Source: Bacillota bacterium (GTDB lineage: Bacteria > Bacillota > Sulfobacillia > JAJYWN01 > JAJZPE01). From it: a DNA stretch of 64,000 bases. Of the stretch, positions 1-64,000 are shown piece by piece. Positions within the stretch are counted from its first letter, which is position 1, and each line of letters opens with the position of its first letter. The stretch spans positions 62,001 to 126,000 of the forward strand of contig JAJYMC010000033.1 in assembly GCA_021787335.1 (NCBI GenBank), given 5' to 3'. A program made the translations under genes and the position numbers. The notes under the pieces are model-generated. The model did no database searches, was not told the origin of the DNA, and saw only the letters and a list, made by a program, of their open reading frames with translations.

Positions 1-74
1 TCTCCAGTCGTTGCGGCAGTAAGCTTTAGGCCGCTCGTAGGTGCACTTGGATTATACCACACGGCCGTACGCTT
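1..74. other. Left edge, no gene called
   Basis: No reading frame with a usable start or recognisable product can be supported in these first bases. It may be the downstream flank of the minus-strand gene that ends at 75. Confidence 0.5.
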
Positions 75-365
75 TCACCACCCGCGCTTGGGCAGCTCCT
101 TCTCGAGGCTCTTGATCTTCCAGACCGTCCCCTTCTTCGACGGGCAGGAGATGAACCAGTGCTCCGGGTCATTGTCCTCCCACGATGGGGCGCCGAGGGC
201 GCACATCAGGACCGGCCTGGTGACCGAGTCGGTCAAGGCGCCGCACATCCCCTTGGGCGGGATCCAATTGTCCCAGATGAAGCTCTGACCGAGTTTGTGG
301 ACACACTTTCCACGCTGCTCGACCATGGTTATCCTGACCGGCAGGAACTCTCCCCTCTTGGCCAC
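75..365 (-). CDS. TIGR04076 family small protein
   Basis: A 96-residue protein that resembles the TIGR04076 family of short cysteine-bearing proteins of unknown function. Visible family traits are the early V-E-Q-R-G-K-C segment, a tryptophan/proline-rich centre (W-D-N-W-I-P-P) followed by C-G-A-L, and a later F-I-S-C-P stretch. Its chemistry is not established; the cysteines could bind metal or take part in redox reactions, which is inference. GTG at 365 is preferred over GTG at 374 because GAGAGG sits 8 bases upstream of it. It is transcribed divergently from the disulfide oxidoreductase gene at 600, each with its own promoter. No partner gene lies downstream in the window. Confidence 0.7.
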   Translation of the reverse strand: MAKRGEFLPVRITMVEQRGKCVHKLGQSFIWDNWIPPKGMCGALTDSVTRPVLMCALGAPSWEDNDPEHWFISCPSKKGTVWKIKSLEKELPKRGW

Positions 366-405
366 GGGATACACCTCTCTTCAGATCGGAGGAACCAGTG
401 ACCTG

Positions 406-435
406 ATTATACTATACCGAACACGTGTTTGGCAA
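406..435 (-). promoter_or_regulatory. Sigma-A type promoter for the TIGR04076 gene
   Basis: On the minus strand, TTGCCA (430-435) and TATAAT (406-411) are separated by 18 bases. Transcription would begin near 399, giving a leader of about 35 bases before the start at 365. Confidence 0.65.
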
Positions 436-465
436 CGGCCCCCAGGCTGCTCTCCACTGAGTCCA

Positions 466-494
466 TTGACGTCGGCCCGCCCGGCTGTTATACT
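466..494 (+). promoter_or_regulatory. Sigma-A type promoter for the disulfide oxidoreductase gene
   Basis: TTGACG (466-471) and TATACT (489-494) are spaced by 17 bases. The predicted start near 501 leaves a leader of about 100 bases before the ATG at 600. Confidence 0.7.
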
Positions 495-599
495 GGTCGT
501 GACCACTATACCCGGCGGGGTATCAACCGGCCACCGATCGGTTACAAGAACGGACCGTCGGCTGGGCATAATCTAACGTGAAACGAGGTGATTGCGGGG

Positions 600-1295
600 A
601 TGCCGTTGATCCAGGAAAAGGACCGTGAGTATCTTCAGAAGTTGTTCGCGGACGAGCTGAAGGGCGACGTCCGGATGATCCTCTTCACCCGCCTCAACGA
701 AAACGCCGGGGCGGACGGCGAACCGGCGGACGACTGCCCCTACTGCCAGGCGGCCGCCGACCTGTCCAAGGAGATGGAGGGGCTCTCCGACAAGCTCAAG
801 GTCGAGGTCCACGACCTCAACAAGGACGGCACCGAGGCCACGAAGTACGGCGTCGACAAGGTCCCCACGTTCGTCATCGTCGACCCGAAGGGTGACGACC
901 ATGGCGTTCGGTTCTTCGGGCTGCCGGCGGGCATGGAGTTCTCGGTGCTCATCGCCGACCTCATGGACATGTCCAAGGAGCAGACCCGGCTGGCCCAACC
1001 GACCAAGGATTCCTTGAAGGAGATCGACAAAGACGTCAACATCGAAGTCTTTGTCACCCCTACGTGACCGCACTGTCCGGCCGCGGCGCGGCTGGCTCAT
1101 CAGTTCGCGATGGAGAGCGAGAAGGTCAAGTCCTCTGTCGTCGAGGCGTCTGAGTTCCCCGAGTGGTCCCAGGAGAACGACGTCTACGCCGTCCCCAAGG
1201 TGGTCATCCGCCATGGCGACAAGAAGGTCGAGTTCGAGGGGGCCTACCCGGAGAAGATGTTCATCCAGCAGGTGATGAAGGCCCTCGAAGCGTGA
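600..1295 (+). CDS. Protein disulfide oxidoreductase (PDO, two thioredoxin folds), probable selenoprotein with Sec156
   Basis: A glutaredoxin-like protein disulfide oxidoreductase with two tandem thioredoxin folds, normally acting in cytosolic thiol-disulfide exchange. The first fold carries C46-P-Y-C49. The second begins V-F-V-T-P-T and should be followed by a C-x-x-C motif, but the first cysteine codon is TGA (1065-1067), followed in the same frame by P-H-C-P. The frame then stays open for 75 more codons with normal second-domain sequence and ends at TGA 1293-1295. Read through, the protein has 231 residues, the usual family length. A hairpin starting ten bases after the TGA fits a bacterial SECIS. 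The start is ATG 600, with GAGGTG at 585-590. Read as selenoprotein: U156-P-H-C159. A sequencing error or nonsense mutation is the alternative; no sel genes are in this window. Confidence 0.8.
1065..1096 (+). promoter_or_regulatory. Recoded UGA and candidate bacterial SECIS hairpin
   Basis: The TGA at 1065-1067 is followed by a GC-rich hairpin: CCGGCCGC (1077-1084) pairs with GCGGCTGG (1088-1095), including one G-U pair, and encloses a three-base GGC loop. The loop begins 17 bases after the TGA and has G in its first two positions, which fits the published bSECIS pattern (loop about 16-37 bases from the UGA, early G). It is judged by eye; no folding energy was computed. Confidence 0.6.
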
Positions 1296-1319
1296 ACGGC
1301 CCACAGTAGCACCTTCGAA

Positions 1320-1350
1320 AGAGCCCGGCCAGTAGCCGGGCTCTTGTTTC
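1320..1350 (+). terminator. Intrinsic terminator after the disulfide oxidoreductase gene
   Basis: GAGCCCGGC and GCCGGGCTC pair around a 5-base loop and are followed by TTGTTTCTT. It lies 24 bases after the final stop codon, supporting the view that the transcript runs through the whole 231-codon frame. Confidence 0.8.
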
Positions 1351-1357
1351 TTACTCC

Positions 1358-1389
1358 CGAAAACAAAAGACCCGGTCTTAGACCGGGCT
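1358..1389 (-). terminator. Intrinsic terminator after the small unknown gene
   Basis: On the minus strand CCCGGTC and GACCGGG pair around a three-base loop, followed by TCTTTTGTTTTC. It lies just beyond the stop of the gene at 1414-1680. Confidence 0.75.
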
Positions 1390-1413
1390 GCCGGACCGTC
1401 GATGACTGCAGGC

Positions 1414-1680
1414 CTATGCCCGCGACGGCTTGCGGGGTGAGGCGAGGTCGTCCGCCTCGAGGACTCTGATTCTCTCTCCCACCACCCGGACCCTCCCGAT
1501 AGCCGCCAGGGACCAGCCGGCGCGTTCCCTGTCCTTGATCACCGAGCCGACGCGCGTGGACGGGGCGTTGAGGACCACCAGCAGCTGCGGCTGCGCGGAG
1601 GGGGCGATGAACACCAGGTCGCTAACTGTCCGGCCGCCGGCCGGGCGGGCCGCAGACCGTCTGGATCCATTTCGGGCCAA
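1414..1680 (-). CDS. Small conserved-looking protein of unknown function
   Basis: An 88-residue protein I do not recognise. After a short basic N-terminus it has an alternating hydrophobic segment (S-D-L-V-F-I-A-P, then L-L-V-V-L-N) and another near R-V-R-V-V-G-E-R-I-R-V-L, suggesting a small beta-rich fold; the C-terminus is basic. The start is TTG 1680, with a GGAAG-type SD upstream. The gene is followed closely by a good terminator, which supports it being expressed. It lies downstream of uvrB but is separated from it by a 330-base structured gap and a uvrB terminator, so it is probably a separate unit. Confidence 0.5.
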   Translation of the reverse strand: MARNGSRRSAARPAGGRTVSDLVFIAPSAQPQLLVVLNAPSTRVGSVIKDRERAGWSLAAIGRVRVVGERIRVLEADDLASPRKPSRA

Positions 1681-1948
1681 CTTGCCTTACACTTCCTTCT
1701 TCTAGTCTTGCGGGACGCGGGGGCACCCAGGATGACACCCCCAAAACCATTATCGGACGCCAATCGCCTGGCTTTAGCCGCGGGGAGCCCCTGGCCTTTC
1801 CTCGTACCAGGGCCGAAAGCGCGGCGTTGAAACGTAAACCCAGCTTCCTGGGCAAGATGCGGAAAACGTGAAGACCCGGCCGGGGCCGGGTCTTCTGTCC
1901 TTGTTTCGGTCTTCCTCACTGATGCCGGGCTAGGGTCACGCAAGCCTG
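1681..1948. other. Gene-free stretch with several hairpins
   Basis: No gene is supported here. The stretch holds a nested hairpin (GCCGCG 1777-1782 with CGCGGC 1820-1825, enclosing CCCTGG 1789-1794 with CCAGGG 1807-1812) and a terminator-like perfect hairpin, GAAGACCCGGC (1870-1880) with GCCGGGTCTTC (1885-1895), followed by TGTCCTTGTTT on the plus strand. I could not match it to a known riboswitch. It may be the leader of the unknown gene at 1414-1680 or an undescribed small RNA. Confidence 0.4.
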
Positions 1949-1981
1949 ATAAATCAACAACCAGGGTTCCCCCTGGTTGTT
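1949..1981 (-). terminator. Intrinsic terminator of uvrB
   Basis: AACAACCAGGG and CCCTGGTTGTT form an 11-bp stem with a 4-base loop. On the minus strand a GATTTAT tail follows. It sits 30 bases past the uvrB stop codon. Confidence 0.8.
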
Positions 1982-2010
1982 CTGAACGATAGCCGTTTAA
2001 GAGCGGCAGC

Positions 2011-4062
2011 CTACCCCCGCTCGTCCCCGCCCGCCTTGGCCTTGGCCTTGGCCTTGGCCTTCCCCGCCGGGGCCGTTTGCTCGATCTCCGCGATGGCATC
2101 CCTCAGGTCGGCCGCCCGCTCGAACTCGAGCCGCTTGGCGGACTCCTTCATCTCCTTGCGGAGGGCCTCGACGAGCTTCTCGCGCTCGCGCCGGCCGAGC
2201 TTTGACGGGTCGAAGCCGACCTCGTAGACCGACTTGACCTCGGCCGCCTTCGGGACGACCTCCATGACGTCGCGGACAGCCTTCCGGACCGTCTGCGGGG
2301 TGATGCCGTGCTCCTCGTTGTGGGCCACCTGCAGGGCCCGGCGGCGGTCGGTCTCGTCGATGGCCCGCCGCATCGAGTCGGTGACCACGTCGGCGTACAT
2401 GATGACCTTGCCCTCGACGTTGCGGGCGGCGCGCCCGGTGGTCTGGATGAGCGAGGTCTCCGACCGGAGGTAGCCTTCCTTGTCGGCGTCGAGGATGGCC
2501 ACCAGAGAGACCTCCGGCAGGTCCAGCCCCTCGCGTAACAGGTTGATGCCGACGAGGACATCGAAGACGCCCAGCCGCAGGTCGCGCAGGATCTCCATCC
2601 GCTCCAGGGTCTGGACTTCGGAATGAAGGTAGCGGACCTTGACCCCGGCCTCCTTGAGATAATCGGTGAGGTTCTCGGCCATCCGCTTGGTCAGCGTGGT
2701 GACGAGGACGCGGTGGCCGCGGCCGGCGCGGTCGTGGATCTCCCAGAGGAGGTCGTCGATCTGGCCCTTCACCGGCCGGACCTCGATCTCCGGGTCGACC
2801 AGGCCGGTGGGCCGGACGATCTGCTCGACCACCTTCTGCGAGTGCTCGCGTTCGTAGGGCCCCGGCGTGGCCGAGGTGAAGAGGACCTGATTGACCCGCT
2901 CTTCGAACTCAGCGAAGTTGAGCGGCCGGTTGTCGAGGGCCGACGGCAGGCGGAAGCCGTATTCGACGAGGGCCTCCTTGCGTGACCGGTCTCCCGCCCA
3001 CATCGCGCGGAGCTGGGGGATGGTCTGATGGCTCTCATCGATCACCAGCAGGAAGTCCTTCGGGAAGAAGTCGAGCAGCGTATAGGGGGGTTGCCCGGGG
3101 GCTCGTCCCGTCAGATGGCGCGAGTAGTTCTCGATGCCCGAGCAGAAGCCCACTTCCTGCAGCATCTCCAGGTCGTACCGGGTGCGCTGCTCGAGTCGCT
3201 GCGCTTCGACCAACCGCTCATGGTCGCGGAGCCACTTCAGCCGGGTCTCGAGTTCCTCCTCGATGGTGCGGATGGCCCGCTCGCGCTTCTCGGCGACGGT
3301 CACGTAGTGGCTGGCCGGGTAGACCGAGAGGTGGGGCCGCTCGGCGACGACCTCGCCGGTGAGCACGTCGAACTCGCTGATCCGCTCGACCTCGTCCCCG
3401 AACAGCTCGACCCGCATGGCTCTTTCGTCAAATGAAGCGGGGAAGATCTCGATGACGTCGCCGCGGACGCGGAACGTGCCCCGCCTGAAATCGTAATCGT
3501 TACGGTCGTATTGGATCTCGACCAGCCGGCGGAGGATGGCGTCGCGGTCGACGGTCTCCCCGCGTTCCACGGACAGCTGCAACTGCCGGTAGTCCTCGGG
3601 CGAGCCGATGCCGAAGATGCACGAGACGCTGGCGACGATGATGGTGTCGCGGCGGTCGAGCAGGGCGGCCGTGGCCGCGTGCCGCATCTTGTCGATCTCG
3701 TCGTTGATCGACGAGTCCTTCTCGATGTAGGTGTCGCTCTGCGGGATGTACGCCTCGGGCTGGTAGTAGTCGTAATAGCTGACGAAGTACTCGACCTTGT
3801 TCTCCGGGAAGAACTCCCGGAACTCCCCGCAGAGCTGCGCGGCAAGGGTCTTGTTGTGGGCGATGACCAGGGTCGGGCGCTGGACGGCCTCGATGGTCCA
3901 GGCCACGGTGGCCGTCTTGCCCGAACCGGTCACGCCCAACAGGGTCTGAAAATGCTTGCCCGCAAGGACGCCCTCGGCCAGGTTCTCGATGGCCTTGGGC
4001 TGGTCCCCGGCGGGACGGAAGTCGCTGATGACCTTGAACCGATTGGTGGTCTCCACTGACAT
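2011..4062 (-). CDS. uvrB: Excinuclease ABC subunit B
   Basis: UvrB is the damage-verifying helicase-like subunit of nucleotide excision repair; it is loaded onto DNA by UvrA and recruits UvrC. The 683 residues show the family pattern: Walker A G-V-T-G-S-G-K-T near residue 45, the damage-probing beta-hairpin [10 protein letters not shown] near residue 96, helicase motifs II (D-E-S-H) and VI (Q-T-T-G-R-A-A-R), and a C-terminal UVR motif ending about residue 665. The protein ends with an unusual K-A repeat encoded by a run of GGCCTT units. The ATG at 4062 has an upstream AAGGGGA. uvrA and uvrC are not nearby. Its own terminator follows. Confidence 0.97.
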
Positions 4063-4123
4063 GTGAGGAATCCCCTTCGGGCCGACCGCGTTCCTTCGGC
4101 CGGCCGCTCCTTATGTCGTTCCC

Positions 4124-5443
4124 TTAACGTCGATGAGCGGAACCGAGCCTGGCCTGGAGCCAGGCGGCGAGAGCCTTGATCGAGTTGCCGCTCCGCTGCT
4201 CCACCTGATAGTCGTCGCCGGCCTCGGGCACGGTCACCAGCCCGGTCAGGCCGCCCTCGCGCCTGAGTTCCGTGGCCCTGATGGTCAGACGACGCTGACC
4301 GCGGCGGACGACCAGGTTGAGATGCGGGAGCCAGCCGGGCCCGCGCCCCTCGTCCGGCCCGGCCCCCGGGGCCGCGGAGGGGCGGAAGAACTCGAAGAGT
4401 TCGGCCCGGCGGTCGACCGGGACGTCGTTGACGGCCAGGATGACGTCGCCGGCGCGCAATCCGGCCGCCCTGGCCGGCGAGTCCGGCATGGCGTCAAGGA
4501 TCATCACGCCGTGCGGCGGCGGGACGAAGAGGGGCACGCCGCGGGTCTCCCGCCGGCTCATGCTGACGGCGACGAACTCGTGCCCGAGCGGGCTGAAGAG
4601 GGCCGCGGCCCAGGCCGCCGCGGGGTAGTGGGAGGCGGCGATGGCCAGTCCCAGGAGGGCGAAGCTATACAGAGCGAGATACCCGGAGCTGAGCCGGGCC
4701 CGCCGTTCCGGGCTGGAGGTGATGGCGACGTCGCCGTAACCGATAACGGCCACCACCGGGATCATCGTGAAGATGAAGTTGGGGTCGTCGAGGGGCATCG
4801 TCCGCGACCGGATGAGCGGCCACCAGTCGGGCATGGTGGTCAGGCCGGAGATCAGCGAACGGTCGGTGATGAGGGCCATGACCAGCACGACGATGGGCAC
4901 CGGCCAGAACTTCTGCATGGTGAAACCGCCGACCACCTTGCCGCTCTTGTGCTGCATGTAAACCGGCGTGGCGCAGCCCGCTCCGGTGAAGCGGATGAGA
5001 AGGCTCTCGGTGATGTGGAGGATGGCGACCAGGCCCATCAGCCCGGGCACGTTGACCTGCGGCCACCCGAAGATCAGCGAGGACAGCGAGACCAGGCCGC
5101 CGGCGTAGGAGAAGCAGATCAGCCGCCGGTCGAAGGCCATCAGGATGAGGGCCAGGCCGATGACCCAGACGGTATCCTTCGAGGACAGCGAGACGCCGAC
5201 GAAGATCAGGATGAAGCTCCCCACCAGCCCGGCCACGAAGCCGTGGAAGATGGCGGCGATGGTCTGGTCCAGCGACTCGTTGCGGACCACGCCGTGCAAC
5301 TTCTTCTCCATGTCCGTGACCCGCTGATAGAGCATGGCCACGACGGCGACCATGAGCCAGTAGTAGAGGAAGGTGGGGCCGCCGATGAGGACGCTCGGGG
5401 CCATCTGGAGGATGGCCTTGATGACGTCGGCGAACGGGAACAT
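4124..5443 (-). CDS. PDZ-domain polytopic membrane protein, MinJ-like
   Basis: A 439-residue membrane protein with about eight hydrophobic segments in its first 300 residues and a C-terminal PDZ domain (roughly 305-400, core M-P-D-S-P-A-R-A-A-G-L-R-A-G-D-V-I). In Bacillus subtilis the MinJ division-site protein, a polytopic PDZ protein, is encoded next to ctpB; the same pairing with a Ctp protease is seen here. A role as a topological organiser of division or as a partner of the protease is therefore likely but inferred. ATG 5443 is chosen over upstream in-frame codons because GAGGAG lies five bases before it. A terminator separates it from the protease gene upstream. Confidence 0.7.
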   Translation of the reverse strand: MFPFADVIKAILQMAPSVLIGGPTFLYYWLMVAVVAMLYQRVTDMEKKLHGVVRNESLDQTIAAIFHGFVAGLVGSFILIFVGVSLSSKDTVWVIGLALILMAFDRRLICFSYAGGLVSLSSLIFGWPQVNVPGLMGLVAILHITESLLIRFTGAGCATPVYMQHKSGKVVGGFTMQKFWPVPIVVLVMALITDRSLISGLTTMPDWWPLIRSRTMPLDDPNFIFTMIPVVAVIGYGDVAITSSPERRARLSSGYLALYSFALLGLAIAASHYPAAAWAAALFSPLGHEFVAVSMSRRETRGVPLFVPPPHGVMILDAMPDSPARAAGLRAGDVILAVNDVPVDRRAELFEFFRPSAAPGAGPDEGRGPGWLPHLNLVVRRGQRRLTIRATELRREGGLTGLVTVPEAGDDYQVEQRSGNSIKALAAWLQARLGSAHRR

Positions 5444-5478
5444 CGTTTCACTCCTCGCGCCGCCGCGCCGCCCGAAGG

Positions 5479-5516
5479 TCAAAAAAGCCACGACCCCGAG
5501 TGGGCGATCGCGGCTT
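5479..5516 (-). terminator. Terminator after the Ctp protease gene
   Basis: On the minus strand an imperfect AAGCCGCGA ... TCGTGGCTT hairpin is followed by six T residues. It lies in the 104-base gap between the protease and the PDZ membrane protein, so expression of the latter needs read-through or its own promoter. Confidence 0.6.
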
Positions 5517-5547
5517 CTTTGCTCTTAGGACGGGCGCCTTCCGACGC

Positions 5548-6771
5548 TCACTTCTTCAACAGGGCCTTGAGGACCTCGATGGCCTTGATGAGTTGCGGGT
5601 TCTTCGGGTCGTCGAGCTTCATCGGGATCTCGCCCTCTTTGGGCTGCGGGATGGCCAGCACGTAGTCCGGGGTCAGGCCGACCTTGTCGACGGTCCGCGA
5701 GTTCCGGGTGAGGTACTTGTACGTGGTTATCTTCACGCCGGTGTTGCCGGACAGCGGGTAGATGGTCTGGACCGAACCCTTGCCGTAGGTCTTCTCGCCG
5801 ACCAGGGCGCCGATGCCGGAGTCCTGGATGGCCCCGGCGAGGATCTCCGAGGCGCTCGCCGAGCCGCCGTTGACGAGCACGACGATGGGCATCTTCAGCC
5901 CGGGGCCGGGGACGTCATAGGTCTGGCGGCGCCCGTCGCGGTCGACCACGTGGAGGATCGGGCCGGCCGGGACCAGCTGGGCCGCAATCTCCTCGCAGGT
6001 CTTGAGGGAGCCGCCCGGGTCGTTGCGGAGGTCCAGGACCAAGCCGACCATGCCCTCGCCCTTGAGGGCGGTCAGGGCGTCGGTGAACGGCTTGGTGGTA
6101 TTCTCGGCAAAATTGGTGATTCGGATGTACCCGAGCTTGTCGGGGAGCATCTTGGAGTAGACCGACTTCAGCTCGATCTGGGCGCGGACGATGGGGACGT
6201 CGAACGGCTCCTTGACTCCATCACGCAGGATGGTCAGGGTGACCTTGGTCCCCGGCTCGCCGCGGATGAGGTTGACCACGCTGTCGATGGGGACTCCGAC
6301 GATGTCCTTCCCGTCGACCTTGATGATCTTGTCCTTGGTGATGATCCCGGCCTTCTCGGCGGGAGTACCCTCGATGGGCGCGATGACCTCGATGTAATCG
6401 CTCTTCGACCAGACCTGGATGCCGACGCCGGCGTAGGTGCCGCTGGTGTCGATCATCAGCTCGTTCATGGCGTCGGCGTTCAGGTAGTAGGACGGCGGGT
6501 CCTTGAGGGACTCGACCATCCCGGCTATGGCCCCTTCGATAAGGGTGTTGTCGTCAACCTTATCTACGTACTTGTCCTTGATGAGTTGCATGATCTGATA
6601 GAGCTTGTCGAACTGGGCCATGTCTCCCGGCAGCTGGGGACGAATGTAGTCCCTGACCAGCGGGATCTGCCCGGTCGCCAGGGCGTAGGTGCCGAGGTTG
6701 GTGACCAGGATGAGGATGATCATCCAGACGATTGCGCGTTTGCGGTTGACCAAGGCCGGCTCACCGTCCAT
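5548..6771 (-). CDS. C-terminal processing peptidase, S41 family
   Basis: A membrane-anchored serine protease of the CtpA/CtpB type, 407 residues. An N-terminal membrane anchor (I-V-W-M-I-I-L-I-L-V) is followed by a PDZ domain (about 105-190) and the S41 catalytic domain. The nucleophile serine is in G-G-S-A-S-A-S-E and the general-base lysine in G-E-K-T-Y-G-K-G-S-V. In sporulating relatives CtpB cleaves SpoIVFA in the forespore-mother cell signalling pathway; whether this copy does so is unknown. The start is ATG 6771: a longer frame would begin at 6852, but a good promoter (6824-6852) lies within that extension, making the longer form unlikely. The downstream neighbour is a MinJ-like PDZ protein. 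Confidence 0.9.
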   Translation of the reverse strand: MDGEPALVNRKRAIVWMIILILVTNLGTYALATGQIPLVRDYIRPQLPGDMAQFDKLYQIMQLIKDKYVDKVDDNTLIEGAIAGMVESLKDPPSYYLNADAMNELMIDTSGTYAGVGIQVWSKSDYIEVIAPIEGTPAEKAGIITKDKIIKVDGKDIVGVPIDSVVNLIRGEPGTKVTLTILRDGVKEPFDVPIVRAQIELKSVYSKMLPDKLGYIRITNFAENTTKPFTDALTALKGEGMVGLVLDLRNDPGGSLKTCEEIAAQLVPAGPILHVVDRDGRRQTYDVPGPGLKMPIVVLVNGGSASASEILAGAIQDSGIGALVGEKTYGKGSVQTIYPLSGNTGVKITTYKYLTRNSRTVDKVGLTPDYVLAIPQPKEGEIPMKLDDPKNPQLIKAIEVLKALLKK

Positions 6772-6823
6772 CTGGTCATCGCCGTGCTGGGCGGCGATGA
6801 ATTTTCTGACTGAGTACCCTATA

Positions 6824-6852
6824 AGTGTACCATATTGGCCTGGGACGGCCAA
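6824..6852 (-). promoter_or_regulatory. Promoter for the Ctp protease gene
   Basis: On the minus strand TTGGCC (6847-6852), a 17-base spacer and TACACT (6824-6829), with TG one base upstream of the -10 (extended -10). It supports the start at 6771. Confidence 0.5.
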
Positions 6853-6884
6853 TAGGATAATTTTGTGCCGTTTGCCGTGCTAAA

Positions 6885-6929
6885 TAGCAGTGCCGGGGCG
6901 GTCGAGCGACGGGCCCCGGCGTCTTTATT
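6885..6929. terminator. Terminator between ftsX and the Ctp gene
   Basis: GCCGGGGC (6892-6899) pairs with GCCCCGGC (6913-6920). T-rich sequence follows on the plus strand (GTCTTTATT) and a weaker one on the minus strand (ACTGCTATTT). Its position suggests it ends the ftsEX transcript. Confidence 0.55.
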
Positions 6930-6984
6930 ACGTTGTTGACCCCGACCGGGTTCGTGCCGGGCGGGTGGGGCCGGCCCTTGGACC

Positions 6985-7872
6985 TTAGACCCGAAGGAAG
7001 CGCCGCAGGGACAGGGCGCTGCCCACGGCCCCCACGACCACCCCGGATCCCCCGATGAGGACCGTCAGCCCGGTCAGGAGGGGCTGCCCGGGCAGCAGCG
7101 GGATGAACGGCAGGCCACGCTGGACCGCGCCCCAGGCCCAGCTGTAACCGGCCCACAGGGCGACGGCGGCAAAGGCCGCCCCGGCCAGGCCCAGGACCAT
7201 CCCCTCGCAGACGAAAGGCCAGCGGATGAAGCCGTCGGTGGCCCCGACGAGCTTCATTATCCCGATCTCGTGGCGCCTGGCGAAGACCGTGATGCGAATG
7301 GTGTTGGAGATGATCATCACCATCGCCAGGGCCAGGACGACCATGATGACCAGGCCGGCCACGCGGATGGCCCGGGTCACCCGGAAGAGCCTGTCGATCA
7401 AGTCCTGTTTGTAGTTGACCTTGACGACCCCGTTCAGCTTCCCGGCCGCCTCGGCGGTCGGCTGGATGTGCTCGGGCTGGTCCGTGTGGACCTCGAACGA
7501 ACGGTACAACGGGTTCTGCTGCTCCACCTCGGCCAGGAGGTCCTTGTCGTTGGCAAAGACGGCCTTCAGGCGGTTAAGGGCCTCGTCCTTGGACACAAAG
7601 TCTACCTGGGTCACCCCGGGCATCGCCTTGAGCTGCGCCTCGACGGCCCGAACGCCCTGGTCCGGGAGGCTGTCGTTGAGGAAGACGGTCACCTCGACCT
7701 GCCGCTCGGCCAGGGTGGCCAGGTGTCCGAGGTTGATGATGATGAGGCCGAAGAGCCCGGCCACCAAGAGCGACAGGGCCACGGTGAGGGCCGAGGCCAG
7801 GCTCATCAGGGCGTTCTGACGGAGGCCGCGGAGGGATTGCCTGACGCCGAAGGCCAGGCTAGTTGACCTCAT
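6985..7872 (-). CDS. ftsX: Cell division ABC transporter, permease subunit FtsX
   Basis: FtsX is the membrane partner of the FtsE ATPase; the complex activates peptidoglycan hydrolases at the septum and, in Bacillus, influences the onset of sporulation. The 295 residues show an N-terminal membrane helix (about 22-50), an extracytoplasmic domain of roughly 110 residues, and three further helices with the conserved permease segment around I-S-N-T-I-R-I-T-V-F-A-R-R-H-E-I-G-I. The start is ATG 7872 with GGGGG upstream. It overlaps the end of ftsE by 14 bases, indicating translational coupling. Confidence 0.95.
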   Translation of the reverse strand: MRSTSLAFGVRQSLRGLRQNALMSLASALTVALSLLVAGLFGLIIINLGHLATLAERQVEVTVFLNDSLPDQGVRAVEAQLKAMPGVTQVDFVSKDEALNRLKAVFANDKDLLAEVEQQNPLYRSFEVHTDQPEHIQPTAEAAGKLNGVVKVNYKQDLIDRLFRVTRAIRVAGLVIMVVLALAMVMIISNTIRITVFARRHEIGIMKLVGATDGFIRWPFVCEGMVLGLAGAAFAAVALWAGYSWAWGAVQRGLPFIPLLPGQPLLTGLTVLIGGSGVVVGAVGSALSLRRFLRV

Positions 7873-8548
7873 GGGCGTAGACCCCCTGGGCTTGGTCGCG
7901 GATGATCCGGCCGTGGTCCATGGCCACGACCCGCTTCTTCATGGCGTTGACGATGGTCTTGGCGTGGGTGGCCATGATGATCGTGGCCCCGTTCCGGTTG
8001 AGCGTCTGGAGCAGGTTCATGATCCCCCAGGAGGTGTCGGGGTCGAGATTGCCCGTGGGCTCGTCGGCGACGAGGATGCTCGGACCGTTGACGATGGCCC
8101 GGGCGATGGCCACCCGCTGCTGCTCTCCCCCGGACAGCTCATGGGGGAAGGCCCGGGCCCTGTCCTTCAGCCCGACGAGCTCGAGGACGGCCGGGACACG
8201 CCGCTTTATCTCGCGGCGCGGGGCCTCGGTCACCTCCAGGGCGAAGGCCACGTTGTCGTGGGCGCTGCGGTCGGGGAGGAGTTTGAAGTCCTGGAAGATG
8301 ACGCCGATGGTCCGCCGCAGGAGCGGGATGGACGAGTGACGCAGGCGAGCCACGTTCTTGCCGTGGACGAGGACCTGGCCGCGAGTGGCCACGTCCTCCC
8401 GGTAGAGGAGGCGGATGAGCGTCGACTTGCCGGCCCCGCTGGGTCCGACGACAAAGACGAAATCGCCGCGGTCGATCTTGAGGTTGATCTCTCTGAGGGC
8501 GATGACCTCGTTGGGGTAAGCCTTCCAGACTTCGACCAGTTGGATCAA
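7859..8548 (-). CDS. ftsE: Cell division ABC transporter, ATP-binding subunit FtsE
   Basis: The ATPase of the FtsEX complex, 229 residues from the chosen start. Walker A G-P-S-G-A-G-K-S-T, signature L-S-G-G-E-Q-Q-R and Walker B I-L-V-A-D-E-P-T-G are all intact. A longer open frame reaches 8737, but TTG 8548 is chosen because AGAAGGGA lies upstream and the product then begins I-Q-L-V-E-V-W-K-A-Y at the standard FtsE length. The 206 bases before it hold the transketolase terminator. Confidence 0.95.
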   Translation of the reverse strand: MIQLVEVWKAYPNEVIALREINLKIDRGDFVFVVGPSGAGKSTLIRLLYREDVATRGQVLVHGKNVARLRHSSIPLLRRTIGVIFQDFKLLPDRSAHDNVAFALEVTEAPRREIKRRVPAVLELVGLKDRARAFPHELSGGEQQRVAIARAIVNGPSILVADEPTGNLDPDTSWGIMNLLQTLNRNGATIIMATHAKTIVNAMKKRVVAMDHGRIIRDQAQGVYAHEVN

Positions 8549-8705
8549 GCCACGCAGTCCCTTCTGCACGTAGACCGCGGCCTCTGACGGGTCTTGTCGT
8601 ACTTTGCTTATGTGAAGAGGCGCGGTTATCGGTCGTACGCCTCTCTTCGACGAGTTTTGGCAGGAATCCTCCCGGGTTCTGTTAATTGCGGCCGATACTC
8701 CCCGG

Positions 8706-8743
8706 GAAAAACAAAGCGCCGGCGGCCTTATGGCCACCGGCGC
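8706..8743 (-). terminator. Terminator of the surface-polymer/transketolase run
   Basis: A 12-base inverted repeat (8716-8727 with 8732-8743) with a 4-base loop is followed on the minus strand by TTTGTTTTT. It lies just past the stop of the transketolase C-terminal subunit. Confidence 0.85.
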
Positions 8744-8754
8744 CGCGATGCGCT

Positions 8755-9726
8755 TTACTTCCCCTTCCGCTGCACCGCCTCTTTGGCGGACCGGACGATG
8801 TCGGCGGCCGTCAGGCCATAGGCCTTCAGCAGCTCATCGGGCGTGCCCGATTCGCCGAAGGTGTCCCGCAGGCCGACCCGCACCAGGGGCACCGGGGCGT
8901 GCTCGCCCAGGCACTCGGCCACCGCGCCACCCAGCCCGCCGATGATGCTGTGCTCCTCGGCGCTGACCGCGGCCCCCGTCTTCCTGGCCGAATCGGCCAC
9001 GGTCCGCGAGTCGAAGGGTTTCAGGGTGCTGACGTTGACCACCTCGGCCTCGAGGCCCTCGGCGGCCAGCTCGTCCGCGGCCCTGAGGGCCTCGGCGACC
9101 ATCACCCCGCAGGCGAAGAGGCTGACGTCGCGGCCCTCGCGGAGGATGACCGCCTCGCCGACGCGGAAGCCGTAGTCCGGGTTGAAGAGGGTCGGCACGC
9201 CGGCCCGCCCCAGGCGGAGGTAGACCGGGCCGTTCAGGGCCGCCGCGGCCCGCACGGCTGCCCGGGTCTCGGTCCCATCCGCCGGCACCAGGACGGTCAT
9301 GTTGGGCAGGACCCGCATGAGGGCGATGTCCTCGACCGACTGGTGGGAACCGCCGTCCTCGCCCACGGTGAGGCCGGCGTGGCTGGCCCCGATCTTGACG
9401 TTCAGGCGCGGGTAGCAGATGGAGTTGCGGACCTGGTCGAAGGCGCGGCCGGTGGCGAAGACGGCGAAGGTGCTGGCGAAGGGGACCTTGCCGGCGGCGG
9501 CCAGCCCGGCGGCCGTGGCCATCAGGTTGGCCTCGGCGATGCCCATGTTGAAGAACCGCTCGGGGAAGGCCTTGCCGAAGACCGCCGTCTTGGTCGACTT
9601 GGACAGGTCGGCGTCGAGGGCGACGACGTTCGGGTTCTCGCGGCCGAGTTCGGCCAGGGCCTCGCCGTAGGCGTCGCGGGTGGCCACCTTCTTGGCCCCG
9701 TCCTGAAGCTTGATGAGATACTTCAC
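8755..9726 (-). CDS. Transketolase, C-terminal subunit
   Basis: The pyrimidine-binding plus C-terminal part of a split transketolase, 323 residues, which pairs with the N-terminal subunit to bind thiamine diphosphate and move two-carbon units between sugar phosphates in the non-oxidative pentose phosphate pathway. The conserved G-I-A-E-A-N-L segment with the catalytic glutamate is near residue 63, and the [12 protein letters not shown] segment follows. GTG 9726 overlaps the TGA of the N-terminal subunit by four bases (GTGA), with a GGGGGTG SD just upstream. A longer open frame to 10107 runs in another frame inside that gene and is rejected. Cofactor supply links it to thiT-thiN at 50-51 kb. 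Confidence 0.93.
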
Positions 9727-10565
9727 CGCCCCGCACCCCCTTTCCCCAGTTCCCTCAAGGCTTGCTCGGCCTGCTCCGGCGACGGCGCCTGGCCGTGCCA
9801 GTTGGCTTCGTTCTCCATGAACGACACGCCCCTGCCCTTGATGGTCCGGGCCACGATCATCGTCGGCCGGCCCTTGGTCTTCTTGGCTTCCTCGACGGCC
9901 TCGAGGATCTGGGCGAAGTCGTGGCCATCGATCTCCACGACGTGCCAGCCGAAGGCCCGCCACTTCTCGGGGAGCGGGTTCGGCGACATGACCTTCTCGA
10001 TGGGCCCGTCGATCTGCAGCCCGTTGTGATCGAGGAAGGCGGTGACGCTGTCCAGCCGGTAGTGGGCCGCCGCCATGGCCGCCTCCCAGACCTGCCCTTC
10101 CTCGCACTCGCCGTCGCCCAGGAGGACGTAGACCCGCCAGTCGCGGCCGTCGAGGCGCCCGGCCAAGGCCATGCCGTTGGCCATCGACAGCCCCTGGCCG
10201 AGGGAACCGGTGGAGGCCTCGACCCCGGGCGTCTTCCGCATGTCGGGGTGGCCCTGCAGGCGTGAATGGAGGCGGCGCAAAGTCTTCAGTTCTTCGACCG
10301 GGAAGTAGCCCCGCTCGGCCAGGGCCGCGTAGAGGGCGGGGGCGCCGTGCCCCTTGCTGAGCACGAAGCGGTCGCGGTCCGGCCAGTCCGGCCGGGCCGG
10401 GTCGACCCGCATGACCCTAAAGTAAAGGGCGGACAGGATATCGGCCGCCGAGAGTGAGCCCCCCGGATGGCCGGACTTGGCCGCGGCGGTCATCTCGATG
10501 ACGTGCCGGCGGATGTCTCTGGCCTTCTCTTCTAGAAGGCCGTGGTCCTGATTGAGTTGGTCGAT
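9723..10565 (-). CDS. Transketolase, N-terminal subunit, with no standard start codon
   Basis: The thiamine-diphosphate-binding half of split transketolase. G-D-G-E-C-E-E-G-Q and a downstream D-H-N form the ThDP/Mg motif, and S-K-G-H-G-A-P-A and H-P-D-M-R lie in the active site. The first ATG in frame (10493) would begin at M-T-A-A-A-K-S-G-H, too late for the family; 24 homologous codons ([15 protein letters not shown]...) lie upstream. Between the nearest upstream stop and 10493 there is no ATG, GTG or TTG. I place the start at ATC 10565 (or ACG 10568), 8-11 bases after AAAGGGGG, giving 280 residues; this is inference. The downstream C subunit overlaps it by 4 bases. Confidence 0.85.
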
Positions 10566-10618
10566 CGTGGTGGCAACCCCCTTTGACTGGCGCCCTCTGG
10601 CCGCCGGTCTCTATGCTT

Positions 10619-11374
10619 TTATGGACGAAAGCGTCGGACCAGCACCGCCCAGGCGAAGCGGGGCAGGGCTCCGAGGATACGCCGGGCCCGTCTCGGCTCG
10701 CGGGCCAGCCGGTACAGCCATTCGAGATGAAGCCGTTGGAACACGGCCGGGGCGCGCCGCGCCCGCCCGGCCAGGACGTCGAGGGAGCCGCCGACGCCGA
10801 TGCCGACCGCGGCCCCGGTCGCCGGGAGGTGCTCGGTCAGCCACCGCTCCTGCTTCGGCGACCCGAGGGCGGCCACCAGGAGGTCCGGCCTCGCCGCCCT
10901 GATCCGCTCGATCAGTGCCGGGACATCGTCCGGCGTGAAGTAGCCGTCCTGGAAGCCGACCAGCTCGAGTCCGGGATGATCGGCGGCGACGCGGCGGGCG
11001 GCCTCGGCCACCGTCTCGGGATAGGTCCCGAGAAGGAAGACGCGCCAGCCCCCGGCGTCGGCCAGACGGAACACTTCGAGGAGCAGATCGAACCCGGCGA
11101 CGCGGCCGGTCAGCGGGTCGCCGAGCAGCCGGGAGGCCATGACCACGCCCGTGCCGTCGGCGACGGCCAGGTCGGCCTGGTTGACAAGGCGGGCGAGCCC
11201 CGCGTCGTGGCGCGCGGCTTCGATCATCTCCGGGTTGGGCGTGACCACCAGGCGACCCCGGCGGCCACCCGCCCGGCCTTCTTCGACGAAGCGTCGCACG
11301 CGGTCCGCCGCGCCGGCCAGGTCGACCCGGTCGACGAGGACCCCGAGGATGTCCACCCGTTCACGGGCGCTCAT
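10619..11374 (-). CDS. WecG/TagA/CpsF family glycosyltransferase
   Basis: A 251-residue membrane-associated glycosyltransferase of family GT26. Members such as TagA add N-acetylmannosamine to lipid-linked N-acetylglucosamine during wall teichoic acid or secondary wall polymer synthesis. Typical segments are V-T-P-N-P-E-M, A-D-L-A-V-A-D-G-T-G-V, F-L-L-G-T-Y-P-E and A-L-G-S-P-K-Q-E-R-W. The start is ATG 11374, overlapping the csaB stop by four bases (ATGA), with GGAAGGTGA upstream. It fits with wecB (UDP-ManNAc supply) and wecA/tagO further along in this window. Confidence 0.9.
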   Translation of the reverse strand: MSARERVDILGVLVDRVDLAGAADRVRRFVEEGRAGGRRGRLVVTPNPEMIEAARHDAGLARLVNQADLAVADGTGVVMASRLLGDPLTGRVAGFDLLLEVFRLADAGGWRVFLLGTYPETVAEAARRVAADHPGLELVGFQDGYFTPDDVPALIERIRAARPDLLVAALGSPKQERWLTEHLPATGAAVGIGVGGSLDVLAGRARRAPAVFQRLHLEWLYRLAREPRRARRILGALPRFAWAVLVRRFRP

Positions 11375-12489
11375 CGGCCGTTCACCTTCCCCCGGCCGCT
11401 GATGACCTCGGCGGCCAGGGCCGCGTTCTCCTCGGCCCGCGCGCGAAGGGCCGTCAGGCGACGGCCCATCTCCTCGCGGATGGCGGTTCGCCGTTCCCAG
11501 GCTTCGTCCAGCCGACCGGTGACCTCGCTGAGACTGAGGGCGTCGGTGGTGCCGACCGGGCGCTGCCCGAGGGCCGCCAGGAAGGCGTCGATCTTCGGGT
11601 CGTAGCTCAGGCCGACCATCGGCACACCGGTCAGAGCGGCGAAGATGAGGGCGTGCAGGCGCATCCCGACGACCAGCTCGAGGCCGGGAAAGACCCCGGC
11701 GAGGAGGTCCTCGACGCCGTGTCGCCCGCCCAGGACCACGGCCGGATGGCGCATCAGGCCGCGGATCTCCTCGCAGACCCGGGTGTCCTCCGGGTTCTGC
11801 ATGGGGATGAGGGCGATCGCCGCCCCGACCCGACCGGCCAGGTGGTCGGCCGCCTTGGCCAGGATGGCCTTGTAGTCCTCGCGCCCGCGCCACTCGCGCG
11901 GGAAGATGCCGACCAGCGGACCGTTCCCGTCGCCCGGCAGGGGCCGGTCGGCCCGGATGAACGGGCGCCCGCCCGGTGGCGGCGGATCGAGGCTGAGGAC
12001 GGGGTCGGCGGTGACGACCACCCGCGCCCGCCTCACGCCCAGCCGCTCCAGTTCCAGTCGGGACGCTTCGTCGCGGACGGTGATGAGGTCGCAGCGGTCG
12101 AGGACGCGACGGGTCAATCGGCGGGCCAGGCCGCCGCGCAGCGGCCCGATGCCCTGCCCGTAGACGACCACGCGGCGCCTGAGCAACCGGGCCAGATAGA
12201 TGAGCCCGAGGTAGTAGGGCACGGTGAGGGGACTGGTGACGTCCTGAAGCAGGCTGCCGCCCCCGCTGATGAGGGCGTCGGAAGAGGAGAGGGCCCTGGC
12301 GATGGCCCCCGCCGCGGTCCGCTTGATGGCCCGCACGCCGTGTTCGCGCGCTGTACGCGCCGGGTCGTTGGAGAGGACGATGAACTCGAACTCACCCTGC
12401 CGGCGCAAGCTCTGGATGATTGCCGTGAGCATGGCCTCGTCGCCGGCGTTGCCGAAGCCGTAATAACCGGAGATGACCACTCTAGGCAC
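11371..12489 (-). CDS. csaB: Polysaccharide pyruvyl transferase CsaB
   Basis: CsaB adds ketal-linked pyruvate from phosphoenolpyruvate to the secondary cell wall polymer, making the ligand for SLH domains of S-layer proteins. The 372-residue product begins V-V-I-S-G-Y-Y-G-F-G-N-A-G-D-E-A, the hallmark of the family, and later shows G-Q-G-I-G-P-L and a C-terminal G-M-R-L-H-A-L-I-F-A segment. GTG 12489 is chosen with GGGGGTG upstream; it overlaps the end of the DUF5693 gene by 8 bases. The SLH protein at 60.9-62.2 kb is a plausible client. The longer frame to 12705 is shadow sequence. Confidence 0.95.
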   Translation of the reverse strand: MPRVVISGYYGFGNAGDEAMLTAIIQSLRRQGEFEFIVLSNDPARTAREHGVRAIKRTAAGAIARALSSSDALISGGGSLLQDVTSPLTVPYYLGLIYLARLLRRRVVVYGQGIGPLRGGLARRLTRRVLDRCDLITVRDEASRLELERLGVRRARVVVTADPVLSLDPPPPGGRPFIRADRPLPGDGNGPLVGIFPREWRGREDYKAILAKAADHLAGRVGAAIALIPMQNPEDTRVCEEIRGLMRHPAVVLGGRHGVEDLLAGVFPGLELVVGMRLHALIFAALTGVPMVGLSYDPKIDAFLAALGQRPVGTTDALSLSEVTGRLDEAWERRTAIREEMGRRLTALRARAEENAALAAEVISGRGKVNGR

Positions 12490-14593
12490 GGCGGCCACCC
12501 CCGAGGCGGTCGCGGAGCCACCTGGCGATGGGGTCGATGATGAGTAGGGCAGCCAGCCCGATGGCCGTGCCGAGGACGAGGCCGTTGAACCCGCGCAGCA
12601 GCGACAGGGCGAACGGCGTGCGGAGGTGCTCGAAGGAGTTGACCGCCGAGACCTGACCGATGCTCCCGGCCAGGATGAGCGGGAAGACCAGGGTCGGGTA
12701 ACCACGCAGGGCGGCCCAGGCGGCCATGAGCATGGCCGGGTGGCCGATGAGGAATTCCTTCGTCCGCGGCCTGGCCACGAGCAACCGTTCGAGGCCGGCG
12801 CGGGCGTTCAGTTCCAACGAGCTGACGGGAAGGCCGGAGGTGTTGCCGGTGCGGCCGATGTAGATGTACCCGGCGACGGCCGCCAGCAGCAGGAGGGCCA
12901 CGTGCTCGGCGCGGACCTTCGTCCGAAGGAACCGGGCGACCTCCGGCACCACGTCGTGCGGCGGCCCGGCGACATCGGGGGCCCGCCCCGAGGGTCCGGC
13001 GCGCCGGCCTTCCCCGCCGTCCCCGCTCGCGCCGTAGTTGGCCGCGTAGATGAGGGACAGGAGGGCCATGGGGACGATGTGGACGAGCTTCACTCCGCGA
13101 AAGTAGTCGAACTCCAGCAGATAGCGGATGTCCGCCAGGAGCGAGGCGATGAAGAAGGCACCGACGAGAGAGATGGCCGTGGCCGCGACGACCGAGACGA
13201 AGGCCACGCCCACCACCGAGACCAGCGAGTTCCGTCCTCTGACGCGGCGCCAGCGTTTGAGGGGATAGGCCGTGCCGAGGGTCGGGAAGATGAGGGCGCT
13301 GGCGAGGGCCATCATCTGCAGGCTCAGGGCGTGCTTCAGCCCGGGGAAGACGAAGGTGGCGAAGAGGGCTCCGCCCAGGGCCACGACCAGCAGGGCGAGC
13401 CCGGTCCGGAAGCGGAGGGCGACGATGTCCAGGAGCAGGAACCACCCGCCGGCGGCGATGGCCAGGACGATGAGGGCCGTGGCCCACCGCGGGACGTGGA
13501 CCTCCCGGAAGCCCTGGGCCGGCCCGAGCCGGTAACCGCTGAGGAGGAAGTCGTCGCGGGTGTTGCGGACGTGGTCCAGGTTGACCTGACGCAGCTCCTG
13601 ACCTGGGACGACCAGGAACGGTCTCAGGTACATGACCCGGATGTTGCGCTCCTTGGCTGACCGGACCCAGCGGTCGCGCATCTCGGCCGGGGTTATCTTA
13701 TCGAGTTCCTTGCGGGAGATGGCGTAGACCCGCGCCGCCCGATAACCCACCAGGCTGGTGAGGTCGGCCAGACCGGCCTGCGGCACGAGCGATAGTTGCA
13801 CCGGGGTCTCGATGAGCCCCAGGGTCAGGTGGTTGGCGGTCAGGCCGCCGGCCGTCGCGCGCAGGTTGTCCGGGAAGCCGAGGACCTCCTTGCCGGCGAA
13901 GACCACCGTGCTGGCGTGCCCCTCCTTGGCCAGCGCCGACAGCTCCTGCTGGATGTCGACGGCCGTCGCCCCGCGGTAGTTGACCAGCCTCGGGACCACG
14001 CGGAAGCCCAGCCCGGCGAGGTACCGGTAATCCTCGGGCCGAGGCCCCAGCGGGAAGGCCTCCGCCGTGGCCACCTCGCGCCGCACCTCGAGGAGCCGGC
14101 GGCCCGCGCTGAGGGGCAGCTCGCCGAGGACGTCGGGGCCGAGGCGGCGTCTGAACTCCGCCATCACGGTCTGGGCGGTGGCGTCGTCGGCCGGGAGGAC
14201 GTAGGTGTAGTCCCCGCGGAGGCGGCCCGCGGCGGCCAACCCGGCGATGGCCGGGTCGATCGGGCCCCCGGCGCGGCCCATGGCCGCCAAAGCCGAACCG
14301 GACCAGCAGCCGAGGCGGCCGTCGGCCGCCAGGCGTTGCAGGGTGTCCTCGGCGACGGCGACGCTGGTCAGCCCGCTGCTCCTGAGGTCGACGAGGAGGG
14401 GTTCGAGGGCGTAGCCCTGAGTCCTCGCCAGGTTCAGGATCTCATCGTAGTCCATGACCATCTCGACGGTCCGGTTGGCCTGTTCGACAGCCACCCGTGA
14501 GGCGATGACCCGCCCCGCGGCCGCGAGGCCGAGGACGATGAACAGCAGAGCGATCAGGCGGAGGTTCCGCCACGGTTTGCTCGCGGTGGTCAC
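12482..14593 (-). CDS. DUF5693 family membrane protein, second copy
   Basis: A 703-residue polytopic protein of the DUF5693 family, of unknown function. A signal-anchor helix (about 10-32) is followed by an extracytoplasmic region of some 340 residues starting with D-Y-D-E-I and an S-G-L-T-S-V-A-V-A-E segment, then about eight membrane helices interrupted by the conserved R-P-R-T-K-E-F-L-I-G motif. GTG 14593 overlaps the stop of the upstream paralogue by four bases (GTGA). Tight coupling with csaB suggests a part in secondary wall polymer export, polymerisation or pyruvylation; that is inference from neighbours only. A low-complexity G/R/P loop near residue 530 sets it apart from its paralogue. 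Confidence 0.85.
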   Translation of the reverse strand: MTTASKPWRNLRLIALLFIVLGLAAAGRVIASRVAVEQANRTVEMVMDYDEILNLARTQGYALEPLLVDLRSSGLTSVAVAEDTLQRLAADGRLGCWSGSALAAMGRAGGPIDPAIAGLAAAGRLRGDYTYVLPADDATAQTVMAEFRRRLGPDVLGELPLSAGRRLLEVRREVATAEAFPLGPRPEDYRYLAGLGFRVVPRLVNYRGATAVDIQQELSALAKEGHASTVVFAGKEVLGFPDNLRATAGGLTANHLTLGLIETPVQLSLVPQAGLADLTSLVGYRAARVYAISRKELDKITPAEMRDRWVRSAKERNIRVMYLRPFLVVPGQELRQVNLDHVRNTRDDFLLSGYRLGPAQGFREVHVPRWATALIVLAIAAGGWFLLLDIVALRFRTGLALLVVALGGALFATFVFPGLKHALSLQMMALASALIFPTLGTAYPLKRWRRVRGRNSLVSVVGVAFVSVVAATAISLVGAFFIASLLADIRYLLEFDYFRGVKLVHIVPMALLSLIYAANYGASGDGGEGRRAGPSGRAPDVAGPPHDVVPEVARFLRTKVRAEHVALLLLAAVAGYIYIGRTGNTSGLPVSSLELNARAGLERLLVARPRTKEFLIGHPAMLMAAWAALRGYPTLVFPLILAGSIGQVSAVNSFEHLRTPFALSLLRGFNGLVLGTAIGLAALLIIDPIARWLRDRLGGGRRA

Positions 14594-16617
14594 GGACTAT
14601 CACTTCCTCCCTCGGGCCGCGTGACGCGGTCGCCGAAGATGAACCGGACCGCGGCCGCCAGGACGAGGCCGACGATCAGGCCCAGGGCCAGGCCGTTGAG
14701 GCCGCGGATGAGCGATAGTGGGTACGGGGTGTGCAGATGGGCGAACGAGTTGACCACCGAGACCTGACCGACGGCGACCAGGAGGGTCAGGCCCAGGACG
14801 GCCAGCCGCGGCCATCGCCAGGCCGGCAGCAGGACCGCGGCCGGCTGGCCGATGAGGAACTCCTTGGTCCGCGGCCGCGCCGCCAGGAGCCGGTCGAGCG
14901 CGGCCCGCAGCCGCGACTCGGCGCCGGTCACCGGCAGGCTGGGCGTGTTGCCGCTGCGCCCGAGGTAGACCAGCCCGAGCAGGCCGGCCAGGGCCAGCCA
15001 GGCGCCGTCGCCGAAGCTCAGCTCATGGCCGGCCGCTTCGGCCAGCCGCGGGAGGAACCGTCCGTGGGGCGCGGTGTAGACCAGGTAGCCCAGTCCGACC
15101 AGGGCGAGGGGGGCGATGAAGGCGGCCTTGACCCCGCGGAAGATCGACAGCTCCAGGAAGTACGCCGGCGAGGCCAGGAGGGCCGTGACGACCATGCCCC
15201 CGGCCACGGACAGGGCGGTGATGGTGACGGCCAGGCTGAATCCCCCGACCCAGCCCGGTCGGAATCCTCGGCGAAGGATCAGACGCAGGGCCAGCAGAGC
15301 GCCCCAGCTCGAGTAGACCACGGCGGCGACCCAGGCCAGCCCATCGGCCCCGGTCCCAGCCAGCCGCGAGGACGCCAGCCCGTCGGCCAGGAGGCCGGCC
15401 ACGAGCAGCCACGGCAGGCGCCAGGCCACGAGGGCCGGCCAGAACTCTTCAGCCACGAGCCACGCCGCCGCCAGGACGCCCCAGCCCACGAGGAGAGTGA
15501 GGCCACGCGGGATCTCGACCGAACGGACCGGGCCGGCCGGTCCGATGGTGAACCCCGACCGAGCGAGGCCGTCGGCGATGCTCTGGATGAAGCCGCGGGC
15601 CAGACCCCGCATCTCCGTCGCGCCCGCGTTCGGGTACATGAACGGGGCGACGACGAGTATCCGGTAGCCCCTGTCCTTGGCCTTCAAGAGGTTGTCCTCG
15701 AGGCGGGCGTCGGGCGTGACCTGGCTGACCTTGACCGCCCGATAACCTGTCCCGGCGACGACGTCCCTGAGGCCGGCCGGGCGTTGCCCGGAGACCACGC
15801 CCATGGCCCAGTCCACGCGGTTCAGCCGGCCCGTCGTCGTGCCGGTCGCCCGCGGGTAGCCGAGGACCTGGTCCTCATCGAAGAGCGCGGCGGCGATGGT
15901 CGCCCCGGCGTCCGCCTGCAGTTGCGAGAAGATGCGCTCGATCCCCACCGGCCCCGGATAGTCGTCGTTGCTCAGGACCGGCGCGACTCGCAGCCCCACC
16001 GTCCTCGCGGCGGTGAAGTCCTCCGGGGCGTAACCGGCCAGGGTGGTCAGTTCCATCGGGGGCCTGCCGGTCTTCGGGTCGGCCGGGCCCTCCTGCCGAG
16101 TGACCCCACGGACGATGACCACGGCGGTCGTCCCCACCTGGAACCAACCGACCCGATCGTTCCCAAGGCGGACCGCGACGGCGTCATGGTAACGGGCCGC
16201 TCGCGCCGGGTCGTCGGTGAGGATGTAGGTGAACCACGGGCTATACCACCCGTTGGCCCGCAGGGCCTCGTAGACCGCGCCATGGCCACCCGTGGTCAGG
16301 GCCAGGGCGGCCAGCTCCGACCCGTCGAGCACGGAGGCTTCGCCGTAGGTCTTGATCTCCTGCAGGCGCCGTTCCCTGACGATGAGGGTCGTCAGGCCGG
16401 CCGCCTTCAGTTCGCGGAGCAGGTCGACCGGGTCGTAGTTGAGGGCGTGGGCCGATTTCAGGACCTGGTCGTAGTCGATGGCCAGCTCGACCCGGTCGGA
16501 CAAAGAAACGGCCGCCTGGCGCCGGTAGACGGCAAGGCCAGCGGCGATGATCGACGCGGCGACCACGAGGGCTATGAGGATAGTCGAAAGTCGGTGCCAG
16601 AGCCGATCTGAAGGCAT
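14590..16617 (-). CDS. DUF5693 family membrane protein, first copy
   Basis: A 675-residue paralogue of the next gene with the same plan: N-terminal anchor, extracytoplasmic domain with D-Y-D-Q-V and A-A-G-L-T-T-L-I-V-R-E, then multiple membrane helices and the shared R-P-R-T-K-E-F-L-I-G motif near the C-terminus. The two are diverged and form a tandem pair with a 4-base overlap, consistent with an old duplication. ATG 16617 has GGAGG 8 bases upstream and is the first gene of the run DUF5693-DUF5693-csaB-wecG-tktN-tktC. Function unknown. Confidence 0.85.
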   Translation of the reverse strand: MPSDRLWHRLSTILIALVVAASIIAAGLAVYRRQAAVSLSDRVELAIDYDQVLKSAHALNYDPVDLLRELKAAGLTTLIVRERRLQEIKTYGEASVLDGSELAALALTTGGHGAVYEALRANGWYSPWFTYILTDDPARAARYHDAVAVRLGNDRVGWFQVGTTAVVIVRGVTRQEGPADPKTGRPPMELTTLAGYAPEDFTAARTVGLRVAPVLSNDDYPGPVGIERIFSQLQADAGATIAAALFDEDQVLGYPRATGTTTGRLNRVDWAMGVVSGQRPAGLRDVVAGTGYRAVKVSQVTPDARLEDNLLKAKDRGYRILVVAPFMYPNAGATEMRGLARGFIQSIADGLARSGFTIGPAGPVRSVEIPRGLTLLVGWGVLAAAWLVAEEFWPALVAWRLPWLLVAGLLADGLASSRLAGTGADGLAWVAAVVYSSWGALLALRLILRRGFRPGWVGGFSLAVTITALSVAGGMVVTALLASPAYFLELSIFRGVKAAFIAPLALVGLGYLVYTAPHGRFLPRLAEAAGHELSFGDGAWLALAGLLGLVYLGRSGNTPSLPVTGAESRLRAALDRLLAARPRTKEFLIGQPAAVLLPAWRWPRLAVLGLTLLVAVGQVSVVNSFAHLHTPYPLSLIRGLNGLALGLIVGLVLAAAVRFIFGDRVTRPEGGSDSP

Positions 16618-16701
16618 CTAACGGGCCTCCGCCTGGAGTTCTCTCACCTATTCTACCCTGGCCGGCCGCCGAGATCGATCGCTGATCCCCTTGGATCGAA
16701 C

Positions 16702-17142
16702 CTACTTGATGATGAAGGTCCCCCTGATGATGAGCACCAGGTCGGTGCCGGCCTTCAGGCCGCGCCCATCGGACCGCGGGATGAGCAGGAGATGGTTGGC
16801 GACGATGACCTCGCCCGATTTGAGGTCCTTCCCGGCGGTCAGGTCGGCCACGCCGCCGCTGGAGGCGACGGCCGTCGCCTTGCCCGCCCGGAGGATGATC
16901 TCAGCCCCCGCGTCGGCCACCAGCTGCTGACCCGCGGTCAGGCTGACCACCTGGAGGGTCGTGTACTGGTCGACGTAGCTGCGGGTGACCACCGGGTCCT
17001 GGTCGGAGCCGGGCTGCGGACCGACGCCCTGGGCCTGGGCCCTTTGGCCCAGCAGGAAGCCGCCGCCGATGAGGCCCGTCGCCAGGACCGCCGCCAGGGC
17101 GGCCAGGACGATGAGTCGCAAAGGGTTTCGCTTACGGTTCAA
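16702..17142 (-). CDS. Exported protein of unknown function
   Basis: A 146-residue protein with a basic N-terminus and one strong hydrophobic helix (I-V-L-A-A-L-A-A-V-L-A-T-G-L) typical of a signal or anchor. The remainder is a compact, Cys-free domain rich in V, L, A and G (T-L-Q-V-V-S-L-T-A-G-Q ... E-I-I-L-R-A-G-K-A ... L-V-L-I-I-R-G-T-F), probably a beta fold on the outer face of the membrane. I recognise it only as a type seen in other Clostridia and give no function. The start is TTG 17142 with GAGGAG upstream. It follows a DUF2993 gene in the same direction and precedes the DUF5693 run. Confidence 0.65.
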   Translation of the reverse strand: MNRKRNPLRLIVLAALAAVLATGLIGGGFLLGQRAQAQGVGPQPGSDQDPVVTRSYVDQYTTLQVVSLTAGQQLVADAGAEIILRAGKATAVASSGGVADLTAGKDLKSGEVIVANHLLLIPRSDGRGLKAGTDLVLIIRGTFIIK

Positions 17143-17177
17143 GGCTTTCTCTCCTCGCTATCCCGTGGGGCCGGGCC

Positions 17178-17888
17178 TCACTTCGCCTTGCCGCGGGCGA
17201 TGATGACCAGGCTACCCTTGTTCATCTGGACTTCCTTGGCCTCCAGGGGCACCGGGAACTTGCTCATGTCGATGAAGAGGTCGGTCCCACCGAGCATCTC
17301 CATGACCTTGTTGACCATCCCGGCCGGCATCTCCTGGTCGTCCACCTTCATCCCGGTCAATTCGAGGCCGATCTTGCTGCCGTCCTTGACGACGAACCGG
17401 CCCTCACCGACCACGAAGAAGTCCTTGCCGTTGAAGGTCAGATAGCCGCCGGCGGTCACCTTGCCGGGCTCGATGGTCAGCCGCGGCTCCTTGACCCCCT
17501 TGACGTTGGCCAGCACATACTGCTTCAGGTTCTGCTCGCTGATGGTCAGCTTGACGTCGAGGTTGGCGCTCTTCGTCGACTGAATCTGCCGCTTGGTCAG
17601 GAGTGTCCGGAGGTTCACCGAGACCTGGTCGATGGTCGCGGTGAGCTTGTCGATGACGAGCCCGGCGGCCTGGATGTTCGTGGTCTCGACGGTGACCCGG
17701 TCCACCCGGCCGGTCAGCATCTTCAGCGCCGGATAGGCCTTCAGTTGGACATTGACGGTCTCTCCTGGTCCGATGATCTTGTCCAGCCCGGCCGCGACCC
17801 CGCGGGCGACGACTGTCGGCAACAGCAGTTCGACCACCAGGGCCAGGGCGATGAAAAGGGCCACCGACAGGATCAAGACGCGTCTCAT
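17178..17888 (-). CDS. DUF2993 (LmeA-like) membrane-anchored protein
   Basis: A 236-residue protein with an N-terminal hydrophobic anchor (L-I-L-S-V-A-L-F-I-A-L-A-L-V-V) and a DUF2993 domain: the V-E-T-T-N-I-Q-A-A-G-L-V-I-D-K-L core near residue 68 and the C-terminal G-T-D-L-F-I-D-M-S-K-F-P-V-P-L segment. In Mycobacterium the related LmeA binds phospholipid and affects lipoglycan synthesis; a lipid-binding role here is inferred. ATG 17888 is preceded by GGGAGGTG. It may be cotranscribed with the exported protein downstream (35-base gap). Confidence 0.8.
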   Translation of the reverse strand: MRRVLILSVALFIALALVVELLLPTVVARGVAAGLDKIIGPGETVNVQLKAYPALKMLTGRVDRVTVETTNIQAAGLVIDKLTATIDQVSVNLRTLLTKRQIQSTKSANLDVKLTISEQNLKQYVLANVKGVKEPRLTIEPGKVTAGGYLTFNGKDFFVVGEGRFVVKDGSKIGLELTGMKVDDQEMPAGMVNKVMEMLGGTDLFIDMSKFPVPLEAKEVQMNKGSLVIIARGKAK

Positions 17889-17960
17889 GAGACGGCACCT
17901 CCCTGTCTTCTCTGGCTCTTTCGGAACGGGACAACGAGCTACGGGCTCGGGAGTGACTCG

Positions 17961-19074
17961 CTAGACGGACGCTGCCTTGGCCATCTGCTGCAGGTAAGCG
18001 TTGATGAACGGGTCGATGCCGCCGTCCATGACCGCCTGCACGTTGCCGATCTCGACCTGAGTCCGATGGTCCTTGACGAGCGTGTAGGGCTGGAACACGT
18101 ATGACCTTATCTGGTTGCCCCAGGCGATCTCGGTCTGCACGCCACGGATGGAGGCGAGCTCCTTGGCCTGCTCCTGCTCCTTCAGCTCAACGAGCTTGGA
18201 GCGGAGCATGCGCATGGCCGTCTCCTTGTTGGAGAGCTGCGACCGCTGGGTCTGGCTGGCGACGATGAAGCCCGTCGGCAGGTGGGTGATGCGGACGGCC
18301 GTCTCGACCTTGTTGACGTTCTGGCCGCCCTTGCCGCCCGACCGGAAGGTGTCGACCTTCAGGTCCTCCGGCCTTATCTCGATGTCCGCGTCGTCCTCGA
18401 TCTCGGGGACCACGTCGAGGGACGCGAAGGAGGTGTGGCGCCGCCCTGAGGAGTCGAAGGGCGAGATGCGGACGAGACGGTGGACCCCTTTCTCGGCCCT
18501 CAGGAACCCGTAAGCGTTGGCTCCGTTGACCATGAAGGTGACGCTCTTCAGGCCGGCCTCTTCACCCGGCAGGATGTCGACGACCTCGACCTTGAAGCCG
18601 CTTCGTTCGGCCCACCGGGTGTACATGCGGAGGAGCATCTCCACCCAGTCCTGCGACTCAGTGCCGCCGGCCCCGGCGTGGAGCGAGACGATGGCGTCGT
18701 TGAAGTCATACTTGCCGGCCAGGAGGGCCGCCAGTTCGGCCTGGCGGACATCCTCGGCCAGAGCGGCGGCGTCCCGGTCGAGGTCGGCCTCGATGGCCGG
18801 GTCGCCTTCCTCCCGCCCGAGTTCGGCCAGGATGGTCAGGTCCTCGTGCCGCTTGGCCAGTCCCTGGACCCGTTCGACCTTCTCCTTCAGCCGGCTGAGC
18901 CGGCCGACGACCTTCTGCGCGTTCTCCTGGTCGGACCAGAAGTCAGGCGCCGCAATCTGCGCCTCTAGTTCCGCGATCCGTTTTTCTTGGGTCGCCAGAT
19001 CAAAGAGAATCCCTTAGTTCCTCGATCTTCCGGCCGCTCTCGGCCAGGGACCGCTGGCTGTCTTCATAGGGCAC
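17961..19074 (-). CDS. prfB: Peptide chain release factor 2, made by programmed +1 frameshift
   Basis: RF2 recognises UGA and UAA and triggers peptide release. The coding sequence is split: frame 0 from GTG 19074 gives 24 codons ending C-terminally L-R-D-S-L, then TGA at 19000-19002; a +1 slip on CTT continues with D-L-A-T-Q-E-K-R-I-A-E-L-E and runs to 17961, about 370 residues. The anticodon-like S-P-F is in R-I-S-P-F-D-S-S-G, and the catalytic G-G-Q is in G-G-K-G-G-Q-N-V-N-K. SD GAGGTGAT precedes the GTG. RF2 level feeds back on frameshifting at its own UGA. Upstream lies secA, the usual secA-prfB order. Confidence 0.95.
19000..19016 (-). promoter_or_regulatory. Programmed +1 frameshift site in prfB
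   Basis: On the minus strand the mRNA reads AAGGGATTCTCTTTGAT: an SD-like AAGGG, then slippery CTT followed by TGA. The tetranucleotide is TGAT rather than the common TGAC, and the SD-like element is a few bases further from CTT than in the classic AGGGGGTATCTTTGAC. Confidence 0.85.
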
Positions 19075-19119
19075 CGATCGATCACCTCACGCTTTTAGGG
19101 GGCTGGTCGCGTCCGGACG

Positions 19120-21888
<2,769 letters not shown>

Positions 21889-21904
21889 GGTAAAGCCCCC
21901 AAAC

Positions 21905-21931
21905 ACCAATAAAGGAACCTTGCGGTTCCTT
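21905..21931 (-). terminator. Terminator upstream of secA
   Basis: AAGGAACC and GGTTCCTT form an 8-bp stem with a TTGC loop. On the minus strand TTTATTGG follows. It would end the DUF5317 transcript before secA. Confidence 0.65.
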
Positions 21932-21998
21932 CTTTAGTTAGCTCCATTCTAACACTTTTTGTCATCTGGCGCAACCGAACCGCAGGCGGCCGTAGGGC

Positions 21999-22577
21999 TC
22001 AGGCGGCCTTGCCGCCGGCTTTCGCACCGGCGCCAAGCATCGCCCCCTGGACGATGATGAACACGCCCACCAGCATCAATATGTCGCCGAGGCTCAGCGC
22101 GGCCGGTCGGAAGAATGGCCGTGGGATGGCCAGCACGTCGGCGAGGAACCACAACCGCGTGCCCGGCCCCAGGACCGCATGAGTCAAGGCGCGTCCGGCC
22201 TCCAGGGCCGCCGCCTGGTCGGGCATCCCCGCCCACTGCAGGACGCCGACCGACACCGGCATGCGCATCCCGTTGACTGCGATGACCAGGAAGTTCAGCC
22301 CAGCCCCGGCCATGACCACGGGGATCCCTGGGGTGGACCGATTGGCCCACAGGGCGTAGCCAAGGATGGCATAGACGGCCACGTGGATGAGGGCGAAATA
22401 GGTGACGACGGGCCCGGCCTTGGTCGCGTCGGCCGTGTTCAGCACGAACTGCAGAGCGAAGGCGGCGATGACCACCCAGAAGGCTTTGAACTCGAAATCA
22501 ACGAGGCGGTTCAGGCTCCCGCCCCGCACCATTCCAACGGCCAATGAAAGGATGAGACCGAGAGCCATCAGAGTCAA
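21999..22577 (-). CDS. DUF5317 family membrane protein
   Basis: A 192-residue integral membrane protein with five to six hydrophobic segments. Family landmarks are N-R-L-V-D-F-E-F-K-A-F-W-V-V-I near residue 23, N-G-M-R-M-P-V-S in the centre and L-A-D-V-L-A-I-P-R-P-F-F near the C-terminus. Function unknown. It is followed by a terminator and sits 69 bases downstream of the HD-GYP gene in the same orientation, so it may share that gene's promoter. Confidence 0.8.
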   Translation of the reverse strand: MTLMALGLILSLAVGMVRGGSLNRLVDFEFKAFWVVIAAFALQFVLNTADATKAGPVVTYFALIHVAVYAILGYALWANRSTPGIPVVMAGAGLNFLVIAVNGMRMPVSVGVLQWAGMPDQAAALEAGRALTHAVLGPGTRLWFLADVLAIPRPFFRPAALSLGDILMLVGVFIIVQGAMLGAGAKAGGKAA

Positions 22578-22646
22578 GCTCGACCGACCCCTTTCGCCGC
22601 GGGCCCGCCCATCCGAATCACCTGACGCCGGGCGGCGGGCGGCGGC

Positions 22647-23927
22647 TCAGACCGCCTGACGGACCCCCTGCTTGGACGAGGGGATGACCTCTTTGACAGT
22701 GGCCAGGAAGGCCCCGACGACCTCCGGGTCGAACTGCCGGCCCGCGAAACGGTTCAGTTCCTCGACGGCTTCCTGGTAGCTGTAGGCCGGTTTGTAGGGG
22801 CGTTCGGTGGTCATCGCGTCAAAAGCATCGACCACCGCCAGGATTCGCGCCCCGAGCGGGATGTCCTTGCCGGCCTTGCCATCGGGGTAGCCGGACCCGT
22901 TGAACCACTCGTGGTGATGCCGGACGATCTCCACGTCGTGACCGAGCATCTGGATCTGGCCGATGATCTCCGCGCCGACCACCGGGTGGCGTTTGATCTC
23001 CTCGTATTCGGCCTGGTCCAAGCGGCCTTCCTTCATCCAGATGGTGTCACGGATGCCGATCTTACCGACGTCGTGTAGCAGGGCCACGTACTCAAGGCGT
23101 TCCACCTGGTCGGCCGGCAGGTGCAGCTCTTTGGCCACGGCCAGGGCGTACGTTTTCACACGGTCGGAATGACCCCGAGTGTACGGGTCCTTCTGCTCCA
23201 GGGCCCGCACCAGCGCGGTGATGGTGCTGAGGTAGATGCCCCGGAGGTCGTTGTAGCGCTGGAACGAATACCGGGCGATGAGCAGAGGGATGAAGAACAG
23301 CAGCACCCCGGGGACCCCAACGCTGTCGTAGACGACCGCGATCAGGATGCCCAGAGGCATCAGGGCCAGGTAATGAGGGGCCGCCCAGCGGAAGTTGAGG
23401 AGCCAGTTGCTCCAGAAGGGAATGCCCTGAAAGAACGAGATGGCGATGGCGACCGTGCTCATGTTGACGATGAAGATGACCAGCCCGCCGACGAGCAGGG
23501 CACCGATCGAGCGGCCCGAGAAATCGATGGCGGGCGGCGTTCCGCCCAGCGCCCCGTAGGCCAGGGAGGCTAGCCCGACGGACAGCGCCACTTGCGCCCG
23601 GTTGAAGAGGACCTTCGGCCACGGGACCTGGCCGTTCAGCTCCCGTCGGCGGATCGTCCCCAGGGCCGCGATCCAGCTGGCCAGGCCGGGGCTGAAAAGG
23701 ACGATCGAGGCGTACGAGAGCCCAAAACTCACCGAGACAGTCCCGCCACCCTTGGGGAGGTCGATCGGCATGGCCTCAGTGGCCAGCGTGAGCAGCACAA
23801 AAAAGCCCGCCCCAAGCCACTCGCGGTCCACTGGTAGTGGGTTGAGCCGGTATAGCAGGTAGGCGCCCGCGATGACCGTCAGAGCCATGTAGACGTTTAG
23901 ACGTAAGTTCTTGCTGCGAGGGGGCAT
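22647..23927 (-). CDS. Membrane-bound HD-GYP domain protein, predicted c-di-GMP phosphodiesterase
   Basis: A 426-residue protein: seven or eight membrane helices (about 15-225) followed by an HD-GYP domain (about 240-410). The catalytic signature is complete: H-D-V-G-K-I-G-I, the H-H-H-E-W-F-N-G-S-G-Y-P-D-G block with G-Y-P, and D-A-F-D-A-M-T. Such enzymes hydrolyse cyclic di-GMP (some act on other cyclic dinucleotides), usually to lower c-di-GMP in response to a signal sensed by the membrane part. ATG 23927 has AAGGAGGA upstream; the longer frame to 23996 lacks such support. Confidence 0.9.
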   Translation of the reverse strand: MPPRSKNLRLNVYMALTVIAGAYLLYRLNPLPVDREWLGAGFFVLLTLATEAMPIDLPKGGGTVSVSFGLSYASIVLFSPGLASWIAALGTIRRRELNGQVPWPKVLFNRAQVALSVGLASLAYGALGGTPPAIDFSGRSIGALLVGGLVIFIVNMSTVAIAISFFQGIPFWSNWLLNFRWAAPHYLALMPLGILIAVVYDSVGVPGVLLFFIPLLIARYSFQRYNDLRGIYLSTITALVRALEQKDPYTRGHSDRVKTYALAVAKELHLPADQVERLEYVALLHDVGKIGIRDTIWMKEGRLDQAEYEEIKRHPVVGAEIIGQIQMLGHDVEIVRHHHEWFNGSGYPDGKAGKDIPLGARILAVVDAFDAMTTERPYKPAYSYQEAVEELNRFAGRQFDPEVVGAFLATVKEVIPSSKQGVRQAV

Positions 23928-24004
23928 GCAACGTCCTCCTTGACGTGGCAGAACAACGATGTAGCAAAATAAATAAGAGACCGGCGACTCACGCAATTAG
24001 GGCA

Positions 24005-24082
24005 TCAACCGAACTGAAACATGGCGCCGCCAGCAAGCAGGAGCGCGAACAGAACCACAACCGCCTTGATGATCTTGGACAT
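24005..24082 (-). CDS. Possible 25-residue membrane peptide
   Basis: A very short frame encoding a basic start (M-S-K-I-I-K) followed by one hydrophobic helix (A-V-V-V-L-F-A-L-L-L-A-G-G-A) and a short tail. A GGAGGT motif lies 13 bases upstream of the ATG, further than usual. It precedes the HD-GYP gene by about 80 bases. The composition is right for a small single-span membrane peptide, but at this length the frame could occur by chance. Confidence 0.3.
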   Translation of the reverse strand: MSKIIKAVVVLFALLLAGGAMFQFG

Positions 24083-24095
24083 GAGTGGCTCGGGT

Positions 24096-24158
24096 ACCTC
24101 CGTTACGGTTAACTCCATCCCGTTCGCTAAGGAGATGGGCAACCGCTCCGCTCGAGGT
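24096..24158 (-). other. Nested hairpin element upstream of the HD-GYP gene
   Basis: Three short helices are nested: ACCTC (24096-24100) with GAGGT (24154-24158), CGGTT (24106-24110) with AACCG (24141-24145), and CCATC (24115-24119) with GATGG (24134-24138). I compared it by eye with c-di-GMP-I, c-di-GMP-II and ydaO patterns and found no match. The rest of the 337-base gap holds nothing else I can support. Confidence 0.35.
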
Positions 24159-24264
24159 GTGCAGCTTGAGTCGCCGGTCCCTTTTTAACTTTTCTGGTTG
24201 GAGGTTTGTTCCCTCAGTGATGCGCCAGGCTTCGCGAGGAGACCGAGCACCGCCTCCTGAACGG

Positions 24265-24927
24265 CTAGGTTTTTCTCACCAGCATCGCCAGCTTCCGATT
24301 GATGGCATCGAGCGTGGCCCGAGCAACGGCCTCCCGCTCGTCGTCCTTGACCAGCGACGAGCCGACGAAGTTCTCCTCGCCGAGGCTGGTCATCAGGGTC
24401 AGGACCACGTTGACGACGCGGCGCCCGGCCACGTTGAGCGAGACGATGTCATCGATAGAGAACATCGGGGTGCTCTTGAAATACTGCTCGACCGCGGCCA
24501 CGGTGGCCGAGGCCACCAGCCGCAAGCGACCGGTCGCGGAATTGGCCCCGCTCGCCCCGCCCTCGTAAACGTCGCCGGACAGCTCCAGCTGGACGTGACA
24601 GTCGGCGCGGGGGCCCGTGGTGCTGAAGCTGACCGCGCCCAGCTTGACGCGGGCCTGTTCGAGGGGCACCTCACCCTGGTCCTGGACCTGGGCGATGCTT
24701 ATCTTCTTGTGGTCAACGGCCAACCCGAACTGGGTCATGAAGGCCGACTCCACGTCGCGGACAATCTGCTTGGGGCTGCGCCCCGACCCGGCCAGGACGT
24801 GAATCTCCTCGATGCTCCCCTGGGCGTCGGTGATCACCCGGGTCGAAATCACGTCACGTATCTGCCCGATGAGGTGTTCGTATTCCTTGACCCGTTCACG
24901 CGTCCCGCCGAAATCTTCCCTGCTCAT
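24265..24927 (-). CDS. Conserved protein of unknown function
   Basis: A 220-residue cytosolic protein that I cannot assign. The N-terminal part (I-R-D-V-I-S-T-R-V-I-T-D-A-Q-G-S-I-E-E-I-H-V) looks like a small alternating alpha/beta unit, followed by S-P-K-Q-I-V-R-D-V-E-S-A-F; the C-terminal part (about 105-215) has regular hydrophobic strands and ends in a helix. No signal peptide or membrane segment is seen. ATG 24927 has GAGGAG six bases upstream. It stands alone between two intergenic regions. Confidence 0.65.
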   Translation of the reverse strand: MSREDFGGTRERVKEYEHLIGQIRDVISTRVITDAQGSIEEIHVLAGSGRSPKQIVRDVESAFMTQFGLAVDHKKISIAQVQDQGEVPLEQARVKLGAVSFSTTGPRADCHVQLELSGDVYEGGASGANSATGRLRLVASATVAAVEQYFKSTPMFSIDDIVSLNVAGRRVVNVVLTLMTSLGEENFVGSSLVKDDEREAVARATLDAINRKLAMLVRKT

Positions 24928-25062
24928 GTGGGGCTCCTCGCCGACAGGAAATCCTTTTCCTGGTTATAGCTCCTTTTTGAAATTCGCCCTTTCCGGTCCG
25001 TCTCCTGCACAGACGACCTTAAGTTACCAGTTTTTATTACCGGCTGGTAATCCCGTTTCGAC

Positions 25063-26238
25063 TCAAAACCGCATGATTCGACGAGCTTCGCGGGCCTCGG
25101 CCGCCAGGACGTTCTCGGCGAGGATCCATAGACCGCCGGATACCAGGGCGTGCCCGCCCAAGATGACCGGCATGGGGGCCTCGACAGCCGCCCGGGTGAA
25201 CTCCCTCACCTTGGGGTTCTTGACCAGGTCGTACCGGCCAAGGTCGGACTGGAAACGGTCCCAGTCGGAGACCTCCAGCTTCCAGTGGGCGAAGAGGACC
25301 CGGCTGTCGAAGACGACCGCCTGGCAGAAGGTGCTCAGATAGCGGAAGAAGGCCTCCGGCCCCTCCTGGTCGATGAGGTGGCCGACGAGGGAGATGACCT
25401 CGCCCCGCTCCTGACGGCCGAGGGCCTTCATCCCCCGCTCTTCGGAGAAGACGCGGAAGCGGCACATGAAGTTCATGTTGAGGAAGGCCCAGACCGGTGG
25501 GCCGACTCGGCCGATCAGAGCGACTTCGGCCCCGATGACCCCGAACAGTCCGCGCAGCTTGACCAGCTTGTCCAGGTCGAAGTCAAACCGCTTGAGGGCC
25601 TCCTTGGTGCGGGCCCCGGCGGTCTCCTGCATGGATAGGATGGCCAGGTCCGTCGGCGTATCGAGGTCGAAGTTGATCCAGGCCGAGTTGGGCATGAGCA
25701 CGCGTCGCAGGCCGGCGTTCTCCCGCAGGATATAGCCCAACTCGTTGTCGTTGGCCGGGGGCGGCACCTCGGACAACGCCGAAGCCGGCGTGAACCCGAC
25801 CATGTCGGGGGACTGGACGTTGTTGAGGACGACGATGTTCTTCTCCTCACGCAGCCGGTCGGCCACCCAGGTGACCTCCTTCCGGCGGATGAGGGGGGCG
25901 GCGGGGCCGCCCATGTAGAAGACGTTGGTCAGGCCGTGGGCCTTGACCGTCTGAAGCAGTCGGCGGCCGAAATGGAAGGGCCCGTCGCTGAAATCGACCG
26001 TCGCCCCAAGCCGCTCGGCCTCGCCGGCCAGGTCCCGGTAGTTGGTGCACAGGATGATCTCGTCGACGCCGGGAGCCCCGTGCAGCTTCTCGACGTTGTC
26101 CAGGACCACCGCCTGGCGCACGGCGTTGATGTCTTCCTCGACCGGGGTGCGGGCCGCTCCGCCCTCGAATATGACTACACTGACCTTCTCTTCAGGCAAG
26201 GCTTTCAGCCGCTCCTTTAGCCGCCCGATTGGGGTCAT
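25063..26238 (-). CDS. Nucleotidyltransferase-like protein
   Basis: A 391-residue protein whose first 200 residues look like a nucleotide-sugar or MobA-type transferase fold (D-E-I-I-L-C-T-N-Y-R-D-L near residue 60, Y-M-G-G-P-A-A-P-L near 108, D-L-D-T-P-T-D-L-A near 195). The typical N-terminal G-x-G-x-R loop is not evident, so substrate and activity are open. The C-terminal half is a mostly helical domain ending in G-G-H-A-L-V-S-G-G-L-W-I-L-A-E-N. ATG 26238 has no visible SD, and a TATAGT box lies only a dozen bases upstream, so the mRNA may be almost leaderless. Confidence 0.55.
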   Translation of the reverse strand: MTPIGRLKERLKALPEEKVSVVIFEGGAARTPVEEDINAVRQAVVLDNVEKLHGAPGVDEIILCTNYRDLAGEAERLGATVDFSDGPFHFGRRLLQTVKAHGLTNVFYMGGPAAPLIRRKEVTWVADRLREEKNIVVLNNVQSPDMVGFTPASALSEVPPPANDNELGYILRENAGLRRVLMPNSAWINFDLDTPTDLAILSMQETAGARTKEALKRFDFDLDKLVKLRGLFGVIGAEVALIGRVGPPVWAFLNMNFMCRFRVFSEERGMKALGRQERGEVISLVGHLIDQEGPEAFFRYLSTFCQAVVFDSRVLFAHWKLEVSDWDRFQSDLGRYDLVKNPKVREFTRAAVEAPMPVILGGHALVSGGLWILAENVLAAEAREARRIMRF

Positions 26239-26269
26239 TAGGCAACTATACTATATCATCCAAACCCTG

Positions 26270-26311
26270 GTTAGAAAACAAGGCCGGCGCGGGGGGATCC
26301 CCCGCGCCGGC
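26270..26311 (-). terminator. Intrinsic terminator of hpf
   Basis: A near-perfect palindrome at 26283-26311 (GCCGGCGCGGGGG... and its complement) is followed on the minus strand by CTTGTTTTCT. It lies 22 bases past the hpf stop. Confidence 0.85.
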
Positions 26312-26332
26312 GGCGTTCGGCCGGTGGCCGGT

Positions 26333-26863
26333 CTAGATCTCAGGTTCGATCAGCCCGTAATCCCCGTCACGACGGCGGTAGACCACGTTGACCTTCTCGG
26401 TCTCGGCGTTGGCGAAGACGAAGAAATCATGGCCGACCAGGTTCATCTGCATGATGGCCTCGTCGATGGCCATCGGCTTCATGGTGAAGTGCTTCGTCCT
26501 GACCACGCGGAACGGTTCGTCGGCATCCTCGCCATGGCTCTCTTCAGGAGTGGGCGGTCTGAGGCCCTCGCGGCGGAACTTGCGGTAGATCTGCGTCCGG
26601 TACTTCTCGACCTGTTTCTCGAGCTTATCCACGACCAGATCGATGGAAGAGTACATGTCGCCAGTGGCTTCCTCGCCGCGGAGGATGATCCCGTTGACCG
26701 GGATGGTCACCTCGACGATTCGGCGGTCCTTCTCGACCCCCAGGGTCACCTGCGCCGAGGCGAGGTTATCGAAGTACTTCTCGATCTTCCCGACCTTCTT
26801 CTCGACGTACTCCCTCATGGCCGGAGTGACTTGGACGTTCTTCCCCCTCAGGGCGATTTGCAT
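26333..26863 (-). CDS. hpf: Ribosome hibernation promoting factor, long form
   Basis: Long HPF dimerises 70S ribosomes into inactive 100S particles in stationary phase or stress. The 176-residue protein has the N-terminal S30AE domain (I-A-L-R-G-K-N-V-Q-V-T-P-A-M-R-E-Y-V to about residue 100), a charged linker and the C-terminal dimerisation domain (T-K-H-F-T-M-K-P-M-A-I-D-E-A-I-M-Q-M-N-L-V-G-H-D-F-F-V-F). ATG 26863 gives the standard N-terminus; GGGGGAT lies 12 bases upstream. An upstream in-frame start at 26950 would add 29 atypical residues. In many Firmicutes hpf sits directly before secA-prfB; here those are 4.5 kb away. Confidence 0.95.
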   Translation of the reverse strand: MQIALRGKNVQVTPAMREYVEKKVGKIEKYFDNLASAQVTLGVEKDRRIVEVTIPVNGIILRGEEATGDMYSSIDLVVDKLEKQVEKYRTQIYRKFRREGLRPPTPEESHGEDADEPFRVVRTKHFTMKPMAIDEAIMQMNLVGHDFFVFANAETEKVNVVYRRRDGDYGLIEPEI

Positions 26864-26997
26864 CCGGTCACTGATCCCCCTCTCATTCGCTCGTTCCAGT
26901 CTACGCACTAGTATTCCCCTGAGGCCCGGAAAATCCTTCCGCGATAGCATCCGTGGCCTTTCAAGGCCGGCCGTCGCCGGGACGGCCCGGGCCCGAA

Positions 26998-27028
26998 ATC
27001 AAAAAGCTCCGGAACAAGTCCGGAGCTT
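26998..27028 (-). terminator. Intrinsic terminator of the cold-shock gene
   Basis: AAGCTCCGGA and TCCGGAGCTT form a 10-bp stem; the minus strand continues TTTGATTTC. It lies just after the stop at 27051. Confidence 0.85.
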
Positions 27029-27050
27029 GGGTCGATCGGCTTCTGGCGGA

Positions 27051-27254
27051 CTACTGGACCTTGACGACGTTCGCCGCCTGCGGACCGCGGGCGCCCTCGA
27101 CGATCTCGAACTCGACCTTCTCGCCTTCAGTGAGGGTCTTGAACCCTTCCATCTGGATGGCCGAGAAGTGCACGAACACGTCGCCACCGCCGTCTTCCCG
27201 TTCGATGAACCCGTAACCCTTCTCAGCGTTGAACCACTTCACCTTACCAAGCAT
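27051..27254 (-). CDS. Cold-shock domain protein
   Basis: A 67-residue single-domain CSD protein that binds single-stranded RNA/DNA and acts as an RNA chaperone. RNP1 K-G-Y-G-F-I and RNP2 V-F-V-H-F are intact, and the start M-L-G-K-V-K-W-F-N is canonical. GGGAGG lies upstream of ATG 27254. A strong promoter (27315-27343) gives a leader of about 55 bases with a GTGGCT...AGCCAC hairpin, possibly a thermosensitive or autoregulatory 5' UTR. The DnaA-box cluster lies about 100 bases further upstream. Confidence 0.96.
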
Positions 27255-27314
27255 TACCTAACATTCCTCCCAAACGCAATGTCGCTGTGGCTATGCCGTT
27301 CCAGCCACATAGAC

Positions 27315-27343
27315 ACTATAGCATGCGTCCCCCTAAAAGTCAA
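27315..27343 (-). promoter_or_regulatory. Strong promoter of the cold-shock gene
   Basis: TTGACT (27338-27343), a 17-base spacer and TATAGT (27315-27320) on the minus strand; one of the best sigma-A matches in the window. Confidence 0.8.
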
Positions 27344-27439
27344 ACACGGTGGGCCTTTCCGCCCCTTCTGTCGACCTCCGCCGGGTCGTTGTCGAGCCCC
27401 GGGCGAACCGAATCGATGCTTTTGTTGTTAACCACCGAC

Positions 27440-27528
27440 TGTGGATAGCCGGGCGTGTGGATAGTGTGGATAACCCTGTTGATAAGGCGTCAAATCCGCG
27501 TTTGCGGGTGGGGATAGCCTGTGGATTG
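27440..27528. promoter_or_regulatory. Cluster of DnaA boxes
   Basis: Five copies related to TGTGGATAA (reverse of TTATCCACA) lie in one orientation within 89 bases: TGTGGATAG at 27440 and 27456, a perfect TGTGGATAA at 27465, TGTTGATAA at 27477 and TGTGGATTG at 27520. A weaker copy lies near 27510. The region is AT-richer than its surroundings. No dnaA, dnaN or gidA gene is in the window, so this is more likely a DnaA-binding or titration site, or DnaA control of neighbours, than the main origin. Confidence 0.65.
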
Positions 27529-27601
27529 TAGGATAGTGTCGGATGATGGAGAGCGTCGCAGGCGGGCCGCTGTCGAACATCGACGACCCACGCCGACCGT
27601 C

Positions 27602-28582
27602 CTAGGGGCGAACGACCAGGTTCGGCGGGGTCTCACCGCGAAGGGCGGCCAGGAGGTTGGAGGCCGCCATGACGGCCATCCGGTCGCGCGTGGCCCGGCT
27701 GGCGCTGGCGATGTGCGGGGCCAGGACGACGTTCCGCAGACGACAGAGGGGGTGCCCCGGCGGGAGGGGTTCCTCCTCGAAGACATCCAGGCCGGCGCCG
27801 AAGATGGTCCCCGCGGCCAGGGCTTCCGCCAAGGCCTGCTGGTCGACGACACCGCCGCGGGAAGTGTTGACGAGGACGGCCGTGGGCTTGCACAGGCGCA
27901 GTCGGCCGCCGTCGATGAGGTGACGGGTAGCCGGCGTCAACGGCACGTGGAGACTGATGATGTCGGCCCGCCGGAGGAGTTCGTCGAGAGGTACCGAGCC
28001 GCTCTCCGTGGGGTCGTGGAAGATGACCTCCATCCCGAACCCGGCGCCGCGCCTGGCCACGGCCTGCCCGATGCGGCCGTAGCCGACGACGCCAAGGACC
28101 GCGCCATGGATGTCGACGCCCAGGAGACCCTGGGGCTCCCAGGTCCGCCAGCGTCCCGACCTGACCTCTTCGTCGCCCTCGACGATCCGCCTCGCCGCGG
28201 CCATGATCAGGGCCCAGGCGAAGTCGGCGGTGGTCTCGGTCAACACCCCCGGGGTGTTGGTGACGATGACCCCACGCCGGCGCGCCTCGCCGAGGTCGAT
28301 GTTGTCGAACCCGACGGCGTAGTTGGCGATGACCTTCAGGCCCGGGGCCGCGTCCATGACCGCCGCATCCATCCGCTCGGTGAGGAGGGAGAGGATGCCG
28401 TCGACGCCCTCCGCCGCCCGGATGACGTCCTCCCGCCCGGGCACTCCGGATTCAGCCAGCACGTGATAGTCGCAGACGGGCTCGAGGAGGTCGAGCCCGG
28501 CCTGCGGGATGCGCCGGGTCACCAGGACCCTCCAGCGGCGGTCGCCGCCCTTTCCCGTCCCCTGTGGCTCTGCGTCTTTCAA
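27602..28582 (-). CDS. D-isomer specific 2-hydroxyacid dehydrogenase
   Basis: A 326-residue NAD(P)-dependent dehydrogenase of the glyoxylate/hydroxypyruvate reductase or phosphoglycerate dehydrogenase group. The Rossmann motif is [10 protein letters not shown] near residue 162; the catalytic R, E and H appear in [17 protein letters not shown] and L-A-P-H-I-A-S-A. Sequence resembles glyoxylate reductases more than SerA because no ACT domain follows; the substrate is not certain. The start is TTG 28582, overlapping the comF stop by four bases. Confidence 0.88.
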
Positions 28583-29271
28583 ACGGTGTCACCCCCGGCG
28601 ATGGCCAGCACCGCCAGGTCAACGGCGGCGGCGCCGGCGTCAAGGAGGGCCCGCCCACATTCGCCGGCGGTGGCCCCCGTGGTCAGAACGTCATCGACCA
28701 GCAGGACTCTGGCCCCGGCGACGAGACCGGGATGCGGCACGCGGAAGGCCCCGCGGACGTTGCGCCCGCGCTCGTCCGGGCCGAGTTCGACCTGACTCCG
28801 CGTGGCCCGTGTCCGGACCAGGGCCCGGCCCTCCAGGCTCGCACCGAAGGACCGAGCGACGGCGGCGCCGAGCAACGCCGACTGGTTGAAGCCGCGCTCG
28901 GCCAGGCGCCGCGGGTGCAGCGGCACCGGCACGACCAGGTCCGCCGTCCACAGTCCGGACTGGGCGACGGCGCCGGTCAGAAGTTCCCCGAGGAGAGGCA
29001 CGATGAAGGTCCAACCGGAGAACTTCAGCCGATGGACGGCCTCGCGCAACGCCCCCTCGTAAGATCCTACGGCCACGGCCCGCCCGGCGACCAGACCGGC
29101 GGGAGCGGACCGAGGGCCGTCGCGGACGGCATCGTCAAGACAGGCCGGACATAATGGACGGCCCGGCCGCACGGCCGGGCGTCCGCACCACAGGCATTCT
29201 CGAGCGGCCGGGTAGACCAGGTCGGCCAGAGCGGCCAGGACCGCGCCGGCCTTCGTCCCGCCGGCCTTCAT
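28579..29271 (-). CDS. comF: ComF family phosphoribosyltransferase-like protein
   Basis: A 230-residue ComF homologue, in competent bacteria linked to DNA uptake or single-strand handling. The N-terminus has a zinc-binding pattern (C-L-W-C ... C-P-A-C) and the C-terminal half a phosphoribosyltransferase fold with [13 protein letters not shown]. Conserved R-G-F-N-Q-S is also present. ATG 29271 overlaps the recD2 stop (ATGA), so translation is coupled. A longer frame to 29649 runs through recD2 in another frame and is rejected. Confidence 0.92.
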
Positions 29272-31475
29272 CGCGCCGTCCCGCCGGCGCCCCGCGGGGA
29301 CGCCCCGCCGACGGCCAGCCGCTCCTTGAGTCGCGTGAAGCGACGCTGGATCTGGTCGTTGTGGAGGGCGACCGAGAGGGCCTTCCGCGTGCCGACCAGG
29401 ACGACCAGTTCGCGGGCCCGGGTGATGGCCGTGTAGAGCAGGTTCCGCTGAAGCATCACGTAGTGTTGCGTGGTCAGCGGCATGACCACGGCCCGGTACT
29501 CGCTGCCCTGGCTCTTGTGGACCGAGATGGCGTAGGCCAGGGTCAGCTCGTCGAGGTCCCCGCGGTCGTAGATGACCTGCCGCTCCACGTCCGACTCCGG
29601 GAAAGACACCGTGACCTCGCCCTCCTCGTCGTCGACGGCGGCGACCCAACCGATATCCCCGTTGAAGACGCCCTTCTGGTAGTCGTTGCGGACCTGCATG
29701 ACCTTGTCCCCGGGGCGGAAACGTCCCAGTCCGGAAGCCCGCTCCCCGCCGTCCGGGGCCGGGTTGAGCCGCTCCTGCAACTCGCGGTTGAGGACCTCGA
29801 CACCGACCGGGGTCCGGTGCATCGGACTGAGCACCTGGATGTCGCGGACGGAATCGAGGCCGCGGAAGTCGGCCAACCGCCTGGTCACCAGCTGGAGGAT
29901 CTCCGTCCTTATCTTCTCCGGGTCTTCCTCTTCGATGAAGAAGAAATCGCCGTCGCGACGGTTCAGCTCCGGTGGCTCGCCGGCGTTGATGCGGTGGGCG
30001 TTGAGGACGATGAGGCTCTCGCCGGCCTGCCGGTAGATGCGCGTCAGACGGGCGACGGCGAAGGCCCCCGAGGCGATGACGTCACGGAGGACGTTGCCCG
30101 GCCCGACCGCCGGCAACTGGTCGACGTCGCCGACCAGGATGAGCCTGGCCCCCGGCCGGACGGCCCGGGCCAAGTGGTGGCAGAGCGCCAGGTCCAGCAT
30201 CGAAGCCTCGTCGACGATCACCGCGTCGGCCTCGAGGGGGTTGTCCTCATCGCGGGCGAAGGACAAGCCCTGCCCCTGGGCGTAGCGGTACTCCAGGGTC
30301 CGATGGACGGTGCCCGCCTCGCGGCCGGTGGCCTCGGTCATCCGCTTGGCCGCGCGGCCCGTGGGCGCGCAGAGGACGACCCGCCGGCCGAACCGCTCGA
30401 AGAGGTCGAGGACGGTGTTGATGACCGTGGTCTTACCGGTGCCGGGGCCGCCGGTGATGACCGTCACGCCTGACGACATGGCCATGGCCACCGCCTGACG
30501 CTGCTCGTCCCCCAGGGCCGGTCCGCCTCCGGCCAGGCTGGCGGCAATCTCCTTGGCCACGCGGTCCTCGGCGGCGATGGGCACCGCCGCGGCCTGGTCC
30601 AAGAGGCGCAGGCGCTCGGCCAGCCCGACCTCGGCCCGGTGGAGCGAGGTCAGGAAGACGTCCTGACCTTCGATGGTCACCTCACCACCCGAGGCCAGCC
30701 GCCCCAGCGACGCCTCCAGCTCGACCTGAGGGGCCTCGAGGAGTTCCGCGGCGCGCCGCCACAACTGGTCGGCCGGCAGGTAGACATGGCCCTCGCCGGT
30801 CGCCTCGGACAGCGCGTAGCGAAGGCCCGCGTCGAGGCGGTTGGGGTCGCCCGGGGCCATGCCCAGCTGCCGGGCGATCCTGTCGGCCGTCTTGAAGCCG
30901 ACCCCGAAGACCTCGTCGGCCAGGCGGTACGGGTTCTCCCGGATGACCTCGATGGTCCGCCGCCCGTATCGGCGGTGAAGCCGCATGGCCAGCCCCGGGC
31001 TGAGCTCATGGCCCTGCAGAAAGACCATGACCTCTTTGAGTTCGCGCTGGTCGGCCAGGGAGGCGACGATCCGCTCGGCCTTGACCTGACCGACGCCCTC
31101 GACCCACCGGAGGCGCTCGGGGTGCTCCTCGATGACCTTCAGGGTCTCCTCGCCGAAGGCCGCCACGAGGCGCTTGGCCGTGGCCGGGCCGATCCCCTTG
31201 ATCAGCCCGGACCCCAGATAGCGCTCGATGCCCTTGGGCGTCGTCGGCGCCAGGGCCTCGTAGCTCTCGACCTGCAGCTGGCGGCCGTACTCGGGGTGGA
31301 CCACCCACTCGCCGGTGAGGCGGACCCGCTCGCCCACGCTGAGCTTGGCGAAACTGCCGACAAAAGCAACCGTGGACCCGCCGCCCGGCAGGGCCAGGCG
31401 GGCCACGGTATACATGGTCTCCTCATTGGTGAAGTTGATTTTCTCGACGGTCCCCTCGAGGGTGGTCATGCCCAT
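29268..31475 (-). CDS. recD2: RecD2-type ATP-dependent DNA helicase
   Basis: A 735-residue superfamily 1B helicase acting 5' to 3' in DNA repair and replication-fork maintenance, without RecBC. An N-terminal OB-like domain (1-75) precedes helix-hairpin-helix repeats (about 85-190), a helical region and the motor: Walker A G-G-P-G-T-G-K-T-T near residue 350, motif II D-E-A-S-M-L-D, and C-terminal S-V-H-K-S-Q-G-S-E and Y-T-A-I-T-R-A-R. All catalytic motifs are present. The start codon is uncertain: ATG 31475 and ATG 31469 both lack a strong SD. Coupled with comF downstream. Confidence 0.95.
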   Translation of the reverse strand: MGMTTLEGTVEKINFTNEETMYTVARLALPGGGSTVAFVGSFAKLSVGERVRLTGEWVVHPEYGRQLQVESYEALAPTTPKGIERYLGSGLIKGIGPATAKRLVAAFGEETLKVIEEHPERLRWVEGVGQVKAERIVASLADQRELKEVMVFLQGHELSPGLAMRLHRRYGRRTIEVIRENPYRLADEVFGVGFKTADRIARQLGMAPGDPNRLDAGLRYALSEATGEGHVYLPADQLWRRAAELLEAPQVELEASLGRLASGGEVTIEGQDVFLTSLHRAEVGLAERLRLLDQAAAVPIAAEDRVAKEIAASLAGGGPALGDEQRQAVAMAMSSGVTVITGGPGTGKTTVINTVLDLFERFGRRVVLCAPTGRAAKRMTEATGREAGTVHRTLEYRYAQGQGLSFARDEDNPLEADAVIVDEASMLDLALCHHLARAVRPGARLILVGDVDQLPAVGPGNVLRDVIASGAFAVARLTRIYRQAGESLIVLNAHRINAGEPPELNRRDGDFFFIEEEDPEKIRTEILQLVTRRLADFRGLDSVRDIQVLSPMHRTPVGVEVLNRELQERLNPAPDGGERASGLGRFRPGDKVMQVRNDYQKGVFNGDIGWVAAVDDEEGEVTVSFPESDVERQVIYDRGDLDELTLAYAISVHKSQGSEYRAVVMPLTTQHYVMLQRNLLYTAITRARELVVLVGTRKALSVALHNDQIQRRFTRLKERLAVGGASPRGAGGTAR

Positions 31476-31501
31476 CTATTCGATGGGTCGGGAAGGGTTC
31501 C

Positions 31502-32011
31502 CTACCGGAAGCCGAGGACCTGCCGGCCGCATGGCGCGACCTCCCCCTGGCGCGGTCCGACCAGGTAGTAGACGGTCCGAAGAAGCTCCCGGCGGTCCAG
31601 GTCGCCCGTGGTGTCGAGGACGATGGCCGCGTTCCCGCGGCAGAGGCCGAGGCCGGTCTCGATGGCCGCCGCGCGGCTTGCCCCGGCCGGCGCCCGGACC
31701 AGCTTGATGTGGCCGTAGCGCCTGGCCAGACGCTCGATTATCTGCGGGGTCTGGTCACCTGAGTGCTCGTCGACGACGACCACGTCATAGTTGGCGAGGC
31801 CCCAATGGTTAACGTAGGGCAGGCCGACGAGGTTGCGGACGACCCCTTCGACCGTCGCCTCCCCGTTCTTGACCAGGACCAGCAGGCTGAGGAACGGACG
31901 GAAACCACCCTGACGGCGCCTGGGGAACAGGGTCCGAAAGGCCGTGGCGGCCAGGACGGACAGGCCGTAAAGGGCCAGGACGAGAACGACGATCTGAACC
32001 GCGTCTAGCAA
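31502..32011 (-). CDS. Short glycosyltransferase-2-like membrane protein
   Basis: A 169-residue protein with one N-terminal membrane helix (I-V-V-L-V-L-A-L-Y-G-L-S-V-L) and a segment resembling the first half of a GT2 fold: L-S-L-L-V-L-V-K-N-G-E, D-V-V-V-V-D-E-H-S-G-D and a later A-A-I-V-L-D-T-T-G-D-L. The acceptor-binding half expected of active GT2 enzymes is absent, so it may be non-catalytic. TTG 32011 has GGGAGG nine bases upstream, which argues that the short form is genuine rather than a recent truncation. It lies between recD2 and metK. Confidence 0.6.
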   Translation of the reverse strand: MLDAVQIVVLVLALYGLSVLAATAFRTLFPRRRQGGFRPFLSLLVLVKNGEATVEGVVRNLVGLPYVNHWGLANYDVVVVDEHSGDQTPQIIERLARRYGHIKLVRAPAGASRAAAIETGLGLCRGNAAIVLDTTGDLDRRELLRTVYYLVGPRQGEVAPCGRQVLGFR

Positions 32012-32133
32012 GGTCCCGCGCCTCCCGAGGCCAGAGGATGCGGGATATTATATGCCGCCGCCCCCCCGGTGGGCGCGGGCCCCCCGGCGGGCACCTTCCC
32101 CCCGCGACGGGCGCGGGCCCCGGGGCCGGGCAG

Positions 32134-33408
32134 TCACCGCTTGCCGGCGGCGGCCTCCTCGGTCTGGCGGGCCTCGGACGTCGGCAGACCGCCGCGCAGC
32201 CCGGCCGCCTTACGCAGGGCGGCCGCCCGATCGGTCTTCTCCCAGGGCAGGTCGAGGTCGCTCCGGCCGAAGTGGCCGTAGGCCGCCGTCTGCTGATAGA
32301 TCGGCCGGCGCAGGCCCAGCATCTTGATGATGCCGCCCGGCCGCAGGTCGAAGTGCTCACCGACGAGCTCGGCCAGGCGGGCGTCGGGGACCTTGCCCGT
32401 GCCGAAGGTGTCGATGGTCACCGCCAGCGGGTACTCGACGCCGATGGCGTAGGCCAGTTGGACCTCGCAGTGCTTGGCCAGGCCGGCGGCGACGATGTTC
32501 TTGGCCACGTACCGCGCGGCGTAGGACCCGGAGCGGTCGACCTTGGTGGGGTCCTTGCCCGAGAAGGCGCCACCGCCGTGGCGGGCGTATCCGCCGTAGG
32601 TGTCGACGATGATCTTCCGACCGGTCAGGCCGGTATCGCCGGCCGGGCCGCCGATGACGAAGCGCCCGGTCGGGTTGACCAGGAAGCGCGTCTGGGCGTC
32701 GATGAGTTCGGTCGGGATGACCACCTTGATGACCTGTTCGATGACATCGGCCTTGATGGTATCCCAGTCCACTTCGGGCTTGTGCTGGCAGGCGACGACG
32801 ACCGAGTCGACGCGGGCCGGCCGCCCGTCACGATACTCCACGGTCACCTGCGTCTTGCCGTCCGGCCGCAGGTACGGGATGATCCGCTGCTTGCGCACCT
32901 CGGACAGGCGCTGGGCAAGCTTGTGGGCCAGAATGATGGGCATCGGCATCAGCTCAGGGGTCTCGGTACAGGCGTAGCCGAACATCATCCCCTGGTCGCC
33001 GGCGCCGAGGTGGTCGTCGACGTCGCCGCCGGCTTCGCCGGCCTTGGCCTCCAGGGAGCGGTTGACGCCCAGGGCGATGTCAGGCGACTGTTCATTGATG
33101 GAGAGGAGGACGGCGCAGGTGTCGCCGTCAAACCCGTACTTGGCCCGGGTGTAGCCGATCTCCCGGACGGTCTCCCGGACCACCTGCCGCATGTCCACGT
33201 AACAGTCGGTGGTGATCTCCCCGCTGACCAAGGCCAAGCCCGTGGTCACCAGCGTCTCGCAGGCCACGCGGGCGTGAGGGTCTTTGGCGTAGATGGCGTC
33301 GAGGATGGCGTCGGAGATCTGGTCGGCCATCTTGTCCGGATGGCCTTCGGTGACCGACTCCGAAGTGAAGAAGAACTGGTCGTTGCGAATCTGGCGAGCA
33401 CCCAACAC
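32134..33408 (-). CDS. metK: S-adenosylmethionine synthetase
   Basis: MetK makes SAM from methionine and ATP. The 424-residue product begins with [13 protein letters not shown] and contains [12 protein letters not shown] and the [16 protein letters not shown] phosphate-binding segment. The C-terminus is extended by about 25 residues compared with most homologues. GTG 33408 has AGAGGAGGAG five bases upstream; frames reaching 33699 run through the neighbouring gene. It lies 25 bases downstream of the MetE-like gene and so is under the same SAM-I riboswitch. Confidence 0.97.
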
Positions 33409-33433
33409 GGCTACTCCTCCTCTGGGATAAGGA

Positions 33434-34471
33434 TCAGCTGGTAAGACCATATCGCCGGCGGATCTCTGACGAGACCCCCAGGACAAGATCGAAGACGTGA
33501 CGGGCAGTCTCCTCGGGCCACGACCCGAGGCCGCAGGACGGGGTGATGAGGCTCTGGCGCAGCACCCGCCCGCGGTCGAGGCCCTTCTCGGCGAACCAAC
33601 CGAGGGCCTCCTCGAACCGCGCCAAGAGCGAGGCGGTGTCCTCTTTGACCGCGTCGGCGGTGTTCGTCGGGACGATGCCCCAGGCCAGGATGCCCCCACG
33701 GTCGAGGAAGGCGGTCAGGGCCCCGGGGTAGAGGGACAGGTTCTTGGCGAAGTAATAGGCGTCGAAGGAGAGCACGTCGAGGCCGGCGTCGATGAGCACC
33801 GACCAGTCCGTGTTGCCGCAGCAATGGATGCCGGTCAGACCCTCGAGCCCGGCCGTGACCTCCCTGAGCGCTTCGATGACGCGGCCGCGGTCCAGGTTGT
33901 AGTATGCCGAGCCGTAGGCCGACATCGACGGCTCATCGAGAAAGAGGATGGTCTTCGGGTTGAAGCTCCGCAGGGCGGCCTCCTGCCAGCGGGCCTGAAG
34001 GGCCAGGCCCTTGACGACCGCGTCGAAGGCCACTTCATCGTAGATGAGCAGACGCTTGTCCCGGCCCTGGACGGTCAGGCCGTAGCTGATCGGCCCGGTG
34101 ATCTGGCCCTTGACGATCAGGGCGCGGCCCAGGGCTTCAGCATGGGCCTCGGTCATGGCATGGAAGCCGGCCGCGTGGTCGCGCCGTAAGGGCCAGTCGG
34201 CGTCCGCGTCGAGATGCCGCTGGTAGAGCCGGGCCAGCGCGTCGTCGTAACCGGTCGAGCGGTCGAAGATGAGGTCCGTCCCTTCTTCCACGAGCCCCGG
34301 TAGGCCGGGCGCGAACTGAAGGTACATGTTCTCGCTCGGGGCGCGCTTGGGCAACTGCGGCCAGAAGGGGATCTCCGGCAACCGCTCGAGGACGAAACGG
34401 CAGGCCGTCTCGGGTTCGGCGAAGGGCAGGCTGCCGATGCCCGTGGGCCGGGCCTTGGGTTCGAAGTTCAT
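33434..34471 (-). CDS. MetE-like/uroporphyrinogen decarboxylase-fold protein, probable methyltransferase of methionine metabolism
   Basis: A 345-residue TIM-barrel protein of the MetE C-terminal/UROD superfamily. Candidate zinc or cofactor ligands are H-C-C in [10 protein letters not shown] and the cysteine in T-P-S-C-G-L-G-S-W, comparable to the H-x-C and D-C-G-L ligands of cobalamin-independent methionine synthase. It lacks the folate-binding N-terminal half of MetE, so it may use a corrinoid protein or other methyl donor. ATG 34471 has GGAGGTGA upstream. A SAM-I riboswitch precedes it and metK follows, which strongly ties it to methionine supply; the exact reaction is inferred. Confidence 0.78.
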
Positions 34472-34511
34472 CGCGGTCACCTCCACCGGCGGACAGACTC
34501 GCCGGGACAGA

Positions 34512-34543
34512 CAAAAACCCTCTCCAGTCGTGAAGAGGGTTTG
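34512..34543 (-). terminator. SAM riboswitch expression-platform terminator
   Basis: On the minus strand AAACCCTCTTC pairs with GAGAGGGTTT and is followed by a T run. It lies between the SAM-I aptamer and the gene it controls, so transcription should stop when SAM is plentiful. Confidence 0.9.
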
Positions 34544-34550
34544 ACTAACT

Positions 34551-34703
34551 AAACCTCTCATCTTCTCAGAACTGGGTGTGTCCCGGAAGCCCGGGCCCAC
34601 TAAGACCACTTCTGCCGGAGTTGGCACCGCTGCGCCGCAGGCGCGACGCCGGTTGCCGAGGAGTCATCAGGCCGGTCCCTCGTCCTTCTCTTCATAAGAG
34701 TGG
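34551..34703 (-). promoter_or_regulatory. SAM-I (S-box) riboswitch
   Basis: The minus strand shows the S-box consensus in order: CTTATGAAGAGAAGG, a GAGGGACCGGCCTGATGA block, CTCGGCAACC, GGTGCCAACTCC and GAAGATGAGAGG. It is preceded by a good promoter and followed by a terminator, and controls the MetE-like gene and metK. Confidence 0.95.
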
Positions 34704-34731
34704 CTACTCTATTCAGTTCGCGTCGGTACTT

Positions 34732-34760
34732 ATCCTAACACACGACCTCCCGGGTGTCAA
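34732..34760 (-). promoter_or_regulatory. Promoter of the SAM-riboswitch operon
   Basis: TTGACA (34755-34760), a 17-base spacer and TAGGAT (34732-34737) on the minus strand. The -35 box lies in the last copy of a 14-base tandem repeat. Confidence 0.75.
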
Positions 34761-34797
34761 CGCGAGGGTGTCGACGCGATGGTGTCGACGCTGTGGT
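34752..34797. repeat. Three-copy 14-base tandem repeat at the promoter
   Basis: The unit GGTGTCGACGCGAT and two close variants are arrayed head to tail. Differences are one or a few bases per copy. On the minus strand each copy contains a TCGACA or TTGACA hexamer, and only the copy nearest the gene is a perfect -35 box. Confidence 0.7.
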
Positions 34798-34811
34798 GAG
34801 ACGCGAGGCGG

Positions 34812-35258
34812 TCAGGCCATGTCGGTCAGGGCGAAGACCAACTCCGCCTCGGCCGCCAGCTTGTCTCCCACGTAGGCCTTGGCCTCGCTGCGGCCGATGC
34901 GCCCGCGCCGGCCAAGCAGCTTCACTTCGATACGGAGTTGGTCGCCGGGGACGACCATCTGCCGGAAGCGGGCCTTCTCGATGCCGGCGAAGAGGGCCAG
35001 TTTGCCCTGGTTCTCCGGTTGCTTCAGCAGGCCGACCGCGCCGACCTGGGCCATGGCCTCGATGATAAGGACGCCCGGCATGATCGGGCGGCCCGGGAAG
35101 TGACCCTGGAAATGCGGTTCGTTGGCCGATACGTTCTTCAGCCCGACCATCCGGGAACCGTCCTCATCGAGCTCGAGGATCCGGTCGACGAGGAGGAAGG
35201 GGTAGCGGTGCGGCAGGTAACGCTGGATCTCGTCGTTCTCGATGACCTTCTCGGCCAT
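34812..35258 (-). CDS. fabZ: 3-hydroxyacyl-ACP dehydratase FabZ
   Basis: FabZ removes water from beta-hydroxyacyl-ACP in fatty-acid elongation. The 148-residue hot-dog protein has [12 protein letters not shown] with its histidine, and the catalytic block [23 protein letters not shown] 35258 has AAGGAGG upstream. It lies 12 bases after mbl in the same direction, a common mbl-fabZ arrangement in Firmicutes. Confidence 0.96.
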
Positions 35259-35270
35259 TGCCCTTCCTCC

Positions 35271-36299
35271 TTAGCGGTTCCCCTTCCCCCGGCGGACCAT
35301 GACCACCTGGTCCTGGAGAAGGTCGAAGTTCTCGAGGGCTTGTCCAGTGCCGAGGGCCACGCAGGACATCGGGTCGTCGGCCAGGTGGACGGGGACGCCG
35401 GTCTCCCGGCTGATGAGGATGTCCAGGCCGTGCAGGAGCGACCCGCCGCCGGTCATCACGACGCCCTTCTCGACGATGTCCCCGGCCAGCTCGGGCGGGC
35501 ACTTGTCGAGCATCCCCTTGATGGCGTCGACGACCGCCATGATCGGCTCGTACATGGCCTCGTAGGTCTCCGAGGCGCTGACCGAGACGGTCTTCGGCAG
35601 GCCGGCCACCAGGTCGCGCCCGCGGATCTCGTAGGTCCCCTTGCGCTCCTGGGGGAAGGCGGTGCCGATGGCTATCTTCAGCTCCTCGGCCGTGCGCTCG
35701 CCGATGAGGAGGTTATAGGCTCGCTTGACGTAGCGGACGATGGCCTCGTCGAACTTGTCGCCGCCGACCCGAACGGAGGTCGAGAGGACGATGCCGTTGA
35801 GGGAGAGGATGGCGATGTCGGTGGTGCCGCCGCCGATGTCGACGACCATGTTGCCCGACGGCTGGGTGATGTCCAGCCCGGCGCCGAGGGCAGCCGCCAG
35901 TGGCTCTTCTATGGTGTAGGCCTTGGACGCGCCGGCCTGCATGGTCGCCTCGAGGACGGCCCGGCGTTCGACGGTGGTCACTCCGGACGGGATGCAGACC
36001 ATGATCCGGGGCCGGAAGATGGTCCTCTGCCCGCAGACCCGGGTGATGAAGTAGCGGAGCATGGATTCGGTGATGTCGTAGTCGGCGATGACCCCGTCCC
36101 GGAGAGGCCTGATGGCCATAATGTTGCCGGGCGTCCGGCCCAGCATCCGCCGGGCCTCTTCGCCGATGGCGACGATCCTCCGCGTCTCGGTCTCGATGGC
36201 CACCACCGAGGGTTCCCGGAGAACGATCCCCTTGCCCTTGACGTAGACCAGAGACGTCGCCGTCCCCAGGTCGATGCCGATGTCCATACCGAAATTCAT
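35271..36299 (-). CDS. mbl: MreB/Mbl rod-shape actin homologue
   Basis: An actin-like filament protein that guides cell-wall elongation. The 342 residues have the phosphate-1 loop I-G-I-D-L-G-T-A-T-S, phosphate-2 V-V-D-I-G-G-G-T-T-D and adenosine motif V-M-T-G-G-G-S-L-L. Its place directly after spoIIID matches B. subtilis spoIIID-mbl, hence Mbl rather than MreB, although sequence alone does not settle this. ATG 36299 is preferred over GTG 36305 because GGAGG is nine bases upstream of the ATG. Confidence 0.93.
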   Translation of the reverse strand: MNFGMDIGIDLGTATSLVYVKGKGIVLREPSVVAIETETRRIVAIGEEARRMLGRTPGNIMAIRPLRDGVIADYDITESMLRYFITRVCGQRTIFRPRIMVCIPSGVTTVERRAVLEATMQAGASKAYTIEEPLAAALGAGLDITQPSGNMVVDIGGGTTDIAILSLNGIVLSTSVRVGGDKFDEAIVRYVKRAYNLLIGERTAEELKIAIGTAFPQERKGTYEIRGRDLVAGLPKTVSVSASETYEAMYEPIMAVVDAIKGMLDKCPPELAGDIVEKGVVMTGGGSLLHGLDILISRETGVPVHLADDPMSCVALGTGQALENFDLLQDQVVMVRRGKGNR

Positions 36300-36326
36300 A
36301 GCCACGCCCCTCCAGTTCGTCTGAAC

Positions 36327-36355
36327 AAAGAAAAAAGGGCCGTCTTACTGGCCCT
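36327..36355 (-). terminator. Terminator between spoIIID and mbl
   Basis: On the minus strand AGGGCC and GGCCCT pair around an 8-base loop and are followed by TTTTTC. It should separate the sporulation regulator from mbl. Confidence 0.75.
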
Positions 36356-36386
36356 ATAGTTCGCTAATATTTGCCAAATTTCCTCT

Positions 36387-36650
36387 CTAGTAGACCATAT
36401 TTTCTTGGCTGAGGTACTTCTTGCGGGTGGCCTCGCCCCCCCGGAGGTGCCTTTCCGCCTTGTTCCGGTCGAGCACCGTCTTGACCCTGGCGGCCAGTTC
36501 CGGGTTTATCCGCGCCAGCCGCTCGGTCATGTCCTTGTGGACAGTACTTTTCGACACCCCGAAGATCCTGGCCGTCTCACGAACCGTATCATTGCTCCTG
36601 ACGATGTAATTGGCCACCTCCAGGACCCTTTTCCAGATATAGTCCTTCAC
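36387..36650 (-). CDS. spoIIID: Sporulation transcription factor SpoIIID
   Basis: An 87-residue DNA-binding protein of the mother-cell sigma-E regulon that represses and activates late mother-cell genes. The helix-turn-helix is at about 22-45 (T-V-R-E-T-A-R-I-F-G-V-S-K-S-T-V-H-K-D), followed by the basic C-terminal helix that adds minor-groove contacts. The length and order before mbl are standard. GTG 36650 has GGGGGG upstream. This is direct evidence for endospore formation in the organism. Confidence 0.97.
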   Translation of the reverse strand: MKDYIWKRVLEVANYIVRSNDTVRETARIFGVSKSTVHKDMTERLARINPELAARVKTVLDRNKAERHLRGGEATRKKYLSQENMVY

Positions 36651-36786
36651 CGGCCGGCCCCCCTCGCGATTGACTTGTTGGCGTTGTCATCGCTCAATGT
36701 CTATGAGGGGGGGTGGGAGAACATGCCTTCCCGGGGTGGCCCGGACAGGCGTTGTGACGCCCATTCACGGCCGTCCGCGAGGGGCA

Positions 36787-36825
36787 CGGACAAACCAAAG
36801 CCGGCTCGTGGGACCGAGCCGGCTT
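36787..36825 (-). terminator. Terminator after the SpoIIQ-like gene
   Basis: AAGCCGGCTCG and CGAGCCGGCTT pair (11 bp); the minus strand continues TGGTTTGTCC. Confidence 0.7.
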
Positions 36826-36861
36826 GACGGAGAATCGCGTGGGCCGCCTGGGGGCAGCCGT

Positions 36862-37578
36862 TTATTTCAGGTACTTGCGGGGGTCGACCGGGCTGTCCTT
36901 GACGGTCAGAGCAAAGTGCAGGTGCGGCCCGTCGGCGCTCTCGGCGACGGCGGTGGAGCCGACCTTGCCCAGGTAGTCGTTCTGCTCCAGCCGGTCGCCC
37001 ACCTTGACCTCGGCCGCCTGAAGGCCGCCATAGGCGGTCTGGACGCCGGCGCCGTGGTCGAGGACGACCAGATAGCCCAGGGTCGGGTCCTGGCCGGCGG
37101 AGGCCACCGTACCGGCCAGAGCGGCCCGGACCGGGGTGCCGTCCTCAGCCTTCAGGTCGATGGCCTGATGCAGCCGCCAGTCCTGCATGGTCTTGGAGAA
37201 GACCCAGCCGTAGGGCGTGCTCACCGAGCCGGTCACCGGCCAGATGAGGGTGTTCAGGTCGGGCTCCGGCTCGGGAGCCGGGGCCGCGGGCTGGGGCGTG
37301 GGCTGGGTCGTGGTCTGGCCCTGCGTCGCGCTGGGGGTCGCCGGCGGGTTGGCCTTCAGGCGCGCCGCCTTGAGCTGCGCGGCCTGAGCGTTGTAGACGC
37401 CGTACATGACGGCCAGGGAGATCAGCCCGACGATGGCGACGGTCAACGGGTACCAGCGCGCCAGCCGGGCCCATCTGGCCGTCCGGGCCATCGCCCGCGT
37501 GGCGTTCAGTTCCTCGCGCGGGGCCCGGCGGACGAGGCGCTTCCGGGGCGCGGGGTCCGAGGTCCTTTGTTCACTCAA
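36862..37578 (-). CDS. spoIIQ: SpoIIQ-like M23 peptidase-domain protein
   Basis: A 238-residue protein with a basic N-terminal tail, one membrane helix (about 40-60), a P/T/Q-rich linker and an M23 (LytM) domain. SpoIIQ sits in the forespore membrane and binds SpoIIIAH to form the channel across the intermembrane space during engulfment. Unlike B. subtilis SpoIIQ, the zinc-site residues look intact (H-Q-A-I-D and P-H-L-H-F), as in clostridial SpoIIQ, so it may be an active endopeptidase. TTG 37578 is favoured (GAGGTG six bases upstream). Its place next to spoIID and murA supports the name. Confidence 0.88.
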   Translation of the reverse strand: MSEQRTSDPAPRKRLVRRAPREELNATRAMARTARWARLARWYPLTVAIVGLISLAVMYGVYNAQAAQLKAARLKANPPATPSATQGQTTTQPTPQPAAPAPEPEPDLNTLIWPVTGSVSTPYGWVFSKTMQDWRLHQAIDLKAEDGTPVRAALAGTVASAGQDPTLGYLVVLDHGAGVQTAYGGLQAAEVKVGDRLEQNDYLGKVGSTAVAESADGPHLHFALTVKDSPVDPRKYLK

Positions 37579-37654
37579 GGTCATCACCTCAGACCCATTA
37601 TCCCCATTTATTTCCTATCCCATGCGCCCCGCCGTCGCTATCCCGGTCCCCGTT

Positions 37655-38644
37655 TCAATGGCCGCTCAGCTTCTGGATGGCCACCCCCGTGTAGTAGTAC
37701 TTGATGATGCCGTCATAGGAGCGACCGAGCTTGGCCAGCCCGTTGGCCCCGTACTGGCAGAGGCCGACGCCATGACCGTAGCCCTTGACCTGGAAGACGG
37801 CCTCGCTGCCCTGAAAGGCCACCGTGAAGTTGGCCGACTTGAGTCCCAGGGCCAGGCGGAAATCGATGCCGCGGACGGTCTTCGAGCCCACCCGGACGGT
37901 CTTGACCCGCCCGGCGGCCGTGCGCTCGAGGACTTCGATGGGTTTGGTCTTGCTGGTCGCGGTCGGGGCGGCCAGTTGGCCGGTCCCCGGCAACTTGGCC
38001 GCGACGTCGGTCAGGGCCAGCCGCACCGTGCTGCTGTAGTGAGGCGACTCCTGGTCCCAGTCACACGGGACGCTCCTCAGGTACTGTATCTTCTCCGACC
38101 AGACGTCCTCGGAGTTCTCGGTCGGGCCGGCCGAGGTCGAGTGGAACTGGGCGTCGATGGGCAGGTCGTTGTAGGTGATGATCAGGCCCTCCGTCGCCTC
38201 GACGGCCTGGCTGATCTTGCCCCACAGGGCGCTGAAATCGGCGGCCCCCCAGCGCTGCCTGAGTTCGGTCACGGACGACCAGGCCTGTCCCTTGGCCGGG
38301 TCGGTCGAGACGTCGGCCCTCGGGTCGTCGGTCAGGCCGGCGCCGCCGAAGGACCGCATCCGGCGCACGGCCAGGGTCCGGGCGACCACGGCCTGGGCCT
38401 TCAGGGCTTCGAGTTCGAAGTTGGCCGGCATCTCGGCGGCGACCACGCCCTTGACGTAGTCCTCGAGGGCCATCACCTCGACCTTGCCCTCCGGGTCGTG
38501 CCTGACCCGGATGATCGGCCCGCTTTCCGTGGCCTTGCCCATCGACACCAGACCGGGGCCGAAGGCGCCGCCGACCACCAGGGCGGGGATGATGATGACG
38601 GCGATGAAGACATAGGCGACGGCTCCCCCGACGGCCCGCCACAT
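37655..38644 (-). CDS. spoIID: Stage II sporulation protein D, peptidoglycan lytic transglycosylase
   Basis: SpoIID cleaves glycan strands during engulfment together with SpoIIP and SpoIIM. The 329-residue protein has an N-terminal membrane helix and the SpoIID domain; the catalytic glutamate is in V-V-A-A-E-M-P-A-N-F, followed by the conserved E-A-L-K-A-Q-A-V-V-A-R-T. The C-terminal segment G-H-G-V-G-L-C-Q-Y-G-A is typical. ATG 38644 has GGGAGGAGG upstream. The murA-spoIID-spoIIQ order matches other sporeformers. Confidence 0.96.
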   Translation of the reverse strand: MWRAVGGAVAYVFIAVIIIPALVVGGAFGPGLVSMGKATESGPIIRVRHDPEGKVEVMALEDYVKGVVAAEMPANFELEALKAQAVVARTLAVRRMRSFGGAGLTDDPRADVSTDPAKGQAWSSVTELRQRWGAADFSALWGKISQAVEATEGLIITYNDLPIDAQFHSTSAGPTENSEDVWSEKIQYLRSVPCDWDQESPHYSSTVRLALTDVAAKLPGTGQLAAPTATSKTKPIEVLERTAAGRVKTVRVGSKTVRGIDFRLALGLKSANFTVAFQGSEAVFQVKGYGHGVGLCQYGANGLAKLGRSYDGIIKYYYTGVAIQKLSGH

Positions 38645-38717
38645 GGCGATTCCTCCTCCCAGGTGTTGCCAAGGGACAGTCTATGTGCCTCGCGGTGTGC
38701 TTATGAACAGGCCCGAG

Positions 38718-38755
38718 GGCAAAAGCAAGACGAGGGGGGATTCAAGCCCCCCTCG
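38718..38755 (-). terminator. Intrinsic terminator of murA
   Basis: CGAGGGGGG and CCCCCCTCG form the stem; the minus strand continues TCTTGCTTTTG. It is 31 bases beyond the murA stop. Confidence 0.8.
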
Positions 38756-38785
38756 CCGTGTCTTAAGCTTTTTGATTGATTAGTC

Positions 38786-40066
38786 CTATGAACTTCGCCG
38801 CGCCAGGAGCCTGTCCTCGACGCGCGCCACCTTCGCCCCCAACGAGCGGAGTTTCCCCTCGATGTTGACGTAGCCGCGGTCCAGGTGATGGACTCCCCAG
38901 ACGTCGGTCTCGCCCTCCGCCGCCAGGCCCGCGAGGACCAGGGCGGCGCCCGCTCTGAGGTCGGTGGCTCTGACCGGGGCGCCCGACAACCGCGGCACCC
39001 CTTTGACGATGGCCGTCCGACCGTCGGCGATGATCTCGGCACCCATCCGTTCGAACTCCGGCACATGCATGAAACGGTTCTCGAAGACAGTCTCAGTGAT
39101 GACGCTGGACCCGTCGGCCAAAGTCAGCAGGGCCATGAATTGCGGCTGCATGTCCGTTGGGAAGCCCGGGTAGGGCAAGGTCTTGACGTTGGTGGCCCTC
39201 GGTCTGTCCGGGCCGACCACCCTCACCCCGCCGGCGTCCTCGATCACCAGGGCCCCGCATTCGGTCAGCTTGGCGATGACCGGATCCAGGTGCTCGGCCA
39301 TGGCGTTGGCCACGTACACGTCGCCTCCGGTGATGGCCGCGGCGACCATGTAAGTCCCGGCCTCGATGCGGTCCGGGATGGCCCGGTGGCTCGCCCCACC
39401 CAGCCGTTCCACGCCCTCCACCCTGATCACCTTCGTCCCCGCCCCCAGGATCCGCGCCCCCATCTTCCGCAGGAGAGCGGCCAGGTCGGCCACCTCGGGC
39501 TCTTCGGCCGCGTTCTCGATGACCGTCACGCCCTCGGCCAGAGTGGCCGCCATCAGCAGGTTCTCGGTCGCCCCGACACTCGGATAGTCCAGATACAGAC
39601 GGTTACCCCGCAGCCGGCCGGCCCTCGCCTCGAAGAAACCATGGCCCGCTTCGATGATGGCGCCCAGGGCCCGCAGGCCCTTGATATGGAGGTCGATGGG
39701 CCTGGAACCGATGGCGCAGCCGCCCGGCAGAGGCAGCTTGGCCCGGCCCAGGCGGGCCAGGAGCGGTCCCATGACCAGCGCCGAGGCGCGCATCTTGCGG
39801 ACGAGGTCGTACGGAGCTTCGCAGCTCTCGAGGTCGCCGGCGCGGATGGTGACGGTCCCCGGCTGGTGGAGACGCACGTCGGCGCCCAACCGTTGGAGGA
39901 CCTCGCCGATGGTGAAGACGTCGTCGAGAGGTGGGATATCGAACAGGTTGACCTGATCATCGGTCAGGAGGGCGGCGGCGATCATTGGCAGGACGGAGTT
40001 CTTGGCTCCCGCGACGGCCACCCGGCCCTCGAGCCGGTTGCCGCCGGTGACCACGATTCGGTCCAC
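38786..40066 (-). CDS. murA: UDP-N-acetylglucosamine 1-carboxyvinyltransferase
   Basis: MurA transfers enolpyruvate from PEP to UDP-GlcNAc, the first committed step of peptidoglycan synthesis. The 426-residue protein starts [13 protein letters not shown] and has the K-N lysine in G-A-K-N-S. The fosfomycin-reactive cysteine is present in [10 protein letters not shown], predicting fosfomycin sensitivity. GTG 40066 has AGGAGG nine bases upstream; the frame extending to 40174 lacks such support. Next to spoIID, so probably the MurAA-type copy. Confidence 0.96.
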
Positions 40067-40384
40067 TATTGCCAGCCTCCTAAGCCAGGTTGATAAAGCC
40101 TTGGCACCACCACCTATCTTTTCCAACCAGGCGCCGCTCATACCAAACGTTCCCAGGTGCCCGCCGATAGGCAAAAAAATAGCGCCCGCGCGTGGCCTCC
40201 AAGGTCGCCGGAAGAAGCTCGCCTTCCTGTGCCTTAGTATGGGCCATGAGCGGGCGTGGAATTCGTTTGTCCGGCCGCTTGGCGGCCGATTTTGCTAGAA
40301 AGTGAGCAAAAACGTGCCATGCCTGCGGCGCCGCGTCCGCGCCGGCGAACTAGCCGGCTCAGCCTCCTGAGCCAGCCACGCGGG
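40067..40384 (-). other. Gene-free leader/terminator region between wecB and murA
   Basis: No gene is supported. On the minus strand CGCCCGC (about 40250) and GCGGGCG (about 40190) bracket a 60-base insert and are followed by CTATTTTTTTG, a terminator-like end. Smaller hairpins occur near 40270 and 40350. It may terminate wecB, or attenuate transcription entering murA. Confidence 0.45.
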
Positions 40385-41554
40385 CTATCCGCGCGGCACG
40401 AAGTCGGCCGGCCGCGGGCCGAGACCGAAGCGGTGCTTGATGGCGGCCAGGATGCGCTCGGCGGCCCGCCCGTCGCCGTAAGGGTTGGGCGCCTCGGACA
40501 TGGCCGCGTAGGCCGCCACGTCGTCCAAAAGCTCGTCGACGGACTCGACGATGCGACGGCGGTCGGTCCCGACGATGCGCACGGTGCCTGCCTCGACGGC
40601 CTCCGGACGTTCGGTCTGGTCGCGGCACAGGAGTACCGGCGTACCGAGAAACGGCGCTTCCTCCTGCAAACCGCCCGAGTCGGTGACGATGAGATGAGCC
40701 GCGTCGAGCAGGTTGGCCCAATCGGCGTAATCGACGGGATCGTCGAGGACGACCCGTTCCTCGCCGCCCAGGATGCGCCTGACCGGCTCCTGGACGTCCG
40801 GGTTCTTGTGGACCGAGAAGAAGATGACGATGTCGTGGCGGGCCCGGGCCAGGTCGCGCAGGGCCAGGGCGATCTGCTCCAGGGGCAGGCCGAGGTTCTC
40901 GCGGCGGTGGCACTCGACGACGATGAGCCGCTCCGGCCGCTTGGCCAAGGTCTCCAGGCCCGCCCGCTCGAAGCGGTGTCCCGGCCGCACGGTCCAAGAC
41001 AGGGCGTCGATGGCCGTGTTCCCGGTTACGTAGATGTCTTCCGGCCGCTTGCCCTCGGTCAGGAGGTTGGCCCTGGACGTCGCCGTCGGGGCGTAGAGCG
41101 AGTCGGACAGGTCGTCGGCCAGGATCCGGTTCATCTCCTCAGGGTAGGGCAACCACTTGTCGTGCGTCCGCAGGCCGGCCTCGACGTGGCCGACGGGGAC
41201 CTTGTGGTAGAAGGCCGCCAGCGCCCCGACGAAGGACGTGTGGGCGTCGCCGTGGACGAGGACCAGGTCGGGCCGCTCTTCGCTGATGATGTCCTCGAGA
41301 CCGCGGAGGGCGGCGGTGACGATGTGCCCGAGGGTCTGCCGAGGGACCATGATGTTCAGGTCGTGGTCCGGCTTCAGGCCGAAGTGGTCGAGGACCTGGT
41401 CGAGCATCTCGCGGTGCTGGCCGGTGACGGCGAGCACCGACTCGAAGGCCGGGTCGGCGGCCAGGCCGCGGACGACCGGGGCCATCTTGGTGGCCTCGGG
41501 CCGGGTGCCGAAGCAGGACAGGACCTTGATCGGGGCGGCGGGCTTGTCGGGCAC
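40385..41554 (-). CDS. wecB: UDP-N-acetylglucosamine 2-epimerase (non-hydrolysing)
   Basis: Interconverts UDP-GlcNAc and UDP-ManNAc, supplying ManNAc for wall polymer linkage units. The 389 residues follow the family: C-F-G-T-R-P-E-A-T-K-M near the start, G-H-V-E-A-G-L-R-T, C-H-R-R-E-N and T-D-S-G-G-L-Q-E-E. Two motifs differ slightly from the common form (H-G-D-A-H-T-S and V-E-C-H-R-R-E-N). GTG 41554 has AGGAGG eight bases upstream. It works with WecA/TagO and the WecG/TagA-type transferase in this window. Confidence 0.94.
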   Translation of the reverse strand: MPDKPAAPIKVLSCFGTRPEATKMAPVVRGLAADPAFESVLAVTGQHREMLDQVLDHFGLKPDHDLNIMVPRQTLGHIVTAALRGLEDIISEERPDLVLVHGDAHTSFVGALAAFYHKVPVGHVEAGLRTHDKWLPYPEEMNRILADDLSDSLYAPTATSRANLLTEGKRPEDIYVTGNTAIDALSWTVRPGHRFERAGLETLAKRPERLIVVECHRRENLGLPLEQIALALRDLARARHDIVIFFSVHKNPDVQEPVRRILGGEERVVLDDPVDYADWANLLDAAHLIVTDSGGLQEEAPFLGTPVLLCRDQTERPEAVEAGTVRIVGTDRRRIVESVDELLDDVAAYAAMSEAPNPYGDGRAAERILAAIKHRFGLGPRPADFVPRG

Positions 41555-41602
41555 GGAGTCTTCCTCCTTCGCGCGGGGCCTCGTCCTCGGGCGGGGGTCT
41601 CA

Positions 41603-41632
41603 CAAAAAAGCCTAGCCGCGGGGGCTAGGCTT
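41603..41632 (-). terminator. Terminator of wecA/tagO
   Basis: AAGCCTAGCC and GGCTAGGCTT pair (10 bp); the minus strand continues TTTTG. It lies 22 bases past the wecA stop. Confidence 0.85.
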
Positions 41633-41653
41633 GATGCGGTTCAGGTTTGTTCG

Positions 41654-42715
41654 CTAGCCCTTGACGTGCTTGCCCGGCGCGCCGGGGCGCACTTCGAGGA
41701 TGCCGATGCGCTTGGCCACGAGTAAGAAGCCGGCCAGCATCACGACGACCATGGCCAGGCCGCGCCCCAGGCTGACCTCGCTGAAGACGATGGCCCCGGC
41801 GCTGAAGAGCCCGGAGACCCCGTAGAGGACGAGGACGGCCTGCTTCTGCGAGAGTCCGAGGTCGAGCAGGCGATGGTGGACGTGGCCGCGGTCGGCCTCA
41901 TAGACCGGCTGATGGCTGAGATAGCGGCGGATGATGGCGAAGAAGCCGTCGAAGATGGGCAGACCCATGGCCAGCACCGGGACGACGAGGCCGACGGTCG
42001 TGGCGCTTTTGACGAGGCCGTTGACCGAGATGGCCGCCAGGGCGAAACCCAGGAAGCCTGAGCCACTGTCGCCCATGAAGATGCGGGCCGGGTTGAAGTT
42101 GTATGGCAGGAAGCCGAGGGTCGCGCCGGCCAGGGCGGCGGCGAAGATGACCATGTCGGCCATGTCAGCCTGTCCCTGTTTGACCGAAACGAAGAGGAGG
42201 GTCAGTGAGGCGATGGTCGTCACCCCGGCGGCCAGGCCGTCCAGGCCGTCGATCCAGTTGACCACGTTGATCAGGGCGACCACCCACAGGACGGTCAGCG
42301 GGGCGCTCCAGGCGCCGAGGAAGATCAGACCGCCGAAGGGGTTGGTGACCTCGTTGATGCGTACCCCGAAGAGGACCAGGATGCCCGCCGCGGCGATCTG
42401 GCCGACGATCTTGACCTTGGCCGACAGCGGGTGGAAGTCGTCGATGACCCCGATGGCCACGATGATCAGGCCGCCGAAGAGGATGCCGAGATGGTCACGG
42501 TCGGCGAGACCCGTGGCGAAGCCGGCGACGATGGCGAAGGCCGCGAAGATGGCCAGACCGCCGAGGCGCGGGATAGGCTTCTTATGGACGCCGCGGGTGT
42601 GCCTGAGCCCCGGGCGGTCGACGGCGCCGGTCTTGATGGCGAGCCGGCGGACCATGGGGGTCAGGAGGACGGAACCGCACGCGGCGGCTATGAGCGCTAG
42701 CCAGGTTGGGTTCAA
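41654..42715 (-). CDS. Undecaprenyl-phosphate N-acetylglucosaminyl 1-phosphate transferase (WecA/TagO/MraY family)
   Basis: A 353-residue membrane enzyme that links GlcNAc-1-phosphate to undecaprenyl phosphate, starting wall teichoic acid or secondary wall polymer synthesis. About ten helices; active-site motifs are V-I-D-D-F, N-W-I-D-G-L-D-G-L-A, N-x-x-P-A-R-I-F-M-G-D-S-G-S and D-R-G-H-V-H-H-R-L-L. TTG 42715 has GGAG eight bases upstream; the 42757 alternative begins without such support. It has its own promoter. Confidence 0.93.
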   Translation of the reverse strand: MNPTWLALIAAACGSVLLTPMVRRLAIKTGAVDRPGLRHTRGVHKKPIPRLGGLAIFAAFAIVAGFATGLADRDHLGILFGGLIIVAIGVIDDFHPLSAKVKIVGQIAAAGILVLFGVRINEVTNPFGGLIFLGAWSAPLTVLWVVALINVVNWIDGLDGLAAGVTTIASLTLLFVSVKQGQADMADMVIFAAALAGATLGFLPYNFNPARIFMGDSGSGFLGFALAAISVNGLVKSATTVGLVVPVLAMGLPIFDGFFAIIRRYLSHQPVYEADRGHVHHRLLDLGLSQKQAVLVLYGVSGLFSAGAIVFSEVSLGRGLAMVVVMLAGFLLVAKRIGILEVRPGAPGKHVKG

Positions 42716-42760
42716 GATGCACTCTCCGCGTTCATTGTTAAGAAGCTGAATCGCCAATCA

Positions 42761-42790
42761 ATTGTAACCCCGACGAGGTGATTCTGTCAA
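42761..42790 (-). promoter_or_regulatory. Promoter of wecA/tagO
   Basis: TTGACA (42785-42790), an 18-base spacer and TACAAT (42761-42766) on the minus strand. Confidence 0.7.
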
Positions 42791-42836
42791 CTTGTTGGAA
42801 AGCCCTACCGTTCGATGTTTTGCGACGTCGCGAGGT

Positions 42837-43145
42837 TCATTCCTCATCCAGCTTTAGGTAACCTTTGCGCAGGAGCTTGTCGATGTGCTCGGTCAGGGCG
42901 TTCTTGAGGTCGACGCCGTGCTGCTCCTCGAGCACGTAGATGAGGGTGATGGCGGTCTGGGCCACGTCCAATAGGTCGCGGCCGATCTGGTGGAGGTGCT
43001 CGGACTGCGCCGGCTCACCGGCCTCGTGCCAGCGGAGGATGGTCGAGCCGAGCTCGCCGGTTTCCTCCATCAGCTTCAGCGCGGTCCGGTCGATGGACGG
43101 GCGGATGTTGTTAAGCCTAGGAAGGGCGATGGTCTTCGTCTGCAT
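42837..43145 (-). CDS. MazG-like family protein
   Basis: A 102-residue helical protein resembling MazG-like nucleotide pyrophosphohydrolases: helix pairs with E-E-T-G-E-L and D-L-L-D-V-A-Q-T-A. Full MazG enzymes use an E-x-x-E plus E-x-x-D metal site; here E-E-x-x-E and D-x-x-D are visible, so hydrolysis of a non-canonical NTP is plausible. ATG 43145 has GGGGAGA upstream. It overlaps the end of comEB by 29 bases, so the two nucleotide-metabolism genes are coupled. Confidence 0.7.
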
Positions 43146-43641
43146 CCGGGTCTCCCCCCTGTCCGCCCCGCGCGGGCCCACTCTTTCTCTCGGTCCCGGT
43201 CGACACGTAGCACTCGATCTCCACCCCGGCGTCCCGCAGGAAGCTCTCGGAGAACTCGTCGGGATAGGAGTCGGCGTAGATGAGCCTGCTTATCCCGGCG
43301 TTGATGATCATCTTGGCGCAGGTGATGCAGGGGAAGGTGGTCGTGTAGATGGTCGCCCCCTGGAGGCTCACCCCGTATAGCCCGGCCTGGATGATGGCGT
43401 TCTGCTCGGCGTGGAGGCCGCGGCAGATCTCCTGCCGCTGACCGGAAGGGATGTTCAGCTTCTGGCGCAGGCAACCGGCCTCGCCGCAGTGCGGCAGACC
43501 GGCCGGCGCGCCGTTATAACCCGTGGTCAGGAGGCGCTTGTCCTTCACGACCACGGCTCCGACGTTCCGCCTCAGGCAGGTGGCCCGGGAGGCCACCGCC
43601 CGGGTGATGCCCATAAAGTATTCGTCCCAGCTGGGTCGCAT
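43117..43641 (-). CDS. Deoxycytidylate deaminase family protein (ComEB-like)
   Basis: A 174-residue zinc deaminase that converts dCMP to dUMP, feeding dTMP synthesis. The zinc site is H-A-E in [10 protein letters not shown] plus P-C-I-T-C. A second cysteine group in the insert (C-G-E-A-G-C) is typical of ComEB. The C-terminal tail (about 155-174) is charged, low-complexity, and overlaps the MazG-like gene in another frame. ATG 43641 has GGGGAGGGG upstream. Confidence 0.92.
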
Positions 43642-43714
43642 AGGACCGTCGCCCCTCCCCTTTTGTCGACCGGCCCGTTTCTGACGCCGGGTCCGGCCGC
43701 CTTCCTCCTCTTTA

Positions 43715-43740
43715 CAGCATGCACCGGGGATGCCCGGTGC
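43715..43740 (-). terminator. Hairpin after ywlG
   Basis: GCACCGGG and CCCGGTGC pair tightly, ten bases beyond the ywlG stop. T-richness on the minus strand is weak, so efficiency is doubtful. Confidence 0.4.
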
Positions 43741-43749
43741 TTTAGATGC

Positions 43750-44325
43750 CTAAAGTGACGCTCCGGCCGCCGGCGCCGGCTTCTTGTAGACGGCCCGCTC
43801 TCCGCCGATGAGCTTCGGCCGGGTCCGGGCGGCGGTCAGGTGGGCGGACCCGATCTCCTTGACCGACAGGCGGACGGGCACGGCCACGCGCCGGAGGTGC
43901 ATGCCGATGAAGGTGTCGCCGATGTCCAGGCCGGCGTGGGCCCTGACCTCCTCGACGACGATGGGGTCGGCGAAGAGGTCCATGGCCGTGGCGGCCAGCG
44001 CGCCCCCGGCCTTCTGCACCGGGTAGACGCTGACCTCCTCGAAGCCGTACTTCTCGGCCGTGTCGCGTTCAACGACCAGGGCCCGGTTGATGTGCTCACA
44101 GCCCTGGACGGCCAAGCGCAGGTCGCCCTCTTTCACGGCGGCCATGATCGGCCGAAGGACGGCCGCGGCGACCTCTTTGTTGCCCGAGGTGCCGATGCGC
44201 TGCCCGGCGACCTCGCTGGTGCTGCCGCCGATGACGACCAGCGCACCCGGCTTCAGCGCGGCCACCTCGAGGAGTTCCTCGATGGCCCGGCGCGATTGCT
44301 CACCGATGTCTTCGAGAAAGCCCAT
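43750..44325 (-). CDS. ywlG: TIGR01440/UPF0340 family protein (YwlG)
   Basis: A 191-residue protein conserved in Firmicutes next to rpiB and ywlE; function unknown. Recognisable blocks are V-I-G-G-S-T-S-E-V-A-G, I-G-T-S-G-N, Q-G-C-E-H-I-N-R-A-L and A-G-L-D-I-G-D-T-F-I-G-M-H-L. The glycine-rich first block suggests a nucleotide or phosphate site. ATG 44325 has GAGGAGG upstream. The ywlE-rpiB-ywlG order matches B. subtilis. Confidence 0.92.
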   Translation of the reverse strand: MGFLEDIGEQSRRAIEELLEVAALKPGALVVIGGSTSEVAGQRIGTSGNKEVAAAVLRPIMAAVKEGDLRLAVQGCEHINRALVVERDTAEKYGFEEVSVYPVQKAGGALAATAMDLFADPIVVEEVRAHAGLDIGDTFIGMHLRRVAVPVRLSVKEIGSAHLTAARTRPKLIGGERAVYKKPAPAAGASL

Positions 44326-44340
44326 CTCCCTTGCCTCCTC

Positions 44341-44799
44341 TTATCTGCCCCCGCCGGCCCAGTCCTTCTCGATCTGGGCGATCTTCTCGACCCGGCGGGT
44401 ATGCCGGCCGCCGGCGAACTCGGCCCCGAAGAAGGCCTTGACTATCTCCAGGGCCAGCCCGGAGCCGATGACGCGGGCGCCCATGGTCAGGACGTTGGCG
44501 TCGTTGTGCTCGCGGGTCAGGCGGGCCGAATAGACGTCGTGACAGAGGGCGGCCCGGACGCCGGGGACCTTGTTGGCCGAGATGGACATGCCGATGCCGG
44601 TGCCACAGATGAGGACGCCGCGCTCGGCCGCGCCACCGCGGACGGCCTCGGCGACCTTGCGGGCGTAGTCGGGGTAATCGACCGAATCGGCCCCCTCGGT
44701 GCCGAAGTCGGTCACCTCGACGCCCTGCTCCTTCAGGTACTTGACGACCTCGTGCTTGAGGTCGACCCCGGTGTGGTCACAACCGATGGCTACTCTCAA
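44341..44799 (-). CDS. rpiB: Ribose 5-phosphate isomerase B
   Basis: A 152-residue RpiB that interconverts ribose 5-phosphate and ribulose 5-phosphate in the pentose phosphate pathway. G-C-D-H-T-G-V-D-L at the N-terminus and the C-G-T-G-I-G-M-S-I-S-A-N-K active-site block with its cysteine are intact, followed by H-N-D-A-N-V-L. The start is TTG 44799 with GGAGGGATGAGG upstream, overlapping the ywlE stop. It links metabolically to the split transketolase and the transaldolase-like enzyme in this window. Confidence 0.96.
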   Translation of the reverse strand: MRVAIGCDHTGVDLKHEVVKYLKEQGVEVTDFGTEGADSVDYPDYARKVAEAVRGGAAERGVLICGTGIGMSISANKVPGVRAALCHDVYSARLTREHNDANVLTMGARVIGSGLALEIVKAFFGAEFAGGRHTRRVEKIAQIEKDWAGGGR

Positions 44800-45341
44800 A
44801 ACCTCATCCCTCCAAGGCCGCCAAGGGCGTCGTCGGCGTCATCGTCTTGTCCCCCGGTACTTCGCCCTCCCGGTGGGTTTCCCTGCCCGCGACGCAAGAG
44901 CAAGCGTTTGACCAACCGCTCGATCTCCGCCGACAGCTCCTCGGCGGTCTTCCGATAAGTGTCAAGGGATTGCCCGAACGGGTCGGTCACGTCGGCCTTC
45001 TCGCCGGACGTGAACTCCCGCAGAGTGAAGGTCTTCTCGATGGCCCGCGGGACCAGCCGCACGACGCGGTCCCTGTGCCCCGTGGCCATCGTCAGGATGA
45101 GATCGGCCTCCTCGATGGCCTGGCGGTCGAGGCGGCGGGCACGGTGCGGTTCCAGGTCGAGCCCGCGCTCGCGCATGGCCGAGCGGGCATGGGCCGACGC
45201 GCCTTCGCCGGTGAAAGCGTCGGTCCCGGCCGAGGTCACGGTGACGTCGCCCAGGTCGGACTGGGCCAAAGCCGCCCGCGTCAGGGCTTCCGCCATCGGG
45301 CTGCGACAGGTGTTTCCGGAGCACACGTAGAGCAGCTTCAT
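44796..45341 (-). CDS. ywlE: Low-molecular-weight phosphatase, probable protein-arginine phosphatase (YwlE type)
   Basis: A 181-residue member of the LMW-PTP family. The P-loop is C-S-G-N-T-C-R-S; the threonine fifth in the loop is the feature by which YwlE selects phosphoarginine over phosphotyrosine. The general acid aspartate is in V-T-D-P-F-G. YwlE removes phosphate added by McsB and so controls CtsR and ClpCP targeting. The C-terminus carries an extra 25-residue G/D-rich tail. ATG 45341 has AAGGAGA upstream. Assignment to arginine phosphatase rests on the threonine and on ywl synteny. Confidence 0.85.
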   Translation of the reverse strand: MKLLYVCSGNTCRSPMAEALTRAALAQSDLGDVTVTSAGTDAFTGEGASAHARSAMRERGLDLEPHRARRLDRQAIEEADLILTMATGHRDRVVRLVPRAIEKTFTLREFTSGEKADVTDPFGQSLDTYRKTAEELSAEIERLVKRLLLRRGQGNPPGGRSTGGQDDDADDALGGLGGMRF

Positions 45342-45444
45342 AAGTCTCCTTCTGGACCGCGAAGGCCCGGCGGTCACGGCCCATAAATCCTGGCGCAGGG
45401 GGCTGCCGCCTTCAGGCGGCAGAGGAATGCGCTCCTTCCCTCTC

Positions 45445-45475
45445 TTGCCAGTTGTTTACATCGAACATGTATAAT
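45445..45475 (+). promoter_or_regulatory. Plus-strand promoter of the omega-RNA-like locus
   Basis: TTGCCA (45445-45450) and a perfect TATAAT (45470-45475), 19 bases apart. It points away from ywlE and drives no protein gene, only the structured region that follows. Confidence 0.6.
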
Positions 45476-45481
45476 GAGAGC

Positions 45482-45705
45482 CGGCGGATAAGGATTACTC
45501 CGGGAATACGGTTGGTTCCGTCACGGACGAAGCAATCAGAGTTCCAGAGAGGGCGGTGACGTGGCGCACCAACATCCTGCGTAAGGCAGCAGCCTAACGA
45601 AACACATTGGGGCTCGGACGGAGCCTTCGGGGATACGAAGGGGCCAGGGCGTCGTAGATGAACCGAGAAGCCGCCTCGCTTTAGCGGGCGGAGTCGTCAC
45701 TTAAT
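45482..45705 (+). ncRNA. Omega-RNA-like (HEARO/OMEGA) structured RNA, orphan
   Basis: A roughly 220-base structured region in a 385-base gap without a gene. It recalls the guide RNAs of IscB/TnpB transposon nucleases (HEARO in Rfam terms). GTGACG (45556) pairs with CGTCAC (45695), closing a domain with CTGC/GCAG, GGCTC/GAGCC and CTTCG/CGAAG hairpins and then, after GAACCGAGAAG, a 3' hairpin CCGCC-T-CGC-TTTA-GCG-GGCGG ending GAGTCGTCAC, the ending I know from IS200/IS605-type omega-RNAs. Upstream are TCCG/CGGA and GGTTG/CAATC helices. No iscB, isrB or tnpB is present in the window, so it is an orphan or remnant locus. Recognition is by memory of the motif, not by a model search. Confidence 0.7.
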
Positions 45706-45726
45706 GGTAGCCCATCCGAAGGCTGG

Positions 45727-46839
45727 CTATCCCCAGTCAACCGTGATGACCCTGGTGGCCGCCTTGCGGAGGCGGTTCATCACGGCCAGGCCGATGCCCG
45801 CCTCGTCGACGCCCTCGGCCAGGATTACGTCGACGCCCTGGATGTCGAAGGCCCGCAGGCATCCGAACAGGTTGGTGGCCGCGGCCCGGCCGTCGTCCGC
45901 GGGTCCCAGGCTGACCAGGAGGGTGGCCGCCCCGCCCTGATAGGCGCCGAGGTGCTCGTCCACCGTCAGGATGCCCACCCGACGGCCTTCCCGGCCCTCG
46001 GCCGCCGCCCGTTCATTGATTGTCCGGACGACGAGGTCCGGCGGGCCGATGAAGAGCATGAGCGACGCGGCCGGCGAATAGTGGGTGTACTTCATCCCCG
46101 GCGCCCGCGGGCGCTCGACGGCGGCGGGGACCCCCGCGCTCGCTTTGGCACCCGGCGTGGCTCCCGGTGCGGGACTCTCGGGGCCGGCGACGGCCCCCAG
46201 GAATTCTTCGAGTTGCTCCCGGGTAACCCCTCCCGGCCGGAGGATGGCCGGCGGGTTGGTGGTCACATCGAGGACCGTCGACTCAACCCCGACGGTAGTG
46301 CGACCGCCGTCGATGACCATCTCGACGCGGCCGCCGAGGTCGGCCAGGACATGGTCGGCCGAGGTCGGGCTGGGGCGCCCGGACAGGTTGGCGCTGGGGG
46401 CGGCGATGGGCACACCGGCCGCGGCGATGAGGGCGCGGGCCACGGGGTGGTCGGGCAGGCGCACGGCGACCGTGTCCAGGCCGCCGGTGACCACGTCCGG
46501 CACCAGCGGGCTGCGGGGCAGGACAAGGGTCAGGGGCCCCGGCCAGAAGCGGGCCATCAACCGTTCGGCCCGCGCCGGCACGGCCTTCAGCAGCGGCCGC
46601 ACCTCATCCGGCGCGGCGACGTGAAGGATGAGCGGGTTGTCCTGCGGCCGGCCCTTGGCCACAAAGATACGGGCCACCGCGTCCTCGTCGAGGCCGTTGG
46701 CCCCGAGGCCGTAAACGGTCTCAGTCGGGAAGGCGACCAGGCCGCCGGCCCGGATGCCCGCCGCCGCGTCGGCGATGGCCTTCCGGCCGGCCTCGCTGTC
46801 CAGGTCGGCCGCTCGCACCTTGACCAGCCTGGTGTTCAT
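45727..46839 (-). CDS. Threonylcarbamoyl-AMP synthase, Sua5/YwlC type
   Basis: Makes threonylcarbamoyl-AMP from threonine, bicarbonate and ATP for the t6A37 tRNA modification. The 370-residue product has the YrdC domain (about 15-200: F-P-T-E-T-V-Y-G-L-G-A, K-G-R-P-Q-D-N-P-L, S-A-N-L-S-G-R) and the additional C-terminal Sua5 domain with P-G-M-K-Y-T-H-Y-S-P linker. Low-complexity A/P/G sequence lies between them. ATG 46839 overlaps the prmC stop, so DUF1385-prfA-prmC-sua5 probably form one operon. Confidence 0.95.
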   Translation of the reverse strand: MNTRLVKVRAADLDSEAGRKAIADAAAGIRAGGLVAFPTETVYGLGANGLDEDAVARIFVAKGRPQDNPLILHVAAPDEVRPLLKAVPARAERLMARFWPGPLTLVLPRSPLVPDVVTGGLDTVAVRLPDHPVARALIAAAGVPIAAPSANLSGRPSPTSADHVLADLGGRVEMVIDGGRTTVGVESTVLDVTTNPPAILRPGGVTREQLEEFLGAVAGPESPAPGATPGAKASAGVPAAVERPRAPGMKYTHYSPAASLMLFIGPPDLVVRTINERAAAEGREGRRVGILTVDEHLGAYQGGAATLLVSLGPADDGRAAATNLFGCLRAFDIQGVDVILAEGVDEAGIGLAVMNRLRKAATRVITVDWG

Positions 46840-47732
46840 GGTCTTGCCTCGCTCGTTCCAGGGCCCATCTGACCCTCTGGGGTCGACAGGTGTGCCGTCA
46901 TTACTCGGGAAATACCGGCGAAGTCCGGGCTGACCTCGATATCGATGAACCCACCGGTGGCCAGCAGGGCCCGGACCGCCGCCGCCTGGCCGTAGCCGAG
47001 TTCGAGGGCGATGTGCCCGCCCGGGGCCAGCACCGATCGGGCGCCGGCGGCCAGAGCCCGGTAGGCGTCCAGCCCATCCGCGCCGCCATCGAGGGCTTTT
47101 CGCGGCTCATGGTCCCGGACCTCTTCCTGCAGCCCCGCGAGCTCCCCGCGAGGAATGTAGGGCGGGTTCGAGACCAGGAGGTCGACGACCACGCCGGCCT
47201 CAGCCAGGGGGGTCAGGAAGTCGCCCCGGAGGAAGGTCAGGCGGTCGCCCACCCCGAGCCGCGCGGCATTCTCGCGGGCCAGGTTCAGGGCGTCCTCCGA
47301 GGCGTCGGTGGCCCAGACGTGGGCGTCGGGCAGGGCCATGGCCGCGGCGATGGCCAGACAGCCAGACCCCGTGCCGACGTCGGCGACCCGCGCCGCGCCG
47401 GACGCCCGTCCCAGGGTGACGGCCCTCTCCGCCAACAACTCGGTCTCCGGCCGCGGGATGAGGACCCGCCCGTCGACCTTCACTTCGAAGTCCAGGAAGG
47501 CCTGCGTCCCCAGGATGTACTGGAGCGGCTCGCGGGCCGCCCGACGCTCGATAAGCGCCTCGTAGGCGGCCAGCTCGGCCGGACGCAACTCCCGGGTATA
47601 AGACAAGGGCAGCTCCAGGCGTGGACGCCCGAGGACCTGCCCCAGAAGACTTGCCGCATCATGCCCCGCCTCCGGGACGCCCCGCTCCTCGAGCCACGCC
47701 GTGGCGCGGGCCAAGGCCTCGCGCACCGTCAT
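46836..47732 (-). CDS. prmC: Release factor glutamine methyltransferase
   Basis: PrmC methylates the glutamine of the G-G-Q motif of RF1 and RF2 using SAM. The 298-residue protein has the helical N-terminal domain and a Rossmann methyltransferase: [10 protein letters not shown] for SAM and the substrate motif N-P-P-Y-I-P. ATG 47732 overlaps the prfA stop (ATGA). Its two substrates, prfA and prfB, are both in this window. Confidence 0.96.
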
Positions 47733-48814
47733 TGCACGCTCAGCGCCTTCAGCCGGCTCTCCTGGTCCGCGGCGGCCAGGCCGTTGATGAACTCGTCGAG
47801 CTCGCCGTCAAGGGTCTGGTTGATGCGATGGATGGTCATCCCGATGCGGTGGTCGGTCACCCGGCCGTCGGGGAAGTTGTAGGTCCGGATGCGCTCGCTG
47901 CGGTCGCCGGTACCGACCTGGGAGCGCCGGGTCTGGGCCATCTCCGCGTTGTGCTTCTCCTCGGCCAGGTTCTGCAGCCTGGCCCGGAGGACGCGCATGG
48001 CCTTCTCGCGGTTCTGCACCTGGGACCGCTCGTCCTGGCACGAGACGACGACGCCGGTCGGCAGGTGGGTCAGGCGGACGGCCGAGTAGGTCGTGTTGAC
48101 GCTCTGACCGCCGTGCCCGCCGGAACAGAAAACGTCGATGCGCAGGTCCTTCAGATCGATGTCGACATCGACTTCTTCGGCCTCGGGCAGGATGGCCACG
48201 GTGGCCGTCGAGGTGTGGATGCGCCCGGACGACTCGGTCGCCGGGACACGCTGGACCCGGTGGACCCCGCTCTCATACTTCAGCTTGCCGTAGGCGCCCT
48301 CGCCCTCGACGACGAAGATGAGCTCCTTGTAGCCGCCGATGCCCGTCTCGTTGGCCGTCAGGACCTCGGTCCGCCAGTTCTGTCGCTCGGCGAAACGCAT
48401 GTACATGCGGGCCAGGTCGGCGGCGAAGAGGGCGGCCTCGTCACCCCCCGCGCCGGCCCGGATCTCGACGATGACGTTCTTCTCGTCATTGGGGTTACGC
48501 GGGAGGAGCAGGACCTTCAGCCGGTCCTGCAGTTCCGACAGGCGCTCCTCGGTCTCGGCCACCTCGGCCTCGACCATTTCCTTGAACTCGGGGTCGAGCT
48601 TGTCGGAGAGCATGGTCTGATCGGCCTCCAGGCGGGCCCGGGCCTCCTTGAACTCATGGTAGACCCCGACCAGCTCGGACAGCAGGGAGTGCTCCTTGGC
48701 CAGCTTCTTGAGCTGGGACGGGTCGCCGAGGACGCGTGGGTCAGCGAGGAGCTTGTTCAGTTCCTCGAACCGGCCCTCGACGGACTTCAATTTATCGATT
48801 ATGTTCTCGATCAT
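47729..48814 (-). CDS. prfA: Peptide chain release factor 1
   Basis: RF1 recognises UAA and UAG. The 361-residue protein has the P-A-T recognition element in [14 protein letters not shown] and the catalytic G-G-Q in [12 protein letters not shown] single frame, no frameshift, as expected for RF1. ATG 48814. Upstream is DUF1385 (14-base gap) and downstream prmC (overlap). Confidence 0.97.
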
Positions 48815-48828
48815 GGTTCAAGCACCTC

Positions 48829-49770
48829 TCACATGGACACCGGCGAGCCCGCGGGGACCTCGAAGCCGGCGCCCGTCCGCGCCCCCTTGAGGGCGGCGAT
48901 GGCCACCTCGAGCTGGGCGTCGTCGGGCTGACGGGTGGTCAGCCGCTGGAGCCACAGCCCCGGGGTGATGGCCGCGGCCAAAAGCCGCGACTTGGACCGG
49001 GCCGAAGCCCGGATGACTTCGTACGATAGCCCGGCCACCAACGGCAGCAGGGCCAGGCGGATGGCGATGCGCTCCCACAGGGGCGGCCATCCGAAGAACG
49101 AGAACAGAAAGATGCTGAGGACGACGACGAAGAGGAGGAAGCTCGTGCCGCAGCGGGGATGGAGGGTCGGCAACGGCCGGGCGGCCTCGACGGTGGCCCG
49201 GTGGTCGGGCGAGGCCTCGTAGGCCAGGATGACCTTGTGCTCCGCGCCGTGGTAGGCGAAGACGCGTTGGATGTCCTGCATCCGGGAGATGGCCGTCAGG
49301 TAGGCCAGGAAGATGACCAGCCTGATGGCCCCCTCGACGAGGTTCAGGAGGATGGGTTGATCGGCCAGGAACCGCTTGGTGAAGCCGATCAGGACCGTCG
49401 GCGCGACGATGAAGAGGCCGATGGCGATGGCCAGCCCGAGGAGCATGGTCAGGCTCATCTCGCCGGCCGTGACCTTTTCCCCCTCGCCCTCGGCGGCCTG
49501 GTTGGTCGAGAAGACGAGGGCCTTCAGACCCAACGACACCGAGTCGTAAAGGGCCACCGCGCCGCGGATGACCGGCCAGCCCAGGAACTTGTACTTGCGG
49601 GAGGGCGGGACGGCCGGGTCGACCTGGCAGATGATGGAGCCGTCGGCGCGGCGCACGGCCGTGGCCATGACCTCAGGCCCGCGCATCATGACCCCTTCGA
49701 TGACCGCCTGACCGCCATAGGTGAAGTCCTTGCCGGCGGGGGCGCAAGCCTTTTCAGGTCTGTCAGCCAC
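48829..49770 (-). CDS. DUF1385 family membrane protein (YqhQ-like)
   Basis: A 313-residue membrane protein of the DUF1385 family, often found beside prfA-prmC. The signature Y-G-G-Q-A-V-I-E-G-V-M-M-R-G-P near residue 20 and the Y-H-G-A-E-H-K and H-P-R-C-G-T-S-F segments, with their conserved histidines and cysteine, suggest a metal site; the function is unknown. About four membrane helices. GTG 49770 is favoured over GTG 49779 because AGAGGGTG is then correctly spaced. Confidence 0.9.
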   Translation of the reverse strand: MADRPEKACAPAGKDFTYGGQAVIEGVMMRGPEVMATAVRRADGSIICQVDPAVPPSRKYKFLGWPVIRGAVALYDSVSLGLKALVFSTNQAAEGEGEKVTAGEMSLTMLLGLAIAIGLFIVAPTVLIGFTKRFLADQPILLNLVEGAIRLVIFLAYLTAISRMQDIQRVFAYHGAEHKVILAYEASPDHRATVEAARPLPTLHPRCGTSFLLFVVVLSIFLFSFFGWPPLWERIAIRLALLPLVAGLSYEVIRASARSKSRLLAAAITPGLWLQRLTTRQPDDAQLEVAIAALKGARTGAGFEVPAGSPVSM

Positions 49771-49784
49771 GTTTTTCACCCTCT

Positions 49785-49821
49785 CGGAGAAGCAGAAATA
49801 GCAGAGCTAGGGCTCTGCTAT
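49785..49821 (-). terminator. Intrinsic terminator of rpmE
   Basis: ATAGCAGAGC and GCTCTGCTAT form a 10-bp stem with a 4-base loop; TTCTGCTTCTC follows on the minus strand. Confidence 0.75.
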
Positions 49822-49848
49822 AGGGACGCTGGAGCTGGATGTTGTGAG

Positions 49849-50049
49849 CTACTTGAGCCCGTACTTCCTCTTGAACCGCTCGACGCGGCCGGCGCTGTCG
49901 ACGATGCGCTGCTGACCCGTATAGAACGGGTGGCACTTCGAGCAGATTTCAATCCGGATGTCCTTCTTGGTCGAGCCCACACTATAGGTCGCGCCGCAGG
50001 CGCAGGTGACCGTGGTCAGGGCGTATTTCGGATGGATCTTGTCCTTCAC
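49849..50049 (-). CDS. rpmE: 50S ribosomal protein bL31, zinc-binding form
   Basis: A 66-residue bL31 with the zinc ligands C-A-C near residue 16 and C-S-K-C near 37 (C+ form), and the C-H-P-F-Y-T-G-Q signature. GTG 50049 has AAGGGGTG upstream. It has a strong promoter of its own and a terminator, so it forms a single-gene unit. Confidence 0.97.
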
Positions 50050-50110
50050 TGCAAAGCACCCCTTGGCATTTCTTCGCGCGCGCCCACGGTTTCCGGACGA
50101 ACGCTTTTTT

Positions 50111-50139
50111 ATTATAGCACAACCATCAGGGGCTGGCAA
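50111..50139 (-). promoter_or_regulatory. Promoter of rpmE
   Basis: TTGCCA (50134-50139), a 17-base spacer and a perfect TATAAT (50111-50116) on the minus strand. Confidence 0.8.
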
Positions 50140-50207
50140 CATAGACAGCTGCAAAACGAAGGCCGCGCAAGGCTCGCCGTCCGTCGGCCGCCGGCCACGC
50201 GCGGCGC

Positions 50208-50882
50208 CTATCTCACGGTCAGGCGCGTGAGGACGACGATGAGCCGACCGTCCGTCAGACTGACCCTGGCCGACCGTCCGCACAAAGCGTTGCTCACGCC
50301 GAGGGTCGTTCCGCGGACCAGGGTGGCGCCGAAAAGCGGGTACTTGAGGCCTTCCAGGGTCACCCCGGAGCAGGCCGCCGTGTCGGGGAAGAGGCTGACG
50401 ATGTCCCCCGGCTCCCCTTCGACCGTCGCCGGGCGCTCCGGCGAGACCAGGACGGCCCGCGTGTCGCCGTCGTCGATGACGACCTCGAGCCCGCGGTCGG
50501 CGAAGCGCGGAAGGAGCGCCAGATTGGCCAGGGCATGGTCGAAGCGGCCGCCGAAGCCGCCGGTCATCAAGACCGGGCCTGCTTTAGCCTCGGCCAGGTA
50601 GTCCAAGGCCAGCTCCGAATCGGTCTTGTCCTTCTCAACGGGGTACCGCTGGACGGGACAGCCAAGCTCGATCACGCGAGCCTCGTCCTTGGGGGACAGC
50701 GAGTCGAAGTCCCCCAGGACGAGGTCCGGTACGAGACCGAGGTTCAGGGCGGCGGTGGCCCCGCCGTCGGTGCAGAGCAGGAAACGCCGCTCGCCCACGA
50801 CCAGCCGGGTCACCAGGGACCCGGCGACGTTCGGCCCGCCGGCGACGACGACCGCCGGCGCGCCCGGGCTAATCCCGGGCAT
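50208..50882 (-). CDS. thiN: Thiamine pyrophosphokinase
   Basis: Transfers pyrophosphate from ATP to thiamine, giving thiamine diphosphate. The 224 residues show the D-G-G-A-T-A-A-L start of the catalytic domain, G-D-F-D-S, D-K-T-D-S-E and a C-terminal thiamine-binding domain (L-E-G-L-K-Y-P-L near residue 175). It overlaps thiT by 14 bases and thus lies under the same TPP riboswitch, a salvage pair: ThiT imports thiamine and ThiN activates it. Confidence 0.94.
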
Positions 50883-51405
50883 CGATCACCGGCCGCCCGC
50901 GATTGGCCAGGGCGGCAAAGACGAAGTAGGTCAGCACCCCGCTGATGATGAGTTCCGGCCCGAGGTACGTGCCGTTGTAGATGGCCGAATAGACCCAGAC
51001 GTTCTGCCCGGCCGGGGCGCTCGAGGCGAAGAAGACGACGCCCGACAGCAGATGGCAGACGAAGCGGAGAGCGACGCCGGCGACAGCGCCCAGGGCCGGC
51101 CGCTTGCGAAAGATGGCCAGGCCGGCCAGCCCCAGGACCCCGAAAGCGAGCGGGTAGTCCAGTAGGAACTGGACCGGGTGGACGAAGTACGGTTCAAAGG
51201 CGAAATCGATGAGCCCGTACGCGGCGCCGGTCAGCATGCCGAACCTGGGGCCGTACCGGACGGCGAGGTAGATCAGCGGCACCATGCTTCCCGCCGTCAC
51301 CGCGCCCCCGGCCGGGGCCTGGTACACCTTGATCTGGTGAAGAACCACGGCCAGGGCGATCATCACCCCAGCCTCGATCCAGGCCCGCAGCGGTAGCTTT
51401 TTCAT
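50869..51405 (-). CDS. thiT: Thiamine-specific ECF transporter S component ThiT
   Basis: A 178-residue membrane protein with about six helices that binds thiamine and works with a shared energy-coupling factor module (not in the window). The A-L-R-F-V-C-H-L-L-S-G-V segment and the aromatic Y-S-A-I-Y-N-G-T-Y-L segment match ThiT. ATG 51405 is the first gene after the TPP riboswitch. Confidence 0.92.
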   Translation of the reverse strand: MKKLPLRAWIEAGVMIALAVVLHQIKVYQAPAGGAVTAGSMVPLIYLAVRYGPRFGMLTGAAYGLIDFAFEPYFVHPVQFLLDYPLAFGVLGLAGLAIFRKRPALGAVAGVALRFVCHLLSGVVFFASSAPAGQNVWVYSAIYNGTYLGPELIISGVLTYFVFAALANRGRPVIDARD

Positions 51406-51429
51406 CTCATTATCCTCCCTTTTTCGCCC

Positions 51430-51466
51430 CGGAAAACGAAGAGCCGCAGCCCCGATAGGTGCTGCA
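51430..51466 (-). terminator. TPP riboswitch expression-platform terminator
   Basis: On the minus strand GCAGCACC and GGGGCTGC pair around TATC with one mismatch, then CTCTTCGTTTTCC follows. It lies between the aptamer and thiT. Confidence 0.7.
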
Positions 51467-51495
51467 GCCGCGTCGTGCTGGTCTTGGTCTTTAGC

Positions 51496-51588
51496 GGCCG
51501 CTTCCCTACGCTGGTATTATCCAGATCAGGTTCGAAGGGTTGGAGGCCAAGCCTCCTTTCAGCTCCATAGAGCACCCCTAGCGGATTC
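51496..51588 (-). promoter_or_regulatory. TPP riboswitch (THI box)
   Basis: The minus strand reads AGGGGTGCTC, then GCTGAAAGGAGG, ACCCTTCGAACCTGATCTGG and ATACCAGCGTAGGGAA, the conserved THI-box blocks in order. It controls thiT-thiN. Confidence 0.96.
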
Positions 51589-51611
51589 GGTCCGGTTCAG
51601 TTGTTGCCTTA

Positions 51612-51640
51612 ACTCTAACACCGGCGCGGGTTTCCGTCAA
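51612..51640 (-). promoter_or_regulatory. Promoter of the TPP-riboswitch operon
   Basis: TTGACG (51635-51640), a 17-base spacer and TAGAGT (51612-51617) on the minus strand. Confidence 0.65.
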
Positions 51641-51687
51641 GGAGCTTACGCGCCCGAGCGGGCGCCCGAGGATCGGGCGCCCCACTC

Positions 51688-52596
51688 TCAAGGAGCCAGG
51701 ACCGGCAACGGGTCCATGGTCCGGGAATTGCGGCTTATCTCGAAGTGCAGGTGCGGCCCGGTCGAACGGCCGGTCGAGCCGACCTGGGCGATGACCTGAC
51801 CCTGCTTGACCGTCGCGCCGCGCTTGACGAGGGTCTTCTGAGCGTGGGCGTAGAGGGTCCGGTAGCCGCTGCTGTGGCTGATGATGACCGCCAGCCCGTA
51901 GCCTGAGATCCACCCGACGCTCTGGACGACGCCGTCGGCGGCCGCGTGGATGCTGTCCCCGTATGACCCGGCGATGTCGATGCCGCTGTGCATCTCCCCG
52001 TCACGAAGGCCGTAGATCGAGGTGATGGCCCCATGCAGCGGCCAGATGAAGCGGAGACCGCTGGGCAGCGTGGTGGAGGCGGCTTTGGCCTCGGCCCCGC
52101 CGGCCGCCCCGGCCGGTACCGTCAGCACGGCCCCGACCGCCAACCGGTCGGGATTGCTGAGCCCATTGGTCTTGGCCAGTTCACCCACGGTGGTGCCGAA
52201 CTGAAGGGCGATGTTCCAGAGGGTGTCACCCGCCTTGACCCGGTAGAGCCGCGGCGCGGCGGACGGGATGGCCAGGTTCTGCCCGGGGTAGATGGTGTCC
52301 CGGGTGAGGTTGTTGGCTTTCTTCATCGCGCCGACGTCGGTGTGATAGGCCAGGGCGAGGTTATAGAGGGTGTCGCCGGGCTTGACCACGTACTTCTCGC
52401 CCGGTTGGGCGGAGGCCGGCGTGGCCGGCGTGGATTTGGCCGGTGTGGCCGTCGTGGACGCCTTGGCCGCCGCGACGGAGACCGCCGCGAGGCCGCCAGG
52501 CCCGGATGGCCAGACTCCCAGGAGACCCATGGTGACCGCCAGGACCAGCCCGGCGGCGCGCAACCCGCCCCGGCCGACGAGCGACCGGTGTAACAT
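51688..52596 (-). CDS. Secreted LysM and M23 domain peptidoglycan endopeptidase
   Basis: A 302-residue exported protein: signal peptide (about 1-45), an A/T/P-rich linker, two LysM repeats (V-V-K-P-G-D-T-L-Y-N-L and Y-R-V-K-A-G-D-T-L-W-N-I) that bind glycan, and a C-terminal M23 domain with complete zinc ligands (H-S-G-I-D and G-P-H-L-H-F-E). It should cut peptide cross-links in the wall during growth, separation or spore development. ATG 52596 has AGGTGAT upstream; a start at 52632 would place extra residues before the signal peptide. Confidence 0.93.
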   Translation of the reverse strand: MLHRSLVGRGGLRAAGLVLAVTMGLLGVWPSGPGGLAAVSVAAAKASTTATPAKSTPATPASAQPGEKYVVKPGDTLYNLALAYHTDVGAMKKANNLTRDTIYPGQNLAIPSAAPRLYRVKAGDTLWNIALQFGTTVGELAKTNGLSNPDRLAVGAVLTVPAGAAGGAEAKAASTTLPSGLRFIWPLHGAITSIYGLRDGEMHSGIDIAGSYGDSIHAAADGVVQSVGWISGYGLAVIISHSSGYRTLYAHAQKTLVKRGATVKQGQVIAQVGSTGRSTGPHLHFEISRNSRTMDPLPVLAP

Positions 52597-52612
52597 GTCA
52601 TCACCTACCCGT

Positions 52613-52648
52613 CGTTGGATTCCGGTTTTCAACCGTTGGATTCCGGTT
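52613..52648. repeat. Two direct copies of a 15-base repeat
   Basis: CGTTGGATTCCGGTT occurs at 52613-52627 and exactly again at 52634-52648, a period of 21 bases, just upstream of the LysM-M23 start codon. It may be an operator or a chance duplication. Confidence 0.6.
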
Positions 52649-52679
52649 GGTTATTCGTACCCCGGCGCCAGGCGCCGGT

Positions 52680-52718
52680 CTTTTGAGAACTCAAAGACGT
52701 GGCCGAAATGGCCACGTC
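52680..52718 (-). terminator. Terminator after the transaldolase-like gene
   Basis: GACGTGGCC and GGCCACGTC pair around a 5-base loop. The minus strand continues TTTGAGTTCTC, only moderately T-rich. Confidence 0.5.
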
Positions 52719-52793
52719 AAGAGTATAACCTAGCTGCACGTTTTTATTCCGGCTCGGAAAGCCGCGCCAGCTGGGCCGCGGCCGAATCGACGA

Positions 52794-53438
52794 TCACTTC
52801 CCAAGCTTCTGCCAATCGGCCAGGAAACGGTCGATGCCGATATCGGTCAATGGGTGTTTGATCATCTGCTCGAGGACCTTGAACGGGATGGTGATGACGT
52901 CGGCGCCGGCCTTGGCCGCCTCGATGACGTGAATCGGATGCCGCACGCTGGCGGCGATGATCTGGCAGTCGATGTCGTGGAGGAAGAAGATGTCGGCGAT
53001 GTCCCGGATGACCTGCATCCCTTCATTGCCGATGTCGTCCAGCCGCCCGACGAAGGGACTGACGTAGGTGGCCCCGGCCTTGGCCGCCATGAGCGCCTGC
53101 GGGGCCGAGAAGACCAGGGTGACGTTGGTCTTGATGCCCAGGCCGGAAAGGACCTTGACGGCCTTGAGGCCTTCCTTGCACATGGGGACCTTGATGGCGA
53201 TGTTGGGGCCCAAGGTGTTCAGGACCTTGGCCTCCTCGACCATCTTCGGCGCCTCGAGGCTGATGACCTCGGCGCTGATGGGGCCATCGACGATGGCCGA
53301 GATCTCCTTGACGACCGTGTGGAAGTCGCGACCTTCCTTAGCCACCAGCGACGGGTTGGTGGTCACGCCGTCGACAACGCCCCAGTCGTTGGCCTCACGG
53401 ATCTCGTTGATGTTGGCTGTATCGATAAAGAACTTCAT
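52794..53438 (-). CDS. Fructose-6-phosphate aldolase/transaldolase (small TalC type)
   Basis: A 214-residue TIM-barrel aldolase of the Fsa/TalC family. It starts M-K-F-F-I-D-T-A-N and the Schiff-base lysine is in A-I-K-V-P-M. Many Firmicutes proteins of this size act as genuine transaldolases, moving dihydroxyacetone between sugar phosphates; others are fructose-6-phosphate aldolases. Sequence alone does not decide. ATG 53438 lies after AGGGGGG. Together with split transketolase and RpiB it would complete the non-oxidative pentose phosphate pathway. Confidence 0.92.
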
Positions 53439-53455
53439 TCCTAGCCCCCCTGGTC

Positions 53456-54289
53456 CTAGTTGTGATATGGCAGGCCGAGAAGGCGGCGCGCCTCGTCCGG
53501 CGTGGCCAACTCCCGGCCCAGTTCGGCGGCGAGGCGGGCGGCCCTGGCCACGAGTTGCGCGTTGCTCTCGGCCTTGACGCCGCGGGAATAGTAGATGTTG
53601 TCCTCGAAGCCCACGCGGGCGTGGCCGCCGAGGATGACGGCCATGGTCGCCAGCGGGAGCTGGGCACGGGCGATGCCCGCCACACTCCACGTGCTCCCGG
53701 CCGGCAGGCTGCCGACCAGGTGGAGCAGGTTCACCGGGGTCGCTCCGATGCCGCCTGGGACACCCATCACCAGGTCGAAGTGCAGGGGCGGCTTCAGCAG
53801 GCCCTTAGCCACCAGGCGCAGGGCGTTGTCGACAAAACCGGCGTCGAAGACCTCGATCTCGGGCTTGAGCCCGGCCTCGGCGATGCGTTTGGCGAAGGTT
53901 TCCATGACGGCCGGCGGGTTGGAGAAGACGCCATCGCCGAAATTAGTCGTACCCGCGGTCAGGGTGGCCATCTCCGGCTTGACCGGCCCGGTGAGGGTGA
54001 CCGGGCCGAGTCGCTCCTCGGGGGTCATGCCCACGGAGCCGCCCGTCGAGACCTGGATGATGACGTCCGTGCGGGCCCGGACGTGCCGAATGATTTCGGC
54101 GAAGATATCGGCCCGTTGGGTCGGCTGATTGCGCTCGTCACGGGCGTGGATGTGGACCATCGCCGCTCCCGCCCTGGCCGCCTCCTCAGCGGCCACGGCG
54201 ATCTCCTCGGGCGTGCAGGGCAGCGGCGGGAAGTCCTCTTTGGCGATCTCCCCACCGTTCAGGGCGCAGGTGATGATTAGCTTCTCCAT
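53456..54289 (-). CDS. 3-keto-5-aminohexanoate cleavage enzyme (Kce/BKACE family)
   Basis: A 277-residue TIM-barrel enzyme of the BKACE (DUF849) family. Kce condenses 3-keto-5-aminohexanoate with acetyl-CoA, giving acetoacetate and 3-aminobutyryl-CoA in lysine fermentation. The zinc ligands H-I-H-A and a glutamate/histidine later in the barrel are present, as are Q-V-S-T-G-G-S and [11 protein letters not shown]. Other BKACE enzymes take different beta-keto acids; the adjacent Kal homologue favours the lysine pathway. ATG 54289; five bases after the Kal gene. Confidence 0.88.
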
Positions 54290-54293
54290 CGGT

Positions 54294-55007
54294 CTACGAC
54301 TCGGGCTCCCTGGGCGGCGTGTCCGGGCCGGTCGGGGCGGCCGTCCGGCGGGCCACGGTCTTAGCAATATGCCGGCGGATGACGCCGTACACAAAGCCGT
54401 AGTTGGCCCCGGTCATCTTGGCGATCTCAGCCATACTCTTCCCCTCGTCGAAGAGCTTACGGAAGGTTTCGCTCTTGTTGCCGTCGCGCGAGCGGCGGGC
54501 CCGCCGTCCGGGCTTGCGCCCGCGGCGGCCTCCCCTGCCTCGCCCGGGCTTGGCCGGCTGCGCCTCGGCCCCCACCGCTTTGGCCCGCGCCGCCCGCGAC
54601 GGCCCGAGCCGTTGCTTGTCGGCCGGGACCACACACGTCCCCGAAGCCCTGGCGACGAGGACGGGGATGGCCAGCACCTCGGCGGCGCTGTCGCTTATGT
54701 CCGGGCGCGGGGTGATGACCTTCCAGGCCTCGAACTCCATCTTCCGAGAGGTCCGCCCTTCGCCGGTGATGTGCCCGCTGGCTTCAAGGTAGTCCCCGGC
54801 GTGAACTGGGGCCACGAACTCAACCATGTCATAGGCGACGAACAATCCCTCGTCGCCGTCCCGGCGGATGAGGAGTTCCGTCGCCACGTCCCCAAAGAGA
54901 CCCATGACGAAGGCCCCCGCGACGAGCCCCCCACCGTAATGAGCATCAGCCTCGCTGACCCTCAGTCGGACCGTTGACCTTCGCGCTCTGGCCGGCAAGT
55001 GCATCAC
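54294..55007 (-). CDS. 3-aminobutyryl-CoA ammonia-lyase (Kal) domain fused to a C-terminal helix-turn-helix-like domain
   Basis: A 237-residue protein. Residues about 10-130 match Kal, a hot-dog-fold ammonia lyase that turns 3-aminobutyryl-CoA into crotonyl-CoA: [28 protein letters not shown] and P-D-I-S-D-S-A-A. Normal Kal enzymes end at about 130 residues near K-D-K-Q-R. Here a very basic R/G/K/P linker (about 150-178) leads to an HTH-like segment, [22 protein letters not shown]. Kce lies five bases downstream; the other lysine-fermentation genes (kamA, kamDE, kdd) are absent. GTG 55007 or ATG 55004 is the start. The DNA-binding role is inferred. Confidence 0.8.
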
Positions 55008-55215
55008 CGCTTTCTTGGTGTTCGAAATCAGCCATCAAAGGAGGTATCTCAAAAGGGTTTCTGTTCCAAGGGGCGTTTTTCCTGCCGCGGGGCCGATGGC
55101 GAAGAACCGTTCGACATTGGCAGGATTTCCCACTGGGCCACCGAAAGCGGTCGACCGCCCGGGGCTGGCCCCCCGGAGCCGCGGCCACACGGCCAAGAAA
55201 GGGAGAGGAAAGACC
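55008..55215. other. Divergent intergenic region
   Basis: It separates the kce-kal pair (leftward) from the secreted Ig-like protein gene (rightward). CCTGCC and GGCAGG near 55090-55125 can pair; no convincing riboswitch or promoter was identified. Confidence 0.3.
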
Positions 55216-57120
55216 ATGAGTCAATCCCCAGTCCGATTCCCCGCGACATCGAGGTACGCCAGGCGGGCCGCCGCCGCCCTGTTGGGCCTGGCCCTGCTAT
55301 CTGGGTCCAGCCGGGCCATGGCCGCCCCCGTGGCGGTCAGGACGCGGCCGCCCAGCCTGGCGGCGGCCAGAGTCAGGCCCACCTCCGGCGCGACCGGGGT
55401 CCGCCCCGACGTCCGCCTGGAGTTCGACCTCAGGCCGCAACTCAGCGGACCCGGCGGCCGGGCCATCCGGCGGCGACTGGCGACCCGTGCCTTCAGCGTC
55501 CTCATCGCCGACGAGACGGGTGCCCAGCGAGTCCTGGCCGGACGCGACCCAGCCGTCACCGTTGACGGCGCCGGGCTGGTGACCGTCCGCCCGCCCGAGC
55601 CCCTGCCCCGCTACACATGGCATGTCACGATCCTGCGGCTGCTGCCGGACGACTCCGAGGATGAGGACCAGTGGGCCGAGGTGGCCGGGAACGAAGCGGA
55701 GGAACGGCCGGGGGCGGACTCCCCCTGGCTTCTCAAGACGGTCTTTCGGACGGGATCGGACCTGCACGAACCGACCCAGGTCAGAGTCAGCCAAGCTCCC
55801 ATCGAGGCGGTCGCCGGTCGTGACGTAACCTATCGACTGACCGTCCTCGACGATTACGGCCTGCCCGCCTGGGGGGCTGAGTTCTCCGCGCTGGCGGCCG
55901 AGAGCGGTACGCGGTTGCCGGGCAGCGCCGTCGTTAGGCCGGGGCCGGCGGCCCCCGGTCGGCTCGGACCCGACAAGCAAGGGCAGGTGGTCGTTCTCTG
56001 CGCCGACCCCGAGGCCGAGGCGGTACAGGCCACCGTGAAGATAAGCCACCCCAAATATGGGTTTGCGGCCGAGCGTCGCTGGGAAGTACGTTTCCTTCCC
56101 GCCGCTCCGCGAGACCTGGTTCTGTCGGCCCCCAACCTGAAGGCAGCGGCGGGCGACCGGCTCGAGGTGCGGGGCCGGGTCGCCGATGAGTTCGGAAACG
56201 GCATCCCGGCGCAGGCGGTGTCCGTGGAGGCGTGGGGGTCGGCTTTCGGGGCCTGGCGAGCCATCGGCCGGCCCGCTCAAACCGGCGACGACGGGCGTTT
56301 CTCCTTCAGCCTCACGTCGCCCGCGCCCCAGTATGTCCAGATACGAGCCAGCCTGGCCGCGGGTCCCGCGGCGACCCTCGGCGAGGCCCTCCGCTTCGAG
56401 CCCGGACCGGACCCGACGACGGGCCGCGGCACGGCGGAATCAACCCTCACCCGCGCACTGGCCGCTGATGTCCCCGGCGACCTTGACTTCCCCGGCCTCC
56501 CGCTGCTGGTCACGCCACCGACCGCGGTAACGGCGGCGCCCGGCGCTTTCGCCCCGGGCGCGACGGTCGTCGTCTCCTTGGTCGATAACCTTGGGTCCTG
56601 GGACCCATGGTCGGGTCCGTTGCCGTCCACCGCGACCACCCGGGCCATCGGCCGAGGCACGGCGGCGGCCGACGGCAGCCTGGCCCTGGCCACCGAGATC
56701 ACCTTCGCCCCCGGAGACCTGGTCTCGGTGGAAGTGGCGCCGGTCGTCGTCGCCCCAGACCCGCCGCCACCGCCACCACCGCCCCCGCCGTCGCCCCAAC
56801 CATTGCAGGAGCTATCGGGCCGCGCCGCCAATGGACGGGCTTACGTGGCGCAAGTCCTGCCCCCGGGCTCTTACTCCGTGCGTCTGCAAGAGGACTCCCC
56901 GAGCGGCCCAGAACGCTTCGCGGTCTTCTATTACCGGCTCATTCCCCACAATGGCTGGACGGAGGGCGTGCTGATGAGTCTCCTCGAGACCGGGCAGGTC
57001 AGTGAGGTCAACGGGTCGACCTGCGCCTTCACCCTCAACGAAACCCAAACAGTGAGCTTCATGATCGAGGCCCCGGGGCCGACCTTCAACTATACTATCC
57101 AGATCTTCACCGCTCCGTAA
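55216..57120 (+). CDS. Secreted Ig-like repeat protein with proline-rich linker
   Basis: A 634-residue exported protein on the opposite strand to its neighbours. It has a signal peptide (A-A-A-A-L-L-G-L-A-L-L, cleavage near A-M-A-A), a Big_5-like N-terminal domain (V-R-P-T-S-G-A-T-G-V-R-P-D-V, about 45-160), one or two Ig-like domains (V-T-Y-R-L-T-V-L-D-D-Y-G-L-P-A near 210; L-E-V-R-G-R-V-A-D-E-F-G-N-G near 330), a run of ten or more prolines near 520 and a C-terminal beta domain. A surface or S-layer associated role is inferred. ATG 55216 has AGAGGAA upstream; the in-frame extension to 55015 is rejected. Confidence 0.75.
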   Translation: MSQSPVRFPATSRYARRAAAALLGLALLSGSSRAMAAPVAVRTRPPSLAAARVRPTSGATGVRPDVRLEFDLRPQLSGPGGRAIRRRLATRAFSVLIADETGAQRVLAGRDPAVTVDGAGLVTVRPPEPLPRYTWHVTILRLLPDDSEDEDQWAEVAGNEAEERPGADSPWLLKTVFRTGSDLHEPTQVRVSQAPIEAVAGRDVTYRLTVLDDYGLPAWGAEFSALAAESGTRLPGSAVVRPGPAAPGRLGPDKQGQVVVLCADPEAEAVQATVKISHPKYGFAAERRWEVRFLPAAPRDLVLSAPNLKAAAGDRLEVRGRVADEFGNGIPAQAVSVEAWGSAFGAWRAIGRPAQTGDDGRFSFSLTSPAPQYVQIRASLAAGPAATLGEALRFEPGPDPTTGRGTAESTLTRALAADVPGDLDFPGLPLLVTPPTAVTAAPGAFAPGATVVVSLVDNLGSWDPWSGPLPSTATTRAIGRGTAAADGSLALATEITFAPGDLVSVEVAPVVVAPDPPPPPPPPPPSPQPLQELSGRAANGRAYVAQVLPPGSYSVRLQEDSPSGPERFAVFYYRLIPHNGWTEGVLMSLLETGQVSEVNGSTCAFTLNETQTVSFMIEAPGPTFNYTIQIFTAP

Positions 57121-57202
57121 CCGCCTGGCGCAAGGCGTTCCCCATGACGTCCCGAAGCGAGGCGGACCGCCGGCTGGTCATCAAGGACCAAGACCCGCGC
57201 CA

Positions 57203-60200
57203 TCAGCGGCCACCCGCCCCAGACCTGATTTCTTCGAGCAGGCGGTCGAGCCCGGTCTGGGAAGCGGCGTCCGTCTCACCTGCCGGAGGAGTCTCGGGAA
57301 TCCCCGGTTGGACCTGGGCCCCGAGGTCAGTCCCCGCCACCGGCTCAAAGGACAAAGTGTATTCGGTGAATCCGTATTCGTCCGCGCTGGCCACGACCTG
57401 CAGGGTCACCCCATCACCGGCGGGGTCGACCGGGATGCTCAGGCGCCCGTTCCTGATCTCGTAAGTACGGCCATTGACGATGGCCAGGCCGGCCATGAGT
57501 TCACCCGTAGCGGGGTCCCGCAGCCGAAGGTTGATCTCGCTCGGCCGGCCGGGCGTGACCCGCCGCTCCAGGGCGTCGAGTTCCAGCACCGGCAGGCCCT
57601 TGGAGAAGAAGACCGGCAGGAGAGCCAATGTCTGCTGGCTCTTGACGTCGCGGACAGCCAGATAGCCGTAGTACTCACCGGATATATCGGGGACGCTGGC
57701 CCGGACGGTGGCGGTCCAATCGGCGCCGTCACTTCTGGTCGCACCCTGGTCGCTTGACGTCATCTGGTTGGCGTCGGGCACTTCCGCGACCTGGAGGTCG
57801 AAATTGGAGGCCCCGAGGCCGCCGTAGGCCTCGACGTAGACGACGTACTGGCCGGGCGGCGGGTTCGCCGCCTCGATGGCTTCGTCGCTGACGCCTGGTC
57901 GGGCCGAATGGCCGAACTCGACCCAGTCCTTCTTGGCCTCGTCGTAGTGGTAGAGGTAGAGGTCCAGGTCCGTCCCGGGGACGGAGGGGTTACCGGCGGA
58001 CACGCGCAGCAGGGCCGTCCCAGAGGGCACCTCCGGAAGAGTCTTGGAGTAACTCTGGTGTTCCTTGATGTAGGCCCGCTCGTTGATTATGTCGTTGTAG
58101 CTGCGGCTGAGACCATAGCCCAGGAACCTGAAGGTCCCCTGCACGCCGTGATCGGTGATCGTGAAGTCCTGGCTGACTTGCGAGGCCGGCCCGGCGTCGA
58201 CGTTGGTCCGCCAGTTGTCCGGGCTTATCTCGAAGCCGCTCAACTGGGCGTCCAACGAGAAGACGGTGGTGTCCCGTCCGAACTCCGAGAGCATCGGCGA
58301 GCTGTAGACGACGACCTCCCACACGCCCGACTGCGGGTCGCTGATGAGCTGCTCGACCTGGGCCGGCGCGGCCTGGGCCGGCGTCGAGGCGCCGGTCTCC
58401 CCCGACGTCCCGCTGCCAGTCTGGCCAGTGGTCTGCTGCGGCCCGGTCGTCGCCCCCGTGCCCAGGGTGCCCTGGGCCGCCAGTTCGTTGGCGCCCAAGC
58501 CGACGAAGTCGGTCCGGGTCAGCTCCCAGCCGTCGGGCCGGTTGATCTGCATCCAGGCGCGGCCGAGATAGCCCTGGCGTTGGTCGGATGGGATGGATAA
58601 CGTCAGCCGCAACGCCGTGGCGCCGTCGGGCACCTGCAGGAAATAACGCTTGTAGTGCGCCGCCTCGGCCGTCCCGTCGACCCGCAGGCTCCAATCACCG
58701 CCGGCGCCGAACGTGAGCGGGCGGACCACCGTGTTCAGGAACTGCAGGTCATCCGCCCGGCTGGCTTCGCCGTGCCCGTGCAGGAGGGACGAGTAGAGTC
58801 CGGGACGGTCCGGGATGTCATAGCGGAGATAGACCTGGCGCTGCGATTGCGGCGGCAGGGTCAGGCGCAGGTGGTCCGAGTTGACCCACGCCGCGTCGGC
58901 GGCCAGGTTCAGCCGCACTGAGGTGGCCCCGGGGTTCTCCAGAGTGACCCCCACCCCCGCCGGGTCGAAGTCGCGGGCGTAGATGCCGCCGGCCGGCGAC
59001 GGGATGTTCTCGCTGACCCAGGCCAGAACCTTCGGGGAGTCCTCGACCATCTTCTGCAGGTGGCTCCAGGCCGCCGGCAGGTCGATGAGCCCGTGCCCCT
59101 GTTCGACCACCTGGTAATCACCGAGCGAGCGGGCCCCTTCCTCGAGCGCCGATTTGACCTGGCGGGCCGTGACCGACAGCCCGGCCTCAGTCGCCGATTG
59201 CATCAGCAGGGCCGCCGCGCCGGCCGCGTAGGGAGCGGACATGCTGGTCCCCTCACGCAGTTGGTAGCCCGGAGGGTACTCCGACTTCAGCCAGGTCGGT
59301 ACGGTCGAGACGGCCGCGCCGGGCGCGACCAGGTTGGGGGCCAGCGACCCGTCACGCCTGGGCCCGATGGCGCTGTAATACGGGATGCCCTCATGAGGGA
59401 CGTCCAGGTTGTAGAGATGCTTCCACATGGCCGGGGAGAAGTAGGCCCCCACGGTCAGGGCCTCGTTGGCGTCGCCCGGCGTGAGGGCGCTGGAGACGCC
59501 CGGTCCCTCGTTGCCCGCGGCGATGGCCACCAGCAGGTCGTATTTCAGACTCAACTCGGCGATGAGCTGCGACTGGGCGCTGTCGGCCGAGCTGTTGTCG
59601 TTGACCGTGGCCAGGCTTAGGCAGACCACGTTGGCCCCGTGGTCGGCGGCGTAGGTCAGGGCCCGCGCGATGCTGTCCCACGAGCCGTCGCCGGCCGAGT
59701 CGAGGACCTTGAGGGCCATCAGTCTGGCCCCGGGGGCCACCCCGACGGCGCCGGCCCGGTACAGGCCGGCCGCCGCGGCGATGCCGGCCACGTGAGTGCC
59801 GTGACCGTTGCCGTCGAAGCCCAGGTTGATCTGGCCCCCGTCGCGCCTGATGGTGGTGATGACGAAGGGCAGGCCCTGCCCGTCCGCGCCGCCGAAGCGG
59901 GCATCGGTCGGGTTGAGCGCATATATCTGCAGCGGGGCCTCATCAGCGAAGCTGTAGTCCCGGTTCGTGTCCACGTAGACCGTGTCGTACACCCCGGCCT
60001 TCACCGAGTCGACGACGAGGACCGGGAAATCATCGGTGGTGATGCCGTTGCGGTTGACGTCCTGACCGATCTCGCCGTCGGGGTTGAGGTCGTTCTCGTG
60101 GAAGAGGCCGTAGTGGTACCGGCCGCTCTTCGAGACGATTCGGCCGACGGCCACGGTGCCGAAGGGGGTGGTGATGTTCCCCCGCGAGGCCGAGGCATAA

Positions 60201-60847
60201 CTCGAGGTGTTGACGTCACCTTCACCCGTGAAGTCCTGCCAGTCGATTATCTTCTGCTGCCAGGTGGAGGTCATGGCCAGGTCGGGGTGGGTCGGGTCGA
60301 TGCCCGTGTCGACGATGGCGATGGTCACCCCGCGCCCGTCCGCGCCGGTGAGGTCGCGCAGCTCGGGGGCCTTGATGGCGTCGTTGTTGTCGCCAAGGCT
60401 CTGACGGACCGTGGCCACGGCCAGGTCGCCGAGGGTCTCGGCGGGCCGCACGCCATCGGACGGGCTCGGCGCGGTCAGGGCGACCTTGGTGTCCGGGCTG
60501 AGGGCGCGGACGCCGTCCAGAGAGGCGGCGCGGGCCAGCTCGTGGACGGGCATGGACATAGCCAGGTAATCGCCACCGGCGGGGGCGCTCAGGACCTTGC
60601 CCCCGAGCCGCTCGAGTTGGCGGACCAGCGTCCCGGACCGACCCGGGGCGGGGACGACCATGACGTCCAGGGACGACCGCCCCTCGGCCGTGGCCTTGAC
60701 GATGGCCGCGCGAAGCTCAGGCGTCAGCCGGGCCGTTGCCGCCGGGGTCGAGGCCGCGGGGGCCGCGGCCAACGATCCCGTCCGCGTGACGGGCGCGACC
60801 GCCCCGGCCATCAGCATGGCCAGCGCCAGGAGGACGATGACTTTCAT
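57203..60847 (-). CDS. Secreted subtilisin-like serine protease (S8) with long C-terminal region
   Basis: A protein of 1214 residues: signal peptide, a propeptide-like N-terminal region (about 40-130), a large S8 catalytic domain and C-terminal beta domains. The triad is complete: D in V-D-T-G-I-D-P-T-H-P-D, H in G-H-G-T-H-V-A-G-I-A, and S in G-T-S-M-S-A-P-Y-A. A PPC-like domain near residue 950 (L-D-L-Y-L-Y-H-Y) is typical of secreted proteases; a Q/T/G-rich spacer lies near 800. ATG 60847 has AGAGG seven bases upstream. It follows the SLH protein by 22 bases, so the two are probably made together and act at the cell surface. Confidence 0.92.
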   Translation of the reverse strand: MKVIVLLALAMLMAGAVAPVTRTGSLAAAPAASTPAATARLTPELRAAIVKATAEGRSSLDVMVVPAPGRSGTLVRQLERLGGKVLSAPAGGDYLAMSMPVHELARAASLDGVRALSPDTKVALTAPSPSDGVRPAETLGDLAVATVRQSLGDNNDAIKAPELRDLTGADGRGVTIAIVDTGIDPTHPDLAMTSTWQQKIIDWQDFTGEGDVNTSSYASASRGNITTPFGTVAVGRIVSKSGRYHYGLFHENDLNPDGEIGQDVNRNGITTDDFPVLVVDSVKAGVYDTVYVDTNRDYSFADEAPLQIYALNPTDARFGGADGQGLPFVITTIRRDGGQINLGFDGNGHGTHVAGIAAAAGLYRAGAVGVAPGARLMALKVLDSAGDGSWDSIARALTYAADHGANVVCLSLATVNDNSSADSAQSQLIAELSLKYDLLVAIAAGNEGPGVSSALTPGDANEALTVGAYFSPAMWKHLYNLDVPHEGIPYYSAIGPRRDGSLAPNLVAPGAAVSTVPTWLKSEYPPGYQLREGTSMSAPYAAGAAALLMQSATEAGLSVTARQVKSALEEGARSLGDYQVVEQGHGLIDLPAAWSHLQKMVEDSPKVLAWVSENIPSPAGGIYARDFDPAGVGVTLENPGATSVRLNLAADAAWVNSDHLRLTLPPQSQRQVYLRYDIPDRPGLYSSLLHGHGEASRADDLQFLNTVVRPLTFGAGGDWSLRVDGTAEAAHYKRYFLQVPDGATALRLTLSIPSDQRQGYLGRAWMQINRPDGWELTRTDFVGLGANELAAQGTLGTGATTGPQQTTGQTGSGTSGETGASTPAQAAPAQVEQLISDPQSGVWEVVVYSSPMLSEFGRDTTVFSLDAQLSGFEISPDNWRTNVDAGPASQVSQDFTITDHGVQGTFRFLGYGLSRSYNDIINERAYIKEHQSYSKTLPEVPSGTALLRVSAGNPSVPGTDLDLYLYHYDEAKKDWVEFGHSARPGVSDEAIEAANPPPGQYVVYVEAYGGLGASNFDLQVAEVPDANQMTSSDQGATRSDGADWTATVRASVPDISGEYYGYLAVRDVKSQQTLALLPVFFSKGLPVLELDALERRVTPGRPSEINLRLRDPATGELMAGLAIVNGRTYEIRNGRLSIPVDPAGDGVTLQVVASADEYGFTEYTLSFEPVAGTDLGAQVQPGIPETPPAGETDAASQTGLDRLLEEIRSGAGGR

Positions 60848-60869
60848 TTGACGGCCTCTGGTCATGTCC

Positions 60870-62201
60870 TCACCGCCTCTCCGCGGACACGTAGGTCAAT
60901 GGGCCGCCCGGCTGGTCGGCGGCCAGGTCGAGGACGTCCCCCGGTTTCAGGTCGGTCAGACCGGCCCGCTTGCCGTCGAGGAAGACGGCCGTCGTCGGGA
61001 GGATGTCGTAGCTCCGTCGGTCGGTCCCCCCGCCGGTCTTAACATCGACCACCAGCGTCTTGTGGGCCACGTCATAGGCCACCAGGACCCCGGAGGCCAT
61101 GACGTTCACGGCGTCGATGGCCCGCACCGCGCCGCTGCCGTCGATGGTCCGGAGGACGGCCACCACCCGGTCACCCGGCTTCAGGCTCGACAGCGGAGCT
61201 TGATGGCCGTTGCGGTAGATCGAGGCGTCGGGGCGCACGGCGAGGCTCGCGCCATCCACGGCGACGGACCCGGCCGAGGCCGAGACGTCCGAGAGGCTAC
61301 CCTTCACCGTGGTCAGGTAGGCGGCGATGAAGGTCGGCCGGCCCGTCGAGTCGAGGGAGACCATGGTCTCGTCGAAGAAGCCCAGGTCGCCCAGGGTGGC
61401 GGGACGCCCGTTGCGGTACACCCGGGTGTCGCCATGAACCACCACACGGCGGGACCCCGTGGGCGTATCTATGTTCAGAGCCCCATCGACGAGTTCGACG
61501 GACTGGACGACCCCGCTCAGATCATACAGGCGGCCCATCGAGGCGAGCATCCGGGCCACCAGGACGGCGGCCTGGGACCGTGTCGTCTGGGCCAGCGGTT
61601 GGAAGGTGCCGTCCGGATAGCCCTTGATGATCCCGGTCTTCTGGGCCAGGATGGCATAGCCGATGGCCCAGTCGCCGATGGACGACTGGTCCGGGTAGAC
61701 CCCCTTGGTCACCGGGGTGCTCTGGGCGAGCTTCTCCCACCCGAGGGCGCGGAGAATCATCGCCGTCATCTCCGACCGCGAGATCTCGGCGTCGGGCCGG
61801 AAGGTGCCATCAAGATAGCCGTTGACGATTCCCAGCTCGTAGGCGACTTCGATGTAGGTACGGTCCGGGTCGTCCATGGCGACGTCGCTGAAGGTCGACG
61901 GCTCCTGGCTCAGCGCGGACACCTCATCCTGGTGGTCGAGTCCGATGACCAGCATCTTGGCCAGGTCCGCCCGGTTGATGGGTACGTCGGGGACGAAGCC
62001 GTCGCCATCGAGGGCCTCGACAATGCCCTTGGATGCCAGCAGTTCGATCTCGAACCGCGCCCAGTGGCCGTCGATGTCCGAGAAGGCCGCCGGAGGGCCG
62101 GCCACCTTCGCCGCCGCGGTCGCCGGCGCCACGGCCAGCGTCGCCAGTATGGCCAGGGCGGTCACAAGCGCCGTCAACTTGGCTCGTCGTCCATTCTTCA
62201 T
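60870..62201 (-). CDS. S-layer homology (SLH) domain surface protein
   Basis: A 443-residue exported protein. After the signal peptide (L-T-A-L-V-T-A-L-A-I-L-A) come three SLH domains (about 35-85, 95-150, 160-210; e.g. F-S-D-I-D-G-H-W-A and G-Y-L-D-G-T-F-R-P), which bind pyruvylated secondary wall polymer. The C-terminal half (about 220-440) has repeated beta units of the type R-N-G-x-x-A-x-L-x-D-L, often seen in clostridial SLH proteins. CsaB at 11.4-12.5 kb would make its ligand. ATG 62201 begins the signal peptide; GAGGTG lies upstream. The frame to 62312 is not needed. Confidence 0.9.
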   Translation of the reverse strand: MKNGRRAKLTALVTALAILATLAVAPATAAAKVAGPPAAFSDIDGHWARFEIELLASKGIVEALDGDGFVPDVPINRADLAKMLVIGLDHQDEVSALSQEPSTFSDVAMDDPDRTYIEVAYELGIVNGYLDGTFRPDAEISRSEMTAMILRALGWEKLAQSTPVTKGVYPDQSSIGDWAIGYAILAQKTGIIKGYPDGTFQPLAQTTRSQAAVLVARMLASMGRLYDLSGVVQSVELVDGALNIDTPTGSRRVVVHGDTRVYRNGRPATLGDLGFFDETMVSLDSTGRPTFIAAYLTTVKGSLSDVSASAGSVAVDGASLAVRPDASIYRNGHQAPLSSLKPGDRVVAVLRTIDGSGAVRAIDAVNVMASGVLVAYDVAHKTLVVDVKTGGGTDRRSYDILPTTAVFLDGKRAGLTDLKPGDVLDLAADQPGGPLTYVSAERR

Positions 62202-62348
62202 CCTGCTCAAGCACCTCGGATCCAGGGACCGCCTACGTGCGCCCTTGTTCAGACGGGTCTTCAAAAAGAAAACATTCGAGGGGATGGCCTTCATCCCTGC
62301 CTCGAAGGTCAAGATTTCCGATATCTGGAACCACTCGCCGCATCCATC

Positions 62349-63674
62349 TCAGCCGCCGCCCTTCGGGTGGAACAGGGCCAGCAGGTCATACCAGAAAAGT
62401 TGCTGGCTCACGGTGCCGTCGCTCTGAATCTCGTTGTTCGTCGTTACCACCACGACACTGCCATCCCCGACCGCGTGGAGGTCGACCTTGGCCGGCAGCC
62501 GCACGCGGCTCTCTGGTCGTCCCTGCCGGTCGAAGACGACCAGCGTATGCTCCTCCACGGTCTCCCGGCCGACCCGGTAGCTCTCCGTGTAGTTGACCTC
62601 GACCTCGAGCGAATCGGAGCGGACCCAGGCCGAGCGGATGAGGCTACGGCGGCCATCTGGCGGATTGAAGTATGACCGCCACACGACCGCTCCGTCCTCG
62701 ACCCGGAACAGGGCGATGCCGCCCCGGGTGCCGAAGTCATAGAGGACGAGGTAACGGCCGTCCGACGAGAAGACCAGTTTGTCCGTACCGCCCGCGTCGA
62801 TGGAATGCCGCCATTTCAACGTCCCGTCGGGCTTGAAGAGGTTCAGGCGGTCGACCCCGTCGTTGGTGGTCACGGCCAGGTAACGGCCGTCCGGGGAGAC
62901 CCGGATCTCGCCCGGGTCGGTGACCTTCCCGGCGAACTCATGGTATTCGCCCTGGCTGTCGGCGACGATGATCCGGTCTCCATCAAGGATGTACAGGTAT
63001 GCCCCATCATCAGTGAAGCGGATGGTGACCCGGTCCGATACCGGGATGTGGGCGACCTCCTGGCCTCCGGCGGTTAGAAGTTCTAGGTAATGGTTGCTGT
63101 CGTTGAGGATGGCCAGCCGCGACCCGTCCGGCGAGGCGACCGGGGTGATGCTGCCGCTGACCGGCCGAGGCGACCAGAGCCCCTTGCCGTCCTTGTCGAA
63201 CAGGTAGAAGAGGCCCTTGTCATAGTAATCGAGGACGACGGCCCCGATGAGCTGCCCCCCGGCCAGCGAGAACGCCCGACCGTAGCGGTAGACGCCGTCC
63301 TCGAAGCGGCGCTCCCACAGCACCTTGCCGTTGCGGTCCAGCACCTGGAACCCGGGAACGCTGCGCCGCACCTCTTTATAGGTGATGTTGGCGATGACGT
63401 AATCGCCCGCGGGGGACACCGAGGCCAAGATAGCGTCGCCATACGAGGCCGTCCAGACCGGCTTGACGTTCGCCTCGGCGACCGCCGCCGCGTTGACCTC
63501 GCCCATCGACGGAAGCGTCCCCACCTGGGGGCCGACCGGCAGGCCGAGCCCGGCCGGCAGCCGGCGGCCGTTCTGGCTGCACGAGAAGACGATGACCATG
63601 GCCAGAAAGAGGACGAAGGTCAAGGCGGCCCACAACGCGCTGCGACGCGACCCGCGGCTCCCGAACACGGTCAT
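62349..63674 (-). CDS. Membrane-anchored beta-propeller protein of unknown function
   Basis: A 441-residue protein with a basic start, one membrane anchor (A-L-T-F-V-L-F-L-A-M-V-I-V-F) and about six or seven WD/PQQ-like repeats (S-P-A-G-D-Y-V-I-A, S-P-D-G-S-R-L-A-I, S-P-D-G-R-Y-L-A-V, S-S-D-G-R-Y-L-V-L). A cysteine lies just after the hydrophobic stretch (F-S-C-S), so a lipoprotein is possible but the lipobox is poor. Function unknown. ATG 63674 has GAGGGGG upstream. It precedes the SLH and subtilase genes in the same direction. Confidence 0.75.
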   Translation of the reverse strand: MTVFGSRGSRRSALWAALTFVLFLAMVIVFSCSQNGRRLPAGLGLPVGPQVGTLPSMGEVNAAAVAEANVKPVWTASYGDAILASVSPAGDYVIANITYKEVRRSVPGFQVLDRNGKVLWERRFEDGVYRYGRAFSLAGGQLIGAVVLDYYDKGLFYLFDKDGKGLWSPRPVSGSITPVASPDGSRLAILNDSNHYLELLTAGGQEVAHIPVSDRVTIRFTDDGAYLYILDGDRIIVADSQGEYHEFAGKVTDPGEIRVSPDGRYLAVTTNDGVDRLNLFKPDGTLKWRHSIDAGGTDKLVFSSDGRYLVLYDFGTRGGIALFRVEDGAVVWRSYFNPPDGRRSLIRSAWVRSDSLEVEVNYTESYRVGRETVEEHTLVVFDRQGRPESRVRLPAKVDLHAVGDGSVVVVTTNNEIQSDGTVSQQLFWYDLLALFHPKGGG

Positions 63675-63721
63675 CGCCCCCTCGCCGTCCGCTTTACTAT
63701 CCTAAAGAATGGAAATCACGT

Positions 63722-63757
63722 TGGAGACAAGAAATGGGCCCCCCTGAAGGGCCCATT
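63722..63757 (-). terminator. Terminator of the gene at the right edge
   Basis: AATGGGCCC and GGGCCCATT pair; the minus strand continues TCTTGTCTCC. It separates the partial gene from the beta-propeller gene. Confidence 0.7.
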
Positions 63758-63774
63758 GCGGTGAAGGCCGGCGG

Positions 63775-64000
63775 CTACTTACCGCCGTGCTTCGGCTGGT
63801 GCGACGAATCCTTGGAGGCCTGGGACCCCTTCTCCTCGTCCTTGCGCTCGCCCTTCACTTCGACCTTGCCATGGCCCTCCTCTTCGTCCTTGACCTCGCC
63901 CTTGGTCCCGTGCGGGGCCTCCAGGGTCAGCTCAATTGGCGGCACCTCCGCACTGACCTGGCCGCCCGGTTGCGGCGCGGAGGCCACGGGCGGGACCGCC
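63775..64000 (-). CDS. Partial protein, charged C-terminal tail (5' end beyond the window)
   Basis: The C-terminal 74 or so residues of a gene running off the right edge; the frame is open to position 64000. Visible sequence is P-P-I-E-L-T-L-E-A-P-H followed by a highly charged tail of K, E, D, G, H and S. Similar tails occur in anti-sigma and DUF5667-type membrane proteins, but nothing here allows an assignment. Confidence 0.5.
   Translation of the reverse strand, partial: AVPPVASAPQPGGQVSAEVPPIELTLEAPHGTKGEVKDEEEGHGKVEVKGERKDEEKGSQASKDSSHQPKHGGK

Follow-up and report, generated by a model that had tools for sequence, protein, structure and literature searches.

A conserved array of DnaA boxes upstream of csp and hpf in Bacillota, a candidate site outside oriC for limiting the initiation of replication

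The DnaA-box clusters of Bacillus subtilis are often regarded as minor and, to our knowledge, the Bacillota are thought to control DnaA via protein partners and not via DNA loci. The gcp-ydiF region of B. subtilis is a strong, ATP-preferring DnaA site, with an apparent Kd of 0.15 uM for ATP-DnaA and 0.33 for ADP-DnaA and with 16-fold more DNA obtained with ATP-DnaA at 55 nM; it is among the eight strongest DnaA regions of this species, in which hpf falls outside the top 20 (PMC4447404). With regard to function, the joint deletion of six B. subtilis clusters leads to early initiation according to two reviews (PMC13220808, PMC5295017), though one of them also judges that the clusters have no significant role in initiation (PMC5295017). 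In E. coli, DnaA favours boxes that lie 2-3 bp apart in vivo (PMC11317965).

The array described here is located within a window of 64,000 nucleotides, by which the whole stretch of analysed DNA is meant. Its boxes sit in a 347-bp spacer that extends from the end of a 2-hydroxyacid dehydrogenase gene to csp, and they read on the minus strand, which is also the coding strand of csp and hpf. The surrounding features are the following.

27602..28582, minus strand: D-2-hydroxyacid dehydrogenase gene, on the upstream side of the array; the spacer is delimited by its 3' end
27315..27343, minus strand: promoter-like TTGACT-17-TATAGT, directed towards csp, the second hexamer preceded by TG (consensus match only)
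27051..27254, minus strand: csp, cold-shock domain protein, 67 aa
27004..27028, minus strand: terminator-like hairpin after csp (consensus match; 1 found against 0.8 expected)
26333..26950, minus strand: hpf, ribosome hibernation-promoting factor, long form

The true start of hpf may be an ATG near 26863, and its transcript is probably separate from that of csp, because the terminator-like hairpin follows csp. The promoter-like site (1 found against 0.3 expected) is not overlapped by any of the boxes, the nearest of which is 97 bp away. No known RNA element of Rfam was detected at the spacer, and the window contains no tRNA gene; elsewhere in it, a SAM riboswitch (34555-34700) and a TPP riboswitch (51486-51589) are present on the minus strand. 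Two proteins without a Pfam family, encoded at 25063-26238 and 24265-24927 on the minus strand, recur beside hpf in many relatives.

Between 27440 and 27528, six DnaA boxes resembling TTATCCACA are found on the minus strand inside 89 bases, one of them perfect, three with one change and two with two changes. The sequence-only reading of this DNA had described five boxes in one orientation within 89 bases, one perfect and four with one or two changes; the orientation, the span and the perfect box were recovered, but the boxes number six, and the imperfect ones five. The individual boxes, together with a weaker one, are as follows.

27520..27528, minus strand: outermost box CAATCCACA, 11 bp beyond the upstream box; recurs in several relatives
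27509..27517, minus strand: upstream box CTATCCCCA, starting 32 bp before box 1; relatives repeatedly carry a box at -31/-32
27477..27485, minus strand: core box 1 TTATCAACA, spacing common across the phylum
27465..27473, minus strand: core box 2 TTATCCACA, perfect, 3 bp after box 1
27456..27464, minus strand: core box 3 CTATCCACA, abutting box 2
27440..27448, minus strand: box 4 CTATCCACA, starting 16 bp from box 3
27423-27431: weaker box TTAACAACA

The core can thus be written as TTATCAACA-3 bp-TTATCCACA-0 bp-NTATCCACA, that is, three boxes with fixed spacing. It lies in an AT-richer pocket, as had been proposed, with a GC content of 51% at 27420-27540 against 67% for the window. Elsewhere in the window, 89 bp hold at most 2 same-strand boxes (<=2 mismatches). 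Moreover, no more than 3 boxes per 89 bp arose in any of 300 Markov simulations of 64 kb, and the same ceiling held for 3000 local-composition simulations and for 20000 shuffles of the 347-bp spacer. The window as a whole shows a slight excess of boxes (66, against 51.2 +/- 6.8 expected) and the genome none (164 at <=1 mismatch, compared with 170 matches of the reversed pattern), so that the signal resides in the clustering. Perfect boxes are scarce, with 5 in the 3.5 Mb of this genome: one by dnaA, one in the hpf-side array, one past gcp and two elsewhere.

The conservation of the array was examined in 61 relatives picked by the Hpf protein alone, 58 of which gave a match, and the best-scoring 30 of these 58 loci were compared. 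At least three boxes within 89 bp upstream of hpf and on the hpf strand were present in 16 of these best 30 loci, compared with 1, 1 and 0 in three control stretches of the same loci, and the spacing of 12 then 9 bp was kept in 14 of them. The commonest distances between boxes in the relatives are 9, 12 and 21 bp; in close relatives the core is preceded by a box at 31-32 bp, and in several of them by another one 11-12 bp farther. Absence of the boxes in close relatives had been named beforehand as an outcome that would speak against the cluster, and the genomes examined from the same genus, family and order (G001, G002 and G003) all contain it.

When the core was searched for directly, allowing <=3 mismatches in its 26 positions and with the reversed pattern as control, it was found in 28 of the 61 relatives, and the reversed pattern in 0 of 61. 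The distance to a downstream hpf is 138-1001 bp for 25 of the 29 cores in these relatives, of which 22 share the hpf strand and 3, all from one family, are inverted; the other 4 are on a contig that differs from that of the hpf match. Among these four, the cores of G012 and G028 and one copy of G023 are near csp or near frames read as flagellar, and neither csp nor flagellar-like frames were found near the core of G052. In a sample of the phylum the core was present in 194 of 398 genomes, often twice, compared with 1 of 398 both for the reversed pattern and for a pattern in which each gap is one base longer. No core within 3 mismatches was detected in 33 of the 61 relatives and in 204 of the 398 phylum genomes, which indicates that it is either not indispensable or diverges. 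Furthermore, named bacterial and archaeal genomes were scanned for the exact degenerate core, which yielded at least 119 loci, with Paenibacillus, Desulfosporosinus and Syntrophomonas among the over-represented genera. Of the 119 loci listed, 115 belong to Bacillota, 1 to Actinomycetota and 1 to Armatimonadota, and 2 carry no phylum name.

The neighbours of these 119 loci point to two main addresses, with 45 loci at csp/hpf and 41 at gcp/tsaD, beside 3 at flagellar genes or comF, 2 at dnaA/dnaN and 28 at other genes. Paenibacillus, in which the array is inverted, accounts for 11 of the 45 csp/hpf loci among the matches listed. The 70 loci of the phylum search were added to the 119, the two sets not being independent, as some genomes occur in both. 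In this combined set, all 62 gcp arrays converge on the 3' end of gcp, mostly from 13-330 bp away, and the 76 csp/hpf arrays comprise 63 upstream in the same direction, 12 upstream and inverted, and 1 placed otherwise. Some arrays lie 1.4-2.6 kb from csp with genes in between (eight loci), and others are found upstream of hpf where no csp was detected. At one locus, L156, TsaD and an ABC-F protein were confirmed. The three-box core also occurs in the dnaA-dnaN spacer at L123, L195 and L288, which implies that oriC and outer sites can share one arrangement. Two further recurrent addresses were noticed: one is beside what we take to be argininosuccinate lyase and nicotinate phosphoribosyltransferase genes (L264 and L265, from two genomes of one family), and the other, in gut Clostridia (L106, L141, L150, L168, L183 and others), is beside genes that are presumably AIM24-like and lytic-transglycosylase-like.

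The two main addresses are frequently occupied in the same genome. Among 20 two-core genomes, which were our own choice from the phylum-search genomes listing two cores, 13 have one core at gcp and one upstream of csp-hpf, and 7 depart from this rule (G094, G117, G306, G063, G434, G437 and G072). The genome of the window itself carries a second cluster, located about 58-130 bp past the 3' end of gcp/tsaD and kept in its two nearest relatives.

contig C7:94813-94885 (L013 1314-1385), opposite strand: own-genome gcp cluster, four boxes

In this genome and its class, the boxes of the gcp site follow the order 9-12-42/43 instead of 12-9, so the hpf site and the gcp site of this genome are not duplicates of a single sequence. 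Of the best 30 among the 60 genomes with gcp, 9 have at least three boxes at this site, and it is within this group that the order is found, in whole or in part.

With regard to chromosomal position, both sites lie mostly in the origin-proximal half, and their boxes are oriented oppositely with respect to the fork. In genomes assembled in one or two contigs, the distance from the hpf site to dnaA ranges from 6.6 to 38.7% of the chromosome (10 sites) and that from the gcp or ydiF-gcp site from 14.8 to 35.1% (9 sites). For two additional hpf sites, distances of about 4% and 22% were obtained. The boxes point along the fork at 10 of 10 hpf sites and against it at 9 of 9 gcp sites, a constancy that is expected if the orientation of the genes is kept. 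The two sites are on opposite arms in all three genomes in which both could be placed (G169, G259 and G291). No fixed distance to oriC was found among the placed hpf and gcp sites, whose offsets vary widely; in this they differ from the E. coli control loci datA and DARS, for which a fixed distance is reported (PMC4585315, PMC5010248).

Taken together, we regard it as rather probable that the array is one of two old extra-oriC DnaA-box clusters that assemble and hold ATP-DnaA and thereby limit initiation. Its identity as a DnaA-box cluster is well supported at the level of the sequence, since several boxes are clustered outside oriC and the core is kept in relatives (28 of 61) and across the phylum (194 of 398). 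The proposed likeness to the Bacillus DnaA-box clusters is borne out by the phylum-wide core spacing, which is common to the gcp site, and by the gene context of the latter, which is that of a B. subtilis cluster with measured DnaA binding (PMC4447404). In this organism, DnaA, whose ATPase and DNA-binding domains are both present, would be expected to bind at the predicted hpf-side site, and the output would presumably be titration rather than nucleotide switching or regulation of csp and hpf. DnaA may load head-to-tail on the three-box core; with box starts at 0, 12 and 21 bp and a further box near -31/-32, several boxes would fall nearly on one helix face, the spacings near 21, 31.5 and 43 bp being arithmetically close to whole helical turns. 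ATP-DnaA assembled cooperatively at the hpf site would be held away from oriC, and the passage of the fork would double the number of sites, so that free DnaA could become limiting for initiation.

A first alternative is that DnaA acts here as a transcription factor which couples the state of replication to the expression of csp, hpf or both, a role that appears unlikely, if still worth weighing. Of the 76 hpf-context loci, 75 do have the array on the upstream side of csp or hpf, usually by 100-600 bp, a promoter-like site lies 97 bp from it in the window, and DnaA of B. subtilis controls sda and other genes (PMC4447404). Nevertheless, the array is inverted in 12 of the 76 loci and in 3 of 25 within the class, genes are inserted between it and csp in the eight loci with gaps of 1.4-2.6 kb, and in 62 of 62 cases the partner site is located beyond the 3' end of gcp. 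Moreover, the boxes do not overlap the promoter-like site, and csp is apparently terminated before hpf. Control of the cold-shock gene by DnaA, which the sequence-only reading had raised, is the less well supported proposal: it is favoured by the usual upstream position and disfavoured by the inversions, the inserted genes, the loci devoid of csp and the partner past a gene end.

A bolder and similarly tentative proposal, to which we would give about one chance in five, is that the hpf and gcp sites form an ancestral Bacillota pair and are the counterparts of datA and DARS, that is, geometry-coded and nucleotide-sensitive DnaA assemblies that time initiation. If true, a phylum thought to be devoid of such loci would possess an ancestral datA/DARS-like pair. 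The narrower claim that the site alters the nucleotide state of DnaA, either like datA through ATP hydrolysis or like DARS through ADP release, and constitutes together with the gcp site the missing switch of the Bacillota, seems somewhat less probable still. It would agree with a geometry that is fixed rather than a matter of box number (1 of 398 once the gaps are lengthened), with the existence of two defined loci and with the strong preference of the B. subtilis gcp-ydiF site for ATP-DnaA (PMC4447404); in addition, a 2026 review states that it is unknown whether B. subtilis possesses regulators balancing ATP- and ADP-DnaA (PMC13220808). However, datA and DARS2 work with IHF, which B. subtilis lacks (PMC5295017, PMC13220808), and the known regulators of B. 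subtilis act on DnaA assembly and not on its nucleotide.

A second or relict replication origin, the next candidate, is very improbable and was rejected. The type of box and its clustering are as in oriC, and a few genomes do have the core pattern in the dnaA-dnaN interval. However, contig C23 of this genome carries a full oriC, in which dnaA is flanked by boxes on either side and followed by dnaN, and no match to the DnaA family was detected on C55, the contig of the window. Locating dnaA had been suggested as a check, and the outcome agrees with the earlier remark that the window, which lacks dnaA, does not offer the typical context of an origin. Furthermore, no AT-rich unwinding element was found next to the boxes of the array, the lowest GC over 40 bp being 42.5% in the hpf spacer versus 30% in the dnaA-dnaN spacer, and the GC skew across the window shows no clear turn. 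Finally, a chance build-up of AT-rich 9-mers, in keeping with a box excess that is weak in the window and absent from the genome, has a practically negligible probability and was discarded, being contradicted by the simulations, the gap-lengthened control pattern, the phylum-wide spacing and the recurrent addresses.

The preferred reading of the array as an extra-oriC DnaA-box cluster suggests that the bacterial cell cycle has here an old control point, largely overlooked so far. Extra-oriC DnaA-box clusters are already known; what appears to be new here is the core fixed across the phylum, the hpf address and the pairing with gcp, none of which was found in a literature search that itself missed the main papers on the B. 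subtilis clusters. A fixed three-box unit at two addresses throughout the phylum implies an old age for loci of this kind and, probably, selection on them; what is kept is the spacing of the boxes and not their number alone. Many natural variants thus become available for asking what gives a site its preference for ATP-DnaA, a determinant that could not be defined from the few regions of the B. subtilis study (PMC4447404).

In comparison with the known systems, the DnaA-box clusters of B. subtilis resemble the array in having many DnaA boxes outside oriC, but the hpf/csp address is not among their listed strong regions. The gcp-ydiF cluster corresponds to the second address described here, a likeness that is one of gene context, and a similar context is found for the arrays past gcp in Ornithinibacillus, Virgibacillus and Paucisalibacillus. 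The datA locus of E. coli is likewise non-coding, contains DnaA boxes, lies outside oriC and reduces DnaA activity, as proposed for the array, but it has another gene context and works with IHF and ATP hydrolysis (PMC5295017). DARS1 and DARS2 of E. coli are also compact sets of DnaA boxes at defined chromosomal places; they reactivate ADP-DnaA, whereas gcp-ydiF of B. subtilis prefers ATP-DnaA. Lastly, the double DnaA box of E. coli, with its spacing of 2-3 bp (PMC11317965), resembles core boxes 1 and 2, which are 3 bp apart on one strand, and differs in that, in the array, a third box abuts without a spacer and creates a three-box unit.

Follow-up and report, generated by a model that had tools for sequence, protein, structure and literature searches.

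A tnpB-deleted IS200/IS605-type element retaining an omega-RNA scaffold between ywlE and ywlC, and a LexA-type dyad in the promoters of its relatives

Elements consisting of little more than the ends of an IS605-type insertion sequence are already known. For example, a PATE-like element of Halanaerobium hydrogeniformans has no open reading frame and is made up of a left end, 58 nt from the 3' terminus of tnpB and the full right end of 160 nt (PMC7290912). The reRNA of ISDra2 of Deinococcus radiodurans, about 150 nt in length, is formed from the 3' end of tnpB and the right end, and takes a guide of about 16 nt from the 3' flank (PMC8612924). LexA control is also known for an unrelated insertion sequence, ISCR, whose transposase promoters carry the proteobacterial LexA box CTGT-N8-ACAG, as tested by gel shift and reporter (PMC13393415). 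The radiation-induced transposition of ISDra2 has been put down to single-stranded DNA, and evidence that expression of the transposase is induced was not found (PMC2806898). In the part of the literature searched, which lay mainly outside subscription papers, no report of LexA control of TnpB or of IS200/IS605 elements was found.

The window, i.e., the whole stretch of 64,000 nucleotides analysed here, has a gap of 385 bases between the minus-strand genes ywlE and ywlC, as a preliminary description of this DNA had recorded. Most of this gap is very probably a non-autonomous (PATE/MITE-like) derivative of a tnpB-only IS200/IS605-type element (Table 1). An internal deletion removed the coding sequence between the tnpB start codon and a point some 27 nt short of the stop codon, and both ends of the element as well as its omega-RNA were kept. 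The likeness to the H. hydrogeniformans element lies in this ends-only make-up, both ends of a tnpA/tnpB element being retained without an open reading frame. That element, however, has 28 nt of the left end and is present in a single copy, whereas here the whole left end is found with its promoter, a single junction is common to two copies, and the RNA shows covariation (PMC7290912). The vague 'orphan RNA' thus becomes a precise object, a transposon derivative with a near-complete guide RNA that might exploit the nucleases of its relatives.

Table 1. Positions of the features of the element, its surroundings and a second tnpB family
Feature	Position	Strand	Evidence or remark
ywlE	5' side ends at 45341/45377	minus	
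Probable target site/TAM, CCAT	45381..45384	+	presumed role
Whole element, very probably IS200/IS605-type and non-autonomous, tnpB deleted, 316 bp	45385..45700	+	two-block match to tnpB-bearing copies; empty site in G001; exact ends inferred from an 8-copy alignment
Left end and tnpB leader	45385..45567	+	75-87% identity to left ends of C36, C40, C32, C17, C44 and G001 C88
Left-end hairpin CTGCCGCC-TTCA-GGCGGCAG	45403..45422	+	sequence; kept in other copies
Remnant promoter, TTTACA (45455-45460), 9-nt spacer, TATAAT (45470-45475)	45455..45475	+	half LexA-type dyad CGAAC at 45462-45466
Deletion junction, at which the former tnpB start codon (GCG in place of GTG) meets the tnpB 3' end	45564..45570	+	same in C44
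TnpB omega-RNA/reRNA scaffold, last ~27 nt of tnpB and right end	45570..45700	+	alignment, covariance model, covariation
Hairpin GGGCTC-GGACG-GAGCCT	45610..45626	+	loop GACG (45617-45620), proposed partner of CGTC (45695-45698)
GGAGTCGTCAC at the end of the structured RNA	45690..45700	+	the RNA ends in this and a TTTA-loop hairpin
Flank, would-be 16-nt guide TTAATGGTAGCCCATC	45701..45716	+	position by analogy with ISDra2 reRNA (PMC8612924)
ywlC	46839 to 45727	minus	
Second-family copies	G000 C9:24995, C20:14483, C21:5945, C47:590, C61:449, C8:55586		L070, L072, L073, L079, L082, L069

The gap sequence or its 3' half occurs seven times in the source genome (G000, whose contigs carry C-numbers), and a covariance model of the RNA finds more. 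BLAST comparison with loci of the same genome resolves the gap into two blocks, of which the first (about 45381-45567) matches the sequence just upstream of tnpB and the second (45570-45700) the sequence from about 27 nt before the tnpB stop through GGAGTCGTCAC. Both blocks are found in the tnpB copies of contigs C36, C40, C32 and C17 and of contig C88 of G001, a genome of the same genus; the copy on C8 matches the right block well and the left block partially. In the tnpB-bearing copies the gene occupies the space between the blocks, with TnpB domains immediately 5' of the right block. In the window and on C44, two unrelated genomic sites, the blocks are joined at the identical point. This tnpB-less pair shares 87% identity in the left block and 91% in the right, and its members are sisters in the left-end tree (support 0.79), a grouping absent from the right-end tree. 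As the two trees weakly disagree, the common junction is the main ground for supposing one deletion and subsequent transposition. The deletion would then have happened once, and the shortened element would have moved by the action of a Y1 transposase (TnpA) in trans.

Homologues of both sites lack the element in relatives. In G001 the ywlC-ywlE homology is unbroken and 28 nt stand in place of 332 nt of the window, the sequence being diverged at the joint. Likewise, the C44 flanks, when rejoined, restore an in-frame gene start (ATGGCCGACAAG-ATGGAACTG), and this gene, which reads as a candidate 2-oxoacid oxidoreductase gamma subunit-like gene, is uninterrupted in G002. The motif YCAT lies immediately 5' of all aligned copies if three extra bases (CTT), which are unexplained, are allowed at the C44 left end. 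The two-block homology and the empty site in G001 bear out the transposon scar that had been one of the readings proposed earlier. Another such reading, a domesticated regulatory RNA or a cis-regulator of the ywlC-ywlE genes, could appeal to the position between two conserved genes and to the conserved fold, but it is very improbable: the element runs on the strand opposite to both genes, it is missing from this site within the same genus and present at the unrelated C44 site, and the conservation of the fold is already explained by the tnpB-bearing relatives.

Other tnpB-less forms were met with. A second tnpB-less omega-RNA element is carried by G050 on contigs C128 and C168 (L199:1426-1648 and L201; 89% identical over 224 bp), and a similar element is seen in G009 on C74 (L195), nuclease-less derivatives having originated more than once. 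A decayed remnant without tnpB on C56 of the source genome (C56:20889; L207:1420-1600; 58 bits) has kept the 5' hairpin of the omega-RNA and lost the 3' end.

The plus-strand structured RNA of the preliminary description, with its 3' hairpin of TTTA loop, is real, as judged from its seven occurrences and its covariation. In an alignment of 17 homologues from four genera, 98.4% of the cells are paired and seven pairs have changes on both sides, the structure having been derived from the same alignment, which is a bias in its favour. The covariation score was reached by none of 500 shuffles and collapses when the pairing partners are shifted; 33 of the 35 double-change cells sit in helices 4 and 5. 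The fold consists of the GGGCTC-GGACG-GAGCCT hairpin, a two-level central stem, a 3' hairpin before GAGTCGTCAC, and a proposed GACG/CGTC pseudoknot, for which the evidence is two wobble changes and conservation. With the covariance model (weak matches at C21:72380 and G050:C87 (30 bits) being left out), the window copy reaches 136 bits, within the 133-153 of the full tnpB-linked copies of the genome. The folding energy is unexceptional (z = -0.54 for 45478-45702, plus strand) and not usable as evidence, and the minus-strand value (z = -2.17) was set aside since the homology is to plus-strand tnpB and right end. The closing stem GTGACG/CGTCAC described earlier was rejected as not conserved; GTGACG (45556-45561) is part of the old tnpB leader, reads GCGACA in C44 and lies outside the RNA of the tnpB-bearing copies, and the GACG loop is the likelier partner of the 3' CGTC. 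Elsewhere in the window, a TPP riboswitch (51486-51589, minus strand, 82.5 bits) and a SAM riboswitch (34555-34700, minus strand, 58.6 bits) are present.

As to the class of this RNA, its origin in the tnpB 3' end and the right end, together with a conserved structured scaffold and an ISDra2-like size, points to a TnpB-type omega-RNA and not to HEARO. With 16 nt of flank added, the right block (131 nt) equals the ISDra2 reRNA in size and make-up (PMC8612924). Hence the earlier view of an omega-RNA-type RNA lacking its own nuclease gene holds, in the form of a tnpB-deleted element with a TnpB-type scaffold. The likeness to HEARO and IscB did not survive. In general appearance, being compact and structured and having a hairpin at its end, this RNA resembles that class, but a search with the Rfam HEARO model (RF02033), proposed beforehand, gave no match in the window at the gathering score or at E<=10 and none in the whole genome (control genomes were equally without match, so that this is weak evidence alone), and the direct homology to the right ends of tnpB genes contradicts it; the chance of an orphan HEARO or IscB omega-RNA is therefore negligible.

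The absence of tnpB from the 64 kb is confirmed, the lone match on the contig of the window (C55:175047) lying about 49 kb beyond the window end. The further copies to be looked for elsewhere in the genome do exist, both as tnpB-linked right blocks and as 31 TnpB-domain matches. The TnpBs of the family are OrfB_IS605 plus TNB domain proteins, and at least four full-length ones are encoded elsewhere in the genome; the presumed RuvC D/E/D residues (D184, E268, D348) and the zinc-finger cysteines are intact in C36, C32, C17 and C8. Among natural solved structures, the best match of the family TnpB is ISDra2 TnpB, to which chains 8bf8 and 8h1j presumably belong. The C40 TnpB (L044:2856-3899) has lost about 52 residues in frame, including the first RuvC aspartate, while its promoter and omega-RNA are intact; it is probably nuclease-dead, either by decay or as a TldR-like state. 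A full Y1 transposase gene is located on C43, and C38 carries a decayed Y1/TnpB copy with the same right end.

In an intact element, one promoter would give the tnpB mRNA, and the omega-RNA would be processed from its 3' end. Once tnpB is deleted, this promoter would give the omega-RNA directly, with TnpB and TnpA supplied by relatives. Any TnpB of the same family could then load the omega-RNA and cleave the donor site once it is re-joined (CCAT + TTAATGG...), which would favour retention of the element. Unlike ISDra2, tnpB is absent beside the RNA and the apparent TAM is YCAT instead of TTGAT, and binding and cleavage by TnpB are putative here (PMC8612924).

Whether the window copy could be live depends on its promoter and guide. 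The promoter ascribed to it earlier stands in part: TATAAT is present, but the inherited -35 hexamer is just 9 nt off and a sigma-70 scan finds no site in this copy, so that the promoter is crippled and not strong. Eight bases are missing between -35 and -10, leaving half a dyad, and the best alternative -35 is TTGCCA with a 19-nt spacer. By comparison, the C44 copy scores 12/12 in the same scan. A near-consensus sigma-70 promoter is found in C44, C36, C40, C32, C17 and G001 C88, its 17-nt spacer holding GAAC-N4-GTTC; C8 has kept the dyad with poor hexamers. Altogether the dyad occurs in six other family copies of the source genome and two of G001, and is absent from the window copy. As for the guide, no second match was found in the genome at <=2 mismatches, and it matches its own flank only.

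An active orphan omega-RNA, transcribed from this copy, working in trans with the TnpBs of the genome and guarding its own insertion site, is thus possible but unlikely. It would be served by an intact scaffold scoring like the tnpB-linked copies, by four TnpBs whose RuvC and zinc-finger residues are all in place, and by TATAAT with the weak TTGCCA. Against it stand the destroyed spacing of the core promoter with its empty sigma-70 scan, the opposite strand of the flanking genes, owing to which read-through into the omega-RNA is not expected, and the lack of another guide match. The trans-acting guide suggested earlier is accordingly possible insofar as full-length TnpBs are at hand, whereas targets elsewhere in the genome were not found and expression is doubtful. 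Given the broken promoter and a guide that matches its own flank alone, the window copy is most likely a poorly expressed, silent relic. Of the two tnpB-less copies, the one on C44, with consensus promoter and operator, is more likely to provide a live orphan guide.

The locus itself is an ordinary scar, and the interesting part is the SOS-type promoter of the family. The GAAC-N4-GTTC dyad is probably the LexA box of the host; the LexA box of Bacillus subtilis is of a similar type. In the genome, CGAAC-N4-GTTCG is present 20 times and the reversed pattern 2 times, and G000-G003 together (G003 being of the same order) have 59 exact dyads against 18 reversed. The lexA gene of G000 has three one-mismatch boxes upstream and that of G003 two exact boxes; recA is without a box. 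Exact sites are also found ahead of Y-family polymerases (L240, a Pfam assignment; L243 and G000 C28, assigned by similarity; L235, by own reading), of DinB-family genes (L245 from Pfam, L248 from similarity) and of a MATE gene (L247). Within the lineage the motif thus accompanies lexA and further SOS genes and, in the element family, overlaps the core promoter. Since this LexA-type operator lies between -35 and -10, expression of the family is probably SOS-induced.

A hand count in G000-G003 assigns 24 of the 59 exact dyads to IS200/IS605-type genes or remnants of several families, some of them decayed (11 in G000, 2 in G001, 3 in G002 and 8 in G003). The 11 of G000 comprise five of the window family or close relatives and six of a second tnpB family. 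As the 400-nt regions upstream of the 31 tnpB matches make up about 0.35% of G000, 11 of 20 sites at tnpB is far above chance, although copies within a family are related and the independent count is about five families. In G003 the eight sites divide into three at tnpB and five at Y1 transposase loci; transposase sequence is seen at four of the latter (L229, L230, L231 and L234), and the fifth, L232, was assigned through a near-identical promoter. The dyad is inside or overlapping the -35/-10 region in most sites and downstream of -10 in L228/L236.

On balance, these sites favour direct LexA control of the tnpB/tnpA promoters in several separate IS200/IS605-type families, with nuclease, transposase and nuclease-less omega-RNA derivatives such as the C44 copy co-induced by DNA damage. 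LexA would repress tnpB (or tnpA) until damage occurs. As in ISCR, a LexA box overlaps the core promoter of an insertion sequence gene; unlike ISCR, the box is GAAC-N4-GTTC at tnpB/tnpA of IS200/IS605, and the control is a prediction (PMC13393415). If true, RNA-guided transposon retention would be linked transcriptionally to DNA repair, and induction would come at the time when single-stranded DNA and re-joined donor sites are expected to peak.

Among more distant TnpB relatives, GAAC-N4-GTTC was found <=350 nt upstream in 4 of 76 loci (two in the same-genus genome and two in Anaerolineaceae), against no matches for four permuted patterns and an estimated 0.4 or so per pattern by chance, so that the link outside the lineage is weak. 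Two further observations concern the dyad-bearing loci. Several copies of the second tnpB family, whose promoter holds the dyad (e.g., TTGACG-18-TACAAT), are decayed, and the five dyad-bearing Y1 (IS200-type) loci of G003 lie near contig ends.
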